Assembly (NCBI GenBank): GCA_002869065.1 | Contig: PKTR01000002.1 | Span: 62,001-126,000, forward strand | Reading direction: 5' to 3' | Source of the DNA: Hyphomicrobiales bacterium | GTDB taxonomy: Bacteria; Pseudomonadota; Alphaproteobacteria; Rhizobiales; Rhodobiaceae | DNA length: 64,000 nt | Shown here: positions 1 through 64,000 of the stretch, piece by piece | How the letters are laid out: every line of letters begins with the position of its first letter | Numbering within the stretch: position 1 is the stretch's first letter | Translations under genes and position numbers: made by a program | Notes under the pieces: generated by a model | Databases searched by the model: none | What the model saw: the letters and a program-made list of their open reading frames with translations, nothing else | What the model was told of the DNA's origin: nothing

Positions 1-1296
1 GTGCGCACCAGCCCGATGCCCGACGGCGGCATCGTGCTGACCTACACCGATATCACCGAGCGGGTGATGGCGGAGGAGGCGCTGGCGCGGGCCAACGAGA
101 CGCTGGAAAAACGGGTGCGCGAGCGCACCATGGAACTGACCCGGCTCAACCAGGAACTGATCCGCGCCAAGCGCGAGGCCGACAACGCCAATCTCGGCAA
201 AACGCGTTTCCTCGCTGCCGCCGGCCACGATATCCTGCAACCGCTCAACGCCGCGCGGCTTTATGTGCAGAGCCTCGTCGACCGCTTCTCGGAAAGCGAG
301 AACCGGGATCTGGTGCGCAATATCGAGGCGTCACTGGAATCGGTGGAAGAGATCATCGGCGCCGTGCTCGATATCTCGCGGCTCGACACGGGCGCACTGA
401 AACCGGAGATCAGCATCTTCCGTCTCGATACGCTGCTCGATCAGGTACGCGTCGATTTCGAACCGATGGCAAAGGACAAGGGCCTCGACCTTCGTTTCGT
501 GTCACCGCATCTTTCGGTGCGCTCCGACCGGCGGCTGCTGCGCCGGCTGTTGCAGAACCTCGTCTCCAACGCGATCAAATACACAGGGTCGGGGCGCATT
601 CTCGTCGGCTGCCGACGGCAGCGCAACAAGGTGCGGATCGAGGTTCACGACACCGGCATGGGCATTCCGCTGTCGAAGCAGAAGGAGATCTTCGCCGAGT
701 TCCAGCGGCTTGAGGAAGGCGCGCGCGCTGCGCGTGGTCTCGGCCTCGGCCTGTCGATCGTGGAACGCATTTCCCGCGTCCTGCATCACCCCGTGACCGT
801 CGTCTCGACGCCGGACAAGGGCTCGCGGTTCGCCGTCGAATTGCCGATCACCACGGCGGTGCCGGTCGAAGCGGCACCGGTTGCCGAAACCCCGGTTCCG
901 GCCTCGCGCCTCGAAGGGCTTCTGGTTCTGTGCATCGACAACGAGCCGAAGATCCTGTCGGGCATGCGGACCCTGCTCGAGGGTTGGGGCTGCACGGTGC
1001 TGACCGCGAACGACAAGAGCGAGGCGGCGCTGGCGATTCAGGGGTCGGAGCGCATGCCCGATCTGTTGTTCGTGGACTACCACCTCGACGCGGGCACGGG
1101 GATCGAGGCCGCCGTCCACCTGCGCTGGAAATTCGGTATCGACCTGCCGGGCGCACTGGTGACGGCCGACCGCTCGCCGGCGGTTCGCGCGGACGCCGAG
1201 GCGAAGAACCTCACGGTGCTACAGAAGCCGGTGAAACCGGCAGCGCTCAGGGCGTTCGCCGCACAGGTGAAGAACTACCGCTCGGCTGCGGAATGA
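1..1296 (+). CDS. hybrid sensor histidine kinase/response regulator, CrbS/MxtR-like (5' partial)
   Basis: The reading frame is open from the first base, so the N-terminus lies outside the window. What remains starts in the end of a PAS fold (TYTDITE near residue 15). A coiled-coil linker follows, then a HisKA domain with H-box AAAGHDILQPL (His76), an HATPase_c domain (N-box QNLVSNAIKY, G1 DTGMGIP) and a C-terminal receiver domain (from about residue 306) with phospho-acceptor Asp359 in LFVDYHLD and the conserved LQKPVKP lysine. Sequence style matches the CrbS/MxtR/ErcS group, whose complete members often carry an N-terminal SSS-type membrane module; whether this one does cannot be seen. It converges with the LuxR-type regulator, 12 bp apart. 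A DUF4212/symporter pair follows, so control of carboxylate uptake is inferred. The receiver on the kinase suggests a phosphorelay or self-tuning. Confidence 0.9.
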   Translation: MRTSPMPDGGIVLTYTDITERVMAEEALARANETLEKRVRERTMELTRLNQELIRAKREADNANLGKTRFLAAAGHDILQPLNAARLYVQSLVDRFSESENRDLVRNIEASLESVEEIIGAVLDISRLDTGALKPEISIFRLDTLLDQVRVDFEPMAKDKGLDLRFVSPHLSVRSDRRLLRRLLQNLVSNAIKYTGSGRILVGCRRQRNKVRIEVHDTGMGIPLSKQKEIFAEFQRLEEGARAARGLGLGLSIVERISRVLHHPVTVVSTPDKGSRFAVELPITTAVPVEAAPVAETPVPASRLEGLLVLCIDNEPKILSGMRTLLEGWGCTVLTANDKSEAALAIQGSERMPDLLFVDYHLDAGTGIEAAVHLRWKFGIDLPGALVTADRSPAVRADAEAKNLTVLQKPVKPAALRAFAAQVKNYRSAAE

Positions 1297-1308
1297 AGGT
1301 CCGGAAAA

Positions 1309-1986
1309 TCAGGCGTCCGAAGTAACCGACTGCCACTGGCCGGCTTCGATCCGGTTGGCGGCGATGACGGCCTGGGTCCGGCTTTCGACGCCGAGCTTTT
1401 GCAGGATCGCCGAGACGTGCGCCTTGACGGTCGCTTCCGATACGCTGAGTTCGTAGGCGATCTGCTTGTTGAGCAGCCCCTCGCTCAGCATCATCAGCAC
1501 GCGCACCTGCTGCGGCGTCAGCGACGCGAGACGGGTGACCAGATCCTGGATCTCGTCGTCATCCTCGGCGTTGACGTTGAAGTCGGCCGGGACCCAGATG
1601 TCGCCCTGCAGCACCGCGCCGATCGCGGCGCGAATGACATCGGTGCCGAGAGACTTCGGGATGAAGCCGGCGGCGCCGAATTCCATGCAACGGCGGATGG
1701 CGGCGTGATCCTCGGTTCCCGAAACGATAACGACGGGGACGCCGGGATATTGCGCCCGCAGATACATCAGGCCGGAGAAGCCGCGCATGCCGGGCATCGA
1801 CAGGTCGAGGAGGACGAGATCGACGTCGCTGCTCGCCTCGAGTTCGCGGGAAACCTGATCGAGGGTTCCGGCTTCCGTGATGCGGATGTCGCCGAAGGTT
1901 TCAGAAAGGGTCTGCCGCAAGGCGCCGCGAAACAGAGGGTGGTCGTCGGCAATGATGAAATGACTGGCGGACATCAATTCGGACAT
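1309..1986 (-). CDS. LuxR/NarL-family response regulator
   Basis: A 225-residue two-domain regulator. The N-terminal receiver has the acidic pair in ADDHPLF, phospho-acceptor Asp in LLDLSMPG and lysine in IPKSLG. The C-terminal LuxR helix-turn-helix has LTPQQVRVL, the KQIAYEL scaffold helix and recognition helix VSEATVKAHVS. I chose ATG at 1986, which lies 8 bases after a strong GGAGGG ribosome site; an adjacent in-frame GTG at 1989 is possible. It is convergent with the hybrid kinase and divergent from the DUF4212/symporter operon, as in CrbS/CrbR-type acetate-switch modules. It is therefore the probable cognate regulator of the kinase and may act on the 1987-2384 intergenic region (inference). 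Confidence 0.9.
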   Translation of the reverse strand: MSELMSASHFIIADDHPLFRGALRQTLSETFGDIRITEAGTLDQVSRELEASSDVDLVLLDLSMPGMRGFSGLMYLRAQYPGVPVVIVSGTEDHAAIRRCMEFGAAGFIPKSLGTDVIRAAIGAVLQGDIWVPADFNVNAEDDDEIQDLVTRLASLTPQQVRVLMMLSEGLLNKQIAYELSVSEATVKAHVSAILQKLGVESRTQAVIAANRIEAGQWQSVTSDA

Positions 1987-2384
1987 CACAATACCCTCCC
2001 TGGCGGGGCTTAATTCAACCCCAGGCCTTCCCCGGCATCAGCCGGAATGGCCTTGTTTTTCTTTTATGACCCACGGGCCTGAATATGCAAGCAACGGCGG
2101 AGAAGCCGCAACCGCCCGCAACGCTTTTCTTCTGAAGGAAATAGATTCGATATTTCATTACCTTGACAGGAGATCGCGCTGTCATAAGGCTATAGTATCA
2201 TACTCAATTCGCAAAACCCTATTCGAATCGTGACGCGTTTTTTGCCGTCTCTTCACAGTCTTTGTGTTTGCTCTTGCTTGTCGCCGGCCCCTTCGGTGAT
2301 AGGATCGGCACGCCGTTCAACTGGTTGGCAGGCGAGGTCGAAAGATCGCCCGCGCCCCACGACGCCCGGAGACGAAACGACGAC
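1987..2384. other. intergenic region, divergent regulator/symporter promoters
   Basis: About 400 bases without a convincing gene, between the response regulator (leftward) and the DUF4212/symporter pair (rightward). It must hold both promoters. A TTGACA at 2163 and TATAGT at 2191 are present but separated by 22 bases, too far for a normal sigma-70 promoter. I could not define a sigma-54 site or a clear operator. It is noticeably more AT-rich around 2140-2220 than the flanking genes. Confidence 0.5.
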
Positions 2385-2636
2385 ATGACGGTTCGGCAGA
2401 TCCTGACCTGGTTGCGGCAGACCGGCGTGCGGACCGTGATCGCCAGCGTTCTTCTCACCCTGTTCGTCGTCGCCGTGCCGGTGGCGGGCGAAACCCTCGG
2501 CGGCCCGACCTTCTTCGGCCTGCCGTTCACCAGCTATTTCGCAGCGCAGGGATCGTTGCTCGTCTGCGTCGTTCTTGTCTTCTGGCTCGCTGCCCGGCAA
2601 AGTCGTGGCGCACCGAGCGACGGTGGCGGCGCTTGA
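2385..2636 (+). CDS. DUF4212 protein, small subunit of a sodium:solute symporter
   Basis: An 83-residue protein with two predicted membrane helices (about residues 14-35 and 52-72) and the motif FFGLPFTSYFAAQGSLL, characteristic of DUF4212 proteins that sit directly before ActP-like symporters. I chose ATG at 2385; an upstream in-frame start at 2262 adds 41 residues that do not resemble the family. The stop overlaps the initiation region of the symporter, so the two are translationally coupled. It is probably an accessory membrane subunit of that transporter. Biochemical roles for the family are poorly established. Confidence 0.8.
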   Translation: MTVRQILTWLRQTGVRTVIASVLLTLFVVAVPVAGETLGGPTFFGLPFTSYFAAQGSLLVCVVLVFWLAARQSRGAPSDGGGA

Positions 2637-2653
2637 CGGAGATGAGGCCCAGA

Positions 2654-5125
2654 ATGACGCGACCGATCGGCGGACGCGACTTCGCGTCGAGCCCAGGCAG
2701 CTTTTTCGCCCGGTTCGGCGGCGCGTTCTTTGGCGCACTCCTGCTGCTCGTGCTCATGGAGCAGATCGGCCTGTCGCTATCGGTGATCACCGTGGCGATT
2801 CCGCTGCTTCTCGTCATTCTCTATGCCGGTATCGGAGTCGGCGCGCGCACGCTGCACGTGGATGCGTTTTTCGTCACCGGACGGCAGATGCCGGCGGTCG
2901 CCAACGGCATGGCGATGGCCGCCAACGGGCTCGCCGGTGCGGTCGTCGTCGGCCTTGCCGGGCTGATCGCCAACGAAGGTTACGATGCGCTTGCCTACGG
3001 CCTCGGGCTCACCGGCGGGTTTGCCCTGATCGCCATCGCGATCGCGCCGCGTCTGCGCGCGTTCGAGGTCTACACGGTCCCCGATTTCCTGTCGGTGCGG
3101 TTCGGCAGCGATATCGCCCGCCTGCTCGGCCTGATCGTGCTGATCGCCTGTTCGTTCCCGTTCCTCGTCGCGCAACTCGGCGCCATGGGCACGATTGCCG
3201 GTCGTTTTCTCGACCTGTCCTTCCAGACCTCGGTGCTGTTGAGCCTCGCGGTGATCCTTTCCTGCACGCTGCTCGGCGGCATGCGCGGGGTGAGCTGGAC
3301 GCAAGCGGCGCAATATGTGGTGATCGCGGTCGCCTATCTGCTGCCGGCGATCTGGCTGTCGGTGCAGGTTGCCGGCAATCCGATCCCGCCGCTGGCGCTC
3401 GGCGACCTCGTGCACAGTGTCGCCGACATCGAGCGGGCGGGCGGCACCCTGAGCGCAGCGACCCTGTCGCTTCTGGAGCCGCAGTCAGCGCCCGCCACGC
3501 AGGACAGCTTCAACTTCCTGGCCCTGCTCGTCACGCTGGTCGCGGGTACCGCCGCCATGCCGCATATCCTGACGCGCTCGCTGACCGCGCCTTCGGTCGT
3601 GGAGACCCGGCGGGCAAGCGCCTGGGCGGTCGTCTTCGTTGCGGCCATCGTGCTGACCGCACCGGCGCTCGGACTGCTGGTCAAGCATGAAGTTCTGGCG
3701 CTCACCGTCGGCACCAGCGTTGCCGAACTCGCCGACAAGGCAGGCTGGCTGCTCGGCACCGGCGATACGGGCGCGGCGATTGCCCGGCTGTGCGGCGCCG
3801 ATGCGATCGACCTTGCGGTTGTGACGCGCGCCTGCGGCGACAGCGGCTATCGGCTTGCCACCGCCGACATCGCGCTCAACGCGGAACTCGCCGTGCTGGC
3901 CGCGCCGGAGATCGCCGGCCTTCCCTTTGCCATCTCCGCCCTGGTCGTCGTCGGTGCCCTGAGCGCGTTCCTTTCGACGGCGAACGGGCTGCTGATCACG
4001 CTGAGCGCCGGGCTCGGTCACGACCTCTATCACAAGCTCCTTGACCGGCGCGCGCCGACCGCCCGGCGGATCATCGCCGCCCGCCTTGCTGTGATTGCGA
4101 CCGCCGGCGCCGCGGCCTGGGCCACCCTTGCCGGACCGCCGGACTTCCTGACGTTGTTCGAATGGAGCTTCTCGCTCGCGGCGGCCGGCCTGTTCCCGGT
4201 TCTGGTGCTCGGGCTTTGGTGGTCCGACACGACTCGGTCCGCGGCGATTGTCGGCATGATCGTCGGCTTCGGTCTGACCGCCTTCTACCTCGCGGCCAAC
4301 ACTTACGGCTTCGACAAGATCCCCGGCAATGGCGACGAACTCGTCTGGCACATTCCCGGCATCACGACGGCCATCGCCGTTGAGGGCGCCGGCATTCTCG
4401 GCATTGCCGCCGGATTCATTGTCATCGCCGGCCTGACCCTCGTCACCCGCGAACGCAAACCCCGGCCCGAGCCGGTCGTCCCCGCCGACGATGCGGAAAC
4501 TTCGGAAGTGGCAGGCGCCACCGGCGACGAGCCCGCGTCGCCCGAGCCGGTTGAGGCCGAAACGGCAGCGATCGAAGAACCAGTCGAACCTGAAGCCGAT
4601 GAGGCGAAGGCGGATCCCAAATCCGAAGATCCGGCCGCCCCTTCGACCGAAACGTCAGACGCTGAATCCGAAACGGAAGCGCCAGAACCCGGCAACGAGA
4701 CAGCAGAAGGCGATGCCGGTGACACGCCCGGCGAACAAACAGTCGAGCAACCTTCCGAGGCGGCCGGCGAGAAGCAGGCAGAAGATGCACCGGCTGACGC
4801 ACAGGACGGGGAGAGCGTGCCTGCGGCCGTCCCCGCCAGCGAGGAACGAGCCGCCGCTTTGGAAGGGCCTGCGAACGAAAGCGTGCCCGCTGAAGACCCC
4901 GCGCTGGACACCAAAGCGGACAGCGAGAAAGCCGGCGCAGCCGCGAAGCCGGCCGGCGGAACCAAGGCCAAACCGACAAAGCGCACGAGACGCGGCTCGA
5001 CGGCGAAGAGTTCTTCGGCAAAGAACGGCACCGGTTCCCGCGCCTCCCGCGCGAAGAAACCGGCGAAGCCCCGCAGCCGCAAGAAACCCGATACTCCGCC
5101 GGACAACGGCACGCCCAAGGGCTAG
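2654..5125 (+). CDS. ActP-like sodium:solute (cation/acetate) symporter with long charged C-terminal tail
   Basis: An 823-residue SSS-family transporter. Residues to about 598 contain the membrane core with the family signature after helix 1 (FFVTGRQMPAVANGMAMAANG), ending with a helix before RERKPRPEP. Family members are usually 550-600 residues. Here about 225 further residues form a low-complexity tail, first Glu/Ala/Pro-rich and acidic, then strongly Lys/Arg-rich from about residue 766 (KAKPTKRTRR, RSRKKP). I chose ATG 2654 because GAGG lies 6 bases upstream; TTG 2633 and ATG 2642 are in frame but have poor ribosome sites. Together with DUF4212 and the nearby kinase/regulator it probably imports acetate or a similar short carboxylate (inference from family and context). 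The tail is unusual, although the frame is intact. Confidence 0.87.
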   Translation: MTRPIGGRDFASSPGSFFARFGGAFFGALLLLVLMEQIGLSLSVITVAIPLLLVILYAGIGVGARTLHVDAFFVTGRQMPAVANGMAMAANGLAGAVVVGLAGLIANEGYDALAYGLGLTGGFALIAIAIAPRLRAFEVYTVPDFLSVRFGSDIARLLGLIVLIACSFPFLVAQLGAMGTIAGRFLDLSFQTSVLLSLAVILSCTLLGGMRGVSWTQAAQYVVIAVAYLLPAIWLSVQVAGNPIPPLALGDLVHSVADIERAGGTLSAATLSLLEPQSAPATQDSFNFLALLVTLVAGTAAMPHILTRSLTAPSVVETRRASAWAVVFVAAIVLTAPALGLLVKHEVLALTVGTSVAELADKAGWLLGTGDTGAAIARLCGADAIDLAVVTRACGDSGYRLATADIALNAELAVLAAPEIAGLPFAISALVVVGALSAFLSTANGLLITLSAGLGHDLYHKLLDRRAPTARRIIAARLAVIATAGAAAWATLAGPPDFLTLFEWSFSLAAAGLFPVLVLGLWWSDTTRSAAIVGMIVGFGLTAFYLAANTYGFDKIPGNGDELVWHIPGITTAIAVEGAGILGIAAGFIVIAGLTLVTRERKPRPEPVVPADDAETSEVAGATGDEPASPEPVEAETAAIEEPVEPEADEAKADPKSEDPAAPSTETSDAESETEAPEPGNETAEGDAGDTPGEQTVEQPSEAAGEKQAEDAPADAQDGESVPAAVPASEERAAALEGPANESVPAEDPALDTKADSEKAGAAAKPAGGTKAKPTKRTRRGSTAKSSSAKNGTGSRASRAKKPAKPRSRKKPDTPPDNGTPKG

Positions 5126-5205
5126 AAATTTCCCTCTCCTTTTCGCGCCCGATGCTTTACCACGGCGCATGCGCCGCAGGACGGCGCGTGAACACGCGGA
5201 TCCTT

Positions 5206-5556
5206 ATGAGCAACCTCACCCCGGCCGACTGGGCCTATCATCTGCCGAACTTCCTGCTTGCGGTGCTGATGTACACCTTGCTCGGCCGGCTTGCGCTGGC
5301 GCTCATCGTACCGCCCGGCGTCAATAGTGTGGTGTTGCGGGTGTTCGAGCGGCTGACAGACCCGATTGTCGCCGTCGTCCGCTTCATCACGCCGAACATC
5401 GCGCCCAAGGTGATCGTTCTCGCCTTCGCGGTCGTCTGGCTGTTCATCGCCCGTTTTGTGTTCCTCGCCGTCATGGCGGAAACCGACGTCGCGCCGTCGA
5501 TCAATGAGATCATGCCGCTTACGTCAACGGAAGAATCGGACGGAGGCGCGCAATGA
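5206..5556 (+). CDS. YggT-like small integral membrane protein
   Basis: A 116-residue hydrophobic protein with helices at about residues 12-35 and 65-92, separated by an amphipathic segment with RVFERLTDPIVAVVRFITP. That pattern resembles YggT-family proteins (RLTDP-x-RPLRRxxP). I chose ATG 5206; an upstream GTG at 5188 and ATG at 5152 are in frame but add a polar stretch. The next gene starts inside its stop codon (ATGA), indicating coupled translation. Substrate and function are not known; the YggT assignment is by pattern only. Confidence 0.6.
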   Translation: MSNLTPADWAYHLPNFLLAVLMYTLLGRLALALIVPPGVNSVVLRVFERLTDPIVAVVRFITPNIAPKVIVLAFAVVWLFIARFVFLAVMAETDVAPSINEIMPLTSTEESDGGAQ

Positions 5557-5876
5557 TCCTTCGCACATTGATCGTCCTGGCGCTGATCGCCATCGCCGTA
5601 CTCAACGGCGCGCTCTCGCCGATGCTGGTGCTGCCGTTTTCAGCCATGCGCGTCGTCGTGCCGAGCCTGTTCGACGCCTCGCCGGCTGCCACCTTGTGGG
5701 CGAGTTCGGCGCTGTGGGGCGTGTTCACGTTGATGGTTGCCGGCGTTCCGGCCGCCGTCTACGAGCGGCTGACCAATGCGCCACGTTCGACACCGGTGTC
5801 ACTGATCATCTGGCTTGTAGCGAGCGCACTGCTCAGCCTGCCAGCGCTGTCGAAGGCACTGACCGCGTTTTCCTGA
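5553..5876 (+). CDS. small membrane protein of unknown function
   Basis: A 107-residue protein with three predicted membrane helices (about 2-24, 45-67, 82-101) and no recognised motif. Its ATG overlaps the stop of the YggT-like gene by 4 bases, so the two are almost certainly made together and may form one membrane unit. I do not recognise a family. The end lies 8 bases from the convergent yjbQ-type gene. Confidence 0.65.
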   Translation: MILRTLIVLALIAIAVLNGALSPMLVLPFSAMRVVVPSLFDASPAATLWASSALWGVFTLMVAGVPAAVYERLTNAPRSTPVSLIIWLVASALLSLPALSKALTAFS

Positions 5877-5884
5877 AGGGCGAA

Positions 5885-6301
5885 TTACGTCCCGAGATAA
5901 TGCAGCGTGACGGTGCGCCGGTGCGGCCGCGCGCGGTGTTCGACGAGATAGATGCCCTGCCATGTGCCGCATTCGGTGCGTCCGCCAACAACCGGGATGC
6001 CGAGGCTGACATCGGTCAGCGCACCCTTGATGTGCGCGGGCATGTCATCCGCCCCTTCAGTGCTGTGCCGGTAGCCGGCCGACTGCGGCGCAAGGCGGTC
6101 GAGGGCGTCGAGCAGATCGGCCTGAACATCGGGGTCGGCGTTTTCCTGGATCGTCAGCGATGCCGAGGTGTGGCGCACGAACACCGTCAGCAAACCGTTG
6201 CCGGCGCCGATCTCGTCAAGCCATGCGTCGATGTCGGCGCTGATCTCGACCATGCTGCGCCCGGGCGTCGGCACCTCGAGACGCGCCATCGCCTGATGCA
6301 T
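5885..6301 (-). CDS. secondary thiamine-phosphate synthase family protein (YjbQ/UPF0047)
   Basis: A 138-residue protein with family motifs FVRHTSASLTIQENADPDV, EGADDMPAHIK and GTWQGIYLVEHR, including the conserved His and Glu residues of the YjbQ fold. E. coli YjbQ has weak thiamine-phosphate synthase activity; the physiological role is uncertain. I chose ATG 6301 because MHQAMARLEV aligns with the usual N-terminus and gives the normal length. A second ATG at 6367 has a better ribosome site (AGGGAG, about 8 bases upstream) and would add 22 residues, so the start is uncertain. Confidence 0.85.
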   Translation of the reverse strand: MHQAMARLEVPTPGRSMVEISADIDAWLDEIGAGNGLLTVFVRHTSASLTIQENADPDVQADLLDALDRLAPQSAGYRHSTEGADDMPAHIKGALTDVSLGIPVVGGRTECGTWQGIYLVEHRARPHRRTVTLHYLGT

Positions 6302-6512
6302 CGGCTCCGCACCGCCGGCCTTGCCGATCGGCTCGATTCGCCCCGCGCGCTCGTTCCGCCGCCACATCGCTTCGTCTCCCTCATCGCCGCACCGAATTTC
6401 GTGCGCGTTATAGTCGGCGGTGCGTCCGACGCAATTCAAGTGATTTCCCTTCCGTGCCGGTTGAATTAGGCTTCAATGTTCCGACACCCGTCATCAGGAC
6501 ACCTGCCCACCC

Positions 6513-7490
6513 ATGATCGACATCGACCCGGCCGTCTTCCGCCCCTCCTCGATCAGCGAGGAAACCAGCCGCTTCAACGCCGATCTGCTGGCGCGGATCA
6601 CCGCTTTGCCCGATCCCTGGCAATATCAGCCGTCGGCGGCGCGCGAGGCGCGCGCCCGCGGGCGCGGTCCGTTCCCGGTGCCGCGCAAGAGCCCGCGCGC
6701 GGAAGTGCGCACCATCGATGGGCCGGCGGGTGATATCCCGATCCGCGTCATCCGGCCGGAGGGCCGCGACTGCCGTGGCGCCTATCTTCATATCCATGGT
6801 GGCGGCTGGGTGCTCGGCAGCGCCTACTTCCAGGACGACCGGCTGGAGCAGATCGCCGACGATTGCGGGCTCGCCGCCGTCTCGGTCGACTACCGGCTGG
6901 CGCCCGAGGATCCCTACCCGGCCGGCCCGGACGACTGCGAGGCCGCCGCGCTGTGGCTGGTCGATAATCTCGAAAAGGAATTCGGCGGTTCGTTCCTCGC
7001 CATTGGCGGCGAGTCGGCCGGCGCCCATCTCTCCGTCGTCACTCTGCTGCGGCTGCGCGACCGGCGCGGCATCACGCCGTTCTCCGCCGCGAATCTGGTC
7101 GCCGGCTGCTACGACCTCGCGATGACGCCGAGCGTACGCCATTGGGGTGCCGACCGGCTGGTGCTGAACACCCGCGACATCGACATGTTCGTGACGCACT
7201 TCCTGTCGGGCGGCGTCGGGTCTGTGAGCGATCCCGACGTCTCGCCGCTGCTGCACGCCGATCTCTACGGCCTGCCGCCAGCGCTGTTCTCGGTCGGCAC
7301 ACTCGACCCGCTGGTTGACGACAGCCTGTTCATGGCCGGACGCTGGGCCCGCGCCGGTCTCAAGACCGAACTCGCGCTCTTTGCCGGCGGCTGCCACGTG
7401 TTCCAGGCATTCGATGAGCTGGCGATCACCCGCGAGAGCCTTGCGCGCATGGACGCGTTCCTCAATGCCCAGATCGAGAAGGCGGAATAG
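6513..7490 (+). CDS. alpha/beta hydrolase, hormone-sensitive-lipase type esterase
   Basis: A 325-residue hydrolase with the HSL hallmark HGGGW oxyanion motif (about residue 94), nucleophile elbow GESAG (about 168), catalytic Asp in LDPLVDD and His in GGCHVFQ. Such enzymes cleave short-chain carboxylic esters in the cytoplasm. The stop TAG is directly followed by the ATG of a thioesterase-like gene with no gap, so the two form an operon and may act on related acyl substrates (inference). No signal peptide is visible. The natural substrate cannot be read from the sequence. Confidence 0.87.
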   Translation: MIDIDPAVFRPSSISEETSRFNADLLARITALPDPWQYQPSAAREARARGRGPFPVPRKSPRAEVRTIDGPAGDIPIRVIRPEGRDCRGAYLHIHGGGWVLGSAYFQDDRLEQIADDCGLAAVSVDYRLAPEDPYPAGPDDCEAAALWLVDNLEKEFGGSFLAIGGESAGAHLSVVTLLRLRDRRGITPFSAANLVAGCYDLAMTPSVRHWGADRLVLNTRDIDMFVTHFLSGGVGSVSDPDVSPLLHADLYGLPPALFSVGTLDPLVDDSLFMAGRWARAGLKTELALFAGGCHVFQAFDELAITRESLARMDAFLNAQIEKAE

Positions 7491-8348
7491 ATGGCACACG
7501 CCGAGACGCTGCGGTCGATCGTCAACACCTGGGAGTGTGACGAGAACGCTCATATGAACGTGCAGTTCTACTATGCGCATTTCGACACGGCGGCGCGCCA
7601 CTTCGCGACGCTTGCGGGACTCGACGAGGACATGACCGGACCGCGCTGGGTGCGCCATGTGCGTTATCATTCCGAGCTGCGAGTGGCCGAGCTGATCCTT
7701 GTGCGTTCGGCCATCGCGCTCGACGGACCGCATCCGCTGACCCTGGTGCATGAGCTGATCGAGCCGGTGTCAGGGCGGCTTGCGGCAACAGCCATCGACG
7801 GCTATGCGCGCACGCTCGACGTCGCGGACCATCCGTTTGCGACGCCGCTGCCTGATAGCGCGCAGCCGCGCAGTTTCGAGGCGCGGGCGATAACCGAAAC
7901 GCCCGACAGCGAGGCGCTTCTTTCCGCTGGCGCGGCGATCACCTATCGCGGGGCGATCCATCCGCGCCATTGCGACCGCGACGGCGCGGCGCTCGACCAG
8001 ACCTATATTTCAGCGTTCACCGACGGCGCGCCGCATGCCTGGGAGGTCGGCGGGCTTGCCGCACGGTGGTTGGCGGAAAACGGGCTGGGACGCGTTGCGG
8101 TGGAAATGAAGCTGTCGCTTGCGACGGGTTTGCGGGCTGGCGATCTCGTCCACATGGTGACGAAATACACCGGCGTTGCGCGCAAGACCTTCACCTTCCG
8201 CCACCATCTGTTCGAGAGCCGTACGGGGCGGCTTGCGGCGGTCGGCGATGCGACGGGCGTGGTGATGGACCTCGCGACACGCAAGGCGATCGAGCTGCCG
8301 GAAAGGATCCAGGATCATATCCGCGGCATGGCGAGGCGCGGCGGCTGA
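7491..8348 (+). CDS. double-hotdog acyl thioesterase family protein
   Basis: A 285-residue protein with two hotdog-fold halves. The first opens with TWECDENAHMNVQFYYAHFD, resembling the D-x-x-GHMN active-site region of 4HBT enzymes; the second begins near residue 155 with RHCDRDGAALDQTYISAF. This layout fits acyl-CoA or acyl-ACP thioesterases. It starts at the base after the esterase stop, so the pair is co-translated. A role in releasing acyl groups is inferred; substrate chain length is unknown. Confidence 0.75.
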   Translation: MAHAETLRSIVNTWECDENAHMNVQFYYAHFDTAARHFATLAGLDEDMTGPRWVRHVRYHSELRVAELILVRSAIALDGPHPLTLVHELIEPVSGRLAATAIDGYARTLDVADHPFATPLPDSAQPRSFEARAITETPDSEALLSAGAAITYRGAIHPRHCDRDGAALDQTYISAFTDGAPHAWEVGGLAARWLAENGLGRVAVEMKLSLATGLRAGDLVHMVTKYTGVARKTFTFRHHLFESRTGRLAAVGDATGVVMDLATRKAIELPERIQDHIRGMARRGG

Positions 8349-8363
8349 ACCGCCTCGCATTCG

Positions 8364-8894
8364 CTATTCGGGCTGCTTGGCCTCGTCCTCGCGGAACTCT
8401 TCCTTCAGCGTCTTGGCGAGACCAATGAAGCCGCGCATGGCCTTTTCGGTGACGCCGAGCACGCGCTCGAGCTCCTTTTCCTCGGTCTCGGAGAGCGGCA
8501 CTTCGGACAGCCGGGTCGGTGCACCGCCGGCCGCGGCAAGCTGCTCTTCCAGCGTCGCGACCTTGTCGGTCAGCGCTTCGTTTTCTTCCATCAGCCGGCC
8601 GACCTCGGCCTCGTAAGCCGCACGGTCGTCGGCGGCGAGCGTACAGACCCAATCGTCGTCCCGCTCGCGGCAATAGGAAATCTCGCCCGTGACAGTGTCG
8701 AGGCGCAGAATGCCCTTCTCCGTCGGCGTCATGGTGTAGCGGCTGGCCACCGGAAGGCTCGAGTCGACCACGTTATCGACGGTCGTTTCCACCATTGTTT
8801 CCTCGGCGGGCATCTCTTCAGCACGCACCAACGTGGCGGAAAAAACGAGCCCGGCGACAGCGGCAACGGCGGCAAAGCGGCAGGCAATACACAT
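8364..8894 (-). CDS. secreted coiled-coil protein of unknown function
   Basis: A 176-residue protein with a clear Sec signal peptide (MCIACRFAAVAAVAGLVFSA, cleavage probably after LVRA), an acidic stretch, a short segment with two Cys residues (ISYCRERDDDWVCTL), then a heptad-rich helix at about residues 95-125. ATG 8894 is chosen because GAGGGG lies 7 bases upstream and it starts the signal peptide cleanly; an upstream start at 8966 is less likely. The segment around RLDTVTGEISYC resembles short motifs seen in other alphaproteobacterial periplasmic proteins, but no named family is recognised. Confidence 0.7.
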   Translation of the reverse strand: MCIACRFAAVAAVAGLVFSATLVRAEEMPAEETMVETTVDNVVDSSLPVASRYTMTPTEKGILRLDTVTGEISYCRERDDDWVCTLAADDRAAYEAEVGRLMEENEALTDKVATLEEQLAAAGGAPTRLSEVPLSETEEKELERVLGVTEKAMRGFIGLAKTLKEEFREDEAKQPE

Positions 8895-9071
8895 AGAGAA
8901 TCCCCTCAGGACGAAACTGACTACGGCCAGCGCAAACATGCGCCGGCCTATTTTGCGGCAGACCATAGCGCCGAGTCATGACGAGAACGAGGCAGACGAC
9001 GGATCCCCGCCGCTGCCTCGCGACTGTCGTTCGAAATCGGTTTGCCCGCCTCGCAAGGCAGGCGCGGCGGG

Positions 9072-9692
9072 TCAGGCCGTGTAGGCGTGACGGCCGGAGC
9101 GGATCGCGTCTTCGAGCAGTTCGATGCGGTCCTGACCCCAGAACGGTTCGCCGTTCAGCACATAGCAGGGCGAGCCGACGACGCCGGCGGCGATCGCATC
9201 GGCCTTGTTCTGCTCGTAGGCGGCGGTGACCGCGTCGGACTTGGCGGCGTCGAAGATCGCGTGGCCGTCTTCACCGGCGTCGCCCAGCATGCCTTCGACG
9301 ACGTGATCGTCGGCGACGTTCTTGTCGTAAGCAAAGGCGCCGAGGAACGCGCGACGCGAGAACTCCGCCGGGCTACGGCCGGCAGCCTGAATGGCGATGG
9401 CGCAACGATCGGCTAGCGACGGGTCGAACGGGAAGTAGGCCGGCTGCAGATTGATCGGCATGTGGCGTTTGTCGTGCCAGCGCTGCAGCTCGATGAGACG
9501 ATAGCGCAAACGGGCAGGATGACGCTTGCCGAGCGGGAGACCGCCGGTCTCGTCAAACACCGGGCCGAGCGCGACCGGGCGGAAGGCGACTTTCACGCCG
9601 TTGCGCCGGGCCATTTCGAGAAAGGCGGCGTGACCGAGATATGCCCAAGGCGAGGCGTGCGAATAAAAGTAATCGACCACAATTTCGGACAT
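9072..9692 (-). CDS. DsbA-fold 2-hydroxychromene-2-carboxylate isomerase family protein
   Basis: A 206-residue thioredoxin-fold protein with DYFYSHASPWAYLG at the N-terminus, where the catalytic Ser of the HCCA isomerase/GST-kappa group replaces Cys, and the cis-Pro region GVVGSPCYVLNGEPFWGQDR near the end. In NahD the family catalyses glutathione-dependent isomerisation in naphthalene breakdown, but most chromosomal copies have no assigned substrate and no aromatic pathway genes are nearby. The start ATG 9692 follows GAAGGGGTAGG. Standalone gene. Confidence 0.85.
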   Translation of the reverse strand: MSEIVVDYFYSHASPWAYLGHAAFLEMARRNGVKVAFRPVALGPVFDETGGLPLGKRHPARLRYRLIELQRWHDKRHMPINLQPAYFPFDPSLADRCAIAIQAAGRSPAEFSRRAFLGAFAYDKNVADDHVVEGMLGDAGEDGHAIFDAAKSDAVTAAYEQNKADAIAAGVVGSPCYVLNGEPFWGQDRIELLEDAIRSGRHAYTA

Positions 9693-9886
9693 TGGTCCTA
9701 CCCCTTCTTTTTAAAAGGCCAGTCGTTTTTATGAGAGCCCGTTGGAATTTGGTGCCGGGCGAAGCCCGGGCGCGGAGATTGATTTTCGGCGCCGAAGGTG
9801 GCCGAGACATTGATGCGGGTCAATAGGCTCCGGTTTTGCTGCTGCAAAGCCAGTTTTTCCTCACGCATTGGGCCGACGCCGCGCGA

Positions 9887-11203
9887 TTACGATGCCAGAG
9901 CCTGCAATCCGGACAAAAACGCCACCGGATCCCACTGCTGTGCGATGCGCATCCCATAGATGATCCCAACCGTCGTCAGGACGAGACCGACCAGCATCGC
10001 CGAACCAACCCGCCAGCCGCCGGCCAGCCACGCCAGCACAGTCTTGGCGAGCGTGTTGCTCAACGCCGCGATCAGGATCGCCGTGGCCGCGACATCGGCC
10101 GCAAGCGCGCCCTGGCTGAGCCGAGCCATCGACAGGGTCACGGTGTCGACGTCGGCGAAGCCCGCCGCGGCACCCATCGCATAAGCACCGGAATCGCCGG
10201 CCAGGATCGTCAGCCCCTTGGAGACGATCAGCGCGGCGGCAAGGATCAGGCCGAAGGTCAGCACCGCGCCAAGTTCGAACGGGTTCTTGAGCACCAGCGG
10301 CAGGCGGTGGCTGGGGTCGCCGTCACGGGCGCGCAGCAAGATCCAGGCGAGCACCAGCATGAGCAGACCTGCAATCGCCATCGGCGGCAATAGCCAGCGC
10401 AGCAGGGCGATGTTGAAGAAGGCCGCGACGACGACGATCCGTGCCGTCATCGTGGCACAGGCGAGCACCGCGCCGCCGGCGAACAGGCGCCAGCGCTGCG
10501 GATACTTCCGCGCCAGGCGGGACATGTGGATGGTGACGATGGTCGAGGACACGAGTCCGCCGGCGACCGCCGAGAGCAAGGTGCCGCGACGCTCGCCCGA
10601 CAGCTTGATGGCGCCATAGCCAAGGAAGGACACCGCGGCGATGATGATCATCATCAACCAGATCTGGCGCGGATTGACGGCGTCAAACGGCCCCATGTCG
10701 CGATCCGGCAGCAGCGGCAGCAGGATCAGCGTCATGGCGGCAAGCATCAGCGTTGCGCGTAATTCCTCCCAGGAGAGGCGGCGCAGCCAGGCGTGCATGG
10801 CGCCCTTGGCGGCAAGGAGCAGCGCGACGGCGACGCCGCCTGCCGCCGCAACCGTGCGGTCGCCGAGAACGGCGAAGGCGCCGAGGGCGAAGGTGAGCAT
10901 CGCGGCAACGACCGTGGTCGAGCCGATGTCGCGGTCGCGAGCGACCTCATCGCGGTGCAGAAGAGCAATCACGGCGCAGAAGCTTGCAAAGGCGAGACCG
11001 AGCGCCCAATAGGCAGCCGCACCGCCGACGGCAACAAGGGCGCCCCAGAATCCGCCGAGCAGCGCGCTGAGTGCGAAGGTGCGGATGCCGGCGAAGCGGC
11101 GCCCCTCTTCCTCGTTGCGCTCTTTCCAGCCGCGCTCGAGACCGACGATCAGGCCGATCGCCAGCGCAATTGCCAATCGTTCAATCAGGTCAGACGGATC
11201 CAT
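9887..11203 (-). CDS. MgtC/SapB and DUF4010 domain membrane protein
   Basis: A 438-residue integral membrane protein. The first third carries the MgtC/SapB pattern (IGLIVGLERGW, RTFALSALLGG); the remainder is a DUF4010 domain with several helices, ending AGGWRVGSAMLVG. MgtC proteins are linked to magnesium limitation and envelope physiology, but the long DUF4010 version is functionally unassigned. The upstream neighbour on the same strand is a P-II signalling protein, 72 bases away, so co-expression with nitrogen or energy signalling is possible but unproven. Confidence 0.85.
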   Translation of the reverse strand: MDPSDLIERLAIALAIGLIVGLERGWKERNEEEGRRFAGIRTFALSALLGGFWGALVAVGGAAAYWALGLAFASFCAVIALLHRDEVARDRDIGSTTVVAAMLTFALGAFAVLGDRTVAAAGGVAVALLLAAKGAMHAWLRRLSWEELRATLMLAAMTLILLPLLPDRDMGPFDAVNPRQIWLMMIIIAAVSFLGYGAIKLSGERRGTLLSAVAGGLVSSTIVTIHMSRLARKYPQRWRLFAGGAVLACATMTARIVVVAAFFNIALLRWLLPPMAIAGLLMLVLAWILLRARDGDPSHRLPLVLKNPFELGAVLTFGLILAAALIVSKGLTILAGDSGAYAMGAAAGFADVDTVTLSMARLSQGALAADVAATAILIAALSNTLAKTVLAWLAGGWRVGSAMLVGLVLTTVGIIYGMRIAQQWDPVAFLSGLQALAS

Positions 11204-11275
11204 GTCCTAGCCTCCCGACCGTCTTGCGGCCCGGATACGCAGTACGTCAGGGAGACGGAGCCGACCGGCTGAGAG

Positions 11276-11614
11276 TCAGATGGCCTCGACGCCGGTTTCG
11301 CCGGTGCGAATGCGCATGGCGGTTTCGATGTCGAAGCTGAAGATCTTGCCATCACCGACCTTGCCGGTGCGCGCAGCCGCTGCGATCGTGTCGATCACCT
11401 CGTTCGCCCGCTTTTCCTCAGTGACGATCTCAAGCCGGATCTTCGGCACGAAGTTCACCACATATTCGGCGCCGCGGTAGATCTCGGTGTGGCCCTTCTG
11501 GCGGCCATAGCCTTTGACCTCGCTGACGGTCACGCCATCGATCCCCAACGAGTGGAGCGCCTCACGCACGTCGTCCAGCCGATGCGGCTGAATAATGGCG
11601 ATAATGAACTTCAT
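11276..11614 (-). CDS. P-II family nitrogen regulatory protein (GlnB/GlnK)
   Basis: A 112-residue P-II protein of normal length. The T-loop contains RGAEYVVNF with uridylylation Tyr51; the B-loop is TGKVGDGKIF and the C-terminal RIRTGE is present. P-II proteins bind ATP/ADP and 2-oxoglutarate and control nitrogen transport and assimilation. A strong GGGAGG ribosome site precedes ATG 11614. No amtB or glnA flanks it; the next gene on the strand encodes an MgtC/DUF4010 protein. Whether this is GlnB, GlnK or a special-purpose P-II cannot be decided from sequence alone. No sigma-54 -24/-12 promoter was found in the 250 bases upstream. Confidence 0.93.
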   Translation of the reverse strand: MKFIIAIIQPHRLDDVREALHSLGIDGVTVSEVKGYGRQKGHTEIYRGAEYVVNFVPKIRLEIVTEEKRANEVIDTIAAAARTGKVGDGKIFSFDIETAMRIRTGETGVEAI

Positions 11615-11868
11615 CCGTACCTCCCACTAGCCGGCGCCCCCGTTCCGCGACGATCGCGCGACCGCGGACCGGTGATCCGGCTCTGCCTGCAAGCGGGTTG
11701 TCCCCGCCTCGCGATATACGGGAAGTTTAGAGCGGTTTCGATCCGCGCGCAAATCCGATGTATCGGCAAAACATGTTTAAACGCAGCTGGTTATGCGCAT
11801 AGTCAAAAAGACGAAAGGCAGCGCGGGAGGACCGCGCCGCCTATCATCGATTCTTGCCGGGCGCCGGT

Positions 11869-14073
11869 TCAGGCGACGCGTGCCGGCGGGAAGCGGCCGT
11901 AGAAGGTCTCGCCCTTTTCGGCCATTTCCACGAGCAGCTTCGGCGGCGTGAAACGCGGGCCGTGGGCCGCGACGAGGTCATTGCACATGGCGACGAAGTC
12001 GGCGGTGCCGATACCGTCGATGTAGGACAACGTGCCACCCGAATAGGGCGCGAAGCCGAATCCGAGGATCGAGCCGACATCGGCCTCACGCACGTCGGTG
12101 ACGACGTTTTCCTCCACGCAGCGCGCCGCTTCGAGCGCCTGGGCGGCCAGCAGCCGTTCCTTCAGTTCGTCGACATCGATTTCCTCGGCGTCCTTCACCG
12201 GCACGCCGAGCGCCTCGTTGAGGTCCGGCCAGAAGTGCTTGTGCTTGCCGTCATAGTCGAAGAAGCCCTTACCGTTCTTGCGGCCAAGGCGTTCGTTCTT
12301 TTCGACCAGTACATCGAGCAGCGCTTCCTGACGCGGTTCGACGCCGGCCTCGCCGAGATCCTTGCGGGCCGCCTTGACGATCTTCCAGATGAGGTCGAGC
12401 GCGACCTCGTCGGACAGGGTCAGCGGGCCAACCGGCATGCCGGCGAGTTTGGCCGCATTGTCGACCATCGGCGCGGGAATGCCTTCCATCACCATGATGT
12501 GGGCCTCGCGCAGATAGGCGCCGACGCAGCGGTTGGCGTAGAAGCCGCGGGTGTCGTTGACGACGATCGGCGTCTTGCGGATGGCGCGGACATAGTCGAG
12601 GGCGACGGCGAGCGCCTTGTCGCCGGTCTTTTCGCCGAGAATGATCTCGACCAGCATCATCTTGTCGACGGGCGAGAAGAAGTGGATACCGATGAAATCC
12701 TCCGGCCGCTTCGAATTCTCGGCCAGCGAGGTGATCGGCAGCGTCGAGGTGTTCGACGCGAAGACGGTGCCTTCCGGCAGCACGGCTTCAGCGGCCTCGG
12801 TGACGGCCTTCTTCACACCGCGTTCCTCGAACACGGCCTCGACGACGAGATCGCAGTCGGCGAGCAGCGCGTAGTCGGCGGACGGCGTGATGCGGGCGAG
12901 CAGCGCGTCCTTTGCTTCCGGCTTGGCGCGGCCCTTCTTGACGCGATTGGCCATCAGTTGCTCGGAATAGGCCTTGCCCTTTTCGGCGGCTTCCATGTCG
13001 CGGTCGATCAGCACGACGTCGATGCCGGCAGCCGCCGTGACATAGGCGATGCCGGCGCCCATGAAACCGGCGCCGAGCACACCGACCTTCTTCAGCCGGC
13101 TTGGCTCGATACCGGCGGGACGGCGGGCGCCCTTGTTCAGCTCCTGCATGGAGACGAACAGCGAGCGGATCATGGCCGCCGCTTCCTTGGTCTGCAGGAT
13201 ATTGGCGAACCAGCGCGACTCAACCGTCAGCGCCTGATCCATCGGCAGCTGCAGGCCCTCATAGACCGATTGCATGATGGCGCGGGCGGCCGGATAGTTG
13301 TCGTGGGTCTCGCGGCGATAGATGGCGATCGCGGCGGGCCAGAACTGGAAGCCCTGCGGCGAGTAGATCTTGCCGCCGGGCAGCTTGAAGCCCTTCTTGT
13401 CCCACGGTTTGACCGGATCGAGGCCATTTTCGATCAGCGCCTTGGCGGCATCGATCAACTGCTCGGCGGGCACCACCTCATCGACCAGCTTCATGCCCTT
13501 GGCCTGCGCGGGGCGCAGCTCGCGGCCCTGCAGCAGGAACTGCAGACCGGCCTGCGCATCGGCCATGCGCATGACGCGCTGGGTGCCACCGGCACCGGGG
13601 AAGAGGCCGACCTTCACTTCCGGAAGGGCGATCTTGACCTTGTCGGACTGCAGCGCGACGCGGGCGTGGCAGGCGAGCGCCAGTTCGGTGGCGCCGCCCA
13701 TGCACACGCCGTTGATGGCTGCGACCCACGGCTTGCCGCAGGTCTCGAGGCGGCGGTAAATCCGCTGCAAGCGGCTCGACTCGTCGAACAGCCTCTGCGC
13801 GGCAGCCTCCTCATTGCCCTTGGCGCGCTCGGCGTGAAATACCGCCAGCAGCCGTTCCAGCATGGTCAGATCGGCGCCGCCGGAGAAGCTATCCTTGCCG
13901 GAGGTGAAGACCACCCCCTTGATCGCCTCGTCCTCGGTGACCGCGGTGACGATGCGGTCGAGTTCGTCCATCACCTCAAGGGTGAAGACGTTCATCGAAC
14001 GGCCCGGCATGTCCCAGGTCAGCAGCGCGATACCCTCGCCGTCAACCGCCAGTGTGAAATTCTCAAAGCTCAT
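11869..14073 (-). CDS. fatty-acid oxidation multifunctional enzyme, FadJ/FadB-like
   Basis: A 734-residue bifunctional enzyme. The N-terminal enoyl-CoA hydratase domain (about 1-300) has both catalytic Glu contexts, GGATELALACH and LPEVKVGLFPGAGGTQR. The 3-hydroxyacyl-CoA dehydrogenase domain begins with NAD-binding GAGFMGAG (about 331), followed by catalytic His in IHFFSPVDK and C-terminal 3HCDH domains. It hydrates enoyl-CoA and oxidises the hydroxyacyl-CoA product. ATG 14073 follows GGGAGGACAGA, a strong ribosome site; the open frame further upstream overlaps the cupin gene and is not coding. It is the last gene of the minus-strand beta-oxidation cluster. Confidence 0.93.
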   Translation of the reverse strand: MSFENFTLAVDGEGIALLTWDMPGRSMNVFTLEVMDELDRIVTAVTEDEAIKGVVFTSGKDSFSGGADLTMLERLLAVFHAERAKGNEEAAAQRLFDESSRLQRIYRRLETCGKPWVAAINGVCMGGATELALACHARVALQSDKVKIALPEVKVGLFPGAGGTQRVMRMADAQAGLQFLLQGRELRPAQAKGMKLVDEVVPAEQLIDAAKALIENGLDPVKPWDKKGFKLPGGKIYSPQGFQFWPAAIAIYRRETHDNYPAARAIMQSVYEGLQLPMDQALTVESRWFANILQTKEAAAMIRSLFVSMQELNKGARRPAGIEPSRLKKVGVLGAGFMGAGIAYVTAAAGIDVVLIDRDMEAAEKGKAYSEQLMANRVKKGRAKPEAKDALLARITPSADYALLADCDLVVEAVFEERGVKKAVTEAAEAVLPEGTVFASNTSTLPITSLAENSKRPEDFIGIHFFSPVDKMMLVEIILGEKTGDKALAVALDYVRAIRKTPIVVNDTRGFYANRCVGAYLREAHIMVMEGIPAPMVDNAAKLAGMPVGPLTLSDEVALDLIWKIVKAARKDLGEAGVEPRQEALLDVLVEKNERLGRKNGKGFFDYDGKHKHFWPDLNEALGVPVKDAEEIDVDELKERLLAAQALEAARCVEENVVTDVREADVGSILGFGFAPYSGGTLSYIDGIGTADFVAMCNDLVAAHGPRFTPPKLLVEMAEKGETFYGRFPPARVA

Positions 14074-14110
14074 TCTGTCCTCCCGTCTCTCGCATTCCGA
14101 GGCGGTGTGA

Positions 14111-14572
14111 TTAGTCGTAGCTCGACCCGTCCTTGTGCAGGAAGCGGAAGCCGGTGGCGTCCTTTTCCGCAAGCAGGTCGTCATCGGGATAATGGGCGCG
14201 CTCGGTCTCGGCGCGGGTGCCGATCTCGAGATAGACGGCGTCGCGGTCGGTGCGGTTGACGAGGTGATGACCGTCGAAAACGCCGGCCTTGAAGCCCGCC
14301 GCATCGCCGGGACGCAGTACGGTCTCGCCGGCGTCCTCGATCAGCACCACTTCGCCCTCGACGATGAAGACGAACTCGTCTTCGTTTTCATGCCAGTGGC
14401 GCAACGCCGACTGGGCGCCGGGAGCGAGCCGGGTCAGATTGACGCCGAACTGGTCGAGGCCGACGGCATCGCCGAGGCGCTTTCTCACGCGGCCCTCGAC
14501 CCGCTCGCGGAACGGCGACGGATAGCCACTGCCGCCCTTCCAACCCATTCCCTCGATATCGATCTTCGGCAT
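14111..14572 (-). CDS. cupin-domain protein
   Basis: A 153-residue small cupin. Metal-binding style motifs are visible: RHWHENEDEFVFIVEGE and the second cupin motif GDAAGFKAGVFDGHHLVN. The ATG is 2 bases after the thiolase stop (TGACCATG), so it is made as part of the fatty-acid operon. Function is unknown; cupins of this type are often called transcriptional regulator-like or isomerase-like without experimental support. Its fixed position between thiolase and FadJ suggests a role in acyl-CoA metabolism (inference). Confidence 0.85.
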   Translation of the reverse strand: MPKIDIEGMGWKGGSGYPSPFRERVEGRVRKRLGDAVGLDQFGVNLTRLAPGAQSALRHWHENEDEFVFIVEGEVVLIEDAGETVLRPGDAAGFKAGVFDGHHLVNRTDRDAVYLEIGTRAETERAHYPDDDLLAEKDATGFRFLHKDGSSYD

Positions 14573-14574
14573 GG

Positions 14575-15783
14575 TCAGACCCGCTCGATGATGGTGGCAG
14601 TGCCCATACCGGCGCCGATGCACAGCGTGACGAGCGCGGTGTTGAGATCGCGCCGTTCCAGCTCGTCGAGCACGGTGCCGAGCAGCATCGCGCCGGTCGC
14701 GCCGAGCGGGTGCCCCATGGCGATCGCGCCTCCATTGACGTTGACCTTGGCCGGATCGGCGTCGAAAGCCTGCAGGAAGCGCAGCACGACGGAGGCGAAG
14801 GCCTCGTTGACCTCGATCAGATCGATGTCGCCAATGTTCATGCCGGTGCGTGCGAGCAGCTTCTTCGTCACATCGACCGGGCCGGTCAGCATGATCGCCG
14901 GCTCGCTGCCGATATTGGTGAAGGCGCGGATGCGCGCGCGCGGTTTGAGACCTGCCGCCTCGCCGGCCTCGCGGCTACCGACCAGCACGCCGGCGGCACC
15001 GTCGACGATGCCCGACGAATTACCTGCGTGGTGGACGTGGCGGATGGCTTCGAGTTCCGGGTAGGCCTGAATGGCCACCGCGTCGAAGCCGCCCATCTGG
15101 CCCATCAGCTCGAACGAGGCCGACAGCGAGGCGAGCGACTGCATGTCGGTGCCGGGGCGCATGTGCTCGTCTCGGTCGAGGATGGTGAGGCCGTTGATGT
15201 CCTTCACCGGCACGACCGAATTGGCAAAACGGCCAGCCTCCCAGGCGGCGGCGGCACGGTTCTGGCTTTCCACCGCGTAGCCGTCGACGTCGTCGCGCGA
15301 GAAGCCGTATTTGGTGGCGATCAGGTCGGCGGAGACGCCCTGCGGCATGAAGTAGGAGGGCAGCGCCACTTCCGGATCGACCGGCCAGGCGCCACCCGAG
15401 GCGCCGATGCCGATGCGGCTCATGGATTCGACGCCGCCGCCAATCGCCATCTGGTGCTGACCCGACATGACCTGTGCGGCCGCCATGTTGACCGCGTCGA
15501 GCCCCGATGCGCAGAAGCGATTGATCTGCATGCCCGGGACGCTGTCGTCATAGCCGGCGGCGAACACCGCGGCGCGGGCGATATCGCCGCCCGCCTCGCC
15601 GATCGGATCGACGCAACCGAGCACGACGTCCTCGACGTGGCTGGTGTCGAGGCCGTTGCGGTCGCGCAGCGCTTCGAGCGTGCCGGCGGCGAGCCGCACC
15701 GCCGTCACTTCGTGCAGCGCGCCGTCCTTCTTGCCGCGGCCGCGCGGGGTGCGCACGTGATCGTAGATAAAGGCGTCAGGCAT
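14575..15783 (-). CDS. acetyl-CoA C-acyltransferase (thiolase)
   Basis: A 402-residue thiolase II family enzyme with acyl-accepting Cys in INRFCASGLDAV, active-site His in GHPLGATGA and the second Cys in CIGAGMG. It cleaves 3-ketoacyl-CoA in the last step of beta-oxidation. Two adjacent ATGs occur; I prefer 15783, 5 bases after AAGGAGG, over 15786. It sits 24 bases after the GST gene and overlaps the initiation region of the cupin gene. With the FadJ-like enzyme downstream it completes the thiolytic and hydration/dehydrogenation steps of the pathway. Confidence 0.93.
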   Translation of the reverse strand: MPDAFIYDHVRTPRGRGKKDGALHEVTAVRLAAGTLEALRDRNGLDTSHVEDVVLGCVDPIGEAGGDIARAAVFAAGYDDSVPGMQINRFCASGLDAVNMAAAQVMSGQHQMAIGGGVESMSRIGIGASGGAWPVDPEVALPSYFMPQGVSADLIATKYGFSRDDVDGYAVESQNRAAAAWEAGRFANSVVPVKDINGLTILDRDEHMRPGTDMQSLASLSASFELMGQMGGFDAVAIQAYPELEAIRHVHHAGNSSGIVDGAAGVLVGSREAGEAAGLKPRARIRAFTNIGSEPAIMLTGPVDVTKKLLARTGMNIGDIDLIEVNEAFASVVLRFLQAFDADPAKVNVNGGAIAMGHPLGATGAMLLGTVLDELERRDLNTALVTLCIGAGMGTATIIERV

Positions 15784-15807
15784 CATGTCCTCCTTGCCCG
15801 AAAGAAC

Positions 15808-16443
15808 TCACGACGCGTCGGGCAGCGGGTGCCCGGGCATCAGATCGTAGGGATGCTGCCAGCCCGGCTGCGCGCGGATGCGGTCGAGCCAGGCGGCGAT
15901 GTTGGGATATTCGGCCCAGTCGACGCCGATCTCCTCGGGCCAGAACAGGTAGCCGCAGAGCGACAGGTCGGCGATGGTCAACCGGTCGCCGATGACGAAA
16001 TCGCGGTCGGCGAGATGATCGTTCAGCACCTTCATCGCGGCAGCAGCGCGGCCTTCGAGAAAGGCAGTGACAGGGGTCTCGCCGGTCTTTGCGAACACCC
16101 GCAGGAAGCGCAGCGTCGCGGTGTAGCTGGTCAGCTTGTGATTGTCCCACAACAGCCAGCGCAGGATCTCGCGGCGCTCGTTCTCGTTCTGCGGCCCGAA
16201 GCGGCCTAGCTTCTCTGCCAGGTAGTCGAGAATGACGCCGGACTGGCTGAGCTTTACGTCGCCATGTTCGAGGATTGGCGCCTCGCCCATCTCGTTGATG
16301 GCGCGGTATTCCGGCGAACGCGTCTCGCCATTGAAGAAATCGACGAAACGCGGCTCCCAGTCGGCGCCGGCGAGCGCCAACGCGAGCGCCGCCTTGTAGG
16401 CATTGCCGGACTGAGCGAAGCAGTAGAGCGTGAATTCGGCCAA
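15808..16443 (-). CDS. glutathione S-transferase family protein
   Basis: A 211-residue GST with a thioredoxin-fold N-terminal half (FTLYCFAQSGNAYKA, cis-Pro in EAPILEHG, SQSGVILDYLA) and an all-helical C-terminal half (IGDRLTIADLSLCGYL). The start is TTG at 16443, supported by GGGAGG 4-5 bases upstream; no in-frame ATG lies nearby. It stands between the acyl-CoA dehydrogenase and the thiolase on the same strand and is probably co-transcribed with the thiolase. Its substrate is unknown; a detoxifying role toward lipid-derived electrophiles would fit the setting but is inference. Confidence 0.87.
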   Translation of the reverse strand: MAEFTLYCFAQSGNAYKAALALALAGADWEPRFVDFFNGETRSPEYRAINEMGEAPILEHGDVKLSQSGVILDYLAEKLGRFGPQNENERREILRWLLWDNHKLTSYTATLRFLRVFAKTGETPVTAFLEGRAAAAMKVLNDHLADRDFVIGDRLTIADLSLCGYLFWPEEIGVDWAEYPNIAAWLDRIRAQPGWQHPYDLMPGHPLPDAS

Positions 16444-16534
16444 TCGATCCTCCCTGATGGGCGCCGCGCGGGGCGGCTCCCTAGCCTTCCTTTCGATTCC
16501 ACCGGGCCTTGCGGCCGGTTCCAGAGCGGGAGCT

Positions 16535-16638
16535 TAGAGCGCTATCCGTTCCAACTGAATCGAATTGACATTCGTTTCTGTTGTTTTTCCCGCATCATCT
16601 TGTCGATCCTCGTTCCACTACGGTCGGATGATGCTCTA
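16535..16638. repeat. intergenic palindromic repeat region with TAGAGC ends
   Basis: Non-coding DNA between the GST and acyl-CoA dehydrogenase genes. It begins with TAGAGC at 16535 and ends with GCTCTA at 16633-16638. GCATCATC (16593-16600) pairs perfectly with GATGATGC (16627-16634). The final CTA is the stop codon TAG of the minus-strand dehydrogenase. The same end motif recurs at 11728, 37633, 38291 and 42278, which suggests a dispersed RIME/REP-like element of the kind common in Hyphomicrobiales. Confidence 0.6.
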
Positions 16639-18429
16639 GAAGGCTTCGACGGGCATCGCCATCACGGTTTCGGCACCGGCGGTGACGCGGGCGAGATGGA
16701 CCGCGGTTTCCGGCATCATCTGCTCCATGAAGAAGCGGCCGGTCAGCAGCTTCGCCTCGTAGTAGGCATCGCGGCCTTCGGCGCCGGCGGCGAGTTTTTC
16801 CTGCGCGACCTTGGCCATGCGCGCCCACATGTAGCCGAGCGCGACGAGGCCGAAGAGATGCATGAAAGCGACCGAGCCTGCACCGGCATTGTCAGGCGCC
16901 TTCATGGCGTTGTTCATGAACCACATGGTCGCCTTCTGCAGTTCCTCGGCGCCCTTTTGCAGCGGCGCGAGATAGGGCGCGAGGTCGGCGTTCTCGGCGT
17001 TGGCCTGCAGGAAGCCGCCGACTTCGGCAAAGAACGCCATCACCGCGCGGCCGCCATTGGCGCCGAGCTTGCGGCCGACCAGGTCGAGCGCCTGAATGCC
17101 GTTGGCGCCCTCATAGATCATCGCGATGCGGGCATCGCGGACGAATTGCTCCATGCCCCATTCGGCGATGTAGCCATGGCCGCCGAAGACCTGCTGCGCC
17201 ATCACCGCATTGTCGAAACCGGTATCGGTCAGCACGCCCTTCAGCACCGGGGTGAGCAGGCCAACCGCATCCTCGGCGGCGGTCGCTTCCTTTTCATCGG
17301 CACTGCGGCGGGAGATATCGGCCTTCAGCGAGGCCCAGAGAAGGAGCGCGCGCGCGGCCTCGTTGAACGCCTTGATCCGCAGCAGCATGCGGCGCACATC
17401 CGGGTGGACGATGATCGGGTCGGCCGGGCCGTCGGGGTTCTTGGCGCCGGTCAGCGCGCGGCCCTGCAGCCGGTCCTTCGCGTAGGCCGCCGCGTTCTGA
17501 TAGGCGACCTCGGACTGGGCGAGACCTTGCGTTGCCACGCCGAGCCGCGCCTCGTTCATCATCGTGAACATGGCGCGCAGGCCCTTGTTCTCCTCGCCGA
17601 TCAGCCAGCCGGTCGCGCCGTCGAAATTCATTACGCAGGTGGCATTGCCGTGGATGCCCATCTTTTCCTCGAGCGCGCCGCAGGTCACGGCATTTGCCGC
17701 GCCAAGCGTGCCGTCGCTCTCGGCCATCACCTTCGGGACGACGAAGAGCGAAATGCCCTTGGTGCCTTCCGGCGCGCCCTCGATGCGGGCGAGCACCAGA
17801 TGGACGATATTCTCGGCCATGTCGTGGTCGCCGGCGGAGATGAAGATCTTGGTTCCGGTGATGCGGTAAGAACCATCGCCGGCAGGCGCGGCCTTGGTAC
17901 GGATAAGACCGAGATCGGTGCCGCAATGGGGCTCGGTCAGGTTCATCGTGCCGGTCCAGCGGCCCGAGGCGAGCTTGGTCAGATAGAGCGCCTTCTGCTC
18001 GTCGGAGCCGTGCTGGGTAATCGCGGCGATCGCGCCCTGAGTCAGGCCGGGATACATGCTCCAGGCCATGTTGGCCGCGGAGGTGAACTCGTTCATCGCG
18101 GTGGCGAGTACAAAGGGCAGACCCTGGCCGCCATAGGCGGGATCGGCGGAGAGCCCGACCCAGCCGGCCTCGGCATAGGCTTCGTAGGCTTCCTTGAAGC
18201 CCTTGGGCGCGCTTACCGCGCCGTTCTCGCCGCGTGTGCAGCCGTCCTTGTCGCCGATCTGGTTGAGCGGCTGGATCTGTTCGGCGCAGAACTTGCCGCC
18301 TTCCTCGAGGATCGCAGCCACGAGATCGGGCGTCGCGTCCTCGAAACCGGGGAGCTCCGCGTGGTCGGCGAAACCGAGCACATCCAGAACGAAAAGCGTG
18401 TCATCAACCGGGGCAACATAACTCGGCAT
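16636..18429 (-). CDS. acyl-CoA dehydrogenase with C-terminal extension
   Basis: A 597-residue FAD-dependent acyl-CoA dehydrogenase of the long 3-methylmercaptopropionyl-CoA dehydrogenase/AidB-like type. FAD/substrate motifs NLTEPHCGTDLG, KIFISAGDHD and QVFGGHGYIAEWG are visible. The catalytic base Glu lies in IYEGANGIQALDLVGRKL, and a helical extension follows. It introduces the 2,3 double bond into acyl-CoA. ATG 18429 is preceded by AAGGGAAG. Its promoter region carries a perfect-arm 20-bp palindrome (18541-18560) of MerR-operator style, and a MerR gene lies upstream on the same strand. It is the first gene of the beta-oxidation cluster; the gap of about 190 bp before GST contains repeats, so it may be a separate transcript. 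Confidence 0.92.
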   Translation of the reverse strand: MPSYVAPVDDTLFVLDVLGFADHAELPGFEDATPDLVAAILEEGGKFCAEQIQPLNQIGDKDGCTRGENGAVSAPKGFKEAYEAYAEAGWVGLSADPAYGGQGLPFVLATAMNEFTSAANMAWSMYPGLTQGAIAAITQHGSDEQKALYLTKLASGRWTGTMNLTEPHCGTDLGLIRTKAAPAGDGSYRITGTKIFISAGDHDMAENIVHLVLARIEGAPEGTKGISLFVVPKVMAESDGTLGAANAVTCGALEEKMGIHGNATCVMNFDGATGWLIGEENKGLRAMFTMMNEARLGVATQGLAQSEVAYQNAAAYAKDRLQGRALTGAKNPDGPADPIIVHPDVRRMLLRIKAFNEAARALLLWASLKADISRRSADEKEATAAEDAVGLLTPVLKGVLTDTGFDNAVMAQQVFGGHGYIAEWGMEQFVRDARIAMIYEGANGIQALDLVGRKLGANGGRAVMAFFAEVGGFLQANAENADLAPYLAPLQKGAEELQKATMWFMNNAMKAPDNAGAGSVAFMHLFGLVALGYMWARMAKVAQEKLAAGAEGRDAYYEAKLLTGRFFMEQMMPETAVHLARVTAGAETVMAMPVEAF

Positions 18430-18540
18430 GGTTCTTCCCTTTCTGCGGCCTTTCGGGGAGGCTGGCGTCCCGGCGGGCGGATGCGACAAGCATCGCGCGG
18501 GAGGCAGACGACCCGCTCGGCATTTCCCGAGTCATATACA

Positions 18541-18560
18541 TTACGTTCTCGTAAACGTAA
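18541..18560. promoter_or_regulatory. MerR-type operator palindrome before the acyl-CoA dehydrogenase
   Basis: TTACGTTCTCGTAAACGTAA is a 20-bp inverted repeat with 7-base perfect arms (TTACGTT/AACGTAA) and a matching central CG. It lies 112 bases upstream of the dehydrogenase start. A second 20-bp palindrome of similar TNACGT-rich layout lies upstream of merR. MerR proteins of the LiuR type bind such sites in promoters of acyl-CoA catabolic genes, so this is the probable control site of the fatty-acid cluster (inference). Confidence 0.7.
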
Positions 18561-18580
18561 ACTGCAAACCAAATGCATGG

Positions 18581-18644
18581 TGACGCAAAAGGAAAGCCCC
18601 GCTCCGGCGCCGCGTGGTGCGGGCTGGAACGGGGCTTTTCGGTC
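18581..18644. terminator. terminator hairpin, copy A of a 64-bp direct repeat
   Basis: The stem GAAAGCCCCG (18592-18601) faces CGGGGCTTTTC (18630-18640) across a GC-rich loop. The A-run on one side and T-run on the other make it a bidirectional factor-independent terminator. It is the same as copy B (19688-19751) except for 5 consecutive loop bases (TGGTG here, AAAGA there). It separates the dehydrogenase promoter from the inserted segment. Confidence 0.8.
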
Positions 18645-18774
18645 CGAAATGGCAGTAATAACAGATGTTTTGCGCCCTTTTAGTAGTATTTCGACGCCCT
18701 ATATACTTTATAGTGCATTCACATGGTAAGTGCGGTCGCGCCGCCTGTCTCTATTCAGCCACGCCGAGTTCAAC

Positions 18775-20292
18775 ATGTCACGTAGGCCAAAAATCAGATT
18801 CTGCGCCAGTCACAACGGGCTAGACCGAGAACTTTTTCATATTCAGGAACTTAAAGACTTTAGCTTACTCTTGACCATCCGGAGCGCCGACGAGCTAAGA
18901 GGCGTGGCGCCAGAGCTTTCGGGCAAGAAAATTCGCGAGCAACGCTACTCAATCCATCGCAGCCAGAATAGCGAAAACGGCACTGATACAATCAAACACA
19001 CCCTGGTTCCCCAAACCGGAAAAAAAACCGAATCGTACTGCCATGCCAAAGCACTACGCAAAGGCAATGTTATTCAGGTATTTGCAAAATCCTGCCCCGA
19101 TTTCAGCGGCGAGTCCTACGCCTGCCACCCACGCAAAAAGGATACCGTCAAGCAAATTGGAAACTTTTATCCTTCCGAATTCAGACTCCATTTAATTGTA
19201 GCTGTTTCTTCTGTGGAAGCTCCTTCGCCTCCCGAAAGCTCAACATGGATTACAAATCGCCATAACTTCGAAAAAATTTCGGTTCTGGTTTTTCACTGCT
19301 TCAGCAATCTGGCGGCTGGGCGAAACGGAGATTTGTACCATTCCGTGACGCTCCCCGTCTCAATCGACGGCGCAAAACCGCAATGGTCACTCAAGCCTGA
19401 GGCAAATGGGGTGCCTCCCGGTGTCCTTCCTGCAAATATCGCCGCAATGTTCAAGAAAATGCACGATTCCGCCGTAGATGCGATTTTCGCAGACAATGCG
19501 AGCGTGCAACTTCCGCCTTCAAGTGACAAAATTCGGTTCGCAATGAAAAAAAGTCGGCCCTGGCCTTCTCACAAGAGAAGAGTTTTTACGCAGAGCAAAT
19601 CTAATTCAGAGTGCTTTTCAATAGTGTTTCCTGAGCGAACTTGCCGGCCAAGAGTTCTTCAAAACACCCAGCCCTCAAGTCTGACCCTGACGCAAAAGGA
19701 AAGCCCCGCTCCGGCGCCGCGAAAGACGGGCTGGAACGGGGCTTTTCGGTCGGGGGAGGATGTAGTCGGCGCGCCGCTTGGGCGCGAATTTCGGGCGCTG
19801 AATTCAGGCGCCGTCGCGGGCTTCCTTCTCGCGCAGAATGCCGGACACGATCTCGACGGTGCGGCGCAATTCGTCGACGGCCTGCTCGATGTCTTTCTTC
19901 TGCTCCTCGAGGACGGCGATCTGCTCGTGGAACTTGCCGAGCGCCACGCGCATCTGCGTCACCTGACCGTCGCGCAGGTCGTAAAGGTCGAGCATGTCCC
20001 TGATTTCGTCGAGCGAGAAGCCGACGCGCTTGCCCATGAGAACGAGCTTCAGGCGGGCCCGGTCGCGACGGCTGTAGACGCGCGTCGAGCCGTTGCGGCG
20101 CGGCCGGATGAGGCCGCGATCCTCATAGAAGCGCAAGGTCCGCAGCGTTACGTCGAATTCCTTGGCGAGATCGCCGATGGAATAGCTGGTCTTGTTGCCG
20201 TCGTCGGGAACGGCGCGCTCGGCCACCGTGCGGCCAAGGTCAGCGCCGGAACGAGCAGCATCGGTGTCAGACATGGGTGCTCCGAGCGGTAG
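18775..20292 (+). CDS. unrecognised gene in low-GC insert; frame reads through terminator and antisense to merR
   Basis: I do not recognise this protein. From ATG 18775 (or GTG 18730, adding 15 residues) the first 305 or so residues read as a real, non-repetitive protein, with several Cys/His residues, basic patches and no signal peptide or membrane helix. Composition differs from the surroundings: bases 19021-19080 contain only 25 G+C of 60. At about 19688 the frame enters the duplicated terminator and continues without a stop, antisense across the whole of merR, to 20292. The native stop therefore seems to have been lost, or the product carries about 200 non-native residues. The ribosome site is weak. 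It is plausibly an acquired, possibly 3'-truncated accessory gene; function is unknown. Confidence 0.5.
   Translation: MSRRPKIRFCASHNGLDRELFHIQELKDFSLLLTIRSADELRGVAPELSGKKIREQRYSIHRSQNSENGTDTIKHTLVPQTGKKTESYCHAKALRKGNVIQVFAKSCPDFSGESYACHPRKKDTVKQIGNFYPSEFRLHLIVAVSSVEAPSPPESSTWITNRHNFEKISVLVFHCFSNLAAGRNGDLYHSVTLPVSIDGAKPQWSLKPEANGVPPGVLPANIAAMFKKMHDSAVDAIFADNASVQLPPSSDKIRFAMKKSRPWPSHKRRVFTQSKSNSECFSIVFPERTCRPRVLQNTQPSSLTLTQKESPAPAPRKTGWNGAFRSGEDVVGAPLGREFRALNSGAVAGFLLAQNAGHDLDGAAQFVDGLLDVFLLLLEDGDLLVELAERHAHLRHLTVAQVVKVEHVPDFVEREADALAHENELQAGPVATAVDARRAVAARPDEAAILIEAQGPQRYVEFLGEIADGIAGLVAVVGNGALGHRAAKVSAGTSSIGVRHGCSER
19688..19751. terminator. terminator hairpin, copy B of a 64-bp direct repeat, 3' of merR
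   Basis: Second copy of the hairpin described at 18581-18644, in the same orientation, with 59 of 64 bases identical. On the minus strand it lies 52 bases after the merR stop, with stem AAAAGCCCCG/CGGGGCTTT followed by CCTTTT. It therefore serves as the merR terminator. The pair brackets the low-GC segment 18645-19687. Confidence 0.8.
19804..20274 (-). CDS. MerR-family transcriptional regulator (LiuR-like)
   Basis: A 156-residue MerR protein. The winged-helix N-terminus carries YSIGDLAKEFDVTLRTLRFYEDRGLIRP and RVYSRRDRARL, followed by a dimerising coiled coil (KFHEQIAVLEEQKKDIEQAVDEL) and a short C-terminus. It has no metal-binding Cys cluster, as in regulators of acyl-CoA or branched-chain catabolism. 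ATG 20274 follows GGAG. A near-perfect 20-bp palindrome 41 bases upstream suggests autoregulation, and a related palindrome precedes the acyl-CoA dehydrogenase. It probably represses the fatty-acid cluster and senses an acyl-CoA (inference). Confidence 0.9.
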   Translation of the reverse strand: MSDTDAARSGADLGRTVAERAVPDDGNKTSYSIGDLAKEFDVTLRTLRFYEDRGLIRPRRNGSTRVYSRRDRARLKLVLMGKRVGFSLDEIRDMLDLYDLRDGQVTQMRVALGKFHEQIAVLEEQKKDIEQAVDELRRTVEIVSGILREKEARDGA

Positions 20293-20314
20293 GATTGGAT
20301 GGCCGGCCTATAGA

Positions 20315-20334
20315 TGACGTTGACGTCACCGTCA
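20315..20334. promoter_or_regulatory. MerR-type operator palindrome before merR
   Basis: TGACGTTGACGTCACCGTCA is a 20-bp inverted repeat with a single mismatched pair (T/C at the sixth position of each arm). It lies 41 bases upstream of the merR start, where autoregulatory MerR sites are expected. Its layout parallels the palindrome at 18541-18560. Confidence 0.65.
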
Positions 20335-20503
20335 AGAGATTTGTGATTTACTTGGGGGGATACGGGGCCCGGCCGGGAGGCTGCCGGCTCGCGGCAAATG
20401 ACCTTCGGCCTGCCGTTGGGGAAGTCGAGGTTAGCGGGGCAGAGCGCAGCAAGGGCTTCTGTGCCTTGCCGCGTTACCGGAACATTGCCCGTCAGGCCAA
20501 TGG

Positions 20504-20518
20504 TTAACGGCTTGTTTA
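20504..20518. promoter_or_regulatory. CtrA-like binding box upstream of podJ
   Basis: TTAACGGCTTGTTTA matches the CtrA consensus TTAA-N7-TTAA with one mismatch in the second half-site. It lies about 120 bases upstream of the start of podJ, a gene that is cell-cycle controlled in related bacteria. One degenerate box can occur by chance, so this is a candidate only. Confidence 0.45.
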
Positions 20519-20638
20519 CCATAAACGCTGCATTTTGCGACACGCGCAGTCGGGCGTCGTGTGCGCCGAACTCCATCTTGTGACTGCAGACGTATTCCCC
20601 CTGTGTTTTACAGGGCGGCACAAAAAGTGAGGCCGTAT

Positions 20639-23600
20639 ATGTCCCGGAACGCCCGCGGCATCGATAGAGACACCCTCGACTGGGCTTCGCAGGCAGCGCG
20701 AAGCGACGGTCTGAGCGTCGACGAATGGCTCGACAGCCGACCCTATGCGGATGGCTCTCACGACGCCGGCCGCAGCGGACGAGGTCGCGGCACACCGACC
20801 TACAATGCCCTCAACCAGCAGCTCGAAGCGCTGAGCGAGCGCCTCGACCGGCTCGGCATGGCAGGCCGCAGCGATACACGCGCACGCGGCGCCTCGCGCC
20901 CGGCCGAGCGCGGTGATGACGGCCGGCTTTCCAACATTCTCGCCACTCTCGACGGTATCGACCGCCGCATCCAGTCGCTGAACAGCGACGAGCGCTCGTC
21001 GGGCGGACGTCGCGCCCGCGCCGGTCTCGATCGCGAAATCGAAGAGATCGCGGCGCGGCAGGCAGCCCTCGAACAGGCATCGCGGCGCGGCGACCACGGC
21101 AGCCGTGACGATATCGACCATCATTTCCGCGCGCTGTCGCGCCAGATCGACTCGCTGCGGCACGATACGCCGACGCGTGCCATCGAGCGCCTGCACGACG
21201 ACATCGCCGCACTGAAAGGCGATATCCGCCGCCGCGAACCGGCGACGCTCGCTGAATCCGACGTGGCGCTGATCCGCACCATCGCCGACAAGATCGACCG
21301 GCTGCCGGGTTCGCAGGCCGATGACGGCCAGATCGAACGGCTGCGCGACGACCTTGCCGACCTGCGCCGCATGGTCATGGCCAATGATGTCGAGGGGTCG
21401 CTGCAGAGCCTTGAGTCCGGCTACCGGCACATCATCGAGCGGCTCGACGACATGCGCCGGTCGATGGGTGACGCGTCTGCCGGCGATCAGTTCGCCGAGC
21501 GCTTCGAAAGCATCGACCGCGCGATGAAGGCCATTCCGCAGATCGAGCAGATCGCGACGCTCGAAAGGCAGATCGCACGGCTGACCACGCAGCTCGACGG
21601 CGCGGCCGACGACGATCCGCGGCTCGCCCGCATCGAGATGCAGCTCGACGACATGAAGTCTGCCCTGTCGGGTGTCGACACCGGTCAGGCGGTCGTGGCG
21701 CTCAGCCAGCAGCTTGCGGCCATCACCGACAAGCTCGATCTCATCGAGACGCTGGAGCGCGACCGGGCGCAGCCGGCCGAGACGCTGTCGAGCGAAACGA
21801 TTGATCGGCTCGCCGATCAGATCGCCGATATCCGCGCGCTCGTCTCCGAGGATCATCACAGCGACAATTTCCGCCTGCTGGCCAAGCGCATCGAAGCGGT
21901 TTCGGAAAAGCTCGACGCCGCCGAACATGGCGGCGGTTTTTCCGCCGTCGATCAGCGGCTTGCCGAGATCGGAGCCCGGCTCGATGCCTCGCCGGATCTG
22001 AGTGCTCTGGAGCATCGGCTCGACGATGCCATGGGCCGCATCGAAGCCTTGATGCCGCGTGGTGGCTTTGGCGATACCTTCGCGGCGCTCGAAACCCGCA
22101 TCAGCGAAATCGGCAGCAAGATCGACAAGATCGATCCGGCGGCGCCGGTACGCGACCTCGAAGCGCTGTGGAATCTCGAAGCGACGCTTGAGCGCATCGA
22201 CACCGCGTTGCGCAAGACCTCGGAAAGCAGCGTCCTCGGCGACCTCGACGCCAAGGTCGGAACACTCTCGGAGCGTCTCGACGCGATCGCCTCCAAGCCG
22301 ATCGATCTCAGCGAAGTTACCGAGCTGCGCAACGAGATCACCGACATGCGCGAACAGTTCGCGCGGCCGATCCCGGTCGACATGTCGGTGTTCGAAAAGC
22401 AGATCCGCTCGCTGGTCGACCAGATCGGTACGACGCCGGCTGCGGCCGCACCCGACAATCGCGAGGATCTGCAGCGGATCGAGGAACAGATCGTCTCGAT
22501 CACGCGCATTCTCGATGCGACCGATGCCCGCTTCGCGACGCTGGGTACGATCGAAGACACGCTGGGGCGGATGCAGACGCATCTGAGCGAGAACCGGCCG
22601 GATGCGGCCGATATCGCCCGCCAGGCGGCGCGTGCGGCAGTCGCCGAATACTCCGGCGGACAGGACAGCACGAGCAACGATGATCCGCGCATCAACGCCC
22701 TGCAGGAAGACCTCCGGCGGCTGGTGTCGACGTCGCACGACTCCGCCGAGCGGACGCAGGACACGCTGCTGTCGCTGCACGACACGCTGCAGTCGGTCGC
22801 CACCCGTATTTCGCGGCTGGAGGCCGGTGCCGGTCCCGACATCGAAGCCCAACAGGCGCCTATGCCGCGCCGCGCCAGTGCGGGACGGACGGAAGACAAC
22901 GAGACGGCCGATGCCGTCGCGCCGGCCTACAATCGGCGCGAGAGCGACCGCCGGGCCGAACCGCCGGTATTTGCCGACAGCACGAAGATGCCGCTGTTTG
23001 CCGAGTCCACTCCGGAAACCGCAAAGGCTCCGGTTCAGCCGGAAACCCCGGCCCGCGAGGAAGTCCCCGCGCTTGCGGAATCCCCGGCCATCGACCGGAT
23101 CGCCCGTGCGCTTGCCGAAGACGAGCGCAGCCGGGCGCCGAAGGCCGACGACACGCCCGCCGTGCCGCCGCAGGCACGCGCACCGCAGGCACGCGCTCCG
23201 CAACCGGCAGACAATCGCCCGCTCGAGCCCGGTTCGGGCCGGCCCGATCCGCAACGCGCACCAGTTTCCGCGCCGGGTGCTGCGCCCGCAAACGGAGCTA
23301 CCGGACAGAGTAGCCTCGAAGCGGCCGTGCGCGACCGCAAGGCCGATTTCATTGCCGCGGCACGCCGGGCCGCACAGGCGGCATCGGCCGATTTCGCGGC
23401 AGAGGAAGTGGTTCACAAGGAAGAGTCCGGCGCCAAGAACTGGCTGCTGTCGAAATTCAGCCGCAAGAAAAAGACGGCCGAAGACGAGCCCTCGCTCGAT
23501 GCCGCCGCACCGCTTGCCGGCACCCCTCTCGCCGGTGACCGCGAGCCGCTCGACACCGAGCCCTACGATCCCGAACCGCTCGACCTCGAAAACTTCGAGA

Positions 23601-24895
23601 CCCCCGACAGTGCAGAACGCGCGAGCGGCATCCTCGGCACGCTGAAGAAGCACCGCAAGACACTGATGATGGCGACCGTCGGCCTCGTCGTCGTGTTCGG
23701 CGGTCTGCAGGTCGCCAAGATGCTGCTGGCGCCGCCACCGCGGCAGATCGCCGTGCAGCAGCCGGCGGCCGAAATGCCTGCCGCCGAAGCGCCCGTCGCA
23801 ACCGTCGAGCCGGCGGCGAAAGCCTTCAGCGAACCGGCACCGACGGAGACGAATACGGCAATTGCCCCGCGTGATGTCACTACGCCCGGCGATGTCGCCG
23901 CAACGCGGGCACCCGACTCGACCGCTCTCGCCCCGCAGGCGATGAGCGGCGCGAGCGAAGGCGGCACCTCGGTTCTGCCGGCGACCCGCATTCCGGTCAC
24001 CGCGCCGATGCCGCCCGAAGAGATCGGCGCACTGGCGCTGCGCCAGGACGCCGCCGACGGCAATGCCGACGCGCAGTTCGAGGTCGCGGCCCGCTACACC
24101 AACGGTCAGGGCGTCGCGCAGGACCTGAAGACGGCGTCGGAATGGTATGAACGCGCCGCCTCGCAGGGCAACGGCCCCGCGCAGTACCGGCTCGGCAGCC
24201 TCTATGAAAAGGGCACCGGCGTCGCCAAGGACGTCACCAAGGCGCGGCTGTGGTACGAACGTGCCGCCGAGCAGGGCAATATCAAGGCGATGCACAATCT
24301 CGCCGTGCTGTATGCCGAGGGCGCCGACGGCGCGCCGGACCTGACGGCAGCGGCCAAATGGTTCCAGAGCGCGGCGGAACGCGGCGTTCGCGACAGCCAG
24401 TTCAATCTCGGCATCCTGCATACAAGAGGTCTCGGCGTGAAGCAGGACCTGCCGACCGCCTACAAATGGTTTGCACTGGCCGCGATCGGCGGCGATGCCG
24501 ATGCCGGCAAAAAACGCGACGAGATCGCCAATGCGCTTGACCGCCAGGGTCTGGCGGCGGCCCGTCTCGCGGTCGAAACGTGGCGGCCGAAATCGATCGA
24601 GGAAGCCGCCAACAATCCGAAGGCGCCGGATCCGCGCTGGGGTGCGAAGCCGGAGCGGCAGGCGGCTGCGGCACCGGCGGCCGCGGCGATGGCACCGGCT
24701 GGCGAAACCGGCCCGATGATCCAGCAGGCGCAGACCCTTCTCGCCCAGCTTGGCTACGATCCGGGCCCGGCGGACGGCGTTCCCGGCCCGCGCACCCGCG
24801 ATGCGGTCAAGGCGTTCCAGAAGGCGATCGGCGCCAACGCGACCGGCCGCGTCGATGGCGCGCTCTTGCAGCAGATGAGCAAGCAGACGATCTGA
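20639..24895 (+). CDS. podJ: PodJ-like polar organising protein (coiled coil, TM, Sel1 repeats, peptidoglycan-binding)
   Basis: A 1418-residue protein. The N-terminus has the motif WASQAARSDGLSVDEWLDS typical of alphaproteobacterial Sel1/PodJ proteins. About 800 residues of predicted coiled coil follow (repeated IDRR/LxxQIADIRxL patterns), then a Pro/Ala-rich linker, a single membrane helix (LMMATVGLVVVFGGLQVAKM, about 1009-1030) and a periplasmic part. That part has four or so Sel1 repeats (about 1137-1296, e.g. AQYRLGSLYEKGTGVAKD) and a C-terminal PG_binding_1 domain (about 1360-1415, LAQLGYDPGPADGVPGPRT). This is the PodJ architecture: a cytoplasmic scaffold that places cell-pole factors, anchored to the wall. 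ATG 20639 follows GTGAGG. An antisense frame of similar length is a GC artefact. Confidence 0.85.
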   Translation: MSRNARGIDRDTLDWASQAARSDGLSVDEWLDSRPYADGSHDAGRSGRGRGTPTYNALNQQLEALSERLDRLGMAGRSDTRARGASRPAERGDDGRLSNILATLDGIDRRIQSLNSDERSSGGRRARAGLDREIEEIAARQAALEQASRRGDHGSRDDIDHHFRALSRQIDSLRHDTPTRAIERLHDDIAALKGDIRRREPATLAESDVALIRTIADKIDRLPGSQADDGQIERLRDDLADLRRMVMANDVEGSLQSLESGYRHIIERLDDMRRSMGDASAGDQFAERFESIDRAMKAIPQIEQIATLERQIARLTTQLDGAADDDPRLARIEMQLDDMKSALSGVDTGQAVVALSQQLAAITDKLDLIETLERDRAQPAETLSSETIDRLADQIADIRALVSEDHHSDNFRLLAKRIEAVSEKLDAAEHGGGFSAVDQRLAEIGARLDASPDLSALEHRLDDAMGRIEALMPRGGFGDTFAALETRISEIGSKIDKIDPAAPVRDLEALWNLEATLERIDTALRKTSESSVLGDLDAKVGTLSERLDAIASKPIDLSEVTELRNEITDMREQFARPIPVDMSVFEKQIRSLVDQIGTTPAAAAPDNREDLQRIEEQIVSITRILDATDARFATLGTIEDTLGRMQTHLSENRPDAADIARQAARAAVAEYSGGQDSTSNDDPRINALQEDLRRLVSTSHDSAERTQDTLLSLHDTLQSVATRISRLEAGAGPDIEAQQAPMPRRASAGRTEDNETADAVAPAYNRRESDRRAEPPVFADSTKMPLFAESTPETAKAPVQPETPAREEVPALAESPAIDRIARALAEDERSRAPKADDTPAVPPQARAPQARAPQPADNRPLEPGSGRPDPQRAPVSAPGAAPANGATGQSSLEAAVRDRKADFIAAARRAAQAASADFAAEEVVHKEESGAKNWLLSKFSRKKKTAEDEPSLDAAAPLAGTPLAGDREPLDTEPYDPEPLDLENFETPDSAERASGILGTLKKHRKTLMMATVGLVVVFGGLQVAKMLLAPPPRQIAVQQPAAEMPAAEAPVATVEPAAKAFSEPAPTETNTAIAPRDVTTPGDVAATRAPDSTALAPQAMSGASEGGTSVLPATRIPVTAPMPPEEIGALALRQDAADGNADAQFEVAARYTNGQGVAQDLKTASEWYERAASQGNGPAQYRLGSLYEKGTGVAKDVTKARLWYERAAEQGNIKAMHNLAVLYAEGADGAPDLTAAAKWFQSAAERGVRDSQFNLGILHTRGLGVKQDLPTAYKWFALAAIGGDADAGKKRDEIANALDRQGLAAARLAVETWRPKSIEEAANNPKAPDPRWGAKPERQAAAAPAAAAMAPAGETGPMIQQAQTLLAQLGYDPGPADGVPGPRTRDAVKAFQKAIGANATGRVDGALLQQMSKQTI

Positions 24896-24922
24896 CCGCG
24901 AACACGTGGCGGAGACGAATTT

Positions 24923-24954
24923 CAACGGGCATCCGCCGGCGCGGGTGCCCGTTG
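24923..24954 (+). terminator. hairpin after podJ
   Basis: CAACGGGCA (24923-24931) pairs perfectly with TGCCCGTTG (24946-24954) across a GC-rich 14-base loop, 27 bases after the podJ stop. It lacks a good T-run (GTGTATTTG follows), so it is a stable stem and probable, but not typical, terminator. Confidence 0.5.
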
Positions 24955-25017
24955 GTGTATTTGCCTGCGCTAATGCAGTAGGCTTGGCGCTGACGTGATA
25001 CGCAGCGCAGACTCGAC

Positions 25018-25848
25018 ATGCCGGCTCTTGAACAGATTTTGGGACGACTGCTGCACGGCGCGACCGGTGTTCGGCAAGCCATGCTCGCGCTTGTCTGCCT
25101 TGCCGTCCTGCTGGGCGGGCTCGCCAATCCCGCATCGGCGGAGAAGCTCGTCTCCGACATCTCCGCGCGCGAAATCAGTATCACCTCGAATTTCACCGGC
25201 ACTGAAGTCGTCGTCTTCGGCACCATTGAGCGTGACGAGGCGACGGTGCCGCGGCGCGGCGACTACGACATCGCCGTCACCATTGTCGGCCCGCTGCACA
25301 CCGCCGTGTCGCGGCGCAAGGACCGGGTGCTCGGCATCTGGGTCAACCGCGAAAGCCGCACCTTCTTCGACGTGCCGTCGTTCTATGCCGTGCATTCGAC
25401 GCGGCCGCTGGAAGAGATCGCGATAGCCGAGGTTCTCGCCCGCGAGCAGATCGGCCTCAACCATCTGGTGCTGCCCGCCGAAGCCTCGGGCGGAAGCCGT
25501 GAGGCCGACACCGCCCCGTTCCGCGAAGCGCTTCTGCGACTGAAGCAGAAGGACGGGCTTTTTGCCGAGCGTCCCGGATCGGTCGAATTCCTCAGCTCTT
25601 CGCTGTTCCGCACCACTGTCCCACTGCCCGCAAACGTGCCGGTCGGGACCTATCAGGCCCACGCCTACCTGTTCGGCGATGGGGTCGTCGTCGCCCGGCT
25701 GACCTATACGATGGACATCGCCAAGACCGGGTTCGAGCAGCTCACCTACACGCTGGCGCACCAATACGCGTTCTTCTACGGCATTGGCGCGGTCATCCTC
25801 GCCATCGTCACAGGCTGGTTGGCGGGTGTGATCTTCAGGAAGGACTGA
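25018..25848 (+). CDS. TIGR02186 family transmembrane protein
   Basis: A 276-residue protein with an N-terminal signal/membrane helix (about 18-40, ending PASAEKL), an extracytoplasmic domain beginning VSDISAREISITSNFTGTEVVVFGTI and a C-terminal membrane helix (about 248-270). These features match TIGR02186, an alphaproteobacterial family usually encoded beside a TauE/SafE-type sulfite exporter. No such exporter is adjacent here. Function is unknown; partnership with a transporter is known only from family context. Confidence 0.83.
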   Translation: MPALEQILGRLLHGATGVRQAMLALVCLAVLLGGLANPASAEKLVSDISAREISITSNFTGTEVVVFGTIERDEATVPRRGDYDIAVTIVGPLHTAVSRRKDRVLGIWVNRESRTFFDVPSFYAVHSTRPLEEIAIAEVLAREQIGLNHLVLPAEASGGSREADTAPFREALLRLKQKDGLFAERPGSVEFLSSSLFRTTVPLPANVPVGTYQAHAYLFGDGVVVARLTYTMDIAKTGFEQLTYTLAHQYAFFYGIGAVILAIVTGWLAGVIFRKD

Positions 25849-25900
25849 GCGCGGCGCCCTTGCGCCAAGGCCGCATTGAACTCGCGGCAGGCGCCTCGAT

Positions 25901-26623
25901 CTAGTCGTCGCGGAGCTGCTCTGCGGTGAGCCGGTAGAGCCGGTCGGAGCCGAGCATATAGGCTTGCAGCCGCTCGGGCTGGATCAGCGAGGCCCAGGCC
26001 CGGTCGAGCACGTTCAGACCACCGGCAAAAACGCCAAATGCCGGCAGGATCATACGCTCGCCATCGGTGGCGAAGCAGCGCCGGCGCAACGAGCGGCCGC
26101 GAATGCAGACACGGGCCGCCGGGTGCATATGGCCGGCGACCTCGCCGGGCGCGCGGCCGAACACCGGCTCATGACGAAATACGAAACCGTCGACGGCAAA
26201 TTCGTTCATGTAGTGCCCCTCGCAGCCTTCCGGCGGCAGGGGGTCGTGATTGCCGGCGATCCAGATCCATTCGCGATTGCGCTGCAGGCGGCGCAACTCG
26301 CCGCGATAGGCGGACGGCATGCGCGACGCGGCATCGCTGTCGTGGAAGCTGTCGCCCAACGCGACGATATAGCGCGGGTCGAACTGGCGGATCACGTCGC
26401 CCAAAGCGGCCAAAGTCGCCGCCGTATCGTAGGGCGGCAGCATCATGCCGTGGCTGGCGAGCGAGGAGCCCTTCTCGAGATGAAGATCGGCAACGACGAT
26501 GGTTTTCTGATCGGGCCAGACCAGGGCCCCGGAGGGATGCAGTAACACCTCGGTGTCGGCAAGGACGACCGGCGCGGACTCGGAATCGCGCCAATCAACG
26601 CGTTTCAGCGCGTTGCTATACAT
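25901..26623 (-). CDS. pdeM: ligase-associated DNA damage response endonuclease PdeM
   Basis: A 240-residue calcineurin-like phosphoesterase with metal-binding motifs VADLHLEKG, LGDSFHDSD, GNHD and GHMHPAA in the right order. PdeM belongs to the four-gene ligase-associated DNA repair set (LigB-type ligase, Lhr-type helicase, exonuclease, PdeM). ATG 26623 follows GGGAGG and overlaps the end of the helicase gene by 8 bases, so the two are translationally coupled. The ligase and exonuclease partners are not adjacent in this window. Confidence 0.9.
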   Translation of the reverse strand: MYSNALKRVDWRDSESAPVVLADTEVLLHPSGALVWPDQKTIVVADLHLEKGSSLASHGMMLPPYDTAATLAALGDVIRQFDPRYIVALGDSFHDSDAASRMPSAYRGELRRLQRNREWIWIAGNHDPLPPEGCEGHYMNEFAVDGFVFRHEPVFGRAPGEVAGHMHPAARVCIRGRSLRRRCFATDGERMILPAFGVFAGGLNVLDRAWASLIQPERLQAYMLGSDRLYRLTAEQLRDD

Positions 26624-29156
26624 CGCCAGTCGCCTCCCTGACCAAATCACCTGCGATCTCGGCGAGTAACGCCTCGTCCGCCTCACCCCTTACCGGTTCG
26701 CGGCCGATTTCCAGCATGATCGGAACGGCCAAAGGGGTGATCTGATTCGCGGAACTATGACTGATTCGACCCTTGATACGCGAGAGCATTTTTCCCAGAC
26801 GCCCAAGGTCGAGCAGGCCGGCGGAGGCGTCCTGCCAGGTGGCTTCGAGCAGGATGTGGTCGGGCTCGTGGCTGCGCAGCACGTCGTAGACGAGATCGGT
26901 CGACATGGTGACCTGACGGCCCGTCTTCTCCTTGCCGGGGTGGCGCCGTTCGATCATGCCGGCAATGACGGCGCAGGTGCGGAAGGTGCGCTTCAACAGG
27001 TAGGATTCGGCCATCCAGGCTTCGAGGTCATCGCCGAGCATGTCCTCCTCGAACAAGTCCGCGAGGCGCGGGCGTCCTTCGGCGAAGCGCGCACCGAGAT
27101 CGTCGAGCGCCCAGACCGCAAGCGCATAGTCGGTGGCGACGAAGCCCATGGGCCTTGCGCCGGCGCGTTCGAGCCGCCGCGTCAGCAACATGCCGAGCGT
27201 CTGGTGGGCAAGCCGGCCCTCGAAGGGATAGGCGACCATGTAGTAGCGCCCGGCGCGGGGGAAGGTCTCGATGAGGAGCGCATCGCGTTCGGGCAGGCGC
27301 GAGACGTCGCGCTGCAGTTCGAGCCATTCGCGCACCGGATCTGGCAGGCTCTGCCAGCGGGTCGGGTCGGCGAGCATGGCGCGCACCGTGTCGGCGAGAT
27401 AGGTCGAGAGCGGGAACTTGCCGCCGGCATAGGCCGGGATCTTCGGGCTTTCCGCCCGGCTGCGGCTGACCAGCGCCTCGTTTTCGCGGATCGCCTCGAA
27501 ACGCAGGATCTCTCCCGAGAACAGGAACGTGTCCCCTTGTGCAAGCTGCTCGAGGAAATGCTCCTCGACCTCACCGAGCACGCGCCCGCCACGGCCGATG
27601 GAGCCGTTGGGCTTGCGCGATGTCAGCCGCACCTTGAGCATCGGCGCCTCGACGATAGTGCCGGCGTTGAGGCGGTATTGCTGGGCGAAGCGGGGATGGG
27701 TCAGCCGCCACAACCCGTCCGGGCGCTGGCGGATCTTGGCGAAGCGCTCATAGGTCTTCAGTGCGTAACCGCCGGTGGCAACGAAATCGACGATGCGGTC
27801 GAAGGTTCGGCGCGGCAGCGCCCGATAGGGGCTGGCAGCGGTGATTTCACGATAGAGAACATTGGCGTCGAAGGGGGCGGCGACCGCGGTGCCGAGCACG
27901 TGCTGGGCGAGCACGTCGAGCGCGCCCGGACTGATCGGTGGGGTATCCTGCGCGCCGAGATAGTTGGCCTCCAGCGCGGCACGACATTCCAGCACCTCGA
28001 AGCGGTTGGCCGGCACCAGCAGCGCCTTTGAGGGCTCGTCCATGCGGTGGTTGGCGCGGCCGATCCGCTGGGCGAGCCGGCTCGCGCCCTTCGGTGCGCC
28101 GACATGGACGACGAGGTCGATATCGCCCCAGTCGATGCCGAGATCGAGCGTCGAGGTACAGACAACGGCACTGAGGCGACCCGCGGCCATCGCTGCCTCG
28201 ACCTTGCGGCGCTGGTTGACGTCGAGCGAGCCGTGATGAAGGGCGATCGGCAGATTGTCCTCGTTCATCCGCCACAGTTCCTGAAACAGGAGCTCCGCCT
28301 GGCTGCGGGTGTTGACAAAGACGAGCGTCGTACGATGCGCCTTGATGGCGGCGTAGACATCGCCCAGCGCGTAGCGCGCCGAATGCCCGGCCCAGGGGAT
28401 GCGCTCGGTCGAGCTCTCGAGAATGGCGATGTCGGGCTTGACGCCATCCGGCACGACGACGAGATCGGAAAGCCGCGCCCTCCCCTCCTCCACCTCCTGT
28501 GCGACCAGCCAGGCGCGCAATTCGTCCGGGTCGGCGACGGTCGCCGACAGGCCGATGGTGCGCAGCTCCGGCGCATGGCTGCGCAGCCGGGCGATGCCGA
28601 GTGCCAGGAGGTCGCCGCGTTTCGACGTTGCGATTGCATGCAACTCATCGACGATGACGGTCTTCAGAGCGGAAAAGAACCGCGCCGCGTCGCGCGAGGC
28701 GAGAAGCAGCGCAAGCTGCTCCGGCGTCGTCAGCAGGATATCGGGGGGGGCTAGCGCCTGGCGGCGGCGCTTGTGGGCGGGCGTGTCGCCGGTGCGGGTC
28801 TCAAGGCTGATCTTCAGCCCCATCTCGGCGACGGGCGCCTCGAGATTGCGGGCGATATCGACGGCAAGTGCCTTCAGCGGCGAAATGTAAAGGGTGTGCG
28901 GCCCGAACGGCGCCGGCATGCCCGGCCGGCGTTTGGCGCTCGCTTCGGCCAGTTCGGTGAGGCTTGGCAGGAAGCCGGCGAGCGTCTTGCCGGCACCGGT
29001 CGGGGCAATCAGCAGCGCGGAGCGGCCGGCGCGGACACGACCGAGCAGATCGAGCTGATGGGCGCGCGGCGTCCAGCCCCGGTCAGCGAACCAGGCGCGA
29101 AACGGCTCGGGCAGGTCTCCGGCCGCGGGGGAAGTAGAATCCGGCGCTTTCGTCAC
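26616..29156 (-). CDS. ligase-associated DNA damage response DEXH-box helicase (Lhr-like)
   Basis: An 846-residue superfamily 2 helicase. Motif I is APTGAGKTLAGF, motif II VDELHA, motif III SATVADPD, and motifs V-VI TSTLDLGIDWGDIDLVVHVGAP and QRIGRANHR; a long Lhr-type C-terminal region follows. The start is GTG 29156, the only suitable start before the conserved N-terminus (PEPFRAWFADRGWTPRAHQ). Longer readings run antisense into the diguanylate cyclase gene and are not credible. It probably unwinds DNA or RNA:DNA near breaks together with PdeM, which it overlaps. Confidence 0.92.
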   Translation of the reverse strand: MTKAPDSTSPAAGDLPEPFRAWFADRGWTPRAHQLDLLGRVRAGRSALLIAPTGAGKTLAGFLPSLTELAEASAKRRPGMPAPFGPHTLYISPLKALAVDIARNLEAPVAEMGLKISLETRTGDTPAHKRRRQALAPPDILLTTPEQLALLLASRDAARFFSALKTVIVDELHAIATSKRGDLLALGIARLRSHAPELRTIGLSATVADPDELRAWLVAQEVEEGRARLSDLVVVPDGVKPDIAILESSTERIPWAGHSARYALGDVYAAIKAHRTTLVFVNTRSQAELLFQELWRMNEDNLPIALHHGSLDVNQRRKVEAAMAAGRLSAVVCTSTLDLGIDWGDIDLVVHVGAPKGASRLAQRIGRANHRMDEPSKALLVPANRFEVLECRAALEANYLGAQDTPPISPGALDVLAQHVLGTAVAAPFDANVLYREITAASPYRALPRRTFDRIVDFVATGGYALKTYERFAKIRQRPDGLWRLTHPRFAQQYRLNAGTIVEAPMLKVRLTSRKPNGSIGRGGRVLGEVEEHFLEQLAQGDTFLFSGEILRFEAIRENEALVSRSRAESPKIPAYAGGKFPLSTYLADTVRAMLADPTRWQSLPDPVREWLELQRDVSRLPERDALLIETFPRAGRYYMVAYPFEGRLAHQTLGMLLTRRLERAGARPMGFVATDYALAVWALDDLGARFAEGRPRLADLFEEDMLGDDLEAWMAESYLLKRTFRTCAVIAGMIERRHPGKEKTGRQVTMSTDLVYDVLRSHEPDHILLEATWQDASAGLLDLGRLGKMLSRIKGRISHSSANQITPLAVPIMLEIGREPVRGEADEALLAEIAGDLVREATGDV

Positions 29157-29235
29157 AGGCCAACAGGTAGGCGCAAAGCATCGCCCCCGGCAAGGCCGGT
29201 GACATCCGATCCCCGAATCGTGAAAGAGCGTCCGC

Positions 29236-30117
29236 CTAGACCGACGGGGTAAGGCGTTGCGCGGCGACGATTGCGCGCTCGGCGGTGATCGGTGCCGGGA
29301 CGGCGATCGCCCTGTGCACCGGCCCATTGACGGGCACGGGCAGCGCGGCCGGTCTTGCCGGCGCGAGGTCATCGCGGGTGGCGACCCGGTTGCGGCCGTG
29401 GGTCTTTGCGTAATAGAGCGACTGATCGGCAATCTCGACCAGCTCGCCAAAGCTGTCGCCGTGCTGCCAGCAGGCGGCGCCGACCGAGACCGACAACGAG
29501 ATATCGCTGCCCTTCCAGTCGAAGGCGATGGCCGCGATTGCAGCACGAATGCGTTCGGCGACGAGAATTCCGCCCTCGGTCCCCGCGCTTTTGACCAGCA
29601 CAGCGAACTCCTCGCCGCCGATGCGCCCGACGAGGTCGGTGCCTCGGCAGGCTGTACGAATACCTTCGGCAACGCGCTGCAAGGCGGCATCGCCTGCCGG
29701 ATGACCATAGGTATCGTTGACGCATTTGAAGTGATCGACATCGACGTAGAGCAGCCAGGGCGCGCGTCCGGTCTGCTCGTCGGTGATGACGCGTTCGGCA
29801 CGGCCCATGAACGCCCGCCGGTTGAGCAATCTGGTCATTTCGTCGATCTGGGCGGCGCGCTCCAGCGCGCGCTGCTTGCGAAACAGTCGGTAGTTCGAGC
29901 GGCCGAACAGGACCGATACGCTCGGCGCGATCATCAACGGCGCGACGAAGGCGACCATCATCGCCTCCTGAATCCGCTCCAGCTCCATCAGGCTGAACAG
30001 CGCGTAGCTGACCAGCAGCGATCCGATCACCGACACGGAGGTGATTTCGGCAATCTGAAGCAAGAAACCATAAACGAACGCGCGCATACGAGCGGCTGCC
30101 TTTATTGCGAATACCAT
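29236..30117 (-). CDS. membrane-anchored diguanylate cyclase (GGDEF)
   Basis: A 293-residue protein with two membrane helices (about 15-40 and 50-72) and a GGDEF domain whose active loop is RIGGEEFAVL. The allosteric inhibition site RxxD (RGTD) stands five residues before it, so product inhibition by c-di-GMP is predicted. It makes c-di-GMP from two GTP. Substrate motifs YVDVDHFKCVNDTYGHPAGD are intact. The start may be 30117 or the second Met at 30087; neither has a strong ribosome site. No EAL domain or dedicated sensor domain beyond the membrane part is present. Confidence 0.93.
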   Translation of the reverse strand: MVFAIKAAARMRAFVYGFLLQIAEITSVSVIGSLLVSYALFSLMELERIQEAMMVAFVAPLMIAPSVSVLFGRSNYRLFRKQRALERAAQIDEMTRLLNRRAFMGRAERVITDEQTGRAPWLLYVDVDHFKCVNDTYGHPAGDAALQRVAEGIRTACRGTDLVGRIGGEEFAVLVKSAGTEGGILVAERIRAAIAAIAFDWKGSDISLSVSVGAACWQHGDSFGELVEIADQSLYYAKTHGRNRVATRDDLAPARPAALPVPVNGPVHRAIAVPAPITAERAIVAAQRLTPSV

Positions 30118-30357
30118 TGCATTAGGAGGAATATGTTCGCAGCGCCCTGTTACCGCAACAAAAGCCTGTCATCGTGCCTTCGAAGAACTTGGCCAATCGC
30201 ACGGGATTTTGTTCGTTTTTTTAGCAAACCGTTGAGAACTTGCCGGAACGGAAGAAAACCCCGCCCCTTTTCCGGTCAGCTCCCGTTCATCCGCGGTCTG
30301 GTATCGGCCTGCCCTCGCACCTATGTTAGCGCCGTAGCAATGTTGAAAGACCGACGC

Positions 30358-30636
30358 ATGAGCAATGAAAGCCTGACCCGTTTCTTCGGTGGCTCGCCCG
30401 GCCGGGTTCTGATCCGCCTGATCCTGATGTCGTTCGTGGTCGGCCTGGTATTGTCGGCGCTCAACCTGCACCCGTTCGAGATCCTCGACTGGATCCGCAG
30501 CATCGTCCACCGGATCTACAATCTCGGCTTCGATGCGATCGAACAGGTCTTCACCTACTTCCTGCTCGGCGCGGCCATCGTCTTCCCGATCTGGCTGATC
30601 ATCCGCCTGCTGAACCTTGGACGGCCCAAGGCCTGA
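30358..30636 (+). CDS. DUF6460 membrane protein
   Basis: A 92-residue protein opening MSNESLTRFFGGSPGRVL, with two membrane helices (about 16-40 and 62-84), matching the Hyphomicrobiales-restricted DUF6460 family. ATG 30358 gives the family N-terminus. A frame upstream to ATG 30132 is open, and that ATG has an excellent AGGAGG site, but the extra 75 residues look like translated non-coding DNA. Function unknown. Confidence 0.8.
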   Translation: MSNESLTRFFGGSPGRVLIRLILMSFVVGLVLSALNLHPFEILDWIRSIVHRIYNLGFDAIEQVFTYFLLGAAIVFPIWLIIRLLNLGRPKA

Positions 30637-30770
30637 TCGACCTTCCGCGGGTGGCGGACGATGCGACGGGTTTTCTGTTGCATCCGCGCCCGCAATATTC
30701 TACGTATATTCACGGATGAGGCTGCTCGATCTCGAGCACACATCGTTCATCCGACCGCTTGACTGGTTTC

Positions 30771-30803
30771 GCCGCTGCCAAGATATTGGCGGCGGCTTTT
30801 TTT
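30771..30803 (+). terminator. factor-independent terminator just before the MATE gene
   Basis: GCCGCTGCCAA (30771-30781) pairs with TTGGCGGCGGC (30786-30796) with one mismatch across a 4-base loop, followed by seven T (30797-30803). It probably ends the DUF6460 transcript. It lies only 15 bases before the MATE start. A possible promoter, TTGACT (30759) with 17-base spacing to GATATT (30782), overlaps the hairpin. Confidence 0.85.
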
Positions 30804-30818
30804 CCGGGTCATCAGCAA

Positions 30819-32168
30819 ATGTCTCGCGCGCGTGCGGTGTTGCCGTTTGAAGTGACGCATCGCGGCGTGCTTGCCATCGCCGTGCCGATGACGCTCGCCT
30901 ATCTGTCGACGCCTCTGGTCGGCCTGACCGACACCGCCGTGATCGGGCGGCTTGGCGACGCGGCCCTGCTCGGCGGCATCGCCATCGGCGCGATCGTCTT
31001 CGACGTCCTGTTCACCACCTTCAATTTCCTGCGCGCCGGCACGACCGGCCTGACCGCCCAGGCATTCGGCGCGGATGATGTGATCGAGCAGCGCGCTATC
31101 CTCGTCCGTTCGGTGCTCGTCGCGCTCGCCGCCGGCCTCGTCGTGATCGTGCTCCGCCAGCCGCTGCTCGATCTCGGCATGATGGCGATGAGCGCGAGCG
31201 CGGAAGTCGAAGCGGCCGGGCGCAGCTATTTCGAGGTGCGCATCTATGCGACGCCGTTCGTCCTCTTGAACTACACCATCCTTGGCTGGTTTCTCGGGCT
31301 CGGCCGGGCCCGCACCGGGCTCCTGCTGCAGTTGCTGCTGAACGGCGTCAACATCGTCCTCGATATCTATTTCGTCGCCGAGCTCGGTTGGGGCGTCGAG
31401 GGGGCGGCGGCGGCAACGCTGATCGCCGAAGCGCTGACGGCAATTGCCGGCGGCGTTCTGGCACTTGCTGCGACGACCCACGGCGAGCGGCCGGCCTGGT
31501 CGACAATCTTCTGCGCGGACGCGTTCAAGACCATGTTCGCGGTCAATCGCGACATCATGATCCGCTCGTTCTCACTGCTCGCGGCCTTCGCCTTCTTCAC
31601 CCGCGAGGGCGCTCGGGCCGGCGACATCACGCTTGCCGCCAACGCCATCCTGATGAACCTGTTCCTGATCGGCGGCTATTTCCTCGACGGCTTCGCGACG
31701 GCAGCCGAACAGCTTGCCGGGCGGGCGATCGGCGCACGTTGGCGGCCGGCCTTCGACCGCGCCGTCACCATCACCTTCGTTTGGAGCATCGGCCTTGGCG
31801 GGATGCTGAGTGCGATCTTTTTCGCGTTCGGTCCGATGCTGATCGACGGGTTGACCACCAATGGTGAGGTGCGCGATGTGGCGCGCGTGTTCCTCTTCTG
31901 GGCCGCGCTGACGCCGATTGTCGGCGCCGTCGCGTTTCAGATGGACGGAGTGTTCATCGGCTCGACCTGGTCCGACGACATGCGCAACATGATGCTGGCG
32001 TCGCTGGCGGCCTATTTCGCGATCTGGTGGTTCGCGGTGCCGGTGTGGGGCAATCACGGCCTGTGGCTGGCGCTTCTGGCCTTCCTCGGCCTGCGCGGCG
32101 TCAGCCTCTACTGGCGGCTCATCAAGCGCCGGGAACGGGCCTTTGCCAGCCCGGGAATGGTTTCCTGA
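30819..32168 (+). CDS. MATE-family multidrug/metabolite exporter, DinF-like
   Basis: A 449-residue transporter with 12 predicted helices and MATE features: PMTLAYLSTPLVGLTDTAVIGRLGD in helix 1-2, LNGVNIVLDIYFV, and the second-half repeat with TREGARAGDITLAANAILMNL and DGFATAAEQLAGRAIG. These patterns are typical of the DinF branch, which exports cationic drugs or metabolites using a sodium or proton gradient. ATG 30819 is chosen; TTG 30759 would place the terminator inside the gene. No clear ribosome site is visible. Confidence 0.9.
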   Translation: MSRARAVLPFEVTHRGVLAIAVPMTLAYLSTPLVGLTDTAVIGRLGDAALLGGIAIGAIVFDVLFTTFNFLRAGTTGLTAQAFGADDVIEQRAILVRSVLVALAAGLVVIVLRQPLLDLGMMAMSASAEVEAAGRSYFEVRIYATPFVLLNYTILGWFLGLGRARTGLLLQLLLNGVNIVLDIYFVAELGWGVEGAAAATLIAEALTAIAGGVLALAATTHGERPAWSTIFCADAFKTMFAVNRDIMIRSFSLLAAFAFFTREGARAGDITLAANAILMNLFLIGGYFLDGFATAAEQLAGRAIGARWRPAFDRAVTITFVWSIGLGGMLSAIFFAFGPMLIDGLTTNGEVRDVARVFLFWAALTPIVGAVAFQMDGVFIGSTWSDDMRNMMLASLAAYFAIWWFAVPVWGNHGLWLALLAFLGLRGVSLYWRLIKRRERAFASPGMVS

Positions 32169-32211
32169 TTCAGTCGCCGAAGCCCCGCCTGCACGCGCCG
32201 CGCAGATAGGG

Positions 32212-32556
32212 TCAGAGGATGTCGAGAACGCTTTCCGGCGGGCGGCCAAGCGCGACCTTGCCGTCCTTGAGAACGACCGGACGTTCGATCAGAACCGGGT
32301 TCGCGACCATCGCCTCGATCAGCTTGTCGTCGTCCTCGACGGCGGCGAGGCCGAGTTCCTTGTAGAGCGCTTCCTTGGTGCGCATCAGCGCGCGGGGCTC
32401 GATGCCGAGTACCTTCAGCACATCGCGGATCTCGTCGGCGCTCGGCGGCGTCTTGAGATATTCCACAATCGCCGGTTCATCGCCCTTGTCGCGAACGAGC
32501 TGCAAGGTCTGACGGGATTTCGAGCAGCGCGGATTGTGCCAGATGGTGGTCGTCAT
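32212..32556 (-). CDS. arsC: arsenate reductase (glutaredoxin type)
   Basis: A 114-residue ArsC with catalytic Cys11 in HNPRCSKSR, the family motif YLKTPPSADE and the substrate Arg in NPVLIERPVV. It reduces arsenate to arsenite using glutathione and glutaredoxin. ATG 32556 follows AGGAGA. It lies 13 bases after pyrD on the same strand, with no arsenite exporter or ArsR regulator nearby. This is therefore the housekeeping-like stand-alone form, often annotated ArsC/YfgD, and its true substrate could differ. Confidence 0.88.
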   Translation of the reverse strand: MTTTIWHNPRCSKSRQTLQLVRDKGDEPAIVEYLKTPPSADEIRDVLKVLGIEPRALMRTKEALYKELGLAAVEDDDKLIEAMVANPVLIERPVVLKDGKVALGRPPESVLDIL

Positions 32557-32569
32557 CGCAGAAACTCTC

Positions 32570-33658
32570 CTATGCGTCTTTTGCCGCCCAGGCCTTGGCA
32601 TCGATGCCGACGGCGTCGTTGATCGAGGCGAGACCGCGGCGGTCGCATTCTTTGGTGAGGTGATCGAGAATACGCCCGACGAGGCCGAGGCCTTCATAGA
32701 CGAGCGCGGTGTAAAGCTGCACCAATGAAGCGCCGGCGGCGATCTTGGCGAAGGCCGTCTCGCCCGAGTCTACACCACCGACGCCGATCAGCGGCTTGTC
32801 GGGGCCGAGCGCGAGGTGCATGCGGGCCAGCATGATGGTCGAGCGTTCGAACAGGGGCCGGCCGGACAAGCCGCCGGCTTCCTTTGCCTTGGCCGTATCG
32901 TGCAAGCCATCGCGGGTGATCGTGGTGTTCGACACGATGACGCCGTCGACCGCACTGCCGCCGAGGACCTCGACGATATCGGCAAAGGCCGCCTCATCGA
33001 GATCGGGCGCGATCTTGACGAAGACCGGCACCTTTCGGCCGTTCGAATCCGCTGCCTCATCGCGGGCGGCGAGACATTTCTCGACCAGATCGGAAAGTGC
33101 GCTGCGGGCCTGCAAATCGCGCAAACCCGGGGTGTTCGGCGAGGAAATGTTGACCGTGAACATCGACGCCAGATCGGCGAAGGCACGAATGCCGGCGACA
33201 TAGTCGGCCGTCCTGTCAGCCGCATCCTTGTTGGCACCGACATTGACGGCGAGCACACCCGCGCTGCGCCGTTTCAGCAAACGGGCGCGCATTGCCGCGT
33301 GGCCCTCATTGTTGAAGCCGAAGCGGTTGATGACGGCGTTGTCGGCGGGCAGGCGGAACAGACGCGGCTTCGGGTTCCCCGGCTGCGCAAGCGGCGTCAC
33401 GGTCCCCACCTCAACGAAACCGAACCCTTGCGCGAACAGCGGATCGACCACTTCGGCATTCTTGTCGAAGCCGGCTGCGATGCCGAGCGGGTTGGGGAAA
33501 TCGAGGTCGAACAGGCGCAGCGAAAGGCGCGGATCGTTGCGTGCCGCGCAGGACGGTAGCAGACCCGTCGACAGCGCCTTAAGAGCAAGGTGGTGGGCCG
33601 TCTCGGGATCGACGTTGAAGACGGCCGAACGGAGGAGATTCTTGTAGAGGTCGATCAC
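32570..33658 (-). CDS. pyrD: dihydroorotate dehydrogenase (quinone), class 2
   Basis: A 362-residue membrane-associated class 2 DHODH: N-terminal helical segment (LYKNLLRSAVFNVDPETAHH), FMN-barrel motifs GIAAGFDKNAEV, FGFVEVGTVTPLAQPGNPKPR, catalytic-loop NISSPNTPGLRDLQ and C-terminal GVGGVDSGETAF. It oxidises dihydroorotate to orotate and passes electrons to quinone in pyrimidine synthesis. The start is GTG 33658, 7 bases after GGAGG and overlapping the DUF952 stop by 4 bases (GTGA), which indicates coupling. Confidence 0.95.
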   Translation of the reverse strand: MIDLYKNLLRSAVFNVDPETAHHLALKALSTGLLPSCAARNDPRLSLRLFDLDFPNPLGIAAGFDKNAEVVDPLFAQGFGFVEVGTVTPLAQPGNPKPRLFRLPADNAVINRFGFNNEGHAAMRARLLKRRSAGVLAVNVGANKDAADRTADYVAGIRAFADLASMFTVNISSPNTPGLRDLQARSALSDLVEKCLAARDEAADSNGRKVPVFVKIAPDLDEAAFADIVEVLGGSAVDGVIVSNTTITRDGLHDTAKAKEAGGLSGRPLFERSTIMLARMHLALGPDKPLIGVGGVDSGETAFAKIAAGASLVQLYTALVYEGLGLVGRILDHLTKECDRRGLASINDAVGIDAKAWAAKDA

Positions 33659-34002
33659 TTCATATCCTCCGGAAAGACGTGGGACCCGTCCGCACCGAGC
33701 GGCAGGGGTTTCACCCAGCGCACCGCGGCCAGCGGTAGCGGTCCATAGAGATGCGGGAACAGGTCGCCGCCGCGCGAGGGTTCGAAGCGCAACGCATCGC
33801 CCAGGGCGTTCGCGTCGACTGCAACCAGAACGAGCGATTCCAAGCCGGCAAAATGCCGTGCCGCCGTCTCCCCCACCTGCTTCGCGGTGGAGAAGTGGAT
33901 GAAGCCGTCCGCGAGGTCCACGGGGGCGCCCTCGAACACCCCGTTGCGCTCTGCATCCTGCCACAGGGTGGTCGATGAAATCTTGTAGATCAGGTCCGTC
34001 AT
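33655..34002 (-). CDS. DUF952 domain protein
   Basis: A 115-residue protein with DUF952 motifs LIYKISSTTLWQDAE, DGFIHFSTAKQVGETAARHF and FPHLYGPLPLAAV. It is the first gene of a DUF952-pyrD-arsC run; its stop overlaps the pyrD GTG. The family is common beside pyrD in alphaproteobacteria but has no proven function; an ADP-ribosyltransferase-like fold has been suggested. A strong GGGGAGG site precedes ATG 34002. Confidence 0.88.
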   Translation of the reverse strand: MTDLIYKISSTTLWQDAERNGVFEGAPVDLADGFIHFSTAKQVGETAARHFAGLESLVLVAVDANALGDALRFEPSRGGDLFPHLYGPLPLAAVRWVKPLPLGADGSHVFPEDMK

Positions 34003-34240
34003 GATGATCTCCTCCCCCCGCTGTTACCCGGCAGTCGGGCGGCATACAACCCTTTCGTCGGGTACCCGCGCGGCAGGAGTGGTGATATCGGAGAAACGGA
34101 ACCTATTCCTTCTCCTGGGGATAAGATAAATTTTGTTTTTGCCTAGACAGACCTATTCCGTCAGCGTAAGTCCATATAAAGGCTTGCATAATACAGGTTG
34201 AGGAAATCTCGCTTTGCTACCTAAGGCAGGGGCATAAATC

Positions 34241-34882
34241 ATGCTGTCACACGAGCGCGTTTGGGCCGCGATCGACCGTCTAGCCGCACGGCACGGCTTT
34301 TCACCCTCGGGCCTGGCCCGTCAGGCCGGGCTGGACCCGACGACATTCAACAAGTCGAAACGGGTTTCCCGCGAAGGCCGGCAACGCTGGCCGTCGACAG
34401 AGTCGATCTCCAAGGTCCTCGAAGCGACCGGCGAACCGCTGGATTCCTTCCTCACCGCGGTGAACAACGAGGTGATGGGCGATCTGTTGCCGCAACAGCG
34501 CACCGTTCCGCTGCTTGGCTTTGCGCAGGCGGGCGCTGGCGGTTTCTTCGACGACGGCGGTTTTCCGGCAGGTTCTGGATGGGATGAGGTCGAGTTTCCC
34601 AAACCTCCAAGAGAATCCGCCTATGCGCTGGAAGTCGCCGGCGACTCGATGCTGCCGCTCTACCGCGACGGCGACATTATCATCGTCGCGCCGGGCGAGC
34701 CCCTGCGCCGCGGCGACCGCGTCGTGGTCAAGACCAACGACGGTGAGGTGATGGCGAAGATCCTCTATCGCCAGACGGCGCGCTCGATCGACCTGCAGTC
34801 GCTCAATCCAAGCCACGAAGACCGCAGTTTCTCGCTCTCGGAAATCGAGTGGATTGCTCGTATTATCTGGGCCAGCCAGTAA
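34241..34882 (+). CDS. HTH and S24-peptidase (LexA-like) transcriptional regulator
   Basis: A 213-residue protein. The N-terminal XRE-type helix-turn-helix reads ARHGFSPSGLARQAGLDPTTFNKSKR, and a C-terminal S24 domain (about 95-205) has catalytic Ser in VAGDSMLPLY, catalytic Lys in EVMAKILY and a candidate self-cleavage Ala-Gly in GFAQAGAGG. Such proteins are repressors that cut themselves on RecA-stimulated damage signalling. No phage genes surround it, so it is a chromosomal regulator. The 238 bases upstream are AT-rich for this window, with a CATAAT at 34187 as a possible -10. Confidence 0.9.
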   Translation: MLSHERVWAAIDRLAARHGFSPSGLARQAGLDPTTFNKSKRVSREGRQRWPSTESISKVLEATGEPLDSFLTAVNNEVMGDLLPQQRTVPLLGFAQAGAGGFFDDGGFPAGSGWDEVEFPKPPRESAYALEVAGDSMLPLYRDGDIIIVAPGEPLRRGDRVVVKTNDGEVMAKILYRQTARSIDLQSLNPSHEDRSFSLSEIEWIARIIWASQ

Positions 34883-35001
34883 CCGTTCCGCCGTTTCCGG
34901 CAGTGCCGTACGCCCGGATTGGCGCAGTTTTCCGCCAATCCGACGCGGCCGCATGGCCAGATTGATGCGAACGGTTCGGCAACGAGCGTTCGGGAGCGTC
35001 G

Positions 35002-35790
35002 ATGCGGTGGGTCCTCATCATAGCGATTTGCGGTCTTGCCGCCGGCGGACTTTACGTCCTGCTGGAAGGTCTTCCGCTGACGAATCATCCTTCGATTTCG
35101 AACGAAACATCTGATTCGGCAGATCCTGGCGAAATCGGCGGCGTGGAAAGTGCGAAATCCCCCTCGTCCACCCCGGCTGGCGAGGCCGAAACCTTGCGTC
35201 AAAAAGCCGCTGAAATTTTGTCAAACCCGTCGCAAAATGATTCATCTCCTCAGCAGCGCGCGGAGGAGAAAGACGGGGAAAAACGGCTGCCGGAGGGCCT
35301 GCCGGTTACATCCACGGTGCGCGATGTGACGCCGCGCTCCATGACCCCGGGACCGACCGTGGAGGGACCACTCGAACGCATCCCCGGTCGGCAACCGCCG
35401 CCGCTGCCGCCGCGCATGCGTCTCTACCACAGGGTGTTGGTCGTCGATGCGAGCACCATCAAATCCGGACGGATCACGATCCGTCTCGCGGGTATCGACG
35501 CGCCCTCCACCGATACAACCTGCACGGACCGCTCGGGGCGCGAATGGCGCTGTGGCATCGCCGCGCGTACGGCCCTGCGCCGGCTCATCCGGGCCCGGTC
35601 GATCGGCTGTCGGAGCAAACCGATCGAGGCACCGGCGACCGTGACGCTCGCCTGCACCGTCGGCCGCACCGACCTCTCCGCATGGCTGCTGAAATGGGGC
35701 TGGGCACGGCTCGCCGAGGGTGAGGCCGACGACACCCTGGTCAAGGCGGAAGCTTCCGCCCGCGAGGCCGGACGCGGACTCTGGCGCTGA
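35002..35790 (+). CDS. membrane-anchored SNase-fold protein with altered active site
   Basis: A 262-residue protein with an N-terminal membrane anchor (about 2-22), a long Ser/Pro/Glu-rich linker to about 140 and a C-terminal staphylococcal-nuclease-like domain. The core RITIRLAGIDAP keeps the first catalytic Arg (Arg161) and Asp166, but the Glu of the DxPE motif is Ser169. The YGR segment that supplies the second catalytic Arg is replaced by APATVTLACTVG. Four Cys (174, 184, 203, 218) may form disulfides outside the membrane. It is probably not an active nuclease, or it uses a different mechanism (inference). ATG 35002 follows GGGAG. Confidence 0.8.
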   Translation: MRWVLIIAICGLAAGGLYVLLEGLPLTNHPSISNETSDSADPGEIGGVESAKSPSSTPAGEAETLRQKAAEILSNPSQNDSSPQQRAEEKDGEKRLPEGLPVTSTVRDVTPRSMTPGPTVEGPLERIPGRQPPPLPPRMRLYHRVLVVDASTIKSGRITIRLAGIDAPSTDTTCTDRSGREWRCGIAARTALRRLIRARSIGCRSKPIEAPATVTLACTVGRTDLSAWLLKWGWARLAEGEADDTLVKAEASAREAGRGLWR

Positions 35791-35823
35791 TTCCTCCGCC
35801 GCCGCCCACCCTTTGCAACGACA

Positions 35824-35848
35824 AACGCCCGGCACAAGGCCGGGCGTT
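35824..35848. terminator. bidirectional terminator between SNase-like gene and lysS
   Basis: AACGCCCGGC (35824-35833) pairs perfectly with GCCGGGCGTT (35839-35848) across a 5-base loop, between two convergent genes. On the minus strand TTTGTCGTT follows; the plus-strand T-run is weak. It probably ends lysS transcription and perhaps both. Confidence 0.75.
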
Positions 35849-35879
35849 CTCGTGAACGGGAGCAGGAGATTGGGAGGCG

Positions 35880-37514
35880 TCAGGCGCCGGTCTTGCCGCC
35901 AAGCTCGCCGGCCAATGCCTTTTCGATCAGCGCGCGGGTTTCGGCGATGCCGTAGAGGGCAACGAAATTGCCGAAGCGCGGGCCCTGATCCTGACCAAGC
36001 AGGACCTGGTAGAGCGCCTGGAACCAGTCGCGCAGGTTTTCGAAGCCGTGCTCCTTGCCAACCGCATAGACCTCGTTCTGGATCGTCTCGCCATCGCTTT
36101 CGGATGAAAGGGCCGCGAGCCGCGCATCGAGATCGGCAAAGGCCGCGCGTTCCATCTCGCTCGGCGCGCGGAAGGTTTTGTGCGGCGCCACGAACTCGTG
36201 GAAGTAGCGGATCGCATAACCGACGAGGCGGTCTAGTTCCGGCGTCTTCTCCGGGCTCGCATCGGGCTCGTAACGCGAAATGAAGCCCCACAGCACGTCG
36301 CGGTCCTCGGAATTCGAGGCGCTGACCAGGTTGAGCAGCATGGAGAACGAGACCGGCAGGTGCAGCTCCGGCGGGGTGCCGTTGTGGATGTGCCAGACCG
36401 GGTTCGACAGGCGCTTGTCGACCTCCTGCTCATCGTACTTGTCGAGGAAGGTGTAGTAGTCGTCGACATTGCGCGGGATGACATCGAAATAGAGTCGCTT
36501 TGCCGCCCGCGGCTTGTTGAACATGAACAGGGCAAGGCTTTCCGGTGACGCATAGGTCAGCCACTCGTCGATGGTCAGACCGTTGCCCTTCGACTTCGAG
36601 ATCTTCTCGCCGTTTTCATCGAGGAACAGCTCGTAGACGAAATGCTCCGGCGCGCGGCCGCCAAGAATGTTGCAGATGCGGTCGTAGATCGGCGAGTTGG
36701 TCTGGTGGTCCTTGCCGTACATCTCGAAATCGACGTCGAGCGCGGCCCAGCGCATGCCGAAGTCCGGCTTCCACTGCATCTTGACCAGACCGCCGGTGAC
36801 CGGGAGCTCGGTCTCGGTGCCGTCCTCGTCGTCAAACACGATAGTACCGGCCTTGGCGTCCACGGCCTTCATCGGCACGTAGAGGACGCGGCCGGTCTTT
36901 GGCGAGATCGGCAGGAACGGGCTGTAGGTCGCCTGACGCTCGGGGCCGAGCGTCGGCAGCATGACCTTCATGATATCGTCGAATTTCTCGACCGCACGCA
37001 GCAACATCTCGTCGAAGCGACCGCTCTTGTAATACTCGGTTGCGCTGGCGAACTCGTACTCGAACCCGAAAGTGTCGAGGAAGCGTCGCAGCATGTCGTT
37101 GTTGTGGTGACCAAAGCTCTCATAGTCGCCCTCGAACGGGTTCGGCACCTTGGTCAGCGGCATCTGCAGATAAGGCCGCAGGAACTCCGGATCCGGCACG
37201 TTCTCGGGGATCTTGCGCATGCCGTCCATGTCATCGGAGAAGCACAGCAGGCGGGTCGGGATCTTGTCCTCGGTGAGGATGCGGAAGGCATGGCGCACCA
37301 TGGTGGTGCGGGCCACTTCGCCGAAGGTGCCGATATGCGGCAGGCCGGACGGGCCGTAGCCGGTCTCGAACAGAACTTCACCGTTGCTCACGCCATGTTT
37401 CTCGATCCGCGCGACAATCTTTTTCGCCTCCTCGAAGGGCCAGGCTTTCGACGTGCGGGCGGCCTCGACGAGAGCGGCATCGAAGTCGAGATCGGCGGAG
37501 CGGGTAGCAGACAT
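35880..37514 (-). CDS. lysS: lysine--tRNA ligase, class I
   Basis: A 544-residue class I LysRS (archaeal-type, used by most alphaproteobacteria; also called lysK). The HIGH-like motif is [12 protein letters not shown] and the KMSKS motif KISKSKGNG. Family blocks [16 protein letters not shown] and [13 protein letters not shown] are present. It charges tRNA-Lys in the cytoplasm. ATG 37514 is chosen; a TTG five codons upstream (37529) is less likely. It is convergent with the SNase-like gene, sharing the 35824-35848 hairpin. Confidence 0.95.
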
Positions 37515-37767
37515 TCTGTGGTTTCCCAAAAGTTGGACCGGGCCGCCTCATTGCGGCGCCGGCACCCATCCAGATCCTGCGCCATCGCCCGACGGACGCC
37601 GGCGGACAGAACGTGGAAATTCGTGCGCACATGCTCTAGTAAGCGGATGTCACGGCGTCAACGGCCTTGGGCCGTCGAGCACGCATGGCCTTGCGCTCTT
37701 GCGCGGCCTCGTTACAGTTCCTAGGTAAGCCGCGACACACTGGAACAGGCGACAGGAAACCGTCATC

Positions 37768-38181
37768 ATGAGCAAGAAGATCTCCCATCACGACGCACTG
37801 ATCTACGTCATGGTGACGATTGCCGCGGCCGACCGCGCAATGACCGATTCCGAACTCTTGCGGATCGGCGAAATCATCCAGACCCTGCCGATCTTCCGCG
37901 ACTACAATCGCGAGAAGCTGATCGGCGCCGCGGAAGACTGCAGCCAGATGCTGCAGGACGAAGACGGGCTGGAAATCGTACTCGACAAGGTCGCCGAGAC
38001 TCTCCCGCAGAAACTCTACGAGACGGCCTATGCACTGGCTGTCGAAGTGGCTGCCGCCGACCTTCATGTCGAGCAGGAGGAACTGCGCTTCCTGCAGTTG
38101 CTGCGCGACCGCCTCGATCTCGACAAGCTGACCATTGCGGCGATCGAAGCCGGCGCCCGCGCCCGTCACCGCATTCTCTGA
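37768..38181 (+). CDS. TerB-family protein
   Basis: A 137-residue all-helical protein. The TerB pattern is clear: HDALIYVMVTIAAADRAMTDSELLRIGEI in the first half, and YALAVEVAAADLHVEQEELRFLQLLRDRL as the duplicated acidic motif in the second. TerB domains occur in tellurite resistance clusters but also singly; no other ter genes are present, so the name does not prove tellurite resistance. Divergent from lysS across about 250 bases. Confidence 0.85.
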   Translation: MSKKISHHDALIYVMVTIAAADRAMTDSELLRIGEIIQTLPIFRDYNREKLIGAAEDCSQMLQDEDGLEIVLDKVAETLPQKLYETAYALAVEVAAADLHVEQEELRFLQLLRDRLDLDKLTIAAIEAGARARHRIL

Positions 38182-38208
38182 CCAACCATACAGCCTTCGA
38201 AGAGCGCT

Positions 38209-38240
38209 CCGCCGGCCAACCCCGGCGGTCCGTTCCTTTG
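38209..38240 (+). terminator. probable terminator after the TerB gene
   Basis: CCGCCGG (38209-38215) pairs with CCGGCGG (38222-38228) across a 6-base loop, followed by the T-rich TCCGTTCCTTTGTTTTG. Located 27 bases after the TerB stop. Confidence 0.65.
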
Positions 38241-38247
38241 TTTTGAC

Positions 38248-38296
38248 GCGTGTCTTTATCCCAAAACCGGTGCCCTCTTTTGGGAGACACGCTCTA
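38248..38296. repeat. intergenic palindromic repeat ending in the trkH stop codon
   Basis: Nested inverted repeat: outer arms GCGTGTCT (38248-38255) and AGACACGC (38285-38292), inner arms CCCAAAA (38260-38266) and TTTTGGG (38278-38284). It ends GCTCTA, whose CTA is the minus-strand TAG stop of trkH. Same end motif as the element at 16633-16638. It can also act as a terminator for trkH. Confidence 0.7.
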
Positions 38297-39742
38297 GGCC
38301 CGCCAGAATTTCGGCAGGAACAGCACCAGTACGGTGAACAGTTCGAGCCGTCCGAGCAGCATCGCGAAGGACAGGATCCACTTGGCGGTGTCGTTGAGCG
38401 GCTTGAAGTTGCCGGCCGGACCGATGGTCTCGCCAAGGCCGGGGCCGACATTGGAGATCGCGGTCGCCGCACCCGACAGCGCGGTGAGGTCATCAAGGCC
38501 GGTCAGGCTCAACGCGATCGCGATCACCGCGAAGCTCACGACATAAAGAAACAGGAAGCTGAGCACGGCGGCAGAGGCCGAATCCGGCAGCGGATTGCCG
38601 TTGAAGCGGGCGACGAAGATACCGTTCGGATAGATCATGCGCTTGACGTGCTGGGCAATCGTCGCGGCCAGCACCTGGAAGCGGAACACCTTGATGCCGC
38701 AGGAGGTCGAGCTCGAGCAGCCGCCGATGAACATGATGACGAAGAAGGCCGAGGCCGAGAACGCGCCCCAGGCGTTGTAGTCGTCATTGGCGTATCCGGT
38801 GCCGGTCATGATCGAGACGACGTTGAAGGCGGCGTAGCGCAAGCCGTCCGGTCCCTCGTGAACCAGGACCGAGTGCTCATATGCCCATAACACCACGGTG
38901 AAGGTGATGATCAGCGCAAAGAAGGTGCGCACCTGGGTGTCGTGCAACAGCACCACCGGGCGGCCGCGCAGCGCCTTGATGTAGAGAAGGAACGGCAGGC
39001 TGCCGGCGCACATGAAGGTGATGGCGATCCAGTCGATCAGCGCGCTGTCGAAATGGCCCATAGAAGCGTCGTGCGAAGAGTAGCCGCCCGTCGCCACCGT
39101 GGTCATGGCGTGGATCGCGGCATCGAACAGCGACATACCGGCCGCGCTGTAGGCAAAACCGCACAGCAGCGTGATGCCGACGAAAACGAGCGTCAGCATG
39201 CCCGAAATCTGGGTCGCGCGCGGCAGGATCTTTTCCGCCGTATCGAAGGCCTCGACCTTGAACAGCTGCATGCCACCGACGTGGAGCATCGGCATCACGG
39301 CCACCGCCATGACGATAATGCCGAGACCGCCGAGCCATTGCAGCAGGCCGCGCCAGAACAGAACGCCGGGCGGCGCGTTGTCGAGGCCGACAATGACAGT
39401 GGCGCCTGTCGTCGTCAGGCCGGAGATCGACTCGAAATAGGCGTCGGTGTAGGTCGGCACGATACCGGACCAGTAGATCGGCAGTGCGCCGAAAGCAGCC
39501 ATCGCCGCCCAGGAGCCGACCGTCATGAGGATCGCCTGGCGGTGGCTCAGCCGCGTGGTCGAGCCGCGCGACGACAGCCACAGGCTGGTGCCGACCATCA
39601 GCGTGATGATCGCCGAGGCCGTGAATACCTGCCAGTCATCGTTGGCCGCGGCCAGATCGATCACCGCCGGCACCATCATGGCGCAGCCAAGCGTCGCGAG
39701 AAGGACGCCGATCACCATCAGGATGGGGCGGTAGTCGAGCAC
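38294..39742 (-). CDS. trkH: TrkH-family potassium uptake protein
   Basis: A 482-residue membrane transporter built of four M1-P-M2 repeats, with selectivity-filter segments TTTGATVI, TVATGGYSS, MTGTGYA and ISNVGPGLG. TrkH forms the potassium channel of the Trk system, gated by cytoplasmic TrkA, which is not in this window. The start is GTG 39742, 8 bases after GGAG. apaG ends 20 bases upstream on the same strand, so the two are probably co-transcribed. Its stop codon is supplied by a repeat element. Confidence 0.93.
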   Translation of the reverse strand: MLDYRPILMVIGVLLATLGCAMMVPAVIDLAAANDDWQVFTASAIITLMVGTSLWLSSRGSTTRLSHRQAILMTVGSWAAMAAFGALPIYWSGIVPTYTDAYFESISGLTTTGATVIVGLDNAPPGVLFWRGLLQWLGGLGIIVMAVAVMPMLHVGGMQLFKVEAFDTAEKILPRATQISGMLTLVFVGITLLCGFAYSAAGMSLFDAAIHAMTTVATGGYSSHDASMGHFDSALIDWIAITFMCAGSLPFLLYIKALRGRPVVLLHDTQVRTFFALIITFTVVLWAYEHSVLVHEGPDGLRYAAFNVVSIMTGTGYANDDYNAWGAFSASAFFVIMFIGGCSSSTSCGIKVFRFQVLAATIAQHVKRMIYPNGIFVARFNGNPLPDSASAAVLSFLFLYVVSFAVIAIALSLTGLDDLTALSGAATAISNVGPGLGETIGPAGNFKPLNDTAKWILSFAMLLGRLELFTVLVLFLPKFWRA

Positions 39743-39762
39743 CTGCGAGCTCCGCTATCCGG

Positions 39763-40155
39763 TCAATTCAGAACCCGGGGCGTGTCGGGCACGTCGAGGG
39801 AAAAGGCCGGAATTTCGACCTCGAAGCTTTCTCCGGTCGCGGCCTCCATGGTGTAGGAACCGACCATGATGCCGCCCGGCGTCGTCAACGGACAGCCGCT
39901 GGTATATTCGAAACTCTCGCCCGGTTCGAGCACCGGCTCCTCGCCGACCACACCGGGTCCCTGCACCTCCTGCACGCGGCCGAGCGCGTCGGTGATATGC
40001 CAGAAGCGCGAGCGCAACTGCACCGTCTCAACGCCGAGGTTGAGCAGTTCCACCGTATAGGCCCAGAAATACCGATCCTCATCGGGATCGGATTCGTCTT
40101 CCAAATAGAGCGGGCGAACGGTAACGCGGATACCGCGGGTCTCGGCTCGGTACAT
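39763..40155 (-). CDS. apaG: ApaG protein
   Basis: A 130-residue immunoglobulin-like protein of normal ApaG length, with [50 protein letters not shown] and the C-terminal [10 protein letters not shown] block. ApaG is linked genetically to Co/Mg efflux phenotypes and Ap4A level; its biochemical role is unsettled. ATG 40155 follows AGGAG. The neighbourhood with metZ and trkH is frequent in Hyphomicrobiales. Confidence 0.93.
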
Positions 40156-40293
40156 TGCTGGCCACTCCTGTCCTGTCCCTGTTAAACCATCGGGCGGGCG
40201 GCTTGACCAGACCCCGATATGGGCGACGACTTGCCGGCATGGGCGGACGCCGCAGCGGCGCGCCAATAGCGAGGCGGAAACAGGGAGAAACCC

Positions 40294-40902
40294 TTGTTCG
40301 ACAGCATGATGAGACGGATGATCGATCCGCCACTCAATGTTGCGGGACGCGGCCTGGCCGCTTTGGGGATCGGCGCCAACGCGGTCACAGTCGGGGGATT
40401 CGCGCTCGGCCTTGCGGCTGCGGCCGCGATCGCGAGCGGCCAATTCGCCCTCGGACTTGCGTTCCTTCTGGCCAATCGGCTTGCCGACGGGCTCGATGGC
40501 GCGGTGGCGCGAGCGACCGAAAAGAGCGACCTCGGCGGCTATCTCGATATCGTCTTCGATTTCCTGTTTTACGGCGCGATCCCGCTTGGTTTCGCCATCG
40601 TCGATCCGAACGCAAACGGCCTTGCCGCCGCCGTGCTTCTCGCAAGCTTCTACGCCAATGGCGCGGCCTTCCTCGCCTTCTCGACGATGGCGGCAAAGCG
40701 CGGGCTGGAAACCAGCGCGCAGGGGCTGAAGTCGCTGTACTATGTCGGCGGGCTCGCGGAAGGCACCGAGACAATCGCCGTATTCATCTCCTTCTGCCTG
40801 TGGCCGGCGCATTTCCCGCTGATCGCTTTCGGCTTTGCCGCGCTCTGCTTCCTTTCTGCGGCAGCACGCATCCTTTTTGCCGTGCAGACGTTGAGGGGCT
40901 AG
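40294..40902 (+). CDS. CDP-alcohol phosphatidyltransferase family protein
   Basis: A 202-residue membrane enzyme with the complete CDP-alcohol phosphotransferase signature DG-x2-AR-x8-G-x3-D-x3-D, read here as DGAVAR...GYLDIVFD, and five or six helices. It transfers a phosphatidyl or related group from a CDP-activated lipid to an alcohol; the acceptor cannot be told from sequence. The start is TTG 40294, with GGGAG 8 bases upstream. It converges on metZ across 14 bases. Confidence 0.88.
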
Positions 40903-40916
40903 CTCCCCTCCCCGGC

Positions 40917-42104
40917 TCACACCCCCTTCAGCGCCTGATCGAAGTCCTCGATCAGATCGTCGACATCCTCCAGCCCGACGGACAGGCGCAGCAGGGAGTC
41001 GGTGATGCCGAGATGCTGCTTCACCGCGTCGGCAAGTCGCTGATGGGTCGTCGTCGCCGGATGGGTGATGAGGCTCTTGGCATCGCCGAGATTGTTGGAA
41101 ATACCGACGATCTGCAGCGCGTTGCACAGCTTGAAGGCCGCCCCCTTACCGCCGCCGAGTTCGAGCGCGATGAGGCTCGAACCCGCCTTCATCTGCCTGG
41201 CGACGACATCGGCCTGCGGGTGGTCGGCGCGGCCCGGATAGACTAGGCGCGACACGGCCGGATGGGTGGCGAGGAAGTCGGCGAGCTTTGCCGCATTCGC
41301 CGTCTGGCGCTCGATACGCACCGACAGCGTTTCCAGACCCTTCAGCAGCACCCAGGCATTGAACGGGCTCAGCGACGGGCCCGTCTGGCGGTGGAAATTG
41401 TGCAGGTTCTTGTCGATCCATTCCTCGCTCGAGAGCACCACACCGCCGAGGCAGCGCCCCTGCCCGTCGATATGCTTGGTGGCGGAATAGACGACAACGT
41501 CGGCGCCGAGTTCGAGCGGCTGCTGCCACAGCGGCGTCGCGAACACATTGTCGACGATCAGCGTTGCGCCGGCCTCGTGGGCGATTTCGGCGACGGCGGC
41601 GATGTCGACGACGTCGAGCGTCGGGTTGGTCGGGCTCTCAAGCAGGAAGGTCTTCGTCTCGGGGCGAACCGCATCGCGCCACTGATCGAGCTCGGTGCCG
41701 TCGACGAGCGTCGCGGTGATGCCGTAGCGCGGCAGCAGCTCTTCCAGCAGATAGAGGCTCGAGCCGAACAGGGCGCGCGCCGCGACCACGTGATCGCCGG
41801 CGCTGAGCTGACACAGCAGGGCCGCGGTGATTGCCGCCATGCCGCTGCCGGTCGCGCGAGCGGCCTCGGCGCCTTCCAGCGCGCACATGCGCTCCTCGAA
41901 CATCGCCACCGTCGGGTTGGCGTAGCGCGAATAGATGAAGCCCGGCTCGTCGCCCTTGAAGCGGGCTTCGGCCTGCTCGGCGCTGTCGTACATGTAGCCC
42001 TGCGTCATGAACAGCGCTTCCGAGGTCTCGCCGAACTGCGAGCGCAGCGTTCCTGCGTGGATCATCTCGGTGGCGGGGCGCCAGCGGCGCGGTGCGTCTG
42101 TCAT
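40917..42104 (-). CDS. metZ: O-succinylhomoserine sulfhydrylase
   Basis: A 395-residue PLP enzyme of the Cys/Met metabolism family, with [24 protein letters not shown] and the PLP Lys in [16 protein letters not shown]. It makes homocysteine from O-succinylhomoserine and sulfide. ATG 42104 follows AAAGGGCAG. Upstream on the same strand are a SAM-II aptamer (42165-42230) and a strong terminator (42123-42163), so S-adenosylmethionine is predicted to switch the gene off. The SAM-II link strongly supports the methionine assignment over other family members. Confidence 0.94.
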
Positions 42105-42122
42105 CGTCTGCCCTTTCGGCAC

Positions 42123-42163
42123 AAAAAAACCCGGCCAGCGGATACGCCAGACCGGGGTTTTTT
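42123..42163 (-). terminator. terminator in the metZ leader
   Basis: On the minus strand AAAAAACCCCGG pairs with CCGGGTTTTTTT around a partly paired inner region; the T-run ends 18 bases before the metZ ATG. The plus strand also shows a T-run, so it can work both ways. Its 3' arm contains GGCCGGG, the same heptamer as the 3' strand of the SAM-II pseudoknot, which would allow the two to compete. Confidence 0.8.
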
Positions 42164-42164
42164 C

Positions 42165-42230
42165 GTCACCCGGCCTTTTAGCGACTTTATTTAACGTGGC
42201 GGCAAGCCGGCCGGCTCAAATGACCACGGT
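42165..42230 (-). promoter_or_regulatory. SAM-II riboswitch aptamer (metZ leader)
   Basis: Read on the minus strand, the element has P1 strand CGTGG, the conserved TCATTTGA, CCGGCCGGCTTGC, the complementary GCCACGTTAAA, then GTCGCTAAAAGGCCGG. These are the invariant blocks of the SAM-II (metA-type) riboswitch in the right order and spacing, with a pseudoknot formed by CCGGCC and GGCCGG. It precedes metZ, a standard SAM-II target in alphaproteobacteria. It binds S-adenosylmethionine and lowers metZ expression. Confidence 0.93.
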
Positions 42231-42315
42231 CCCTTCCCATATCGTCTCGGTCCCTTGGCGTCAACGTTCGGATGGGCTAGAGCAACGGGAACGACCAGAA
42301 CGAAACGGACAAGCC

Positions 42316-43416
42316 ATGACCGAGGCGCGCACCAGCGGCATCCTCCCCGCCCAGATGATCGCGGACCTGCACAGGGACGACGCGCTGCGCATCGATGTGC
42401 CGTTCGCGTCCGACCAGATCCAGCCGGCGAGCCTCGATCTGCGGCTTGGCAATGAGGCCTACCGGGTGCGGGCGAGCTTCCTGCCGGGGCCGGGTACGCC
42501 GGTTTCGGAGAAACTCGCCAGGCTGAAGCTGCACACGATCCCGCTGACCGAGGGTGCGGTGCTGGAAACCGGCTGCGTCTATATCGTGCCGCTGCAGGAA
42601 AGCCTCGCACTGCCGAACGATATCGCCGCGACCGCCAATCCGAAGAGCTCGACCGGGCGGCTCGACGTCTTCACCCGCGTCATCACCGACAATGGCGTCG
42701 AGTTCGACACCGTGCCGGCCGGCTATCACGGGCCGCTCTATGCCGAGATCAGCCCGCGCACCTTCCCGGTGCTGGTGCGCACCGGCTCGCGGCTGTCGCA
42801 GATCCGCTTCCGCCGTGGCGCGCCGCTGCTCGACGACAACGCGCTCGCCACGCTGCACATGACCTCGCCCGTGGTCGACGGCGCCGAGCCGCGTTTTGCC
42901 GGCGGCGTGCATCTTTCGATCGATCTTTCCGAAAAGGACGGACGCCCCGTCGGATTCCGCGGCAAGCGCCATACCGGCGTCATCGATGTCGACAACAAGG
43001 GCGCCTACGACGTCTACGACTACTGGGAGCCGATCTATCTGCGCGGCGCCTCGAGCCTCGTTCTCGACCCGGACGAATTCTACATTCTGGTGAGCCGCGA
43101 AGCGGTCACCGTGCCGCCCTCGACGGCGGCCGAAATGGTGCCGTTCGACCCGCTGGTCGGCGAGTTCCGCGTCCACTATGCCGGCTTCTTCGATCCCGGC
43201 TTCGGCTATCACGCGACGGGCGGAACCGGCTCGCGCGCGGTACTCGAAGTGCGCAGCCACGACGTGCCGTTCATCCTCGACCACGGTCAGGTCGTCGGCC
43301 GGCTGGTCTATGAGCGCATGCTCGCCGAGCCGGAAACACTCTACGGCACCGATATCGGCTCGCACTATCAGGCGCAGGGCCTGAAACTGTCGAAGCACTT
43401 CAAGCCCGTGCCGTAG
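42316..43416 (+). CDS. dcd: 2'-deoxycytidine 5'-triphosphate deaminase, long alphaproteobacterial form
   Basis: A 366-residue protein, twice the length of the E. coli enzyme. The first half has Dcd motifs QPASLDLRLGNEAYRV, NPKSSTGRLDVFTRVITDNG and the catalytic-Glu region YAEISPRTFPVL. The second half repeats the fold with related blocks (STAAEMVPFDPLVGEFRVHYAGFFDPGFGY). It deaminates dCTP to dUTP for thymidylate synthesis. ATG 42316 is chosen; the long open frame upstream runs through the riboswitch. It is divergent from metZ. Confidence 0.9.
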   Translation: MTEARTSGILPAQMIADLHRDDALRIDVPFASDQIQPASLDLRLGNEAYRVRASFLPGPGTPVSEKLARLKLHTIPLTEGAVLETGCVYIVPLQESLALPNDIAATANPKSSTGRLDVFTRVITDNGVEFDTVPAGYHGPLYAEISPRTFPVLVRTGSRLSQIRFRRGAPLLDDNALATLHMTSPVVDGAEPRFAGGVHLSIDLSEKDGRPVGFRGKRHTGVIDVDNKGAYDVYDYWEPIYLRGASSLVLDPDEFYILVSREAVTVPPSTAAEMVPFDPLVGEFRVHYAGFFDPGFGYHATGGTGSRAVLEVRSHDVPFILDHGQVVGRLVYERMLAEPETLYGTDIGSHYQAQGLKLSKHFKPVP

Positions 43417-43530
43417 GGGTTGGGTGGAAGTCGGCGCCTTGTAGGCCCGATGGCAGCGCACGCCCTCCTCAGCGCCCGCGCCCTCGTCGTCTTCCTTTCG
43501 CTTACCGCGACTCGCGCCGTTCGCTCCCCT

Positions 43531-43589
43531 CGTCATCCTCCGAGCCTCTCCCCACGTCATCCTCCGAGCCTCTCCCCTCGTCATCCTCC
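43531..43589. repeat. 24-bp tandem repeat, 2.5 units
   Basis: CGTCATCCTCCGAGCCTCTC begins identical 23-base blocks at 43531 and 43555 (period 24); a third unit starts at 43579 with CGTCATCCTCC and then diverges into the inverted-repeat element. No spacers of unique sequence separate the units, so it is not CRISPR. Confidence 0.85.
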
Positions 43590-43717
43590 AGCTTGACCGG
43601 AGGATCGGGTAGCCACGAGCACGACGTCAGTGTGTCGGCAAAGGGGTCAGCGCCCCTCACCTTCAACACGCCCCACCCGCATGGAAGGCGATCCTCCGGT
43701 CAAGCCCGAGGATGACG
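43579..43717. repeat. inverted-repeat intergenic element
   Basis: Bases 43579-43608 (CGTCATCCTCCAGCTTGACC then GGAGGATCGG) and the reverse complement of 43688-43717 agree at all but three of 30 positions, separated by about 79 bases. The arms contain CTTGACCGGAGGATC, a sequence typical of dispersed intergenic palindromes in this bacterial order. It could fold into a long hairpin. Confidence 0.75.
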
Positions 43718-43996
43718 CAGAGAGCGAGGTTGAGCAGGTGCCAACCCTCGGCGGCAAACCGCGCCGACAGGGGCAATGGGCCCCGGATCGCGCCGCGTCG
43801 CGGCTTGTCCGGGGTGACGGGGAGAGGGCGGGCAGGCTCCTATGCTCACCAACCTTGCCGTACAACGCTCACCGAACCCGCAGGGTTCGCAAGCGCGACT
43901 GCGCACCGCCCACTGGGGCGCCCTCGCGGAGGTCAGTGAGCGACGCGAACGCTCGACCGTGAGCGAAAGCCAACGCGCGCGTGGTGACCTGCCCCC

Positions 43997-45208
43997 TCAA
44001 AACGCCTTGATCAACCGCGCCAGCCGGCGGACGGCCTCGGCGAGTTTTTCCTCGTTGGCGTTGGAGAAGTTGAGGCGGATGTGGTTGGCGCCGGTGCCGT
44101 CGGCGAAGAACGCCTTGCCGGGCACGAAGGCGACCTTTTCCGTCTCGAGCGAGCGGACGAGCAGCTCCGCGCCGTCGACGCCGTCGGGCAGCGTCACCCA
44201 GACGAACATGCCGCCTTCGGGCCGCGTCCAAATGGTGCCGTCCGGCATCTCATGTTCCAGAGCGGACAGCATGGCGTCGAGCCGGCTCTTGTAGACGGCT
44301 TTCGTCTTCTCGACCTGCTCGGCGAAGACGGCCTCGGCGACGCGGTGGACGGCCATCTGGTTGATGGTCGGCGAGTGTAGGTCGGCGGCCTGTTTGGCAA
44401 GCACCAGGCGGTGAATGACTTCGGAATTGGCGCAGACCCAGCCGACGCGCAGACCCGGCGACAGGGTTTTGGAGAAGCTGCCGCAATAGATCGTGCGGGT
44501 GTCCTCGATGCCGCCGGAGCGGGCGCAGTCAAGCGCCATGATCGACGGCAGGTTTTCGCCCTCGTAGCGCAGATCGCGATAGGCGGCATCCTCGATGACG
44601 GCAACGCCAAGATCGGCGGCGAGATCGAGCACGGCCTCGCGCCCCGCCAGATCGAGCGTCTCGCCGGTCGGGTTGGCGAAGTCGGGGCAAAGGTAGGCGA
44701 ATTTCGCCCGCCCGCCAGCGGCCACCGCGCTCTCGCGATAGCTCTGTGGCGCGCGGTTGCCGCCCGGCGAGAGCTGGTCATAGGCCGGCTCGAAGGCGTT
44801 GAAGGCCTGCAGCGCGCCGAGATAGGTCGGCCAGGTGACGAGCGCGGTGTCGTTCGGCGACAGGAACAGCTTGCCGAGATAGTCGAGCCCCTGCTGCGAG
44901 CCGGAGGTGATGAAGATGTTGTCGCGCGTGCACGGCACTCCGTCGGCATTCATGCGCGCGGCGATCCACTCACGCAGCGGGGCGTAGCCCTCGCTGAGCG
45001 AGTATTGCAGTGCGTTGCCGGCTTGCGACGAGGTCAGGATCGCCGAATAGGCGGCGTTGAATGCGCCCGCCGGAAACAGCGCCGGATCGGGGATGCCGCC
45101 GGCCAGCGTGATGACGTCGGGCCGGTCGAGCACCTTCAGCAGCTCGCGGATTTCCGAAGCTCCCATGCGCCCGGTACGGGTCGCAAAGATTTCATCCCAA
45201 CTCGACAT
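43997..45208 (-). CDS. PLP-dependent aminotransferase, LysN/MocR-type without DNA-binding domain
   Basis: A 403-residue fold-type I aminotransferase with ITLAGGIPDPALFP, SQQGLDYLGKLF, CPDFANPTGET, and PLP Lys in CGSFSKTLSPGLRVGW. It resembles 2-aminoadipate aminotransferase (LysN) and the aminotransferase half of MocR regulators, but there is no winged-helix domain. The substrate is uncertain: aromatic, branched or 2-aminoadipate type. ATG 45208 follows GGGAG. A 7-base-arm palindrome lies 156 bases upstream (45364-45384). Confidence 0.88.
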   Translation of the reverse strand: MSSWDEIFATRTGRMGASEIRELLKVLDRPDVITLAGGIPDPALFPAGAFNAAYSAILTSSQAGNALQYSLSEGYAPLREWIAARMNADGVPCTRDNIFITSGSQQGLDYLGKLFLSPNDTALVTWPTYLGALQAFNAFEPAYDQLSPGGNRAPQSYRESAVAAGGRAKFAYLCPDFANPTGETLDLAGREAVLDLAADLGVAVIEDAAYRDLRYEGENLPSIMALDCARSGGIEDTRTIYCGSFSKTLSPGLRVGWVCANSEVIHRLVLAKQAADLHSPTINQMAVHRVAEAVFAEQVEKTKAVYKSRLDAMLSALEHEMPDGTIWTRPEGGMFVWVTLPDGVDGAELLVRSLETEKVAFVPGKAFFADGTGANHIRLNFSNANEEKLAEAVRRLARLIKAF

Positions 45209-45363
45209 CGGATCGCTCCCAGAAGGGCCACCATGTGCGCAGGCGCGACCGTTCGGGAGAACGGCCCCGTTCCTTGCTTTCAATGACGGCGAAGCAGTTT
45301 TCGTACGCGGCGCGCCAGGCACGCGCAATTTTGTGTCGGCGTTTTAGATCACAGCGCAATGTT

Positions 45364-45384
45364 TAAGTCAACAATACTGACCTA
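45364..45384. promoter_or_regulatory. candidate operator palindrome upstream of the aminotransferase
   Basis: TAAGTCA-N7-TGACCTA is an inverted repeat with one mismatch, in an AT-rich stretch between the aminotransferase and the ion channel gene, both transcribed leftward. The spacing suits a dimeric regulator of GntR or Lrp type. No adjacent regulator gene identifies the binder. Confidence 0.4.
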
Positions 45385-45428
45385 AATGAAATGCGCAGAG
45401 CAGCTATGCGGCCAACGCGTCGCCGCGT

Positions 45429-46229
45429 TCACTCATCGAACCGGCCGGATTTTTTCGACAGCGCGGCGACCTCCGCACGCAGGGCGCGGATCTCGTCCAG
45501 CATGATGCTCGTTTCGCTGTGGATCGCCTCGCGATCGGCGGCGGCTTCGGCCTCGTGCTCCTGCTGCATGGCCGAGACGATGATACCTATGAACAGGTTG
45601 AGCACGGTGAAGGCGGTCGAGAGGATGAACGGCACGAAGAAGATCCAGGCGAGCGGGTGGACCTCCATCACCGGGCGGACGATACCCATCGACCAGCTTT
45701 CCAGCGTCATGATCTGGAACAGCGTGTAGGCGGAAAGCGCGATGCTGCCGAACCAGTCCGGGAAGGTGGCGCCGTAGAGCTTCGTCGCCATCACCGCGAA
45801 GACATAGAAGATCAGCGTCATCAGCAGCACGATCGAGCCAAGGCCGGGCAGCGCGGCGATCAGGCCGCCGATGACCCGGCGCAGCGACGGTACGACCGAG
45901 ATCAGGCGCAGTACACGCAGGATACGCAGCGCACGCATGACCGACAGCGCGCCGGTGTTCGGCAGCAGCGCGATGGCGACGATGGCGAAGTCGAACAACG
46001 ACCATGGGTCGGCGAAGAAGCGCGCGCGGTGGACGATGATACGCAGCACGATCTCGACGACGAAGACCGAGAGGATGAGCTTGTCGATGAGGACGAGAAC
46101 GGGGCCGGCAATCGCCATGACGCTGGCGCTCGTTTCCAGACCGAGTGTGATGGCGTTGATGACAATCAGCGTGACGATCGCGGCTTCCCAGCGTCGCGAC
46201 GTCACCAATGCGCGAATCTTGTCGAGCAT
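45429..46229 (-). CDS. BacNav-type voltage-gated sodium channel
   Basis: A 266-residue six-helix channel subunit. S4 has four regularly spaced arginines (99, 102, 105, 108 in RALRILRVLR) and further charges at 117-118. The pore loop reads TLESWSMGIVRP (Thr175-Glu177), the same filter as the structurally known NavAb and one residue type away from NaChBac. S6 contains TVLNLFIGIIV, and a C-terminal coiled coil (about 222-260) should make the tetramer. It would conduct sodium inward on depolarisation. ATG 46229 is chosen though its ribosome site is weak; a longer frame to 46295 is possible. No motility gene is adjacent. Confidence 0.92.
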   Translation of the reverse strand: MLDKIRALVTSRRWEAAIVTLIVINAITLGLETSASVMAIAGPVLVLIDKLILSVFVVEIVLRIIVHRARFFADPWSLFDFAIVAIALLPNTGALSVMRALRILRVLRLISVVPSLRRVIGGLIAALPGLGSIVLLMTLIFYVFAVMATKLYGATFPDWFGSIALSAYTLFQIMTLESWSMGIVRPVMEVHPLAWIFFVPFILSTAFTVLNLFIGIIVSAMQQEHEAEAAADREAIHSETSIMLDEIRALRAEVAALSKKSGRFDE

Positions 46230-46439
46230 GAACGGCCCCGGCAGCAGTAAAATACGGACAAACGCGCCAATCCGGCAGCGACCGGCGCGCCCCATGAAGT
46301 CGGTGCTTCGGCGGGAAGTGTCAAGGGTTCATGGTGGCGCGTGGGGCGGCGCGGGGTTCATGACCGAGCAGGCGCTCAATGCCTCGCCGCGCCGATCAGC
46401 TTGCCCTCATTCGGGCGATGGATTAAACGAGTCGACAGC

Positions 46440-46514
46440 GCGGGCGTAGTTCAGTGGTAGAACGTCAGCTTCCCAAGCTGAATGTCGTCGGTTCGATCCC
46501 GATCGCCCGCTCCA
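46440..46514 (+). tRNA. tRNA-Gly (anticodon CCC)
   Basis: A cloverleaf with acceptor GCGGGCG/CGCCCGC, D-arm TAGTTCAGTGGTAGAA, anticodon stem TCAGC/GCTGA around loop TTCCCAA (anticodon CCC), T-arm GTCGGTTCGATCCCGAT, discriminator T and encoded CCA. A T-run (CCTTTTT) follows directly and may terminate it. Reads glycine codon GGG. Confidence 0.97.
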
Positions 46515-46534
46515 ATCCTTTTTCAGCCGCCAGT

Positions 46535-48916
46535 TCAGTCCTCAATCGCCGGAGCCGTGCGGCTTGGGCGCCGGGCGATGCCGTGGGTGGTCTTGGCCCA
46601 GTGATCGGGCCGGCGAATCAGCTCGCGCAGGGCCGCGAACAGCGCGATCCCCATCAATAGCCAATAGACCGGCAGGCTCGCGATCTGTGGCAGCGAGACT
46701 GACAAACCTCGCCGGCGGCCGGCCCTTATGACCAGCGCGACCGCCGTGCCGTAGCCGATCAGGAACACCGCCGCATAGAGGCCACCCGCGACGGGCGATG
46801 GCAACGTCGGTGGGATACCGGCAAGCGCCAGCAGGCCCCACGAGACGAGCACGGCGGAAAACGCCATATGGAGCGCCAGCACCAGAAGCCCGCCGCCGAT
46901 GATCAGCTGGAACGCGGTGAAGCCAAGCGGGCCGAGATCCCGCCACAGCGCGAGCGGGCGGCGCATATGGACGAACCAGGTCTGCAGCCAGCCCTTGTGC
47001 CAGCGGGTGCGCTGGGCGAACCAGCTTTTCAGGTCGAGCGGCGCTTCCTCCCAGGTGTCGCTGTCGATGGCCGACAGCGACCAGCCGTAACGGGCGAGAC
47101 GAATGCCGAGATCGGCGTCCTCGGTGACGTTGAAGGGATCCCAGTCGCCAGCGCTTTGCAGTGCGGCGCGGCGCATGTGGTTTGACGTGCCGCCGAGCGG
47201 AAATGGAATGCGGCGGCTCGAAAGCCAGGGCAGCACCCAGTCGAACAGTACGGCATATTCGAGCGCGAAATGGCGGGTGAACCAGGTGTCGCCGGCGTGG
47301 TCGACGGCAAGGCGTGCCTGAATGCAGCCGAGATCATCGGGTCCTGCGGCAAACACCTCGGCGACCCTGCGTAGCTGGTCCGGTTCCGGGCGGTCCTCGG
47401 CGTCGTAAATCGTGATGAGATCGCCGCGCGATTCCGGCAGCGCGAAGGCAAGCGCCTTCGGCTTGGTGCGTGGCGCGGCGGCGGGCACGACGACGACATC
47501 GAACCAGGGCGGCAACACCGTCCGCTCCAGCGCCATGCGGGTTTCCAGATCGTCTGCCTCGACGATCAGCTTGATGTCGAGCTTGTCCGGCGGGTAGTCG
47601 AAGCGGACGAGCGCAGCAACCAGATCGGTGATCGACTCGGCCTCGCGGTAGAGCGGCACGAGCACCGCGTAACCGGGCAGATCCACACCGGCGAGCCGGG
47701 GCGTCTCCGGCCTGCCCTCCCCACTCATCAGAATCGCCATGCGGATGGCTGCGAGGAACACCAGCACTGCGGCGAGCAGGGCGTTGACCACGCCGAGCGC
47801 CGTCGCCCCGCCCACAACCGACGCGGCGCACAAGGCCAGCCCGACCAGCACAGACCCAACCAGCGTCTTGTTGGAAAAGGCATTGGCGGCGGAGAGCTCC
47901 GGCGCGATGTTGCGCAGCCGGTTGATCGCATCATCGAGCGCGGGCAGCGCATCGCGGCGGCGGCGGGCCTCGCGCAACGCCTTTTCGGTGACGATGGCAG
48001 GCGAGCGAGCACGCTTCTCCGTCCGGCTGCGGGCGAGACGGGCGATGCCCTCGCTGCTCGGTGTTACCGGCGTGGCGATGCCGCGCGCATGGCGGATGCG
48101 CGAGACACCGGCACCGAGACGCGGCTTTCCAACCTCCGGCAGTGCATCGAATTCGCTGACAGTTGCAACTCCGTAGAGCCGCGCGAGCCTCGTAGCAAGC
48201 CGGGCTTCCTCGACGATGCCCCGGCGAATGGCGAGAATGAGAGGATCGCGACCTGTGTGCGCCGCATCTGCGATCACCTGTTCCAGATCGTCCGGCGCGG
48301 CGCCGGCCAGACCTAACAGCACCGCGGGGGTCGTTTCGACCTGCCGGCACAAGGCCGTACGGGCGGCGGCCAGTGTTGCACGGATGGTTTTCGGCGCAAC
48401 GACGACGAGGCGATGGCGCAGTTCGGGCGCGGCCTGCAACTGACGGCGCAATCCGCCGATCCGATCGAGAGCCGGGGCAACCGCGACGCGACCGCCGAGG
48501 ACATCGGGTGCGAGGCGGATCAGCGGCAGGTCGCGCGAGCCGGCGAACGCCAGCGACTGGATATCTGCGTCGGACACTGGCAAACGCGGGCCATCGACAA
48601 AGACGAGGCCTTCCGCCTCGGCCAGCGCGCGATAGTAGGTACGTTCGTCGATATCGCCGGAACGGAACAGCTCAAGCGCGGCAGGAGCTCCCCTTTCCCG
48701 CGCCATTCGGGCGGCACGGGCGAGGCTCAGGGGCGAATGGCCGGAGGCCAGGAGGAAGTTGATATCATCTGGAAGCGGTGGTTCAGCAGCGTGGTCCCGC
48801 CGTTGTGGCGCTTTCGCCGGTAGTGCGAGTTTTCCGGCTACGCCAAGCCCCGGCACGGCCGCATGAATAGGCGCAACCCTCTCATTCTCCCGATCGTGAG
48901 GAACGGTCGTCGACAT
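46535..48916 (-). CDS. GT2 family membrane glycosyltransferase with duplicated N-terminal T2SSE-N-like modules
   Basis: A 793-residue protein. Residues of about 45-200 and 215-270 each contain a helical module resembling the GspE/PilB N-terminal (MshEN-like) domain: APAALELFRSGDIDERTYYRALAEAEG and a second REG-type copy RDPLILAIRRGIVEEARLATRLARLYG. After two helices (about 350-395) comes a GT2 catalytic domain: VLVPLYREAESI, acidic DAEDRPE, TEDADLGIRLARYG and QRTRWHKGW (the QxxRW motif of processive enzymes). C-terminal membrane helices follow. It probably builds or extends an exopolysaccharide at the inner membrane. The N-terminal modules may sense c-di-GMP or recruit a partner (inference). 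Confidence 0.83.
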   Translation of the reverse strand: MSTTVPHDRENERVAPIHAAVPGLGVAGKLALPAKAPQRRDHAAEPPLPDDINFLLASGHSPLSLARAARMARERGAPAALELFRSGDIDERTYYRALAEAEGLVFVDGPRLPVSDADIQSLAFAGSRDLPLIRLAPDVLGGRVAVAPALDRIGGLRRQLQAAPELRHRLVVVAPKTIRATLAAARTALCRQVETTPAVLLGLAGAAPDDLEQVIADAAHTGRDPLILAIRRGIVEEARLATRLARLYGVATVSEFDALPEVGKPRLGAGVSRIRHARGIATPVTPSSEGIARLARSRTEKRARSPAIVTEKALREARRRRDALPALDDAINRLRNIAPELSAANAFSNKTLVGSVLVGLALCAASVVGGATALGVVNALLAAVLVFLAAIRMAILMSGEGRPETPRLAGVDLPGYAVLVPLYREAESITDLVAALVRFDYPPDKLDIKLIVEADDLETRMALERTVLPPWFDVVVVPAAAPRTKPKALAFALPESRGDLITIYDAEDRPEPDQLRRVAEVFAAGPDDLGCIQARLAVDHAGDTWFTRHFALEYAVLFDWVLPWLSSRRIPFPLGGTSNHMRRAALQSAGDWDPFNVTEDADLGIRLARYGWSLSAIDSDTWEEAPLDLKSWFAQRTRWHKGWLQTWFVHMRRPLALWRDLGPLGFTAFQLIIGGGLLVLALHMAFSAVLVSWGLLALAGIPPTLPSPVAGGLYAAVFLIGYGTAVALVIRAGRRRGLSVSLPQIASLPVYWLLMGIALFAALRELIRRPDHWAKTTHGIARRPSRTAPAIED

Positions 48917-49038
48917 CGCCCCTTTTCCGAACGCCGACGGTCCCGTAAACTCCGACCGCCTGCGCTTCTCAGCCCGGCGACAGTCATATCACAGCCGGTT
49001 GCAACCGGCGAGTGTTCACCCACGACGTGTTGGAACGC

Positions 49039-50052
49039 ATGCGGCAATTTCTCGCTTTCTGGCTGCTGTCAGTTTTCGTCCTCGCGGCCACGCTGCCTGC
49101 GAACGCGCAGCTCCCTGCGAGCCCGCCGGACGCGGTGACGAACGAAAAGGCGCCCGCGGCAGGCGATGGTGCGGCGACGGCCGCTGATACGCCCAATCCC
49201 GAGCAGCCGTCGGAGAAGGCGCAGAAAAAAGCTGAAAAGCCTGAGGAAGAGCCGGTCAAGGAACCGCTCACTGAGCCGTTCCTGGCTGCGCCTGAGCCGC
49301 ATGTGCCGAGTTTCTGGGACCCGCAGACCCCGGTCGAGAAACCGGCGAAGCGCATCGTCGCGATCCGCTTTCTGACCAGCCCCGGCTTCCCGCCGTTCAA
49401 TTTCATAGCGCCCGACGGCCGGCTGTCCGGCTTCAACGTCGATCTGGCGCGGGCGATCTGCGAAGCACTCGAAGCCGAATGCACGATCCAGCTGCGCAAG
49501 TTCGAGGATCTGCAAACGGCGCTTGAGGACAATCGCGGCGACGCCATCGTCGCGGGCATCGACATCACCGCGGAAAGCCGCAAGACACTGGCCTTTTCCG
49601 ACGTCTATCTGCGGCTCCCCGGGCGGTTCATCGCCAAGCAGGACAGTGGGCTCGAGGCGACGCCGGAGGGGCTTGACGGCAAATGGATTTCCGCCGTCAT
49701 CGGCACCGCGCACGAGGCCTATCTGCACCGCTATTTCACCAAGTCGCGCATCGCCACCTATCAGACACCCGCCCGCGCGCGCGCAGCGCTGCAGTCGGGC
49801 GATGTCGACGTGCATTTCGGCGACGGCATGTCGCTCGGCTTCTGGCTGGCGGGCACCGAGGCGAACGGCTGCTGCAGCTTCATCGGTGGGCCATTTTCCG
49901 ATACCGCCTTCTTCGGCAAGGGGTTCGCGGTCGCCATGGCACCCGACAATGCGCGCCTGCGCAACGCGATCAACTACGCGCTTCGCCGTATCTACGACAG
50001 CGGACGCTACGAAGAACTCTATCTGCGCTATTTCCCGGTCAGCTTCTACTGA
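49039..50052 (+). CDS. periplasmic solute-binding protein (family 3) with long disordered linker
   Basis: A 337-residue protein with signal peptide (MRQFLAFWLLSVFVLAAT, cleavage about ANA), then about 75 Pro/Glu/Lys/Ala-rich residues and an SBP_bac_3 domain (from about 105: FLTSPGFPPFNFIAPDGRLSG, GFNVDLARAICEAL, AGIDITAESRKTLAFSDVYL, C-terminal YALRRIYDSGRYEELYLRYFP). The fold binds amino acids or similar small solutes. No ABC permease or ATPase is near, so this is an orphan receptor. ATG 49039 is chosen over GTG 49012 because it starts the signal peptide. Divergent from the glycosyltransferase gene. Confidence 0.85.
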   Translation: MRQFLAFWLLSVFVLAATLPANAQLPASPPDAVTNEKAPAAGDGAATAADTPNPEQPSEKAQKKAEKPEEEPVKEPLTEPFLAAPEPHVPSFWDPQTPVEKPAKRIVAIRFLTSPGFPPFNFIAPDGRLSGFNVDLARAICEALEAECTIQLRKFEDLQTALEDNRGDAIVAGIDITAESRKTLAFSDVYLRLPGRFIAKQDSGLEATPEGLDGKWISAVIGTAHEAYLHRYFTKSRIATYQTPARARAALQSGDVDVHFGDGMSLGFWLAGTEANGCCSFIGGPFSDTAFFGKGFAVAMAPDNARLRNAINYALRRIYDSGRYEELYLRYFPVSFY

Positions 50053-50081
50053 CGGGCAACGCCGGCACGGAGTGCTCCGGC

Positions 50082-50927
50082 CTATTCGGCCGGATGCTCC
50101 ACTTCCTTGCCGTCGTCGGCCGTGGCACGGAACGGCAAAATGAGGCTCCAGCCGAGCCGGCTCGGGCCAGCGTCCTGATAGCTTTCCAGACCGATCGTCA
50201 TGCCGTCATGGCCGTATTTCGGCTGGGCGCGATAGGTGCGGAACAGCCGGTCCCAGAGCGACAGGTTGAAGCCGTAATTGGAGTCCGTCTCGCGACGGAT
50301 CACCGAATGATGGACGCGATGCATGTCGGGGGTGACGACGAACAGGCGCAGCACCGCATCGAGCGCGCGCGGCAGGCGGATGTTGCCGTGATTGAACATG
50401 GCCATCGCGTTGAGAACGACCTCGAAGACGAGCACGGCCATCACCGGTGCGCCGATGGCGGCGACCACCAGCATCTTCCAAAGCATGGAAGCAAGGATCT
50501 CGATCGGGTGAAAGCGCAGCGCCGTCGAGACGTCGAAATCGACATCGGCATGGTGCACCTGGTGCAGGCGCCACAGGATCGGCACCTTGTGGGCGACCAG
50601 ATGCTGCAGCCAGATGGCGAAATCGAGCACCACCAGCGCGATCACGAAGGAGAGCCAGGACGGCACGGAAATCCAGTGAAGCAGGCCGAAGCCGCGTTCG
50701 GCGGCAAGCGCGGCCACACCCATCGCGGCCAGAGGCACGAGCAGGCGCACGGCGATGCTGTCGATCACGACGAGACCGAAATTGGTCGTCCAACGCTGCG
50801 TCTTGACGGCGCGCAACGGTCGGCGCGGCATCATCGTCTCGATGACGGCAACCACCGCCAGAACGGCCAGGAACACGCCGACGCGCAAACCGGCCTCGCC
50901 TCCGGGAAAGGACTCCAACACGCTCAC
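50082..50927 (-). CDS. fatty acid hydroxylase/sterol desaturase family protein
   Basis: A 281-residue membrane di-iron protein with histidine boxes HLVAH, HQVHHAD and HRVHHS and four or so helices. The family hydroxylates or desaturates lipids; bacterial members act on fatty acids, carotenoids, ornithine lipids or hopanoids. Substrate is not deducible. The start is GTG 50927 or, with better spacing from GGAGG, GTG 50921. Convergent with the solute-binding protein gene. Confidence 0.9.
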   Translation of the reverse strand: MSVLESFPGGEAGLRVGVFLAVLAVVAVIETMMPRRPLRAVKTQRWTTNFGLVVIDSIAVRLLVPLAAMGVAALAAERGFGLLHWISVPSWLSFVIALVVLDFAIWLQHLVAHKVPILWRLHQVHHADVDFDVSTALRFHPIEILASMLWKMLVVAAIGAPVMAVLVFEVVLNAMAMFNHGNIRLPRALDAVLRLFVVTPDMHRVHHSVIRRETDSNYGFNLSLWDRLFRTYRAQPKYGHDGMTIGLESYQDAGPSRLGWSLILPFRATADDGKEVEHPAE

Positions 50928-51067
50928 TGCCTCCCCTATTGTGTGGTTCGCACGACCTTCGAGCGGGCTCCGCCAGCACCGCTGTTCGTTTATATAGGAA
51001 CCAATTCTTTCCTGTCGCCTGTCACTCTAGCGACGGATCGGCCGACAGCACAATCACGGACGTTCAC

Positions 51068-51715
51068 ATGACCGACATTCTCTGGACCCGGCCCGAGGGC
51101 CCTTCGCACGGCACATTCGTCTTCGCGCATGGCGCCGGTGTCGGTATGGACTCACCGTTCATGGCGGCGATCCCGGAAAATCTTCTGGCGCTCGGGATAA
51201 CGACCGCGCGGTTCGAATTCGCCTATATGGCAGGAAGGCGGACAGGCGGGTCGAAGCGCCCGCCGCCCCGCGCCGACAAGCTCATTCCGGAATATGAGGC
51301 GGCCATTGCCGAGGTGCTCGCCGGGTGCGATGGACCGGTGGTAATCGGCGGCAAGTCGATGGGCGGACGGGTCGCGGCGATGGTCGCAGGTCTCGAAGGA
51401 CTCGACGCCCGCGTGTGCGGCGTCGCCTGCCTTGGCTACCCGTTTCATGCGCCTGGCAAGCCCGACGCGGTGCGGCTCGATCCGCTTCTGGGTGCCCGCT
51501 TGCCAGTGCTCATCGCGCAGGGCGAGCGTGACCCGTTCGGCAAACGCGAGGAGGTCGAGGCGCTGCCGCTTCCCGCCTCCGTTTCGGTGATGTGGCTTGA
51601 TGACGGCGACCACGATCTCGCGCCACGCGGACGGGCGGCAGCGACGCGCACCGGCAATCTGCAGCGGACAGCGGAAGCGATTTCGGCATTTTTCGCGCGC
51701 GTTTCGGGCAGCTGA
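51068..51715 (+). CDS. KANL3/Tex30-like alpha/beta hydrolase, copy 1
   Basis: A 215-residue dienelactone-hydrolase-like enzyme: oxyanion region AHGAGVGMDSPF, nucleophile elbow GGKSMGGR, Asp in QGERDPFG and His in DDGDHDLAP. The next gene encodes a close paralogue in the same direction 89 bases on, so the pair arose by tandem duplication. The natural substrate is unknown. Confidence 0.87.
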   Translation: MTDILWTRPEGPSHGTFVFAHGAGVGMDSPFMAAIPENLLALGITTARFEFAYMAGRRTGGSKRPPPRADKLIPEYEAAIAEVLAGCDGPVVIGGKSMGGRVAAMVAGLEGLDARVCGVACLGYPFHAPGKPDAVRLDPLLGARLPVLIAQGERDPFGKREEVEALPLPASVSVMWLDDGDHDLAPRGRAAATRTGNLQRTAEAISAFFARVSGS

Positions 51716-51804
51716 CAGTCGACCGGAAAAACAATCGACTTGTTTGCCTTTGACGGCTTCCCTCACCGTCGGTCGGTCGGTGGCAGACTTTCGAAAGGGC
51801 ATTC

Positions 51805-52443
51805 GTGACTGACATTCTCTGGACCCGGCCCGACGGGCGTTCACAGGGCACCTTCCTTCTCGCGCATGGCAGCGGCGCGGGAATGGATACGCCATTCCTT
51901 TCCCCGCTCGCGCAGAATCTGGCATCGCTCGGCGTGACGACAGCGCGTTTCGAATTCGCCTTCATGACGGAACGCCTCACGCGCAACCCGAAGCAGCCCG
52001 AGTCGCCGATTTCGGAACTGGTGGTGGAATTCAGGGCCGCCATTGCGGCCACACTCGCGGGAAGCGACGGACCCGTCGTGATCGGCGGAAAATCGTTGGG
52101 GGGCCGGGTCGCGGCATGGGTTGGCCGGGCTCCCTCGTTGGACCCGCGTGTTTGCGGCATCGTCAGTCTCGGCTACCCGCTCAGCCCTCCCAAACGGCGG
52201 GAGATCGTGCGGCTGAAGCCGCTTCTTGAGGCACGCCTTCCCCTCCTCGTCATGCAAGGTGAACAGGATCCTTACGGCACACCGGAGATGTTCGAAGGCC
52301 TGGACCTGCCCGCAAGCGTGACATTTCACTGGTTCGCGGACGGGATGCACGATCTGTTTCCCGAAGTGTGCACCGACGCCGAGCGCAACCAGCGATCGCG
52401 GCAGATGGCCGAGGTCGTCGCCGCATATGTACGCGGATTTTAG
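51805..52443 (+). CDS. KANL3/Tex30-like alpha/beta hydrolase, copy 2
   Basis: A 212-residue paralogue of the preceding gene. The proteins share the opening MTDILWTRP and all catalytic motifs (AHGSGAGMDTPF, GGKSLGGR, QGEQDPYG, DGMHDLFP) but differ widely elsewhere, for example in the loop after the second strand. The duplication is therefore old and the copies may have different substrates. The start is GTG 51805, preceded by AAAGGG. The region between the copies carries no clear terminator. Confidence 0.87.
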   Translation: MTDILWTRPDGRSQGTFLLAHGSGAGMDTPFLSPLAQNLASLGVTTARFEFAFMTERLTRNPKQPESPISELVVEFRAAIAATLAGSDGPVVIGGKSLGGRVAAWVGRAPSLDPRVCGIVSLGYPLSPPKRREIVRLKPLLEARLPLLVMQGEQDPYGTPEMFEGLDLPASVTFHWFADGMHDLFPEVCTDAERNQRSRQMAEVVAAYVRGF

Positions 52444-52469
52444 ATCGGCGTCCGTTCGGGTTCAGCCGG

Positions 52470-55400
52470 TCACTCTGCCGGGAACCCGCCGTGGCCGTGA
52501 CGGCGGCCGTAGAGCGCCTTCAGCGAGTTCGAAATATCGCCGCCGATGCCGATCAGGGCGGGCACGAGAAACAGCACGAGCAGGGTCGCAAAGCCGAGGC
52601 CGAAGACGATGGTGATCGCCATCGGCAGCAGGAATTGCGCCTGCAGGCTCTTTTCCATCAGCAGCGGCGCGAGACCGCAGATCGTCGTCAGCGAGGTCAA
52701 CAACACCGCGCGCAAACGATCCTGGCTGGCACCGATCGACGACGTTTCGAGATCGTCGCCCTCTTCCAGCCGCTCGTCGATGCGCCCGACGAGAATGATG
52801 GAGTCGTTGACCAGGATACCGGCAAGGCCGAGCAGGCCGATCATCGACAATATGGTCAGCTTGAAGCCCATGATCGCGTGGCCGGCGACGGCGCCGACAA
52901 AGCCGAAGGGAATGATCAGCATCACCGCGAGCGGGCGCCAGTAGCTGGCGAAAATCCAGGCGAGGATGATGTAGATGACCATCAATGCGATGCCTGTGCC
53001 GATCTGCAGATCGGCAAAGGATTTCTTGCGCTCTTCCTCGCGGCCGGAAAACTCGTAGACGAGATTGTAGGTTCCGGCGACCTTGGCGAGCGCGCCGTCG
53101 TTGAGCGTGTCGATGATTTCCTTGTTCGAGGTGATGTCGGAATCCACATCGGCGGTGACCGAGACGACCGGGCGGCCATCCTCACGCGGGATGACCGAGA
53201 AACCCTGACGCTCCGACAACGACACGACTTCGCTCAGCGGCACGAACTCGCCGGACGGCGCACGCAGCTCGTAGGTGCGCAATTGCGCGTCGCCCTTGCG
53301 ATCCATCTTCTTGATGACCCTAATGACGATCTCGTCGTCACCAACGGCCAGACGGCGCGCAATGGCCCCTTCGAAGGCATTGCGGATCTGGCGACCGACC
53401 TCATCGATGGTGAAACCGAGCGCGGCGCCGCGCGGAGTCAGTTCCATGACCAGTTCCGGCTTGCCAAAGGGCAGGTCGTCGGCAACGCCCGATACGCCGG
53501 GGAAGCCGGACAGCAGCTCCATCACATCCGCCGCCGCCGTTTTCAGAACCGCCGGCGGTGCATCCATCAGCCGGATGTCGATGTCACGACCGGGTGGGCC
53601 GCCGCGGCGCTCGAACACCGCCACGCGCTTGGTGCCGGCAATATCCGGCAAATGGCTCTTCCACGCCTTGACGATCTCGGGCGTGCGGATCGTGCGGTCT
53701 TCCGACGGGGTCAGCTGCACGTCGATCTCGGCGACATTGTCGCCGCGCGTGCGGCCCGACTTGCCGAGCGTGACAAAGGACGCAACGACCAGCTTTTCAC
53801 CATTCGCGCCAGACAGCGTCGTCTCGGCGGCGGTCAGCGCGGTCTCGATCCGGTTGAGCGCGACAATCGCCTCATCTTCGGGAATGCCCGCATTGAATTC
53901 CACCGAGGCGCGGATGGATTCCGCTTCCGGCGAGGGAAAGAAGACGAAGCCGACACGGCCGCCGGCGACAAGGCCGTAGCCGATCAGCGTGATCAGGCCG
54001 ACAGCGATTGCCACGGTCGAATAGCGCCAGTGATAGGACAGCGCCACCATGCGCCGGAACGGTCCATCGCGAAACGCGTTGAACCCCCGGTCGAACGCAC
54101 GGCGGAAGCCGCGTTGCTCGGCGTGCGCATTATGTGCCTTGCCCTCGTGATGGCTGATGAACCACTCGATGAGAGCTGCAATGGCGAAAGCACCGGCCGC
54201 AACGACGATCGCGAAGCCCGCGCCAGCCAGCGCCCCGCGCAGCATCGTCATCATTGAGGAGACGCCGGCGAGCAGCAGGGAAATCCCGTAAATCAGCCAG
54301 GTGACCGCATCGGCGAAAAGCGCCGCCAGAAGCCCGAACGCACCAGCGACGACTGTCCAGATCTCGACATTGGCAATGGCTGCCTTGAGGGCCGCCAAAG
54401 ACGCCGAGGTGTCCGTGAAGCCCGGAACCGGAGCGGCGTGCATACCGTCGGGAATGATGGTTACGGCGACGGCCAGCACCAGCGCGACGAAGAACTGGCG
54501 CCAGAACGACCAGGCGCCCCCGCGGCGGCTGCCGAGCGCGTGCGACAGGTGGCCGGGCAGAACGAAAAAGCACTCGATCAGCGAGGCGACCAGCACCGCG
54601 ATGACGACGAGCGGCAGCGACCCCATGATCTGGCCGATGACGTCGCGAATGAGGAACATCGGTGCGAAGGCTGCCATGGTCGTCAGACTGGCTGCGATCA
54701 CGGGCGTGATCATTCGACCGGCGCCGCGTTCGGCCGCGGTGACGGGATCGTCACCCGCCGAGGATCGGGTTGCCGTATGTTCGCCGACCACGATGGCGTC
54801 GTCGACGATGATGCCGAGCGTCATGATCAGCGCGAACAGCGACATCATGTTGATGGTCTGACCGCTCGCATACATGATCCCGAGCGTCGCCATCATAGCG
54901 ACCGGGATGCCGGCGGCCACCCACAGCGCGATGCGGGCGTTGAGGAAAACGAACAGGATGCCGACGACGAGGATCAGGCCCTGGCCGCCGTTCTTGAAGA
55001 GCAGGTTGATACGCTCCCACAGCTTGTCGGAGCGGTCGTCGTAGACGGCGATCTTCAGCGTCGGCGGGAAGATCGAGCGGGCTTCCTTGAGGTAGCTGTT
55101 GAGAGTCTCCGCCGCCTGCAGGGTATCGGTGTTTACCGAGCGGTTGACGGTGATCTCGATGCCGGGCTCGCCGAACGCGAAGCCGCGCGGATCGTCGCGG
55201 TTGAAGGCGCGTTCGACGCTCGCCACCTCACGCAGCCGCACCCGCTCGCCGGTCGGGAAGCTCTTTATCTCCATGGTGCGGATCGCTTCGGGCGTCTCAC
55301 CCGGTGTCACCGCGCGCAACTGCTTTTCGATCGGGCCGCGAATCTGGCCCGACGGCAGGTCGCGGGTATTGCCGGCAACCTTCGTGGCAATGTCGCCGAC

Positions 55401-56003
55401 GGTCATGCCGAGCCGGCGCAGCTCGCGCTCGGGCACTTCGACGTGGATTTCCTCGTCGCGCATACCGTTGAAATTGACCTGGTCGATGCCGCGCGAGATC
55501 AGATCGTCTCGAATACGCTTGGCGTAGACCCGCATGGCGGCTTCCGAGAAGGGACCTGAAATCGACAGTCGCGCGACGCGGTCGAAGAAACGCGGAAACT
55601 GGATGACCGGGGTTTCGGCGTCTTCAGGCAGCGTGGTGACCTGAGCGACGGCGGACTCCACATCCGACAGCGCCTTTTGCATGTCGGCGGCCGGGTCGAA
55701 CGCCATGATGATCGAGGCACTGCCTTCGCGCGCCGACGAGGTGATCTCATCGACGCCATCGACGAAGCGGACTTCGGGTTCGACCGCGCCGAGGATGTTG
55801 GCCTCGACGTCTTCCGCGCTGGCGCCGGGCCAGGAAATGGTGATCAGGATCCGCTTGGTTTCGACGGTCGGGAAGAACTGGGTGTTGATCTTGGCCAGCC
55901 CGTAGAGGCCGAACAGGATCATCAGCACCATCAGCAGATTGGCCGCGTTCGGGTGGCGGACGAAGACCGAAACGAGACCGTGATCATTCAGATCGCGGCT
56001 CAT
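52470..56003 (-). CDS. RND efflux permease with extra membrane insertion
   Basis: A 1177-residue RND transporter, about 130 residues longer than usual. The N-terminus VFVRHPNAANLLMVLMILFGLYGL, the proton-relay pair in helix 4 (GIIVDDAIVVGE), GHLSH after helix 6 and the second-half helices ILSMIGLLGLAGILVNDSIIL are standard. Between helices 6 and 7, at about residues 495-625, lies an inserted segment with about four hydrophobic stretches (FFVALVLAVAVTIIP, WTVVAGAFGLLAALFADAV, AGAGFAIVVAAGAFAIAAL) and a His/Lys-rich end. The substrate cannot be told. It overlaps the adaptor gene by 4 bases (ATGA). Confidence 0.92.
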   Translation of the reverse strand: MSRDLNDHGLVSVFVRHPNAANLLMVLMILFGLYGLAKINTQFFPTVETKRILITISWPGASAEDVEANILGAVEPEVRFVDGVDEITSSAREGSASIIMAFDPAADMQKALSDVESAVAQVTTLPEDAETPVIQFPRFFDRVARLSISGPFSEAAMRVYAKRIRDDLISRGIDQVNFNGMRDEEIHVEVPERELRRLGMTVGDIATKVAGNTRDLPSGQIRGPIEKQLRAVTPGETPEAIRTMEIKSFPTGERVRLREVASVERAFNRDDPRGFAFGEPGIEITVNRSVNTDTLQAAETLNSYLKEARSIFPPTLKIAVYDDRSDKLWERINLLFKNGGQGLILVVGILFVFLNARIALWVAAGIPVAMMATLGIMYASGQTINMMSLFALIMTLGIIVDDAIVVGEHTATRSSAGDDPVTAAERGAGRMITPVIAASLTTMAAFAPMFLIRDVIGQIMGSLPLVVIAVLVASLIECFFVLPGHLSHALGSRRGGAWSFWRQFFVALVLAVAVTIIPDGMHAAPVPGFTDTSASLAALKAAIANVEIWTVVAGAFGLLAALFADAVTWLIYGISLLLAGVSSMMTMLRGALAGAGFAIVVAAGAFAIAALIEWFISHHEGKAHNAHAEQRGFRRAFDRGFNAFRDGPFRRMVALSYHWRYSTVAIAVGLITLIGYGLVAGGRVGFVFFPSPEAESIRASVEFNAGIPEDEAIVALNRIETALTAAETTLSGANGEKLVVASFVTLGKSGRTRGDNVAEIDVQLTPSEDRTIRTPEIVKAWKSHLPDIAGTKRVAVFERRGGPPGRDIDIRLMDAPPAVLKTAAADVMELLSGFPGVSGVADDLPFGKPELVMELTPRGAALGFTIDEVGRQIRNAFEGAIARRLAVGDDEIVIRVIKKMDRKGDAQLRTYELRAPSGEFVPLSEVVSLSERQGFSVIPREDGRPVVSVTADVDSDITSNKEIIDTLNDGALAKVAGTYNLVYEFSGREEERKKSFADLQIGTGIALMVIYIILAWIFASYWRPLAVMLIIPFGFVGAVAGHAIMGFKLTILSMIGLLGLAGILVNDSIILVGRIDERLEEGDDLETSSIGASQDRLRAVLLTSLTTICGLAPLLMEKSLQAQFLLPMAITIVFGLGFATLLVLFLVPALIGIGGDISNSLKALYGRRHGHGGFPAE

Positions 56004-57406
56004 CGCATGCTGTCCATCGTGTTGCCGCCGCCGACCGTCTCGCTCGGGCGAACCGGCTTCTTGGCTCCGTCGCTCGGCGCAGCCGACTTCGGCTGCTTGT
56101 CCAGCTTCTCACCGCGCACGCGCAGTCCCTCGCCGACTTCGGCAATGCGGGTTGTCAGCACGTCGTCGCCCCAGTCGAGCGAACCGGTGACGAGGACCGC
56201 GTCATCGTCATAGGCGGCAACGCTCACCTCGCGGCGTTCGAGCCGGCCTTCCTTGACGATGAAGACATGATCGCCGCCATACACGGCGGTCTCCGGCAGG
56301 CGCACGGTGTGGGGGAACTCGCGGCCCGGCAGACTGACCTGAACGAAGGCGCCGGGGCGCAGTTCGTCACCGGCCCGCTCGTCGACGATACGCGCAAAGA
56401 CGTCGACACCGCCGCGCTGTGTATTGATCTCGGCGCCGACCCGGTCGATGACGGCTTCATAGCGCGCCGGCTCCTCGCCGACATTCCAGGTCACGCTCAC
56501 CTTGCGACCGATCAGCGACTCGTTCTCACCGAGCAACTGGCCGTATTTGAAGTCGGACAGAGTGAAACGGACTTCAAGGTAATTGACGTCGTAGAGGCTG
56601 ACGGCGACGTCGTTGACATTCAAAAGGCGGCCGAGGTCGGCGGATTCCGACATCACGACCCCGTCGAAGGGCGCTTTCAGCACCGTGTCACGCAAATTGC
56701 GCTCGGCCTGCTCGAGCCGCCATTCCAGGCGCGCGAGCGTAACCCTCTGGCGTTCCAGCGTGGCCTTTTCGGCGCGGACCTTGTTCTGCGAGCGCTCCAG
56801 GCTTTGCTCCCGCTGGCTGAGAACGAGACGGCGTTCGTCGACGCCGCGCGGGGTGACGTTGCCGCTCGCCAACAGTTTTTCGGCGCGGGCAAGATCCTTC
56901 TTCGCCAGTTCGAGCTGTTCGCGGGAGCGCACGATGTCGCCCTCCTCGACCTGGATCAACGCTTCGCGTTCGGCAAGCGACGCGCGGACTTCCGCGAGGT
57001 TGGCGCGCGCTTCGGTGACGGCGCCCTCATAGTTGAAGCGGTCGATGGTGAGCAGTTCATCGCCCTTGGACACGCGCGCGCCGACCTTCAGCGCCGGATT
57101 GGACGCAACGACCTCACCGGCGACGAGGGCGCGCAAATCGACGGTCTGGCCGGCGACAACGGAGCCGTAAACCTGAATGGCTGGACGGTGGTCGGCATAC
57201 GCGGCCTTCACACTGTCGATGATGTAGACCTGTTCGCGCGGCGGACGCTGCGGCACGTCCTTCTTGGTCGCGACAAGGAACTTGGCGCCGAAAACGGCAA
57301 GCGCAATCACGGCGATCGGAACGATCGTCTGCGGAATAGCCCACCACAGGCTGCGTTTCTTGTGGATCTTTACGGTGCGAACGTCATCGATTTCGAGCGG
57401 TTTCAC
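56000..57406 (-). CDS. RND efflux periplasmic adaptor (membrane fusion protein)
   Basis: A 468-residue adaptor. One N-terminal membrane helix (about 23-45, no lipobox), biotinyl-lipoyl halves (VVAGQTVDLRALVAGEVV and RDTVLKAPFDGVV), a long alpha-hairpin (about 145-250), beta-barrel and membrane-proximal domains, and a charged C-terminal tail. It links the RND pump to an outer-membrane TolC-type channel, which is not encoded nearby. The start is GTG 57406, 9 bases after AGAAGG. Its stop overlaps the permease ATG, so the two subunits are co-translated. Confidence 0.93.
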   Translation of the reverse strand: MKPLEIDDVRTVKIHKKRSLWWAIPQTIVPIAVIALAVFGAKFLVATKKDVPQRPPREQVYIIDSVKAAYADHRPAIQVYGSVVAGQTVDLRALVAGEVVASNPALKVGARVSKGDELLTIDRFNYEGAVTEARANLAEVRASLAEREALIQVEEGDIVRSREQLELAKKDLARAEKLLASGNVTPRGVDERRLVLSQREQSLERSQNKVRAEKATLERQRVTLARLEWRLEQAERNLRDTVLKAPFDGVVMSESADLGRLLNVNDVAVSLYDVNYLEVRFTLSDFKYGQLLGENESLIGRKVSVTWNVGEEPARYEAVIDRVGAEINTQRGGVDVFARIVDERAGDELRPGAFVQVSLPGREFPHTVRLPETAVYGGDHVFIVKEGRLERREVSVAAYDDDAVLVTGSLDWGDDVLTTRIAEVGEGLRVRGEKLDKQPKSAAPSDGAKKPVRPSETVGGGNTMDSMR

Positions 57407-57482
57407 GTGCCAACCTTCTCGCAGCCAGTACCTCAGGAGTCATATAGGGCACTTCGGTGACTGCAAGTTAAATTCGCGTAAT

Positions 57483-58487
57483 CTAATTTTGATCGCTCGG
57501 CACGGTGAACTGTGTCGGGTCAAAGTGATAGTGGCTGGAACAGAACTCGCAGGTCACCACGATCTCGCCGTCGACGATCATTTCCGCCCGTTCCTCGGGC
57601 TGGAAGCGGGCCAGCATCTCGGCCACGCGATCGCGCGAGCAGCCGCAGCGGTCGATCAACGGCTGCGGCGAAAAGACCCGCACGCCGCGCTCGTGATAGA
57701 GCCGGAACAGCAACGTTTCGAGCGCCAGGCCGGGATCCGTCAGTTCATGGTCCTCGACCGTCTCGACAAGGCTGCGGGCTTCCAGCCAGGCATCATCCTC
57801 GACCTCGCCGGTGGTGGCAGCGCCATCGGGTGCATCGCCGGGGTGCAGATCGCCACGGCGCAACCGCTCGGGGGAATCCGGCAGGAACTGGATCAGAATG
57901 CCGCCGGCCTGCCAGCCGGCCTTGGCGCCGTCGCCGTTACGGATCATGGTCTCGGCGACCGCGAGCCGAACCCGCGTCGGGATCTGCTCGGACTGGGCAA
58001 AATAGTCGTGCGCGACGTCTTCGAGCGACTGACCGGAGAGCGCGACAACGCCCTGATAGCGCTGCATGCCGGCGCCCGGATCGACCGTCATGGCGAGATG
58101 GCCGTGACCGAGCAGATCGGCAGGCGTCGCACGCCCGTCGCGTTCGGCCGCCGCGACCGCATCGGCATCGAAGCGGGCGTAGGGGCGGATTGCCTCGGGC
58201 ACCCGGTAATCGACGACGATCATCGACACCGGGCCGTCGGTCGAGGTCTGCAGCTGGAAGCGCCCGTCGATCTTCATCGCCGTGCCGAGAAGAGCCGTCA
58301 GCGCCATCGCCTCGCCGAGCAGGCGCGACACCGCCGGCGGATAGGCATGGCGGAGGAGAATGCTGTCGAGCAGCGGACCAAGACGCACCGTGCGGCCGCG
58401 AATATCGAGGCCGGGCACGGCAAAGGGCAGCACGGAATCCGGATCGACCGGCTCCAGCTCCCCGTCCCCGATAATGGTATCGTTCAT
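57483..58487 (-). CDS. hslO: Hsp33 redox-regulated chaperone
   Basis: A 334-residue Hsp33 with the C-terminal zinc switch RCGCSRD and CEFC (C-x-C ... C-x-x-C), the linker GRATPADLLGHGHLAM and the N-terminal dimer domain. Oxidation releases zinc and activates holdase activity against protein aggregation. ATG 58487 overlaps the argF stop by one base, so it is translated with argD-argF, an arrangement common in Hyphomicrobiales. Confidence 0.95.
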   Translation of the reverse strand: MNDTIIGDGELEPVDPDSVLPFAVPGLDIRGRTVRLGPLLDSILLRHAYPPAVSRLLGEAMALTALLGTAMKIDGRFQLQTSTDGPVSMIVVDYRVPEAIRPYARFDADAVAAAERDGRATPADLLGHGHLAMTVDPGAGMQRYQGVVALSGQSLEDVAHDYFAQSEQIPTRVRLAVAETMIRNGDGAKAGWQAGGILIQFLPDSPERLRRGDLHPGDAPDGAATTGEVEDDAWLEARSLVETVEDHELTDPGLALETLLFRLYHERGVRVFSPQPLIDRCGCSRDRVAEMLARFQPEERAEMIVDGEIVVTCEFCSSHYHFDPTQFTVPSDQN

Positions 58488-59425
58488 CAGGCAGGCACCT
58501 CGGTGCCGAAGCACCAGGCGAGCACACCCTTTTGCGCGTGCAGGCGGTTCTCGGCCTCGTCGAAGACGACCGACTGCGGACTGTCCATAACCTCCGAGGT
58601 GACCTCTTCGCCGCGATGCGCGGGCAGGCAATGCATGAAGATCGCGTCGCTGTCGGCAGCGCCCATCAGCTTGGAATTGACCTGATAAGGCATCAGGAGG
58701 TTATGCCGCCGCGCGGCTTCCTCGTCGCCCATCGAAACCCAGGTGTCGGTGACGACGCAATCGGCGCCATCGACGGCCTCGAAGGGATCGTTGGTGACGA
58801 TGATGTCGCCGCCGGCGCTGCGGATCGCGGCAACCTGATCGGCATCCGGCGCAAGTTCCGGCGGGGTCGCCACGCGCAGCTCGAACGAGAAGCGCTCGGC
58901 CGCCTGCATCCATGAGGTCAGCACGTTGTTGGAGTCGCCGGTCCAGGCGATCTTGCGACCCTCGATCGGGCCACGATGCTCCTCGAAGGTCATCACGTCA
59001 GCCATGATCTGGCAGGGATGGGAGAATCTGGTCAGGCCGTTGATAACCGGCACGGTGGCGTTTTCCGCCAGCTCGATCAGATCCTCGTGGCTAAGAATGC
59101 GGATCATGATCGCGTCGACGAAGCGCGACAGAACGCGGGCCGTATCGGCGATGGTTTCGCCGCGGCCGAGCTGCATTTCCGCGCCGGTCAGCATCAGGGT
59201 CTCGCCGCCCAATTCGCGCATGCCGACGTCGAACGAGACGCGCGTGCGGGTCGAGGGCTGCTCGAAAACCATAGCCAGCACCTTGCCGGCAAGCGGGCCG
59301 TCGCCGCGGCGCGCGCCGTTGCGGTTGGCCTTGATGGTGCGGCTGTTGTCGATGATCTGGCGCAGCTCCGCGGCCGGGATATCGGTCAAATCGAGAAAAT
59401 GCTTGGCTGAACCGTTGGTCATCAT
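58487..59425 (-). CDS. argF: ornithine carbamoyltransferase
   Basis: A 312-residue transcarbamoylase with carbamoyl-phosphate site [13 protein letters not shown] in [12 protein letters not shown], ornithine-binding DTWVSMG and [11 protein letters not shown]. It makes citrulline from ornithine in arginine synthesis. Two ATGs (59425 and 59422) overlap the argD stop codon (ATGATGA-type junction), so argD, argF and hslO form one translationally linked operon. Confidence 0.97.
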
Positions 59426-60630
59426 GCCTCGGTTCCTTTCGTGTTGTCTGCCATCCGCGCCTCGATCGCGCAGGCTGCGGCGTCAAGCCGGCGGACAGCC
59501 TCTTCAATTTCGGATTCAGTAACGGTCAACGGCGGCAGCACGCGGGCGACATTGTCACCGGCGCCGATCAACAGAAGCTTCTCCTCGCGCGCGGCGGCGA
59601 TGACATCGGTATTGGCCGCCTTGCACTTGATGCCGAGCAGAAGGCCCTCGCCGCGCAGCCCCTCGAAAACGTCGGGGTGGGTGTCGACGACAGAGGCAAG
59701 CCGCTGTTTCAACTTGCCGGCAATGGCGCGGACATGATCGAGGAAGCCGTCTTCGAGAACCACATCGAGCACGGCGTTGCCAACGGCCATGGCGAGCGGG
59801 TTGCCGCCATAGGTCGAGCCATGGGTGGCGACCGTCATGCCCTTGGCCGCCTCTTCGGTGGCGAGACAGGCGCCGAACGGGAAGCCGCCGCCGATACCCT
59901 TGGCAACGGCCATGATATCGGGCGCAACACCCGCCAGTTCGTGCGCGAACAGCCGGCCGGTACGGCCGACGCCGGTCTGCACCTCGTCGAACACCAGCAA
60001 CAGGCCGTTGTCGTCGCAAAGCTTGCGCAGCAGCTTCAGGAAGCCGTGCGGCACCGGGCGCACGCCGCCCTCGCCCTGCACCGGCTCGACGAGGATCGCC
60101 GCGGTTTCCGGGCCGATCGCCGCCTTCAGCGCGTCTTCATCGAGGAACGGGACCTGATCGAAGCCCTCGACCTTCGGGCCGAAGCCTTCGAGATATTTCG
60201 CCTGGCCGCCGGCGGCAATGGTCGCCAGCGTACGGCCGTGAAAGGCACCCTCGAAGGTGATGACGCGGAAGCGTTCGGGATGGCCTTCGACATAGTGGTA
60301 GCGGCGCGCGGTCTTGATCGCCGCCTCAAGCGCCTCGGCACCGGAGTTGGTGAAGAAGACCCGGTCGGCGAAGGTCGCTTCGCACAGGCGTCGGGCGAGC
60401 CGTTCCTGGTCGGGAATTCGGTAGATGTTGGAGACGTGCCAGAGCTTTTCCGCCTGCGCCTTCAAGGTGGCGACAAGGTGCGGGTGTGCGTGACCGAGCA
60501 CAGTCACGGCAACGCCGGAGCCGAAATCGAGATAACGGCTGCCATCGGCGGTTTCGAGCCAGGCGCCCTCGCCTTTTTCAAAGGCCAGGTCCGCCCGCGC
60601 ATAGGTTGCATAAAGCGCCGGCTTTTCCAT
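59422..60630 (-). CDS. argD: acetylornithine transaminase
   Basis: A 402-residue class III PLP aminotransferase with [41 protein letters not shown] and PLP Lys in [13 protein letters not shown]. It converts N-acetylglutamate semialdehyde to N-acetylornithine; many ArgD enzymes also serve lysine synthesis. ATG 60630 is chosen by family N-terminus, with GGGG upstream. First gene of argD-argF-hslO, divergent from gcrA. Confidence 0.95.
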
Positions 60631-61019
60631 CTGTGTCCCCAAAACAGGCCCCAAATGACACGTGCCGCCGATGGGCACGGCGGCACGAACAAGCGGTCGT
60701 TATACACCGTTAAGGGCCGTTTTTGTCAAGACTTCCCGGGGTTTTCCGCTTTCCGACAGCGGTGACTCGGAGCTGCCACAATTATTGGGGAAAAGTCCCC
60801 AAGGGCGGCGGCGACGCGCTTGCCAAGGGTTGCGCCGGAGTCACGCGATATTGTAGCTTCGCAAGCAATCGATACGACATCTCGTGCGGCGGGTCGTAGT
60901 TTTCAGTCAGTAACCGGACACTGTCTTGGGCGGGTGCGAACCCGAACGGGGGCGGATTCCGAGTCCGGTGCCCCTATCCGGGGCCGATCCCACCGCGCGA
61001 CAACAATGGAGCGAAATGG
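60631..61019. other. intergenic region between divergent argD and gcrA
   Basis: 389 bases without a credible gene. It contains an 18-bp perfect-arm palindrome TTGGGGAAAAGTCCCCAA (60785-60802) and four GANTC sites (60764, 60838, 60955, 60961), the target of the cell-cycle methylase CcrM. The last two lie about 60 bases before the gcrA start. Both promoters must be here; I could not fix their -35/-10 boxes. Confidence 0.6.
60785..60802. promoter_or_regulatory. perfect palindrome upstream of argD and gcrA
   Basis: TTGGGGA-AAAG-TCCCCAA has two 7-base perfect arms. It sits 155 bases before argD and 218 before gcrA. It is not followed by a T-run, so an operator is more likely than a terminator; the binder is unknown. 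Confidence 0.5.
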
Positions 61020-61553
61020 ATGTCCTGGTCAGATGAACGGGTCGAATTGCTCAAGAAGCTGTGGGCGGACGGGCTGAGCGCCAGCCAGATCGCCGGCGAA
61101 CTGGGCGGCGTGACCCGCAATGCGGTCATCGGCAAGGTGCATCGTCTCGGCCTGTCGGGCCGCGGCAAGACGGCATCGCAATCCTCCAAGCCGCGCAAGC
61201 CGCGCAGCTCCTCCGGCGCGGCCGGATCGAGCCAGTCGCAAGCGCGCCCCTCGGCGCCGCGGACTGTTGGCGCGACGGCTCTGAAGGCGGACTACGTGCC
61301 GGCACCCAAGCCGGTGGTCGAGCGTCGGCCGGCGCCGGTCGCGGATCTGGTGATCCCGATCGAGGAGCGGGCGACGATCCTCACGCTGACGGAATCCAAG
61401 TGCAAATGGCCGATCGGCGATCCGACCAGCGAGGACTTCTACTTCTGCGGCCGCCGTTCGGATCCGGGCGTTCCCTATTGCGAGCACCACGCCCGCATCG
61501 CCTACCAGCCGGCCAGCGACCGGCGCCGCGACAAGCGCGCCGCGCGCGGCTGA
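61020..61553 (+). CDS. gcrA: GcrA cell-cycle regulator
   Basis: A 177-residue GcrA. The N-terminal helix-turn-helix reads MSWSDERVELLKKLWADGLSASQIA...TRNAVIGKVHRLGL, followed by a basic Pro/Ser linker and the C-terminal sigma-70-interacting zinc-like segment (CKWPIGDP, FYFCGRRSDPGVPYCEHHARIAY). GcrA works with sigma-70 at promoters containing CcrM-methylated GANTC sites to drive cell-division genes. ATG 61020 is 8 bases after GGAG. Four GANTC sites upstream hint at feedback on its own promoter (inference). Confidence 0.95.
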   Translation: MSWSDERVELLKKLWADGLSASQIAGELGGVTRNAVIGKVHRLGLSGRGKTASQSSKPRKPRSSSGAAGSSQSQARPSAPRTVGATALKADYVPAPKPVVERRPAPVADLVIPIEERATILTLTESKCKWPIGDPTSEDFYFCGRRSDPGVPYCEHHARIAYQPASDRRRDKRAARG

Positions 61554-61617
61554 TTGGTTCCTCCCTCTGTTCGCGGCTCCTGTCGGTTCCCGAGCCGCTG
61601 CCACAGATGGCATCTTG

Positions 61618-61645
61618 AAACGGTCGCTTCGGCGGCCGTTTTTTT
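61618..61645 (+). terminator. terminator after gcrA
   Basis: AAACGGTCGC (61618-61627), TTCG tetraloop, GCGGCCGTTT (61632-61641) with one G-T wobble, then a T-run to 61645. The C(UUCG)G loop is especially stable. It lies 65 bases after the gcrA stop. Confidence 0.93.
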
Positions 61646-61723
61646 GATGGCCAATCTGCTCGGGTTGCGACCGCTGGCCCTGTCAGGCTACCAGTGCGGC
61701 GAACCCGCGGAGATCAAACGCCG

Positions 61724-62662
61724 ATGTCGGACCACAATCCGGAAGTGACCGTCGCCAGCGAGGCGATCGCGGAGGCGGATCAGGCCTTCGCGATGTACCA
61801 ATCCGTGCGGCACCGCCTTCCGCAAGCCGATTTCCCGGCCACGTCGCAGATGGCGGCGACGATGGCGGACCTTGCCGACGAACACGACGTCTTCCTGCTC
61901 GACGCATTCGGCGTGCTCAATATCGGCGAGGAGCCGATCCCCGGCGTTGCGCAACGGATCGCCCGGCTGCGCAGTGAGGGCAAACAGGTCTATGTGGTCA
62001 CCAACGCCGCGGCCTATCCGGCTAGCCACCTGCTCGCGCGCTATGACCGCATGGGTTACGACTTCGAACCGCATCAGGTGGTTTCGAGCCGGGACACGCT
62101 GACACACGCGCTCAGCCAGCGCGACGCGCGCCGCTGGGGCATCATGGCGTCACGCAGCTTCGATGTCGGCGATCTCGGCGCGCACTGCATCTTCCTTGGT
62201 GACGACCCGGCAATCTACGACGCCGTCGACGGGTTCATCCTGATCGGCAGCGGGGAATGGAGCGAGCGGCGTCAGGATCTGCTCGCCACCGCGCTTCTCC
62301 GCTCTCCCCGGCCGGTTCTCGTCGGCAATCCCGACCTGGTGGCACCGCTTGCAAGCGGGCTCGCAGTGCAGCCTGGCTACTATGCGCACCGGCTGGCGGA
62401 CGCGACCGGGGTCGAACCGGAATTCTTCGGCAAGCCGTTCGCCAATATCTACGAACTCGCCTTCGAGCGGTTTGGCGACAGGGTCCCGCGCGAGCGGGTG
62501 GTGATGGTCGGGGATACGCTGCACACGGATGTGCTGGGCGGAGCTGCTGCCGGGGTGCGCACCGCGCTCGTCGCCGGCTACGGCCTGCTCGCCGAGGGCG
62601 ACCCGCATGGCGCGATCGCGGCCTCGGGCATCGTACCGGATTTCATTCTGGGACGGCCCTGA
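61724..62662 (+). CDS. HAD-superfamily class IIA hydrolase
   Basis: A 312-residue HAD-IIA enzyme with motif I FLLDAFGVLN, motif II VVTNAAAYPAS, cap-domain blocks GFILIGSGEWSE and LVGNPDL, the substrate block EPEFFGKPFANIYELAFERFG and motif IV MVGDTLHTDVLGGAAAGVRTALV. It is similar to NagD/TIGR01459-type phosphatases; the physiological phosphate ester is unknown. ATG 61724 follows GGAGA; an ATG at 61694 is in frame but less likely. Confidence 0.9.
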   Translation: MSDHNPEVTVASEAIAEADQAFAMYQSVRHRLPQADFPATSQMAATMADLADEHDVFLLDAFGVLNIGEEPIPGVAQRIARLRSEGKQVYVVTNAAAYPASHLLARYDRMGYDFEPHQVVSSRDTLTHALSQRDARRWGIMASRSFDVGDLGAHCIFLGDDPAIYDAVDGFILIGSGEWSERRQDLLATALLRSPRPVLVGNPDLVAPLASGLAVQPGYYAHRLADATGVEPEFFGKPFANIYELAFERFGDRVPRERVVMVGDTLHTDVLGGAAAGVRTALVAGYGLLAEGDPHGAIAASGIVPDFILGRP

Positions 62663-62698
62663 CGGGGCAGGCAAAGCGACACGCCGCGCCGGCTCCTG

Positions 62699-62980
62699 TC
62701 AGCCGGCGGTGCCGAGTTCCTTCATCAGCCAGGCGGCATTTTCGAGCTGGGCTTCGGCGACTTCGATCTTGCGCTGCAAACGCTCGCGGCGGCCGTCGCT
62801 TTCGGCCTCGCCCAGTTCGCCCTGCAGCTTTTCCTTCTTCGCCTTGATCTTCTCGATCATCCGCTCGACGTGACTGAGCTTGATTTCGTCGGCTTTCCCG
62901 TCGCTCAAACGCTGACGGTACTTTTCGAGCTTTTCCGCACTCTTCGACAATTTCATCGGAAGGACCTGATTGTCTGCCAC
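62699..62980 (-). CDS. small coiled-coil protein, unknown
   Basis: A 93-residue charged protein that is almost entirely helical, with Lys/Glu-rich heptads (KLEKYRQRLSDGKADEIKLSHVERMIEKIKAKKEK is one segment in part). It has no signal or membrane segment. The start may be GTG 62980 or ATG 62956; neither has a good ribosome site. I recognise no family. It stands between the HAD hydrolase gene (convergent) and the Na/Pi transporter gene (same strand, upstream). Confidence 0.6.
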   Translation of the reverse strand: MADNQVLPMKLSKSAEKLEKYRQRLSDGKADEIKLSHVERMIEKIKAKKEKLQGELGEAESDGRRERLQRKIEVAEAQLENAAWLMKELGTAG

Positions 62981-63043
62981 AGTCCGCTCGCACCGTCTTC
63001 ACAAATTACTGACGGCACAGCATAGAACCGCGATGTAACGGGT

Positions 63044-64000
63044 TCATGACACATCGGCGTCTCCCTCCGCACTTTCAGAGATGGTCTCCGCATCGTCCTC
63101 TTCGACCGACAGAATGCGTTCCACCTCGGCCATGCCGCTTTCCTTCGACAGGTAATAGAGCTTGGCTGCCTCCATCAGATCGCGCATGGCATCGAAAGCA
63201 TAGCCCGAGTCATTGAGGAATGAGGTTGCGGCATGAGGGCTCAGGGCGCGCTTTCTGATCAGATCCTCAACCTGCTTGCTGGTGTTGCGGTAGCTCGCCT
63301 CGATCTGGACGCGTTCGTCGTCGAGCCAAAGACTTGACCGCTCGTCCGCATCCTCATGTTCCAGCTTGTTGATCTCGGCCAGGATCTGGGCAATCTCGGT
63401 GCGGATCCCGTTGTAGAGATCGGTGACGGCACCAAGCTGCGCCGAGGTGTAGGCGCTGGTGTTGCGGCGCATGTGCTTGACCGCCTTGACCGCCTGCACG
63501 ATGCGCCGCGCGACTTCGAGGAGATCGTAGACGCGGGCGACGACATCGGGCGGCATATCCTTGTCGCCGATGCGCGTCGCGAACTCGACGATTGCCGCAT
63601 AGAGCGTCTTCACGCGATGCTCGTAGCGTGCACTCAAATCGACATCGATCGGCGTCCGGCTCTCGGCAACCGTTTTCGGGATGCTCGTGGAGGCATAGAT
63701 TTCCGCCAGACGGATATTGAGCCCCTCGCCGATGACCTCGACCGCATTGTCGTAGAGATGGCCGACTTCCTTGCGCAGCGCGCTCTCGATGGTCGCGGGG
63801 TAATCGTCGACCGCCGCGTTCAGATAGCGCGGTTTGCTGACGTCTGGCTTTTGCTCGACGATGACGCGCTCGAGGAAACGGATCAGCAGGCGCAAGAGCG
63901 GCAGCATCAGGACGACGCCGAGCACGTTGAAGATCGTGTGGAAGACGGCGAGCTTGAGCGCGAAATCATTGTCGGCGATGCCGACAAAGGCGCTGACCTC
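63044..64000 (-). CDS. Na/Pi cotransporter family protein, C-terminal part (5' partial)
   Basis: The frame is open through the window end at 64000, so the N-terminal membrane core is missing. The visible part starts with the end of the transporter domain (KLAVFHTIFNVLGVVLMLPLL, the HTxFN motif of NptA-type carriers), then about 250 residues of PhoU-like helical domain with an acidic C-terminus. It imports phosphate with sodium, possibly self-regulated by the PhoU-like domain. The reading frame of this partial gene continues upstream of the in-frame GTG at 63925, so that is not the true start. Confidence 0.88.
   Translation of the reverse strand, partial: EVSAFVGIADNDFALKLAVFHTIFNVLGVVLMLPLLRLLIRFLERVIVEQKPDVSKPRYLNAAVDDYPATIESALRKEVGHLYDNAVEVIGEGLNIRLAEIYASTSIPKTVAESRTPIDVDLSARYEHRVKTLYAAIVEFATRIGDKDMPPDVVARVYDLLEVARRIVQAVKAVKHMRRNTSAYTSAQLGAVTDLYNGIRTEIAQILAEINKLEHEDADERSSLWLDDERVQIEASYRNTSKQVEDLIRKRALSPHAATSFLNDSGYAFDAMRDLMEAAKLYYLSKESGMAEVERILSVEEDDAETISESAEGDADVS

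Follow-up and report, generated by a model that had tools for sequence, protein, structure and literature searches.

A low-G+C segment with a prophage-related open frame, probably inserted recently, lies between two copies of a merR terminator in a Hyphomicrobiales genome

Transcription terminators are known targets of Tn7, which inserts at the glmS terminator, and of group IIC introns. In E. coli, single crossovers of circular molecules via partial homology leave duplications of 109 to 950 bp (PMC3240628), and in Neisseria the gene aroX, located next to terminator-type inverted repeats made of paired uptake sequences, is present or absent depending on the strain (PMC1431543). The locus investigated here lies in a 64-kb stretch of DNA from a Hyphomicrobiales bacterium, referred to as the window, and consists of an AT-rich segment flanked by two copies of a terminator, between a merR-family gene and an acyl-CoA dehydrogenase gene. 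Its features are as follows, with positions given relative to the window.

16636..18429, minus strand: acyl-CoA dehydrogenase gene, the downstream neighbour (Pfam acyl-CoA dehydrogenase domains)
18540..18564, no strand assigned: operator-like sequence ATTACGTTCTCGTAAACGTAAACTG, upstream of the dehydrogenase gene
18581..18644, minus strand: left terminator repeat, with the + strand loop TGGTG, now separating the segment from the operator of the dehydrogenase gene
18645..19687, no strand assigned: AT-rich, putatively inserted segment of 1,043 bp and 48.6% G+C, missing in 14 syntenic relatives
18775..19686, plus strand: cargo open frame, 304 codons within the segment, stopless there and open to 20292, with a relative in a Kaistia prophage
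19688..19751, minus strand: right terminator repeat, with the + strand loop AAAGA, placed as the merR terminator
19804..20274, minus strand: MerR-family regulator gene, the upstream neighbour (Pfam MerR_1, E 3.3e-18)

The two direct repeats are 64 nt each with a spacing of 1,107 nt and match at 59 of 64 positions (92%), confirming to the base the pair that had been reported in the preliminary description as differing in five loop bases. All of the mismatches fall in columns 35 to 39 (TGGTG versus AAAGA) and coincide with the 5-nt loop at the apex of the predicted hairpin. The remaining 59 positions are identical, including 10 nt upstream and 4 nt downstream that lie outside the + strand hairpin. 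Strong folding was predicted for both copies, with energies of -36.7 to -39.6 kcal/mol and z scores of -4.1 to -5.8. The right copy follows the merR stop codon at a distance of 52 nt, where the terminator of this gene would be expected, and the left copy is immediately upstream of the dehydrogenase operator-like sequence; motifs related to the latter occur at the same place in the intervals of relatives (L026, L027, L031, L033, and L039). A search for the 64-bp unit across the 4.04-Mb genome (seven contigs) returned only these two copies, ruling out an ordinary multicopy terminator family, which had been named as an alternative. The chance that five randomly placed mismatches would be contiguous is about 8e-6 (P), which points either to a single block event or to a loop difference that was present originally. 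Apart from this block, the duplication appears to be young, judging from the repeats themselves. A search for a local template for either loop block found none, and the restriction of all five mismatches to the hairpin loop is the one detail that an insertion leaves unexplained.

Between the repeats, the approximately 1.04 kb of AT-richer DNA noted previously was measured at 1,043 bp and 48.6% G+C, compared with ~65% in the surroundings, making it the lowest-G+C kilobase of the window. Third-position G+C is 0.50 in the cargo open frame and 0.85 in each neighbour gene. The + strand open run in the segment spans 319 codons, against a maximum of 280 among 2,000 first-order Markov randomised sequences, and the cargo frame likely starts at 18775. 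It is the single open frame of the segment and does not encode an integrase, bearing out the earlier statement that neither a transposase nor an integrase is present. Missing from the preliminary description was that the frame has no stop codon within the segment and continues across the right repeat as far as 20292, in antisense orientation to merR. A transcript that ended at the terminator would carry no stop codon, so that the cargo gene is probably truncated at its 3' end. A stopless frame is likewise a poor fit to a tidy, self-contained cassette.

No significant match to the cargo protein was obtained in Pfam, NCBIfam, PADLOC, PHROGs, or PDB. Among 397 genomes of the order, the sole relative was identified in Kaistia dalseonensis (BLASTP, 29% over 193 residues, E 2e-16). 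The gene for this 325-residue product lies directly downstream of that for a DUF6538 tyrosine integrase, which it overlaps, beside tRNA-Ser, and is likewise AT-rich compared with its host. The surrounding prophage carries terminase- and portal-like genes, as judged by eye from their translations, and is also present as an IMG/VR viral contig. Apart from this protein, no relative was found in 28 genomes of the Kaistia family, in pattern-based scans of about 85,000 genomes and of plasmids, phages, and IMG/VR, or by class- and phylum-level profile searches. Structure predictions for the window protein and the Kaistia protein had pLDDT values of 29.5 and 33.3, respectively, too low for use. As its sole relative resides in a prophage and these wide searches returned no others, the cargo looks like phage-type accessory DNA encoding a member of a very rare protein family.

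A close merR orthologue was identified in 21 genomes, with the window's own genome counted. In 14 syntenic relatives from the same order, the dehydrogenase orthologue lies directly downstream of merR, separated from it by a gap of 44 to 340 bp with no inserted gene. The gap here is 1,377 bp, which falls to 270 bp once the segment and one repeat are subtracted. The short gap in these relatives, none of which (0/14) carries the segment, makes an insertion in this lineage very likely and, together with the unique repeats and the foreign cargo, supports the original claim of an insertion with duplication of the site; the opposite picture, in which close relatives all carry the segment, was not encountered. 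Two congeners (G001 and G002) were considered as empty-site controls and proved uninformative, the dehydrogenase gene being missing at this place in both. The interval comparison suggested in the preliminary description thus produced 14 relatives without the segment and no exact empty site, and it is against these syntenic relatives that the segment is judged very likely to be a foreign, apparently recent insertion with site duplication.

Other duplicated edges in the same genome were sought by a survey of direct repeats within 8 kb of each other, covering 1.68 Mb in all (1.284 Mb on contig C2 and 0.4 Mb on contig C1). The first direct-repeat scan recovered the known terminator pair; a hairpin-pair scan of 484 kb missed this pair at its thresholds and was not counted as evidence. 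No second duplicated terminator was identified in the 1.68 Mb by the direct-repeat survey. Two other partial duplications of host sequence that touch AT-rich accessory DNA were found in it, involving an IclR-family gene and trpE(G). In the IclR case, a direct repeat of ~46 to 57 bp (L051:2989-3045 and 4141-4197; G000:C2:188989-190197), with copies 1,152 bp apart and the left copy in the 3' part of the IclR-family gene, surrounds a segment of ~1.1 kb with 50 to 52% G+C. This segment contains two short open frames, perhaps one frame-shifted gene, with a subthreshold match to DUF2927, and no sequence is shared between it and the merR insert. In the trpE(G) case (L115:14950-18123; G000:C1:154950-158123), an AT-rich gene pair is followed by a 135-bp partial copy of the apparent 3' end, 95% identical and ~0.9 kb from the intact gene. 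One gene of the pair is ATPase-like, possibly with a role in defence (the pair and trpE(G) were named by eye), and the repeat pair does not enclose the AT-rich island. With duplicated edges of coding sequence beside foreign DNA in both cases, the pattern is not confined to terminators.

Direct repeats at C2:682161 and C2:741881 were rejected as comparable cases, as they are ordinary gene duplications. Within the window, a 189-bp direct repeat (51069-51257 and 51806-51994), 71% identical with copies 737 bp apart, probably reflects repeated protein domains. Two near-identical GC-rich hairpins (GCCCCGTTCC...GGAACGGGGC) 606 bp apart were identified in two metagenomic phage contigs (L044:2095-2750 and L046:6624-7279) and possibly represent a mobile hairpin repeat; they were rejected as a match to the merR pair, being a different repeat located in a phage tail region. 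On the same contig as the merR segment and 51 kb from it, a DUF6538 integrase gene was found adjacent to tRNA-Thr (L019:1-9600; G000:C2:20001-29600); beyond it lie AT-richer genes and one resembling a resolvase gene, and the whole appears to be an integrated island.

The recurrence of duplicated edges, the published single crossovers in E. coli (PMC3240628), and the Neisseria aroX case (PMC1431543) together favour additive recombination. The best explanation, to which we give about an even chance of being correct, is additive integration by single crossover of a terminator-bearing donor that carried a phage-type gene. It is supported by the unique repeats, the contrast in composition, the 14 syntenic relatives, and a cargo related to a prophage gene, and a duplicate of host sequence is found on both sides of the added DNA. 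The donor would have been a molecule, circular or not, that carried the same terminator with a different loop. Its terminator would have recombined with the resident merR terminator by a single crossover, which would place the cargo, with one terminator copy per side, between merR and the acyl-CoA dehydrogenase gene; we infer both the crossover route and the source of the second loop. The cargo may function poorly or not at all, given a frame with no stop before the terminator, and the identical blocks of 34 and 25 bp would permit recombination to remove the segment precisely, though rarely. Against a single crossover, an anchor of 64 bp is short for homologous recombination, and ordinary strain divergence fails to explain mismatches confined to the loop. 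A search of plasmids, phages, IMG/VR, and 61 relatives gave no donor in which this terminator adjoins the cargo, and the IclR and trpE(G) cases are no more than analogies for the merR segment.

The main rival, which we regard as possible but rather unlikely, is that a tyrosine recombinase integrated a phage or island here, with the repeats as its attL and attR sites. In this case, the recombinase would bind the hairpin arms, and the five loop bases would form a nonmatching overlap, for which the coupling sequences of Tn916 and CTnDOT provide the model, and the integrase would have been deleted later or supplied in trans. Direct repeats of 64 bp are present, but their central five bases differ, where attL and attR would be expected to share an identical crossover region. 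The imperfect inverted arms around this 5-bp centre, the only variable part, resemble a recombinase core site. Site-specific integration also fits the location of the cargo relative, whose gene immediately follows that of a DUF6538 tyrosine integrase in a prophage adjoining tRNA-Ser, and the IclR case, in which the duplicated 3' region resembles integration at a gene end. However, no recombinase is encoded by the segment, the sole DUF6538 integrase of the genome is 51 kb away beside tRNA-Thr, and the cargo frame is stopless; furthermore, the site has no third genomic copy and none in phages, plasmids, or IMG/VR. The position of all five mismatches in the loop would alternatively suit breakage of the hairpin, for example as a cruciform, followed by a repair in which a foreign fragment was captured, the terminator copied, and the loop rewritten. 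Hairpin-cutting nucleases are expected to act at the loop, but neither loop has a local template and simple end joining is not expected to yield a full 64-bp duplication, and this route is considered improbable.

Two further explanations assign an active role to the terminator. There is a slim chance that recombination takes place at the hairpin itself, where a recombinase supplied in trans would bind the arms, with exchange at the five-base loop, such that single genes slot in or out and the neighbours keep working terminators; were exchange at the loop to be demonstrated, terminators would emerge as places where genes can be captured reversibly. The dedicated gene-capture system aimed at terminator hairpins that was proposed in the preliminary description found no support and is judged very unlikely indeed. 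The target is a terminator and each neighbour keeps one, but this is a single case, with no second duplicated terminator in the surveyed 1.68 Mb, no recombinase, and an incomplete, stopless cargo frame, and the duplicate in the comparable IclR case is coding sequence. It is scarcely credible that no insertion took place and that an old resident gene lies between two independent, similar terminators. Either copy could terminate an adjacent gene, but the 59/64 identity includes the flanks and the stem imperfections and is unique in the genome, and both the gene and the widened gap are missing from relatives; this reading is largely excluded, as the identity extends past the hairpin and the pair is unique genome-wide. 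A transposon or MITE was rejected, as inverted ends are absent (best match, 9/16), the repeat is 64 bp, and the segment protein occurs once in the genome. A group II intron was rejected following an Rfam scan of positions 18300 to 20600, in which no intron match was obtained and the hairpins gave only subthreshold matches to an sRNA model. The repeat, as read by eye, presumably also has no integron consensus core sites.

Should the ordinary reading, additive integration, hold, the locus would be a clean and young example of a single foreign gene settling between host genes with their transcription unharmed, and would give a very rare protein family linked to prophages its second member. Processes related to this insertion have already been published. 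Prophages and islands integrated by tyrosine integrases similarly place foreign DNA within direct repeats of tens of base pairs, and the cargo relative is integrase linked, whereas here the integrase is absent, the segment is very small, and the mismatches all lie in the middle of the repeat. Tn7 and group IIC introns share with this locus a terminator as the target and neighbours that are left intact; however, the 5-bp duplication and transposition genes of Tn7 and the ribozyme of group IIC introns were not found here. The Neisseria aroX locus (PMC1431543) is similar in having a single accessory gene at terminator-like inverted repeats, with the terminator kept where aroX is gone, although the Neisseria terminators form a multicopy family built on the DNA uptake sequence and the repeat here has two genomic copies only. 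As in additive integration during E. coli conjugation (PMC3240628), foreign DNA lies between direct repeats of host sequence and no transposase is needed; the duplications there are 109 to 950 bp of lacZ, while here the duplicated sequence is a 64-bp terminator with a replaced loop.
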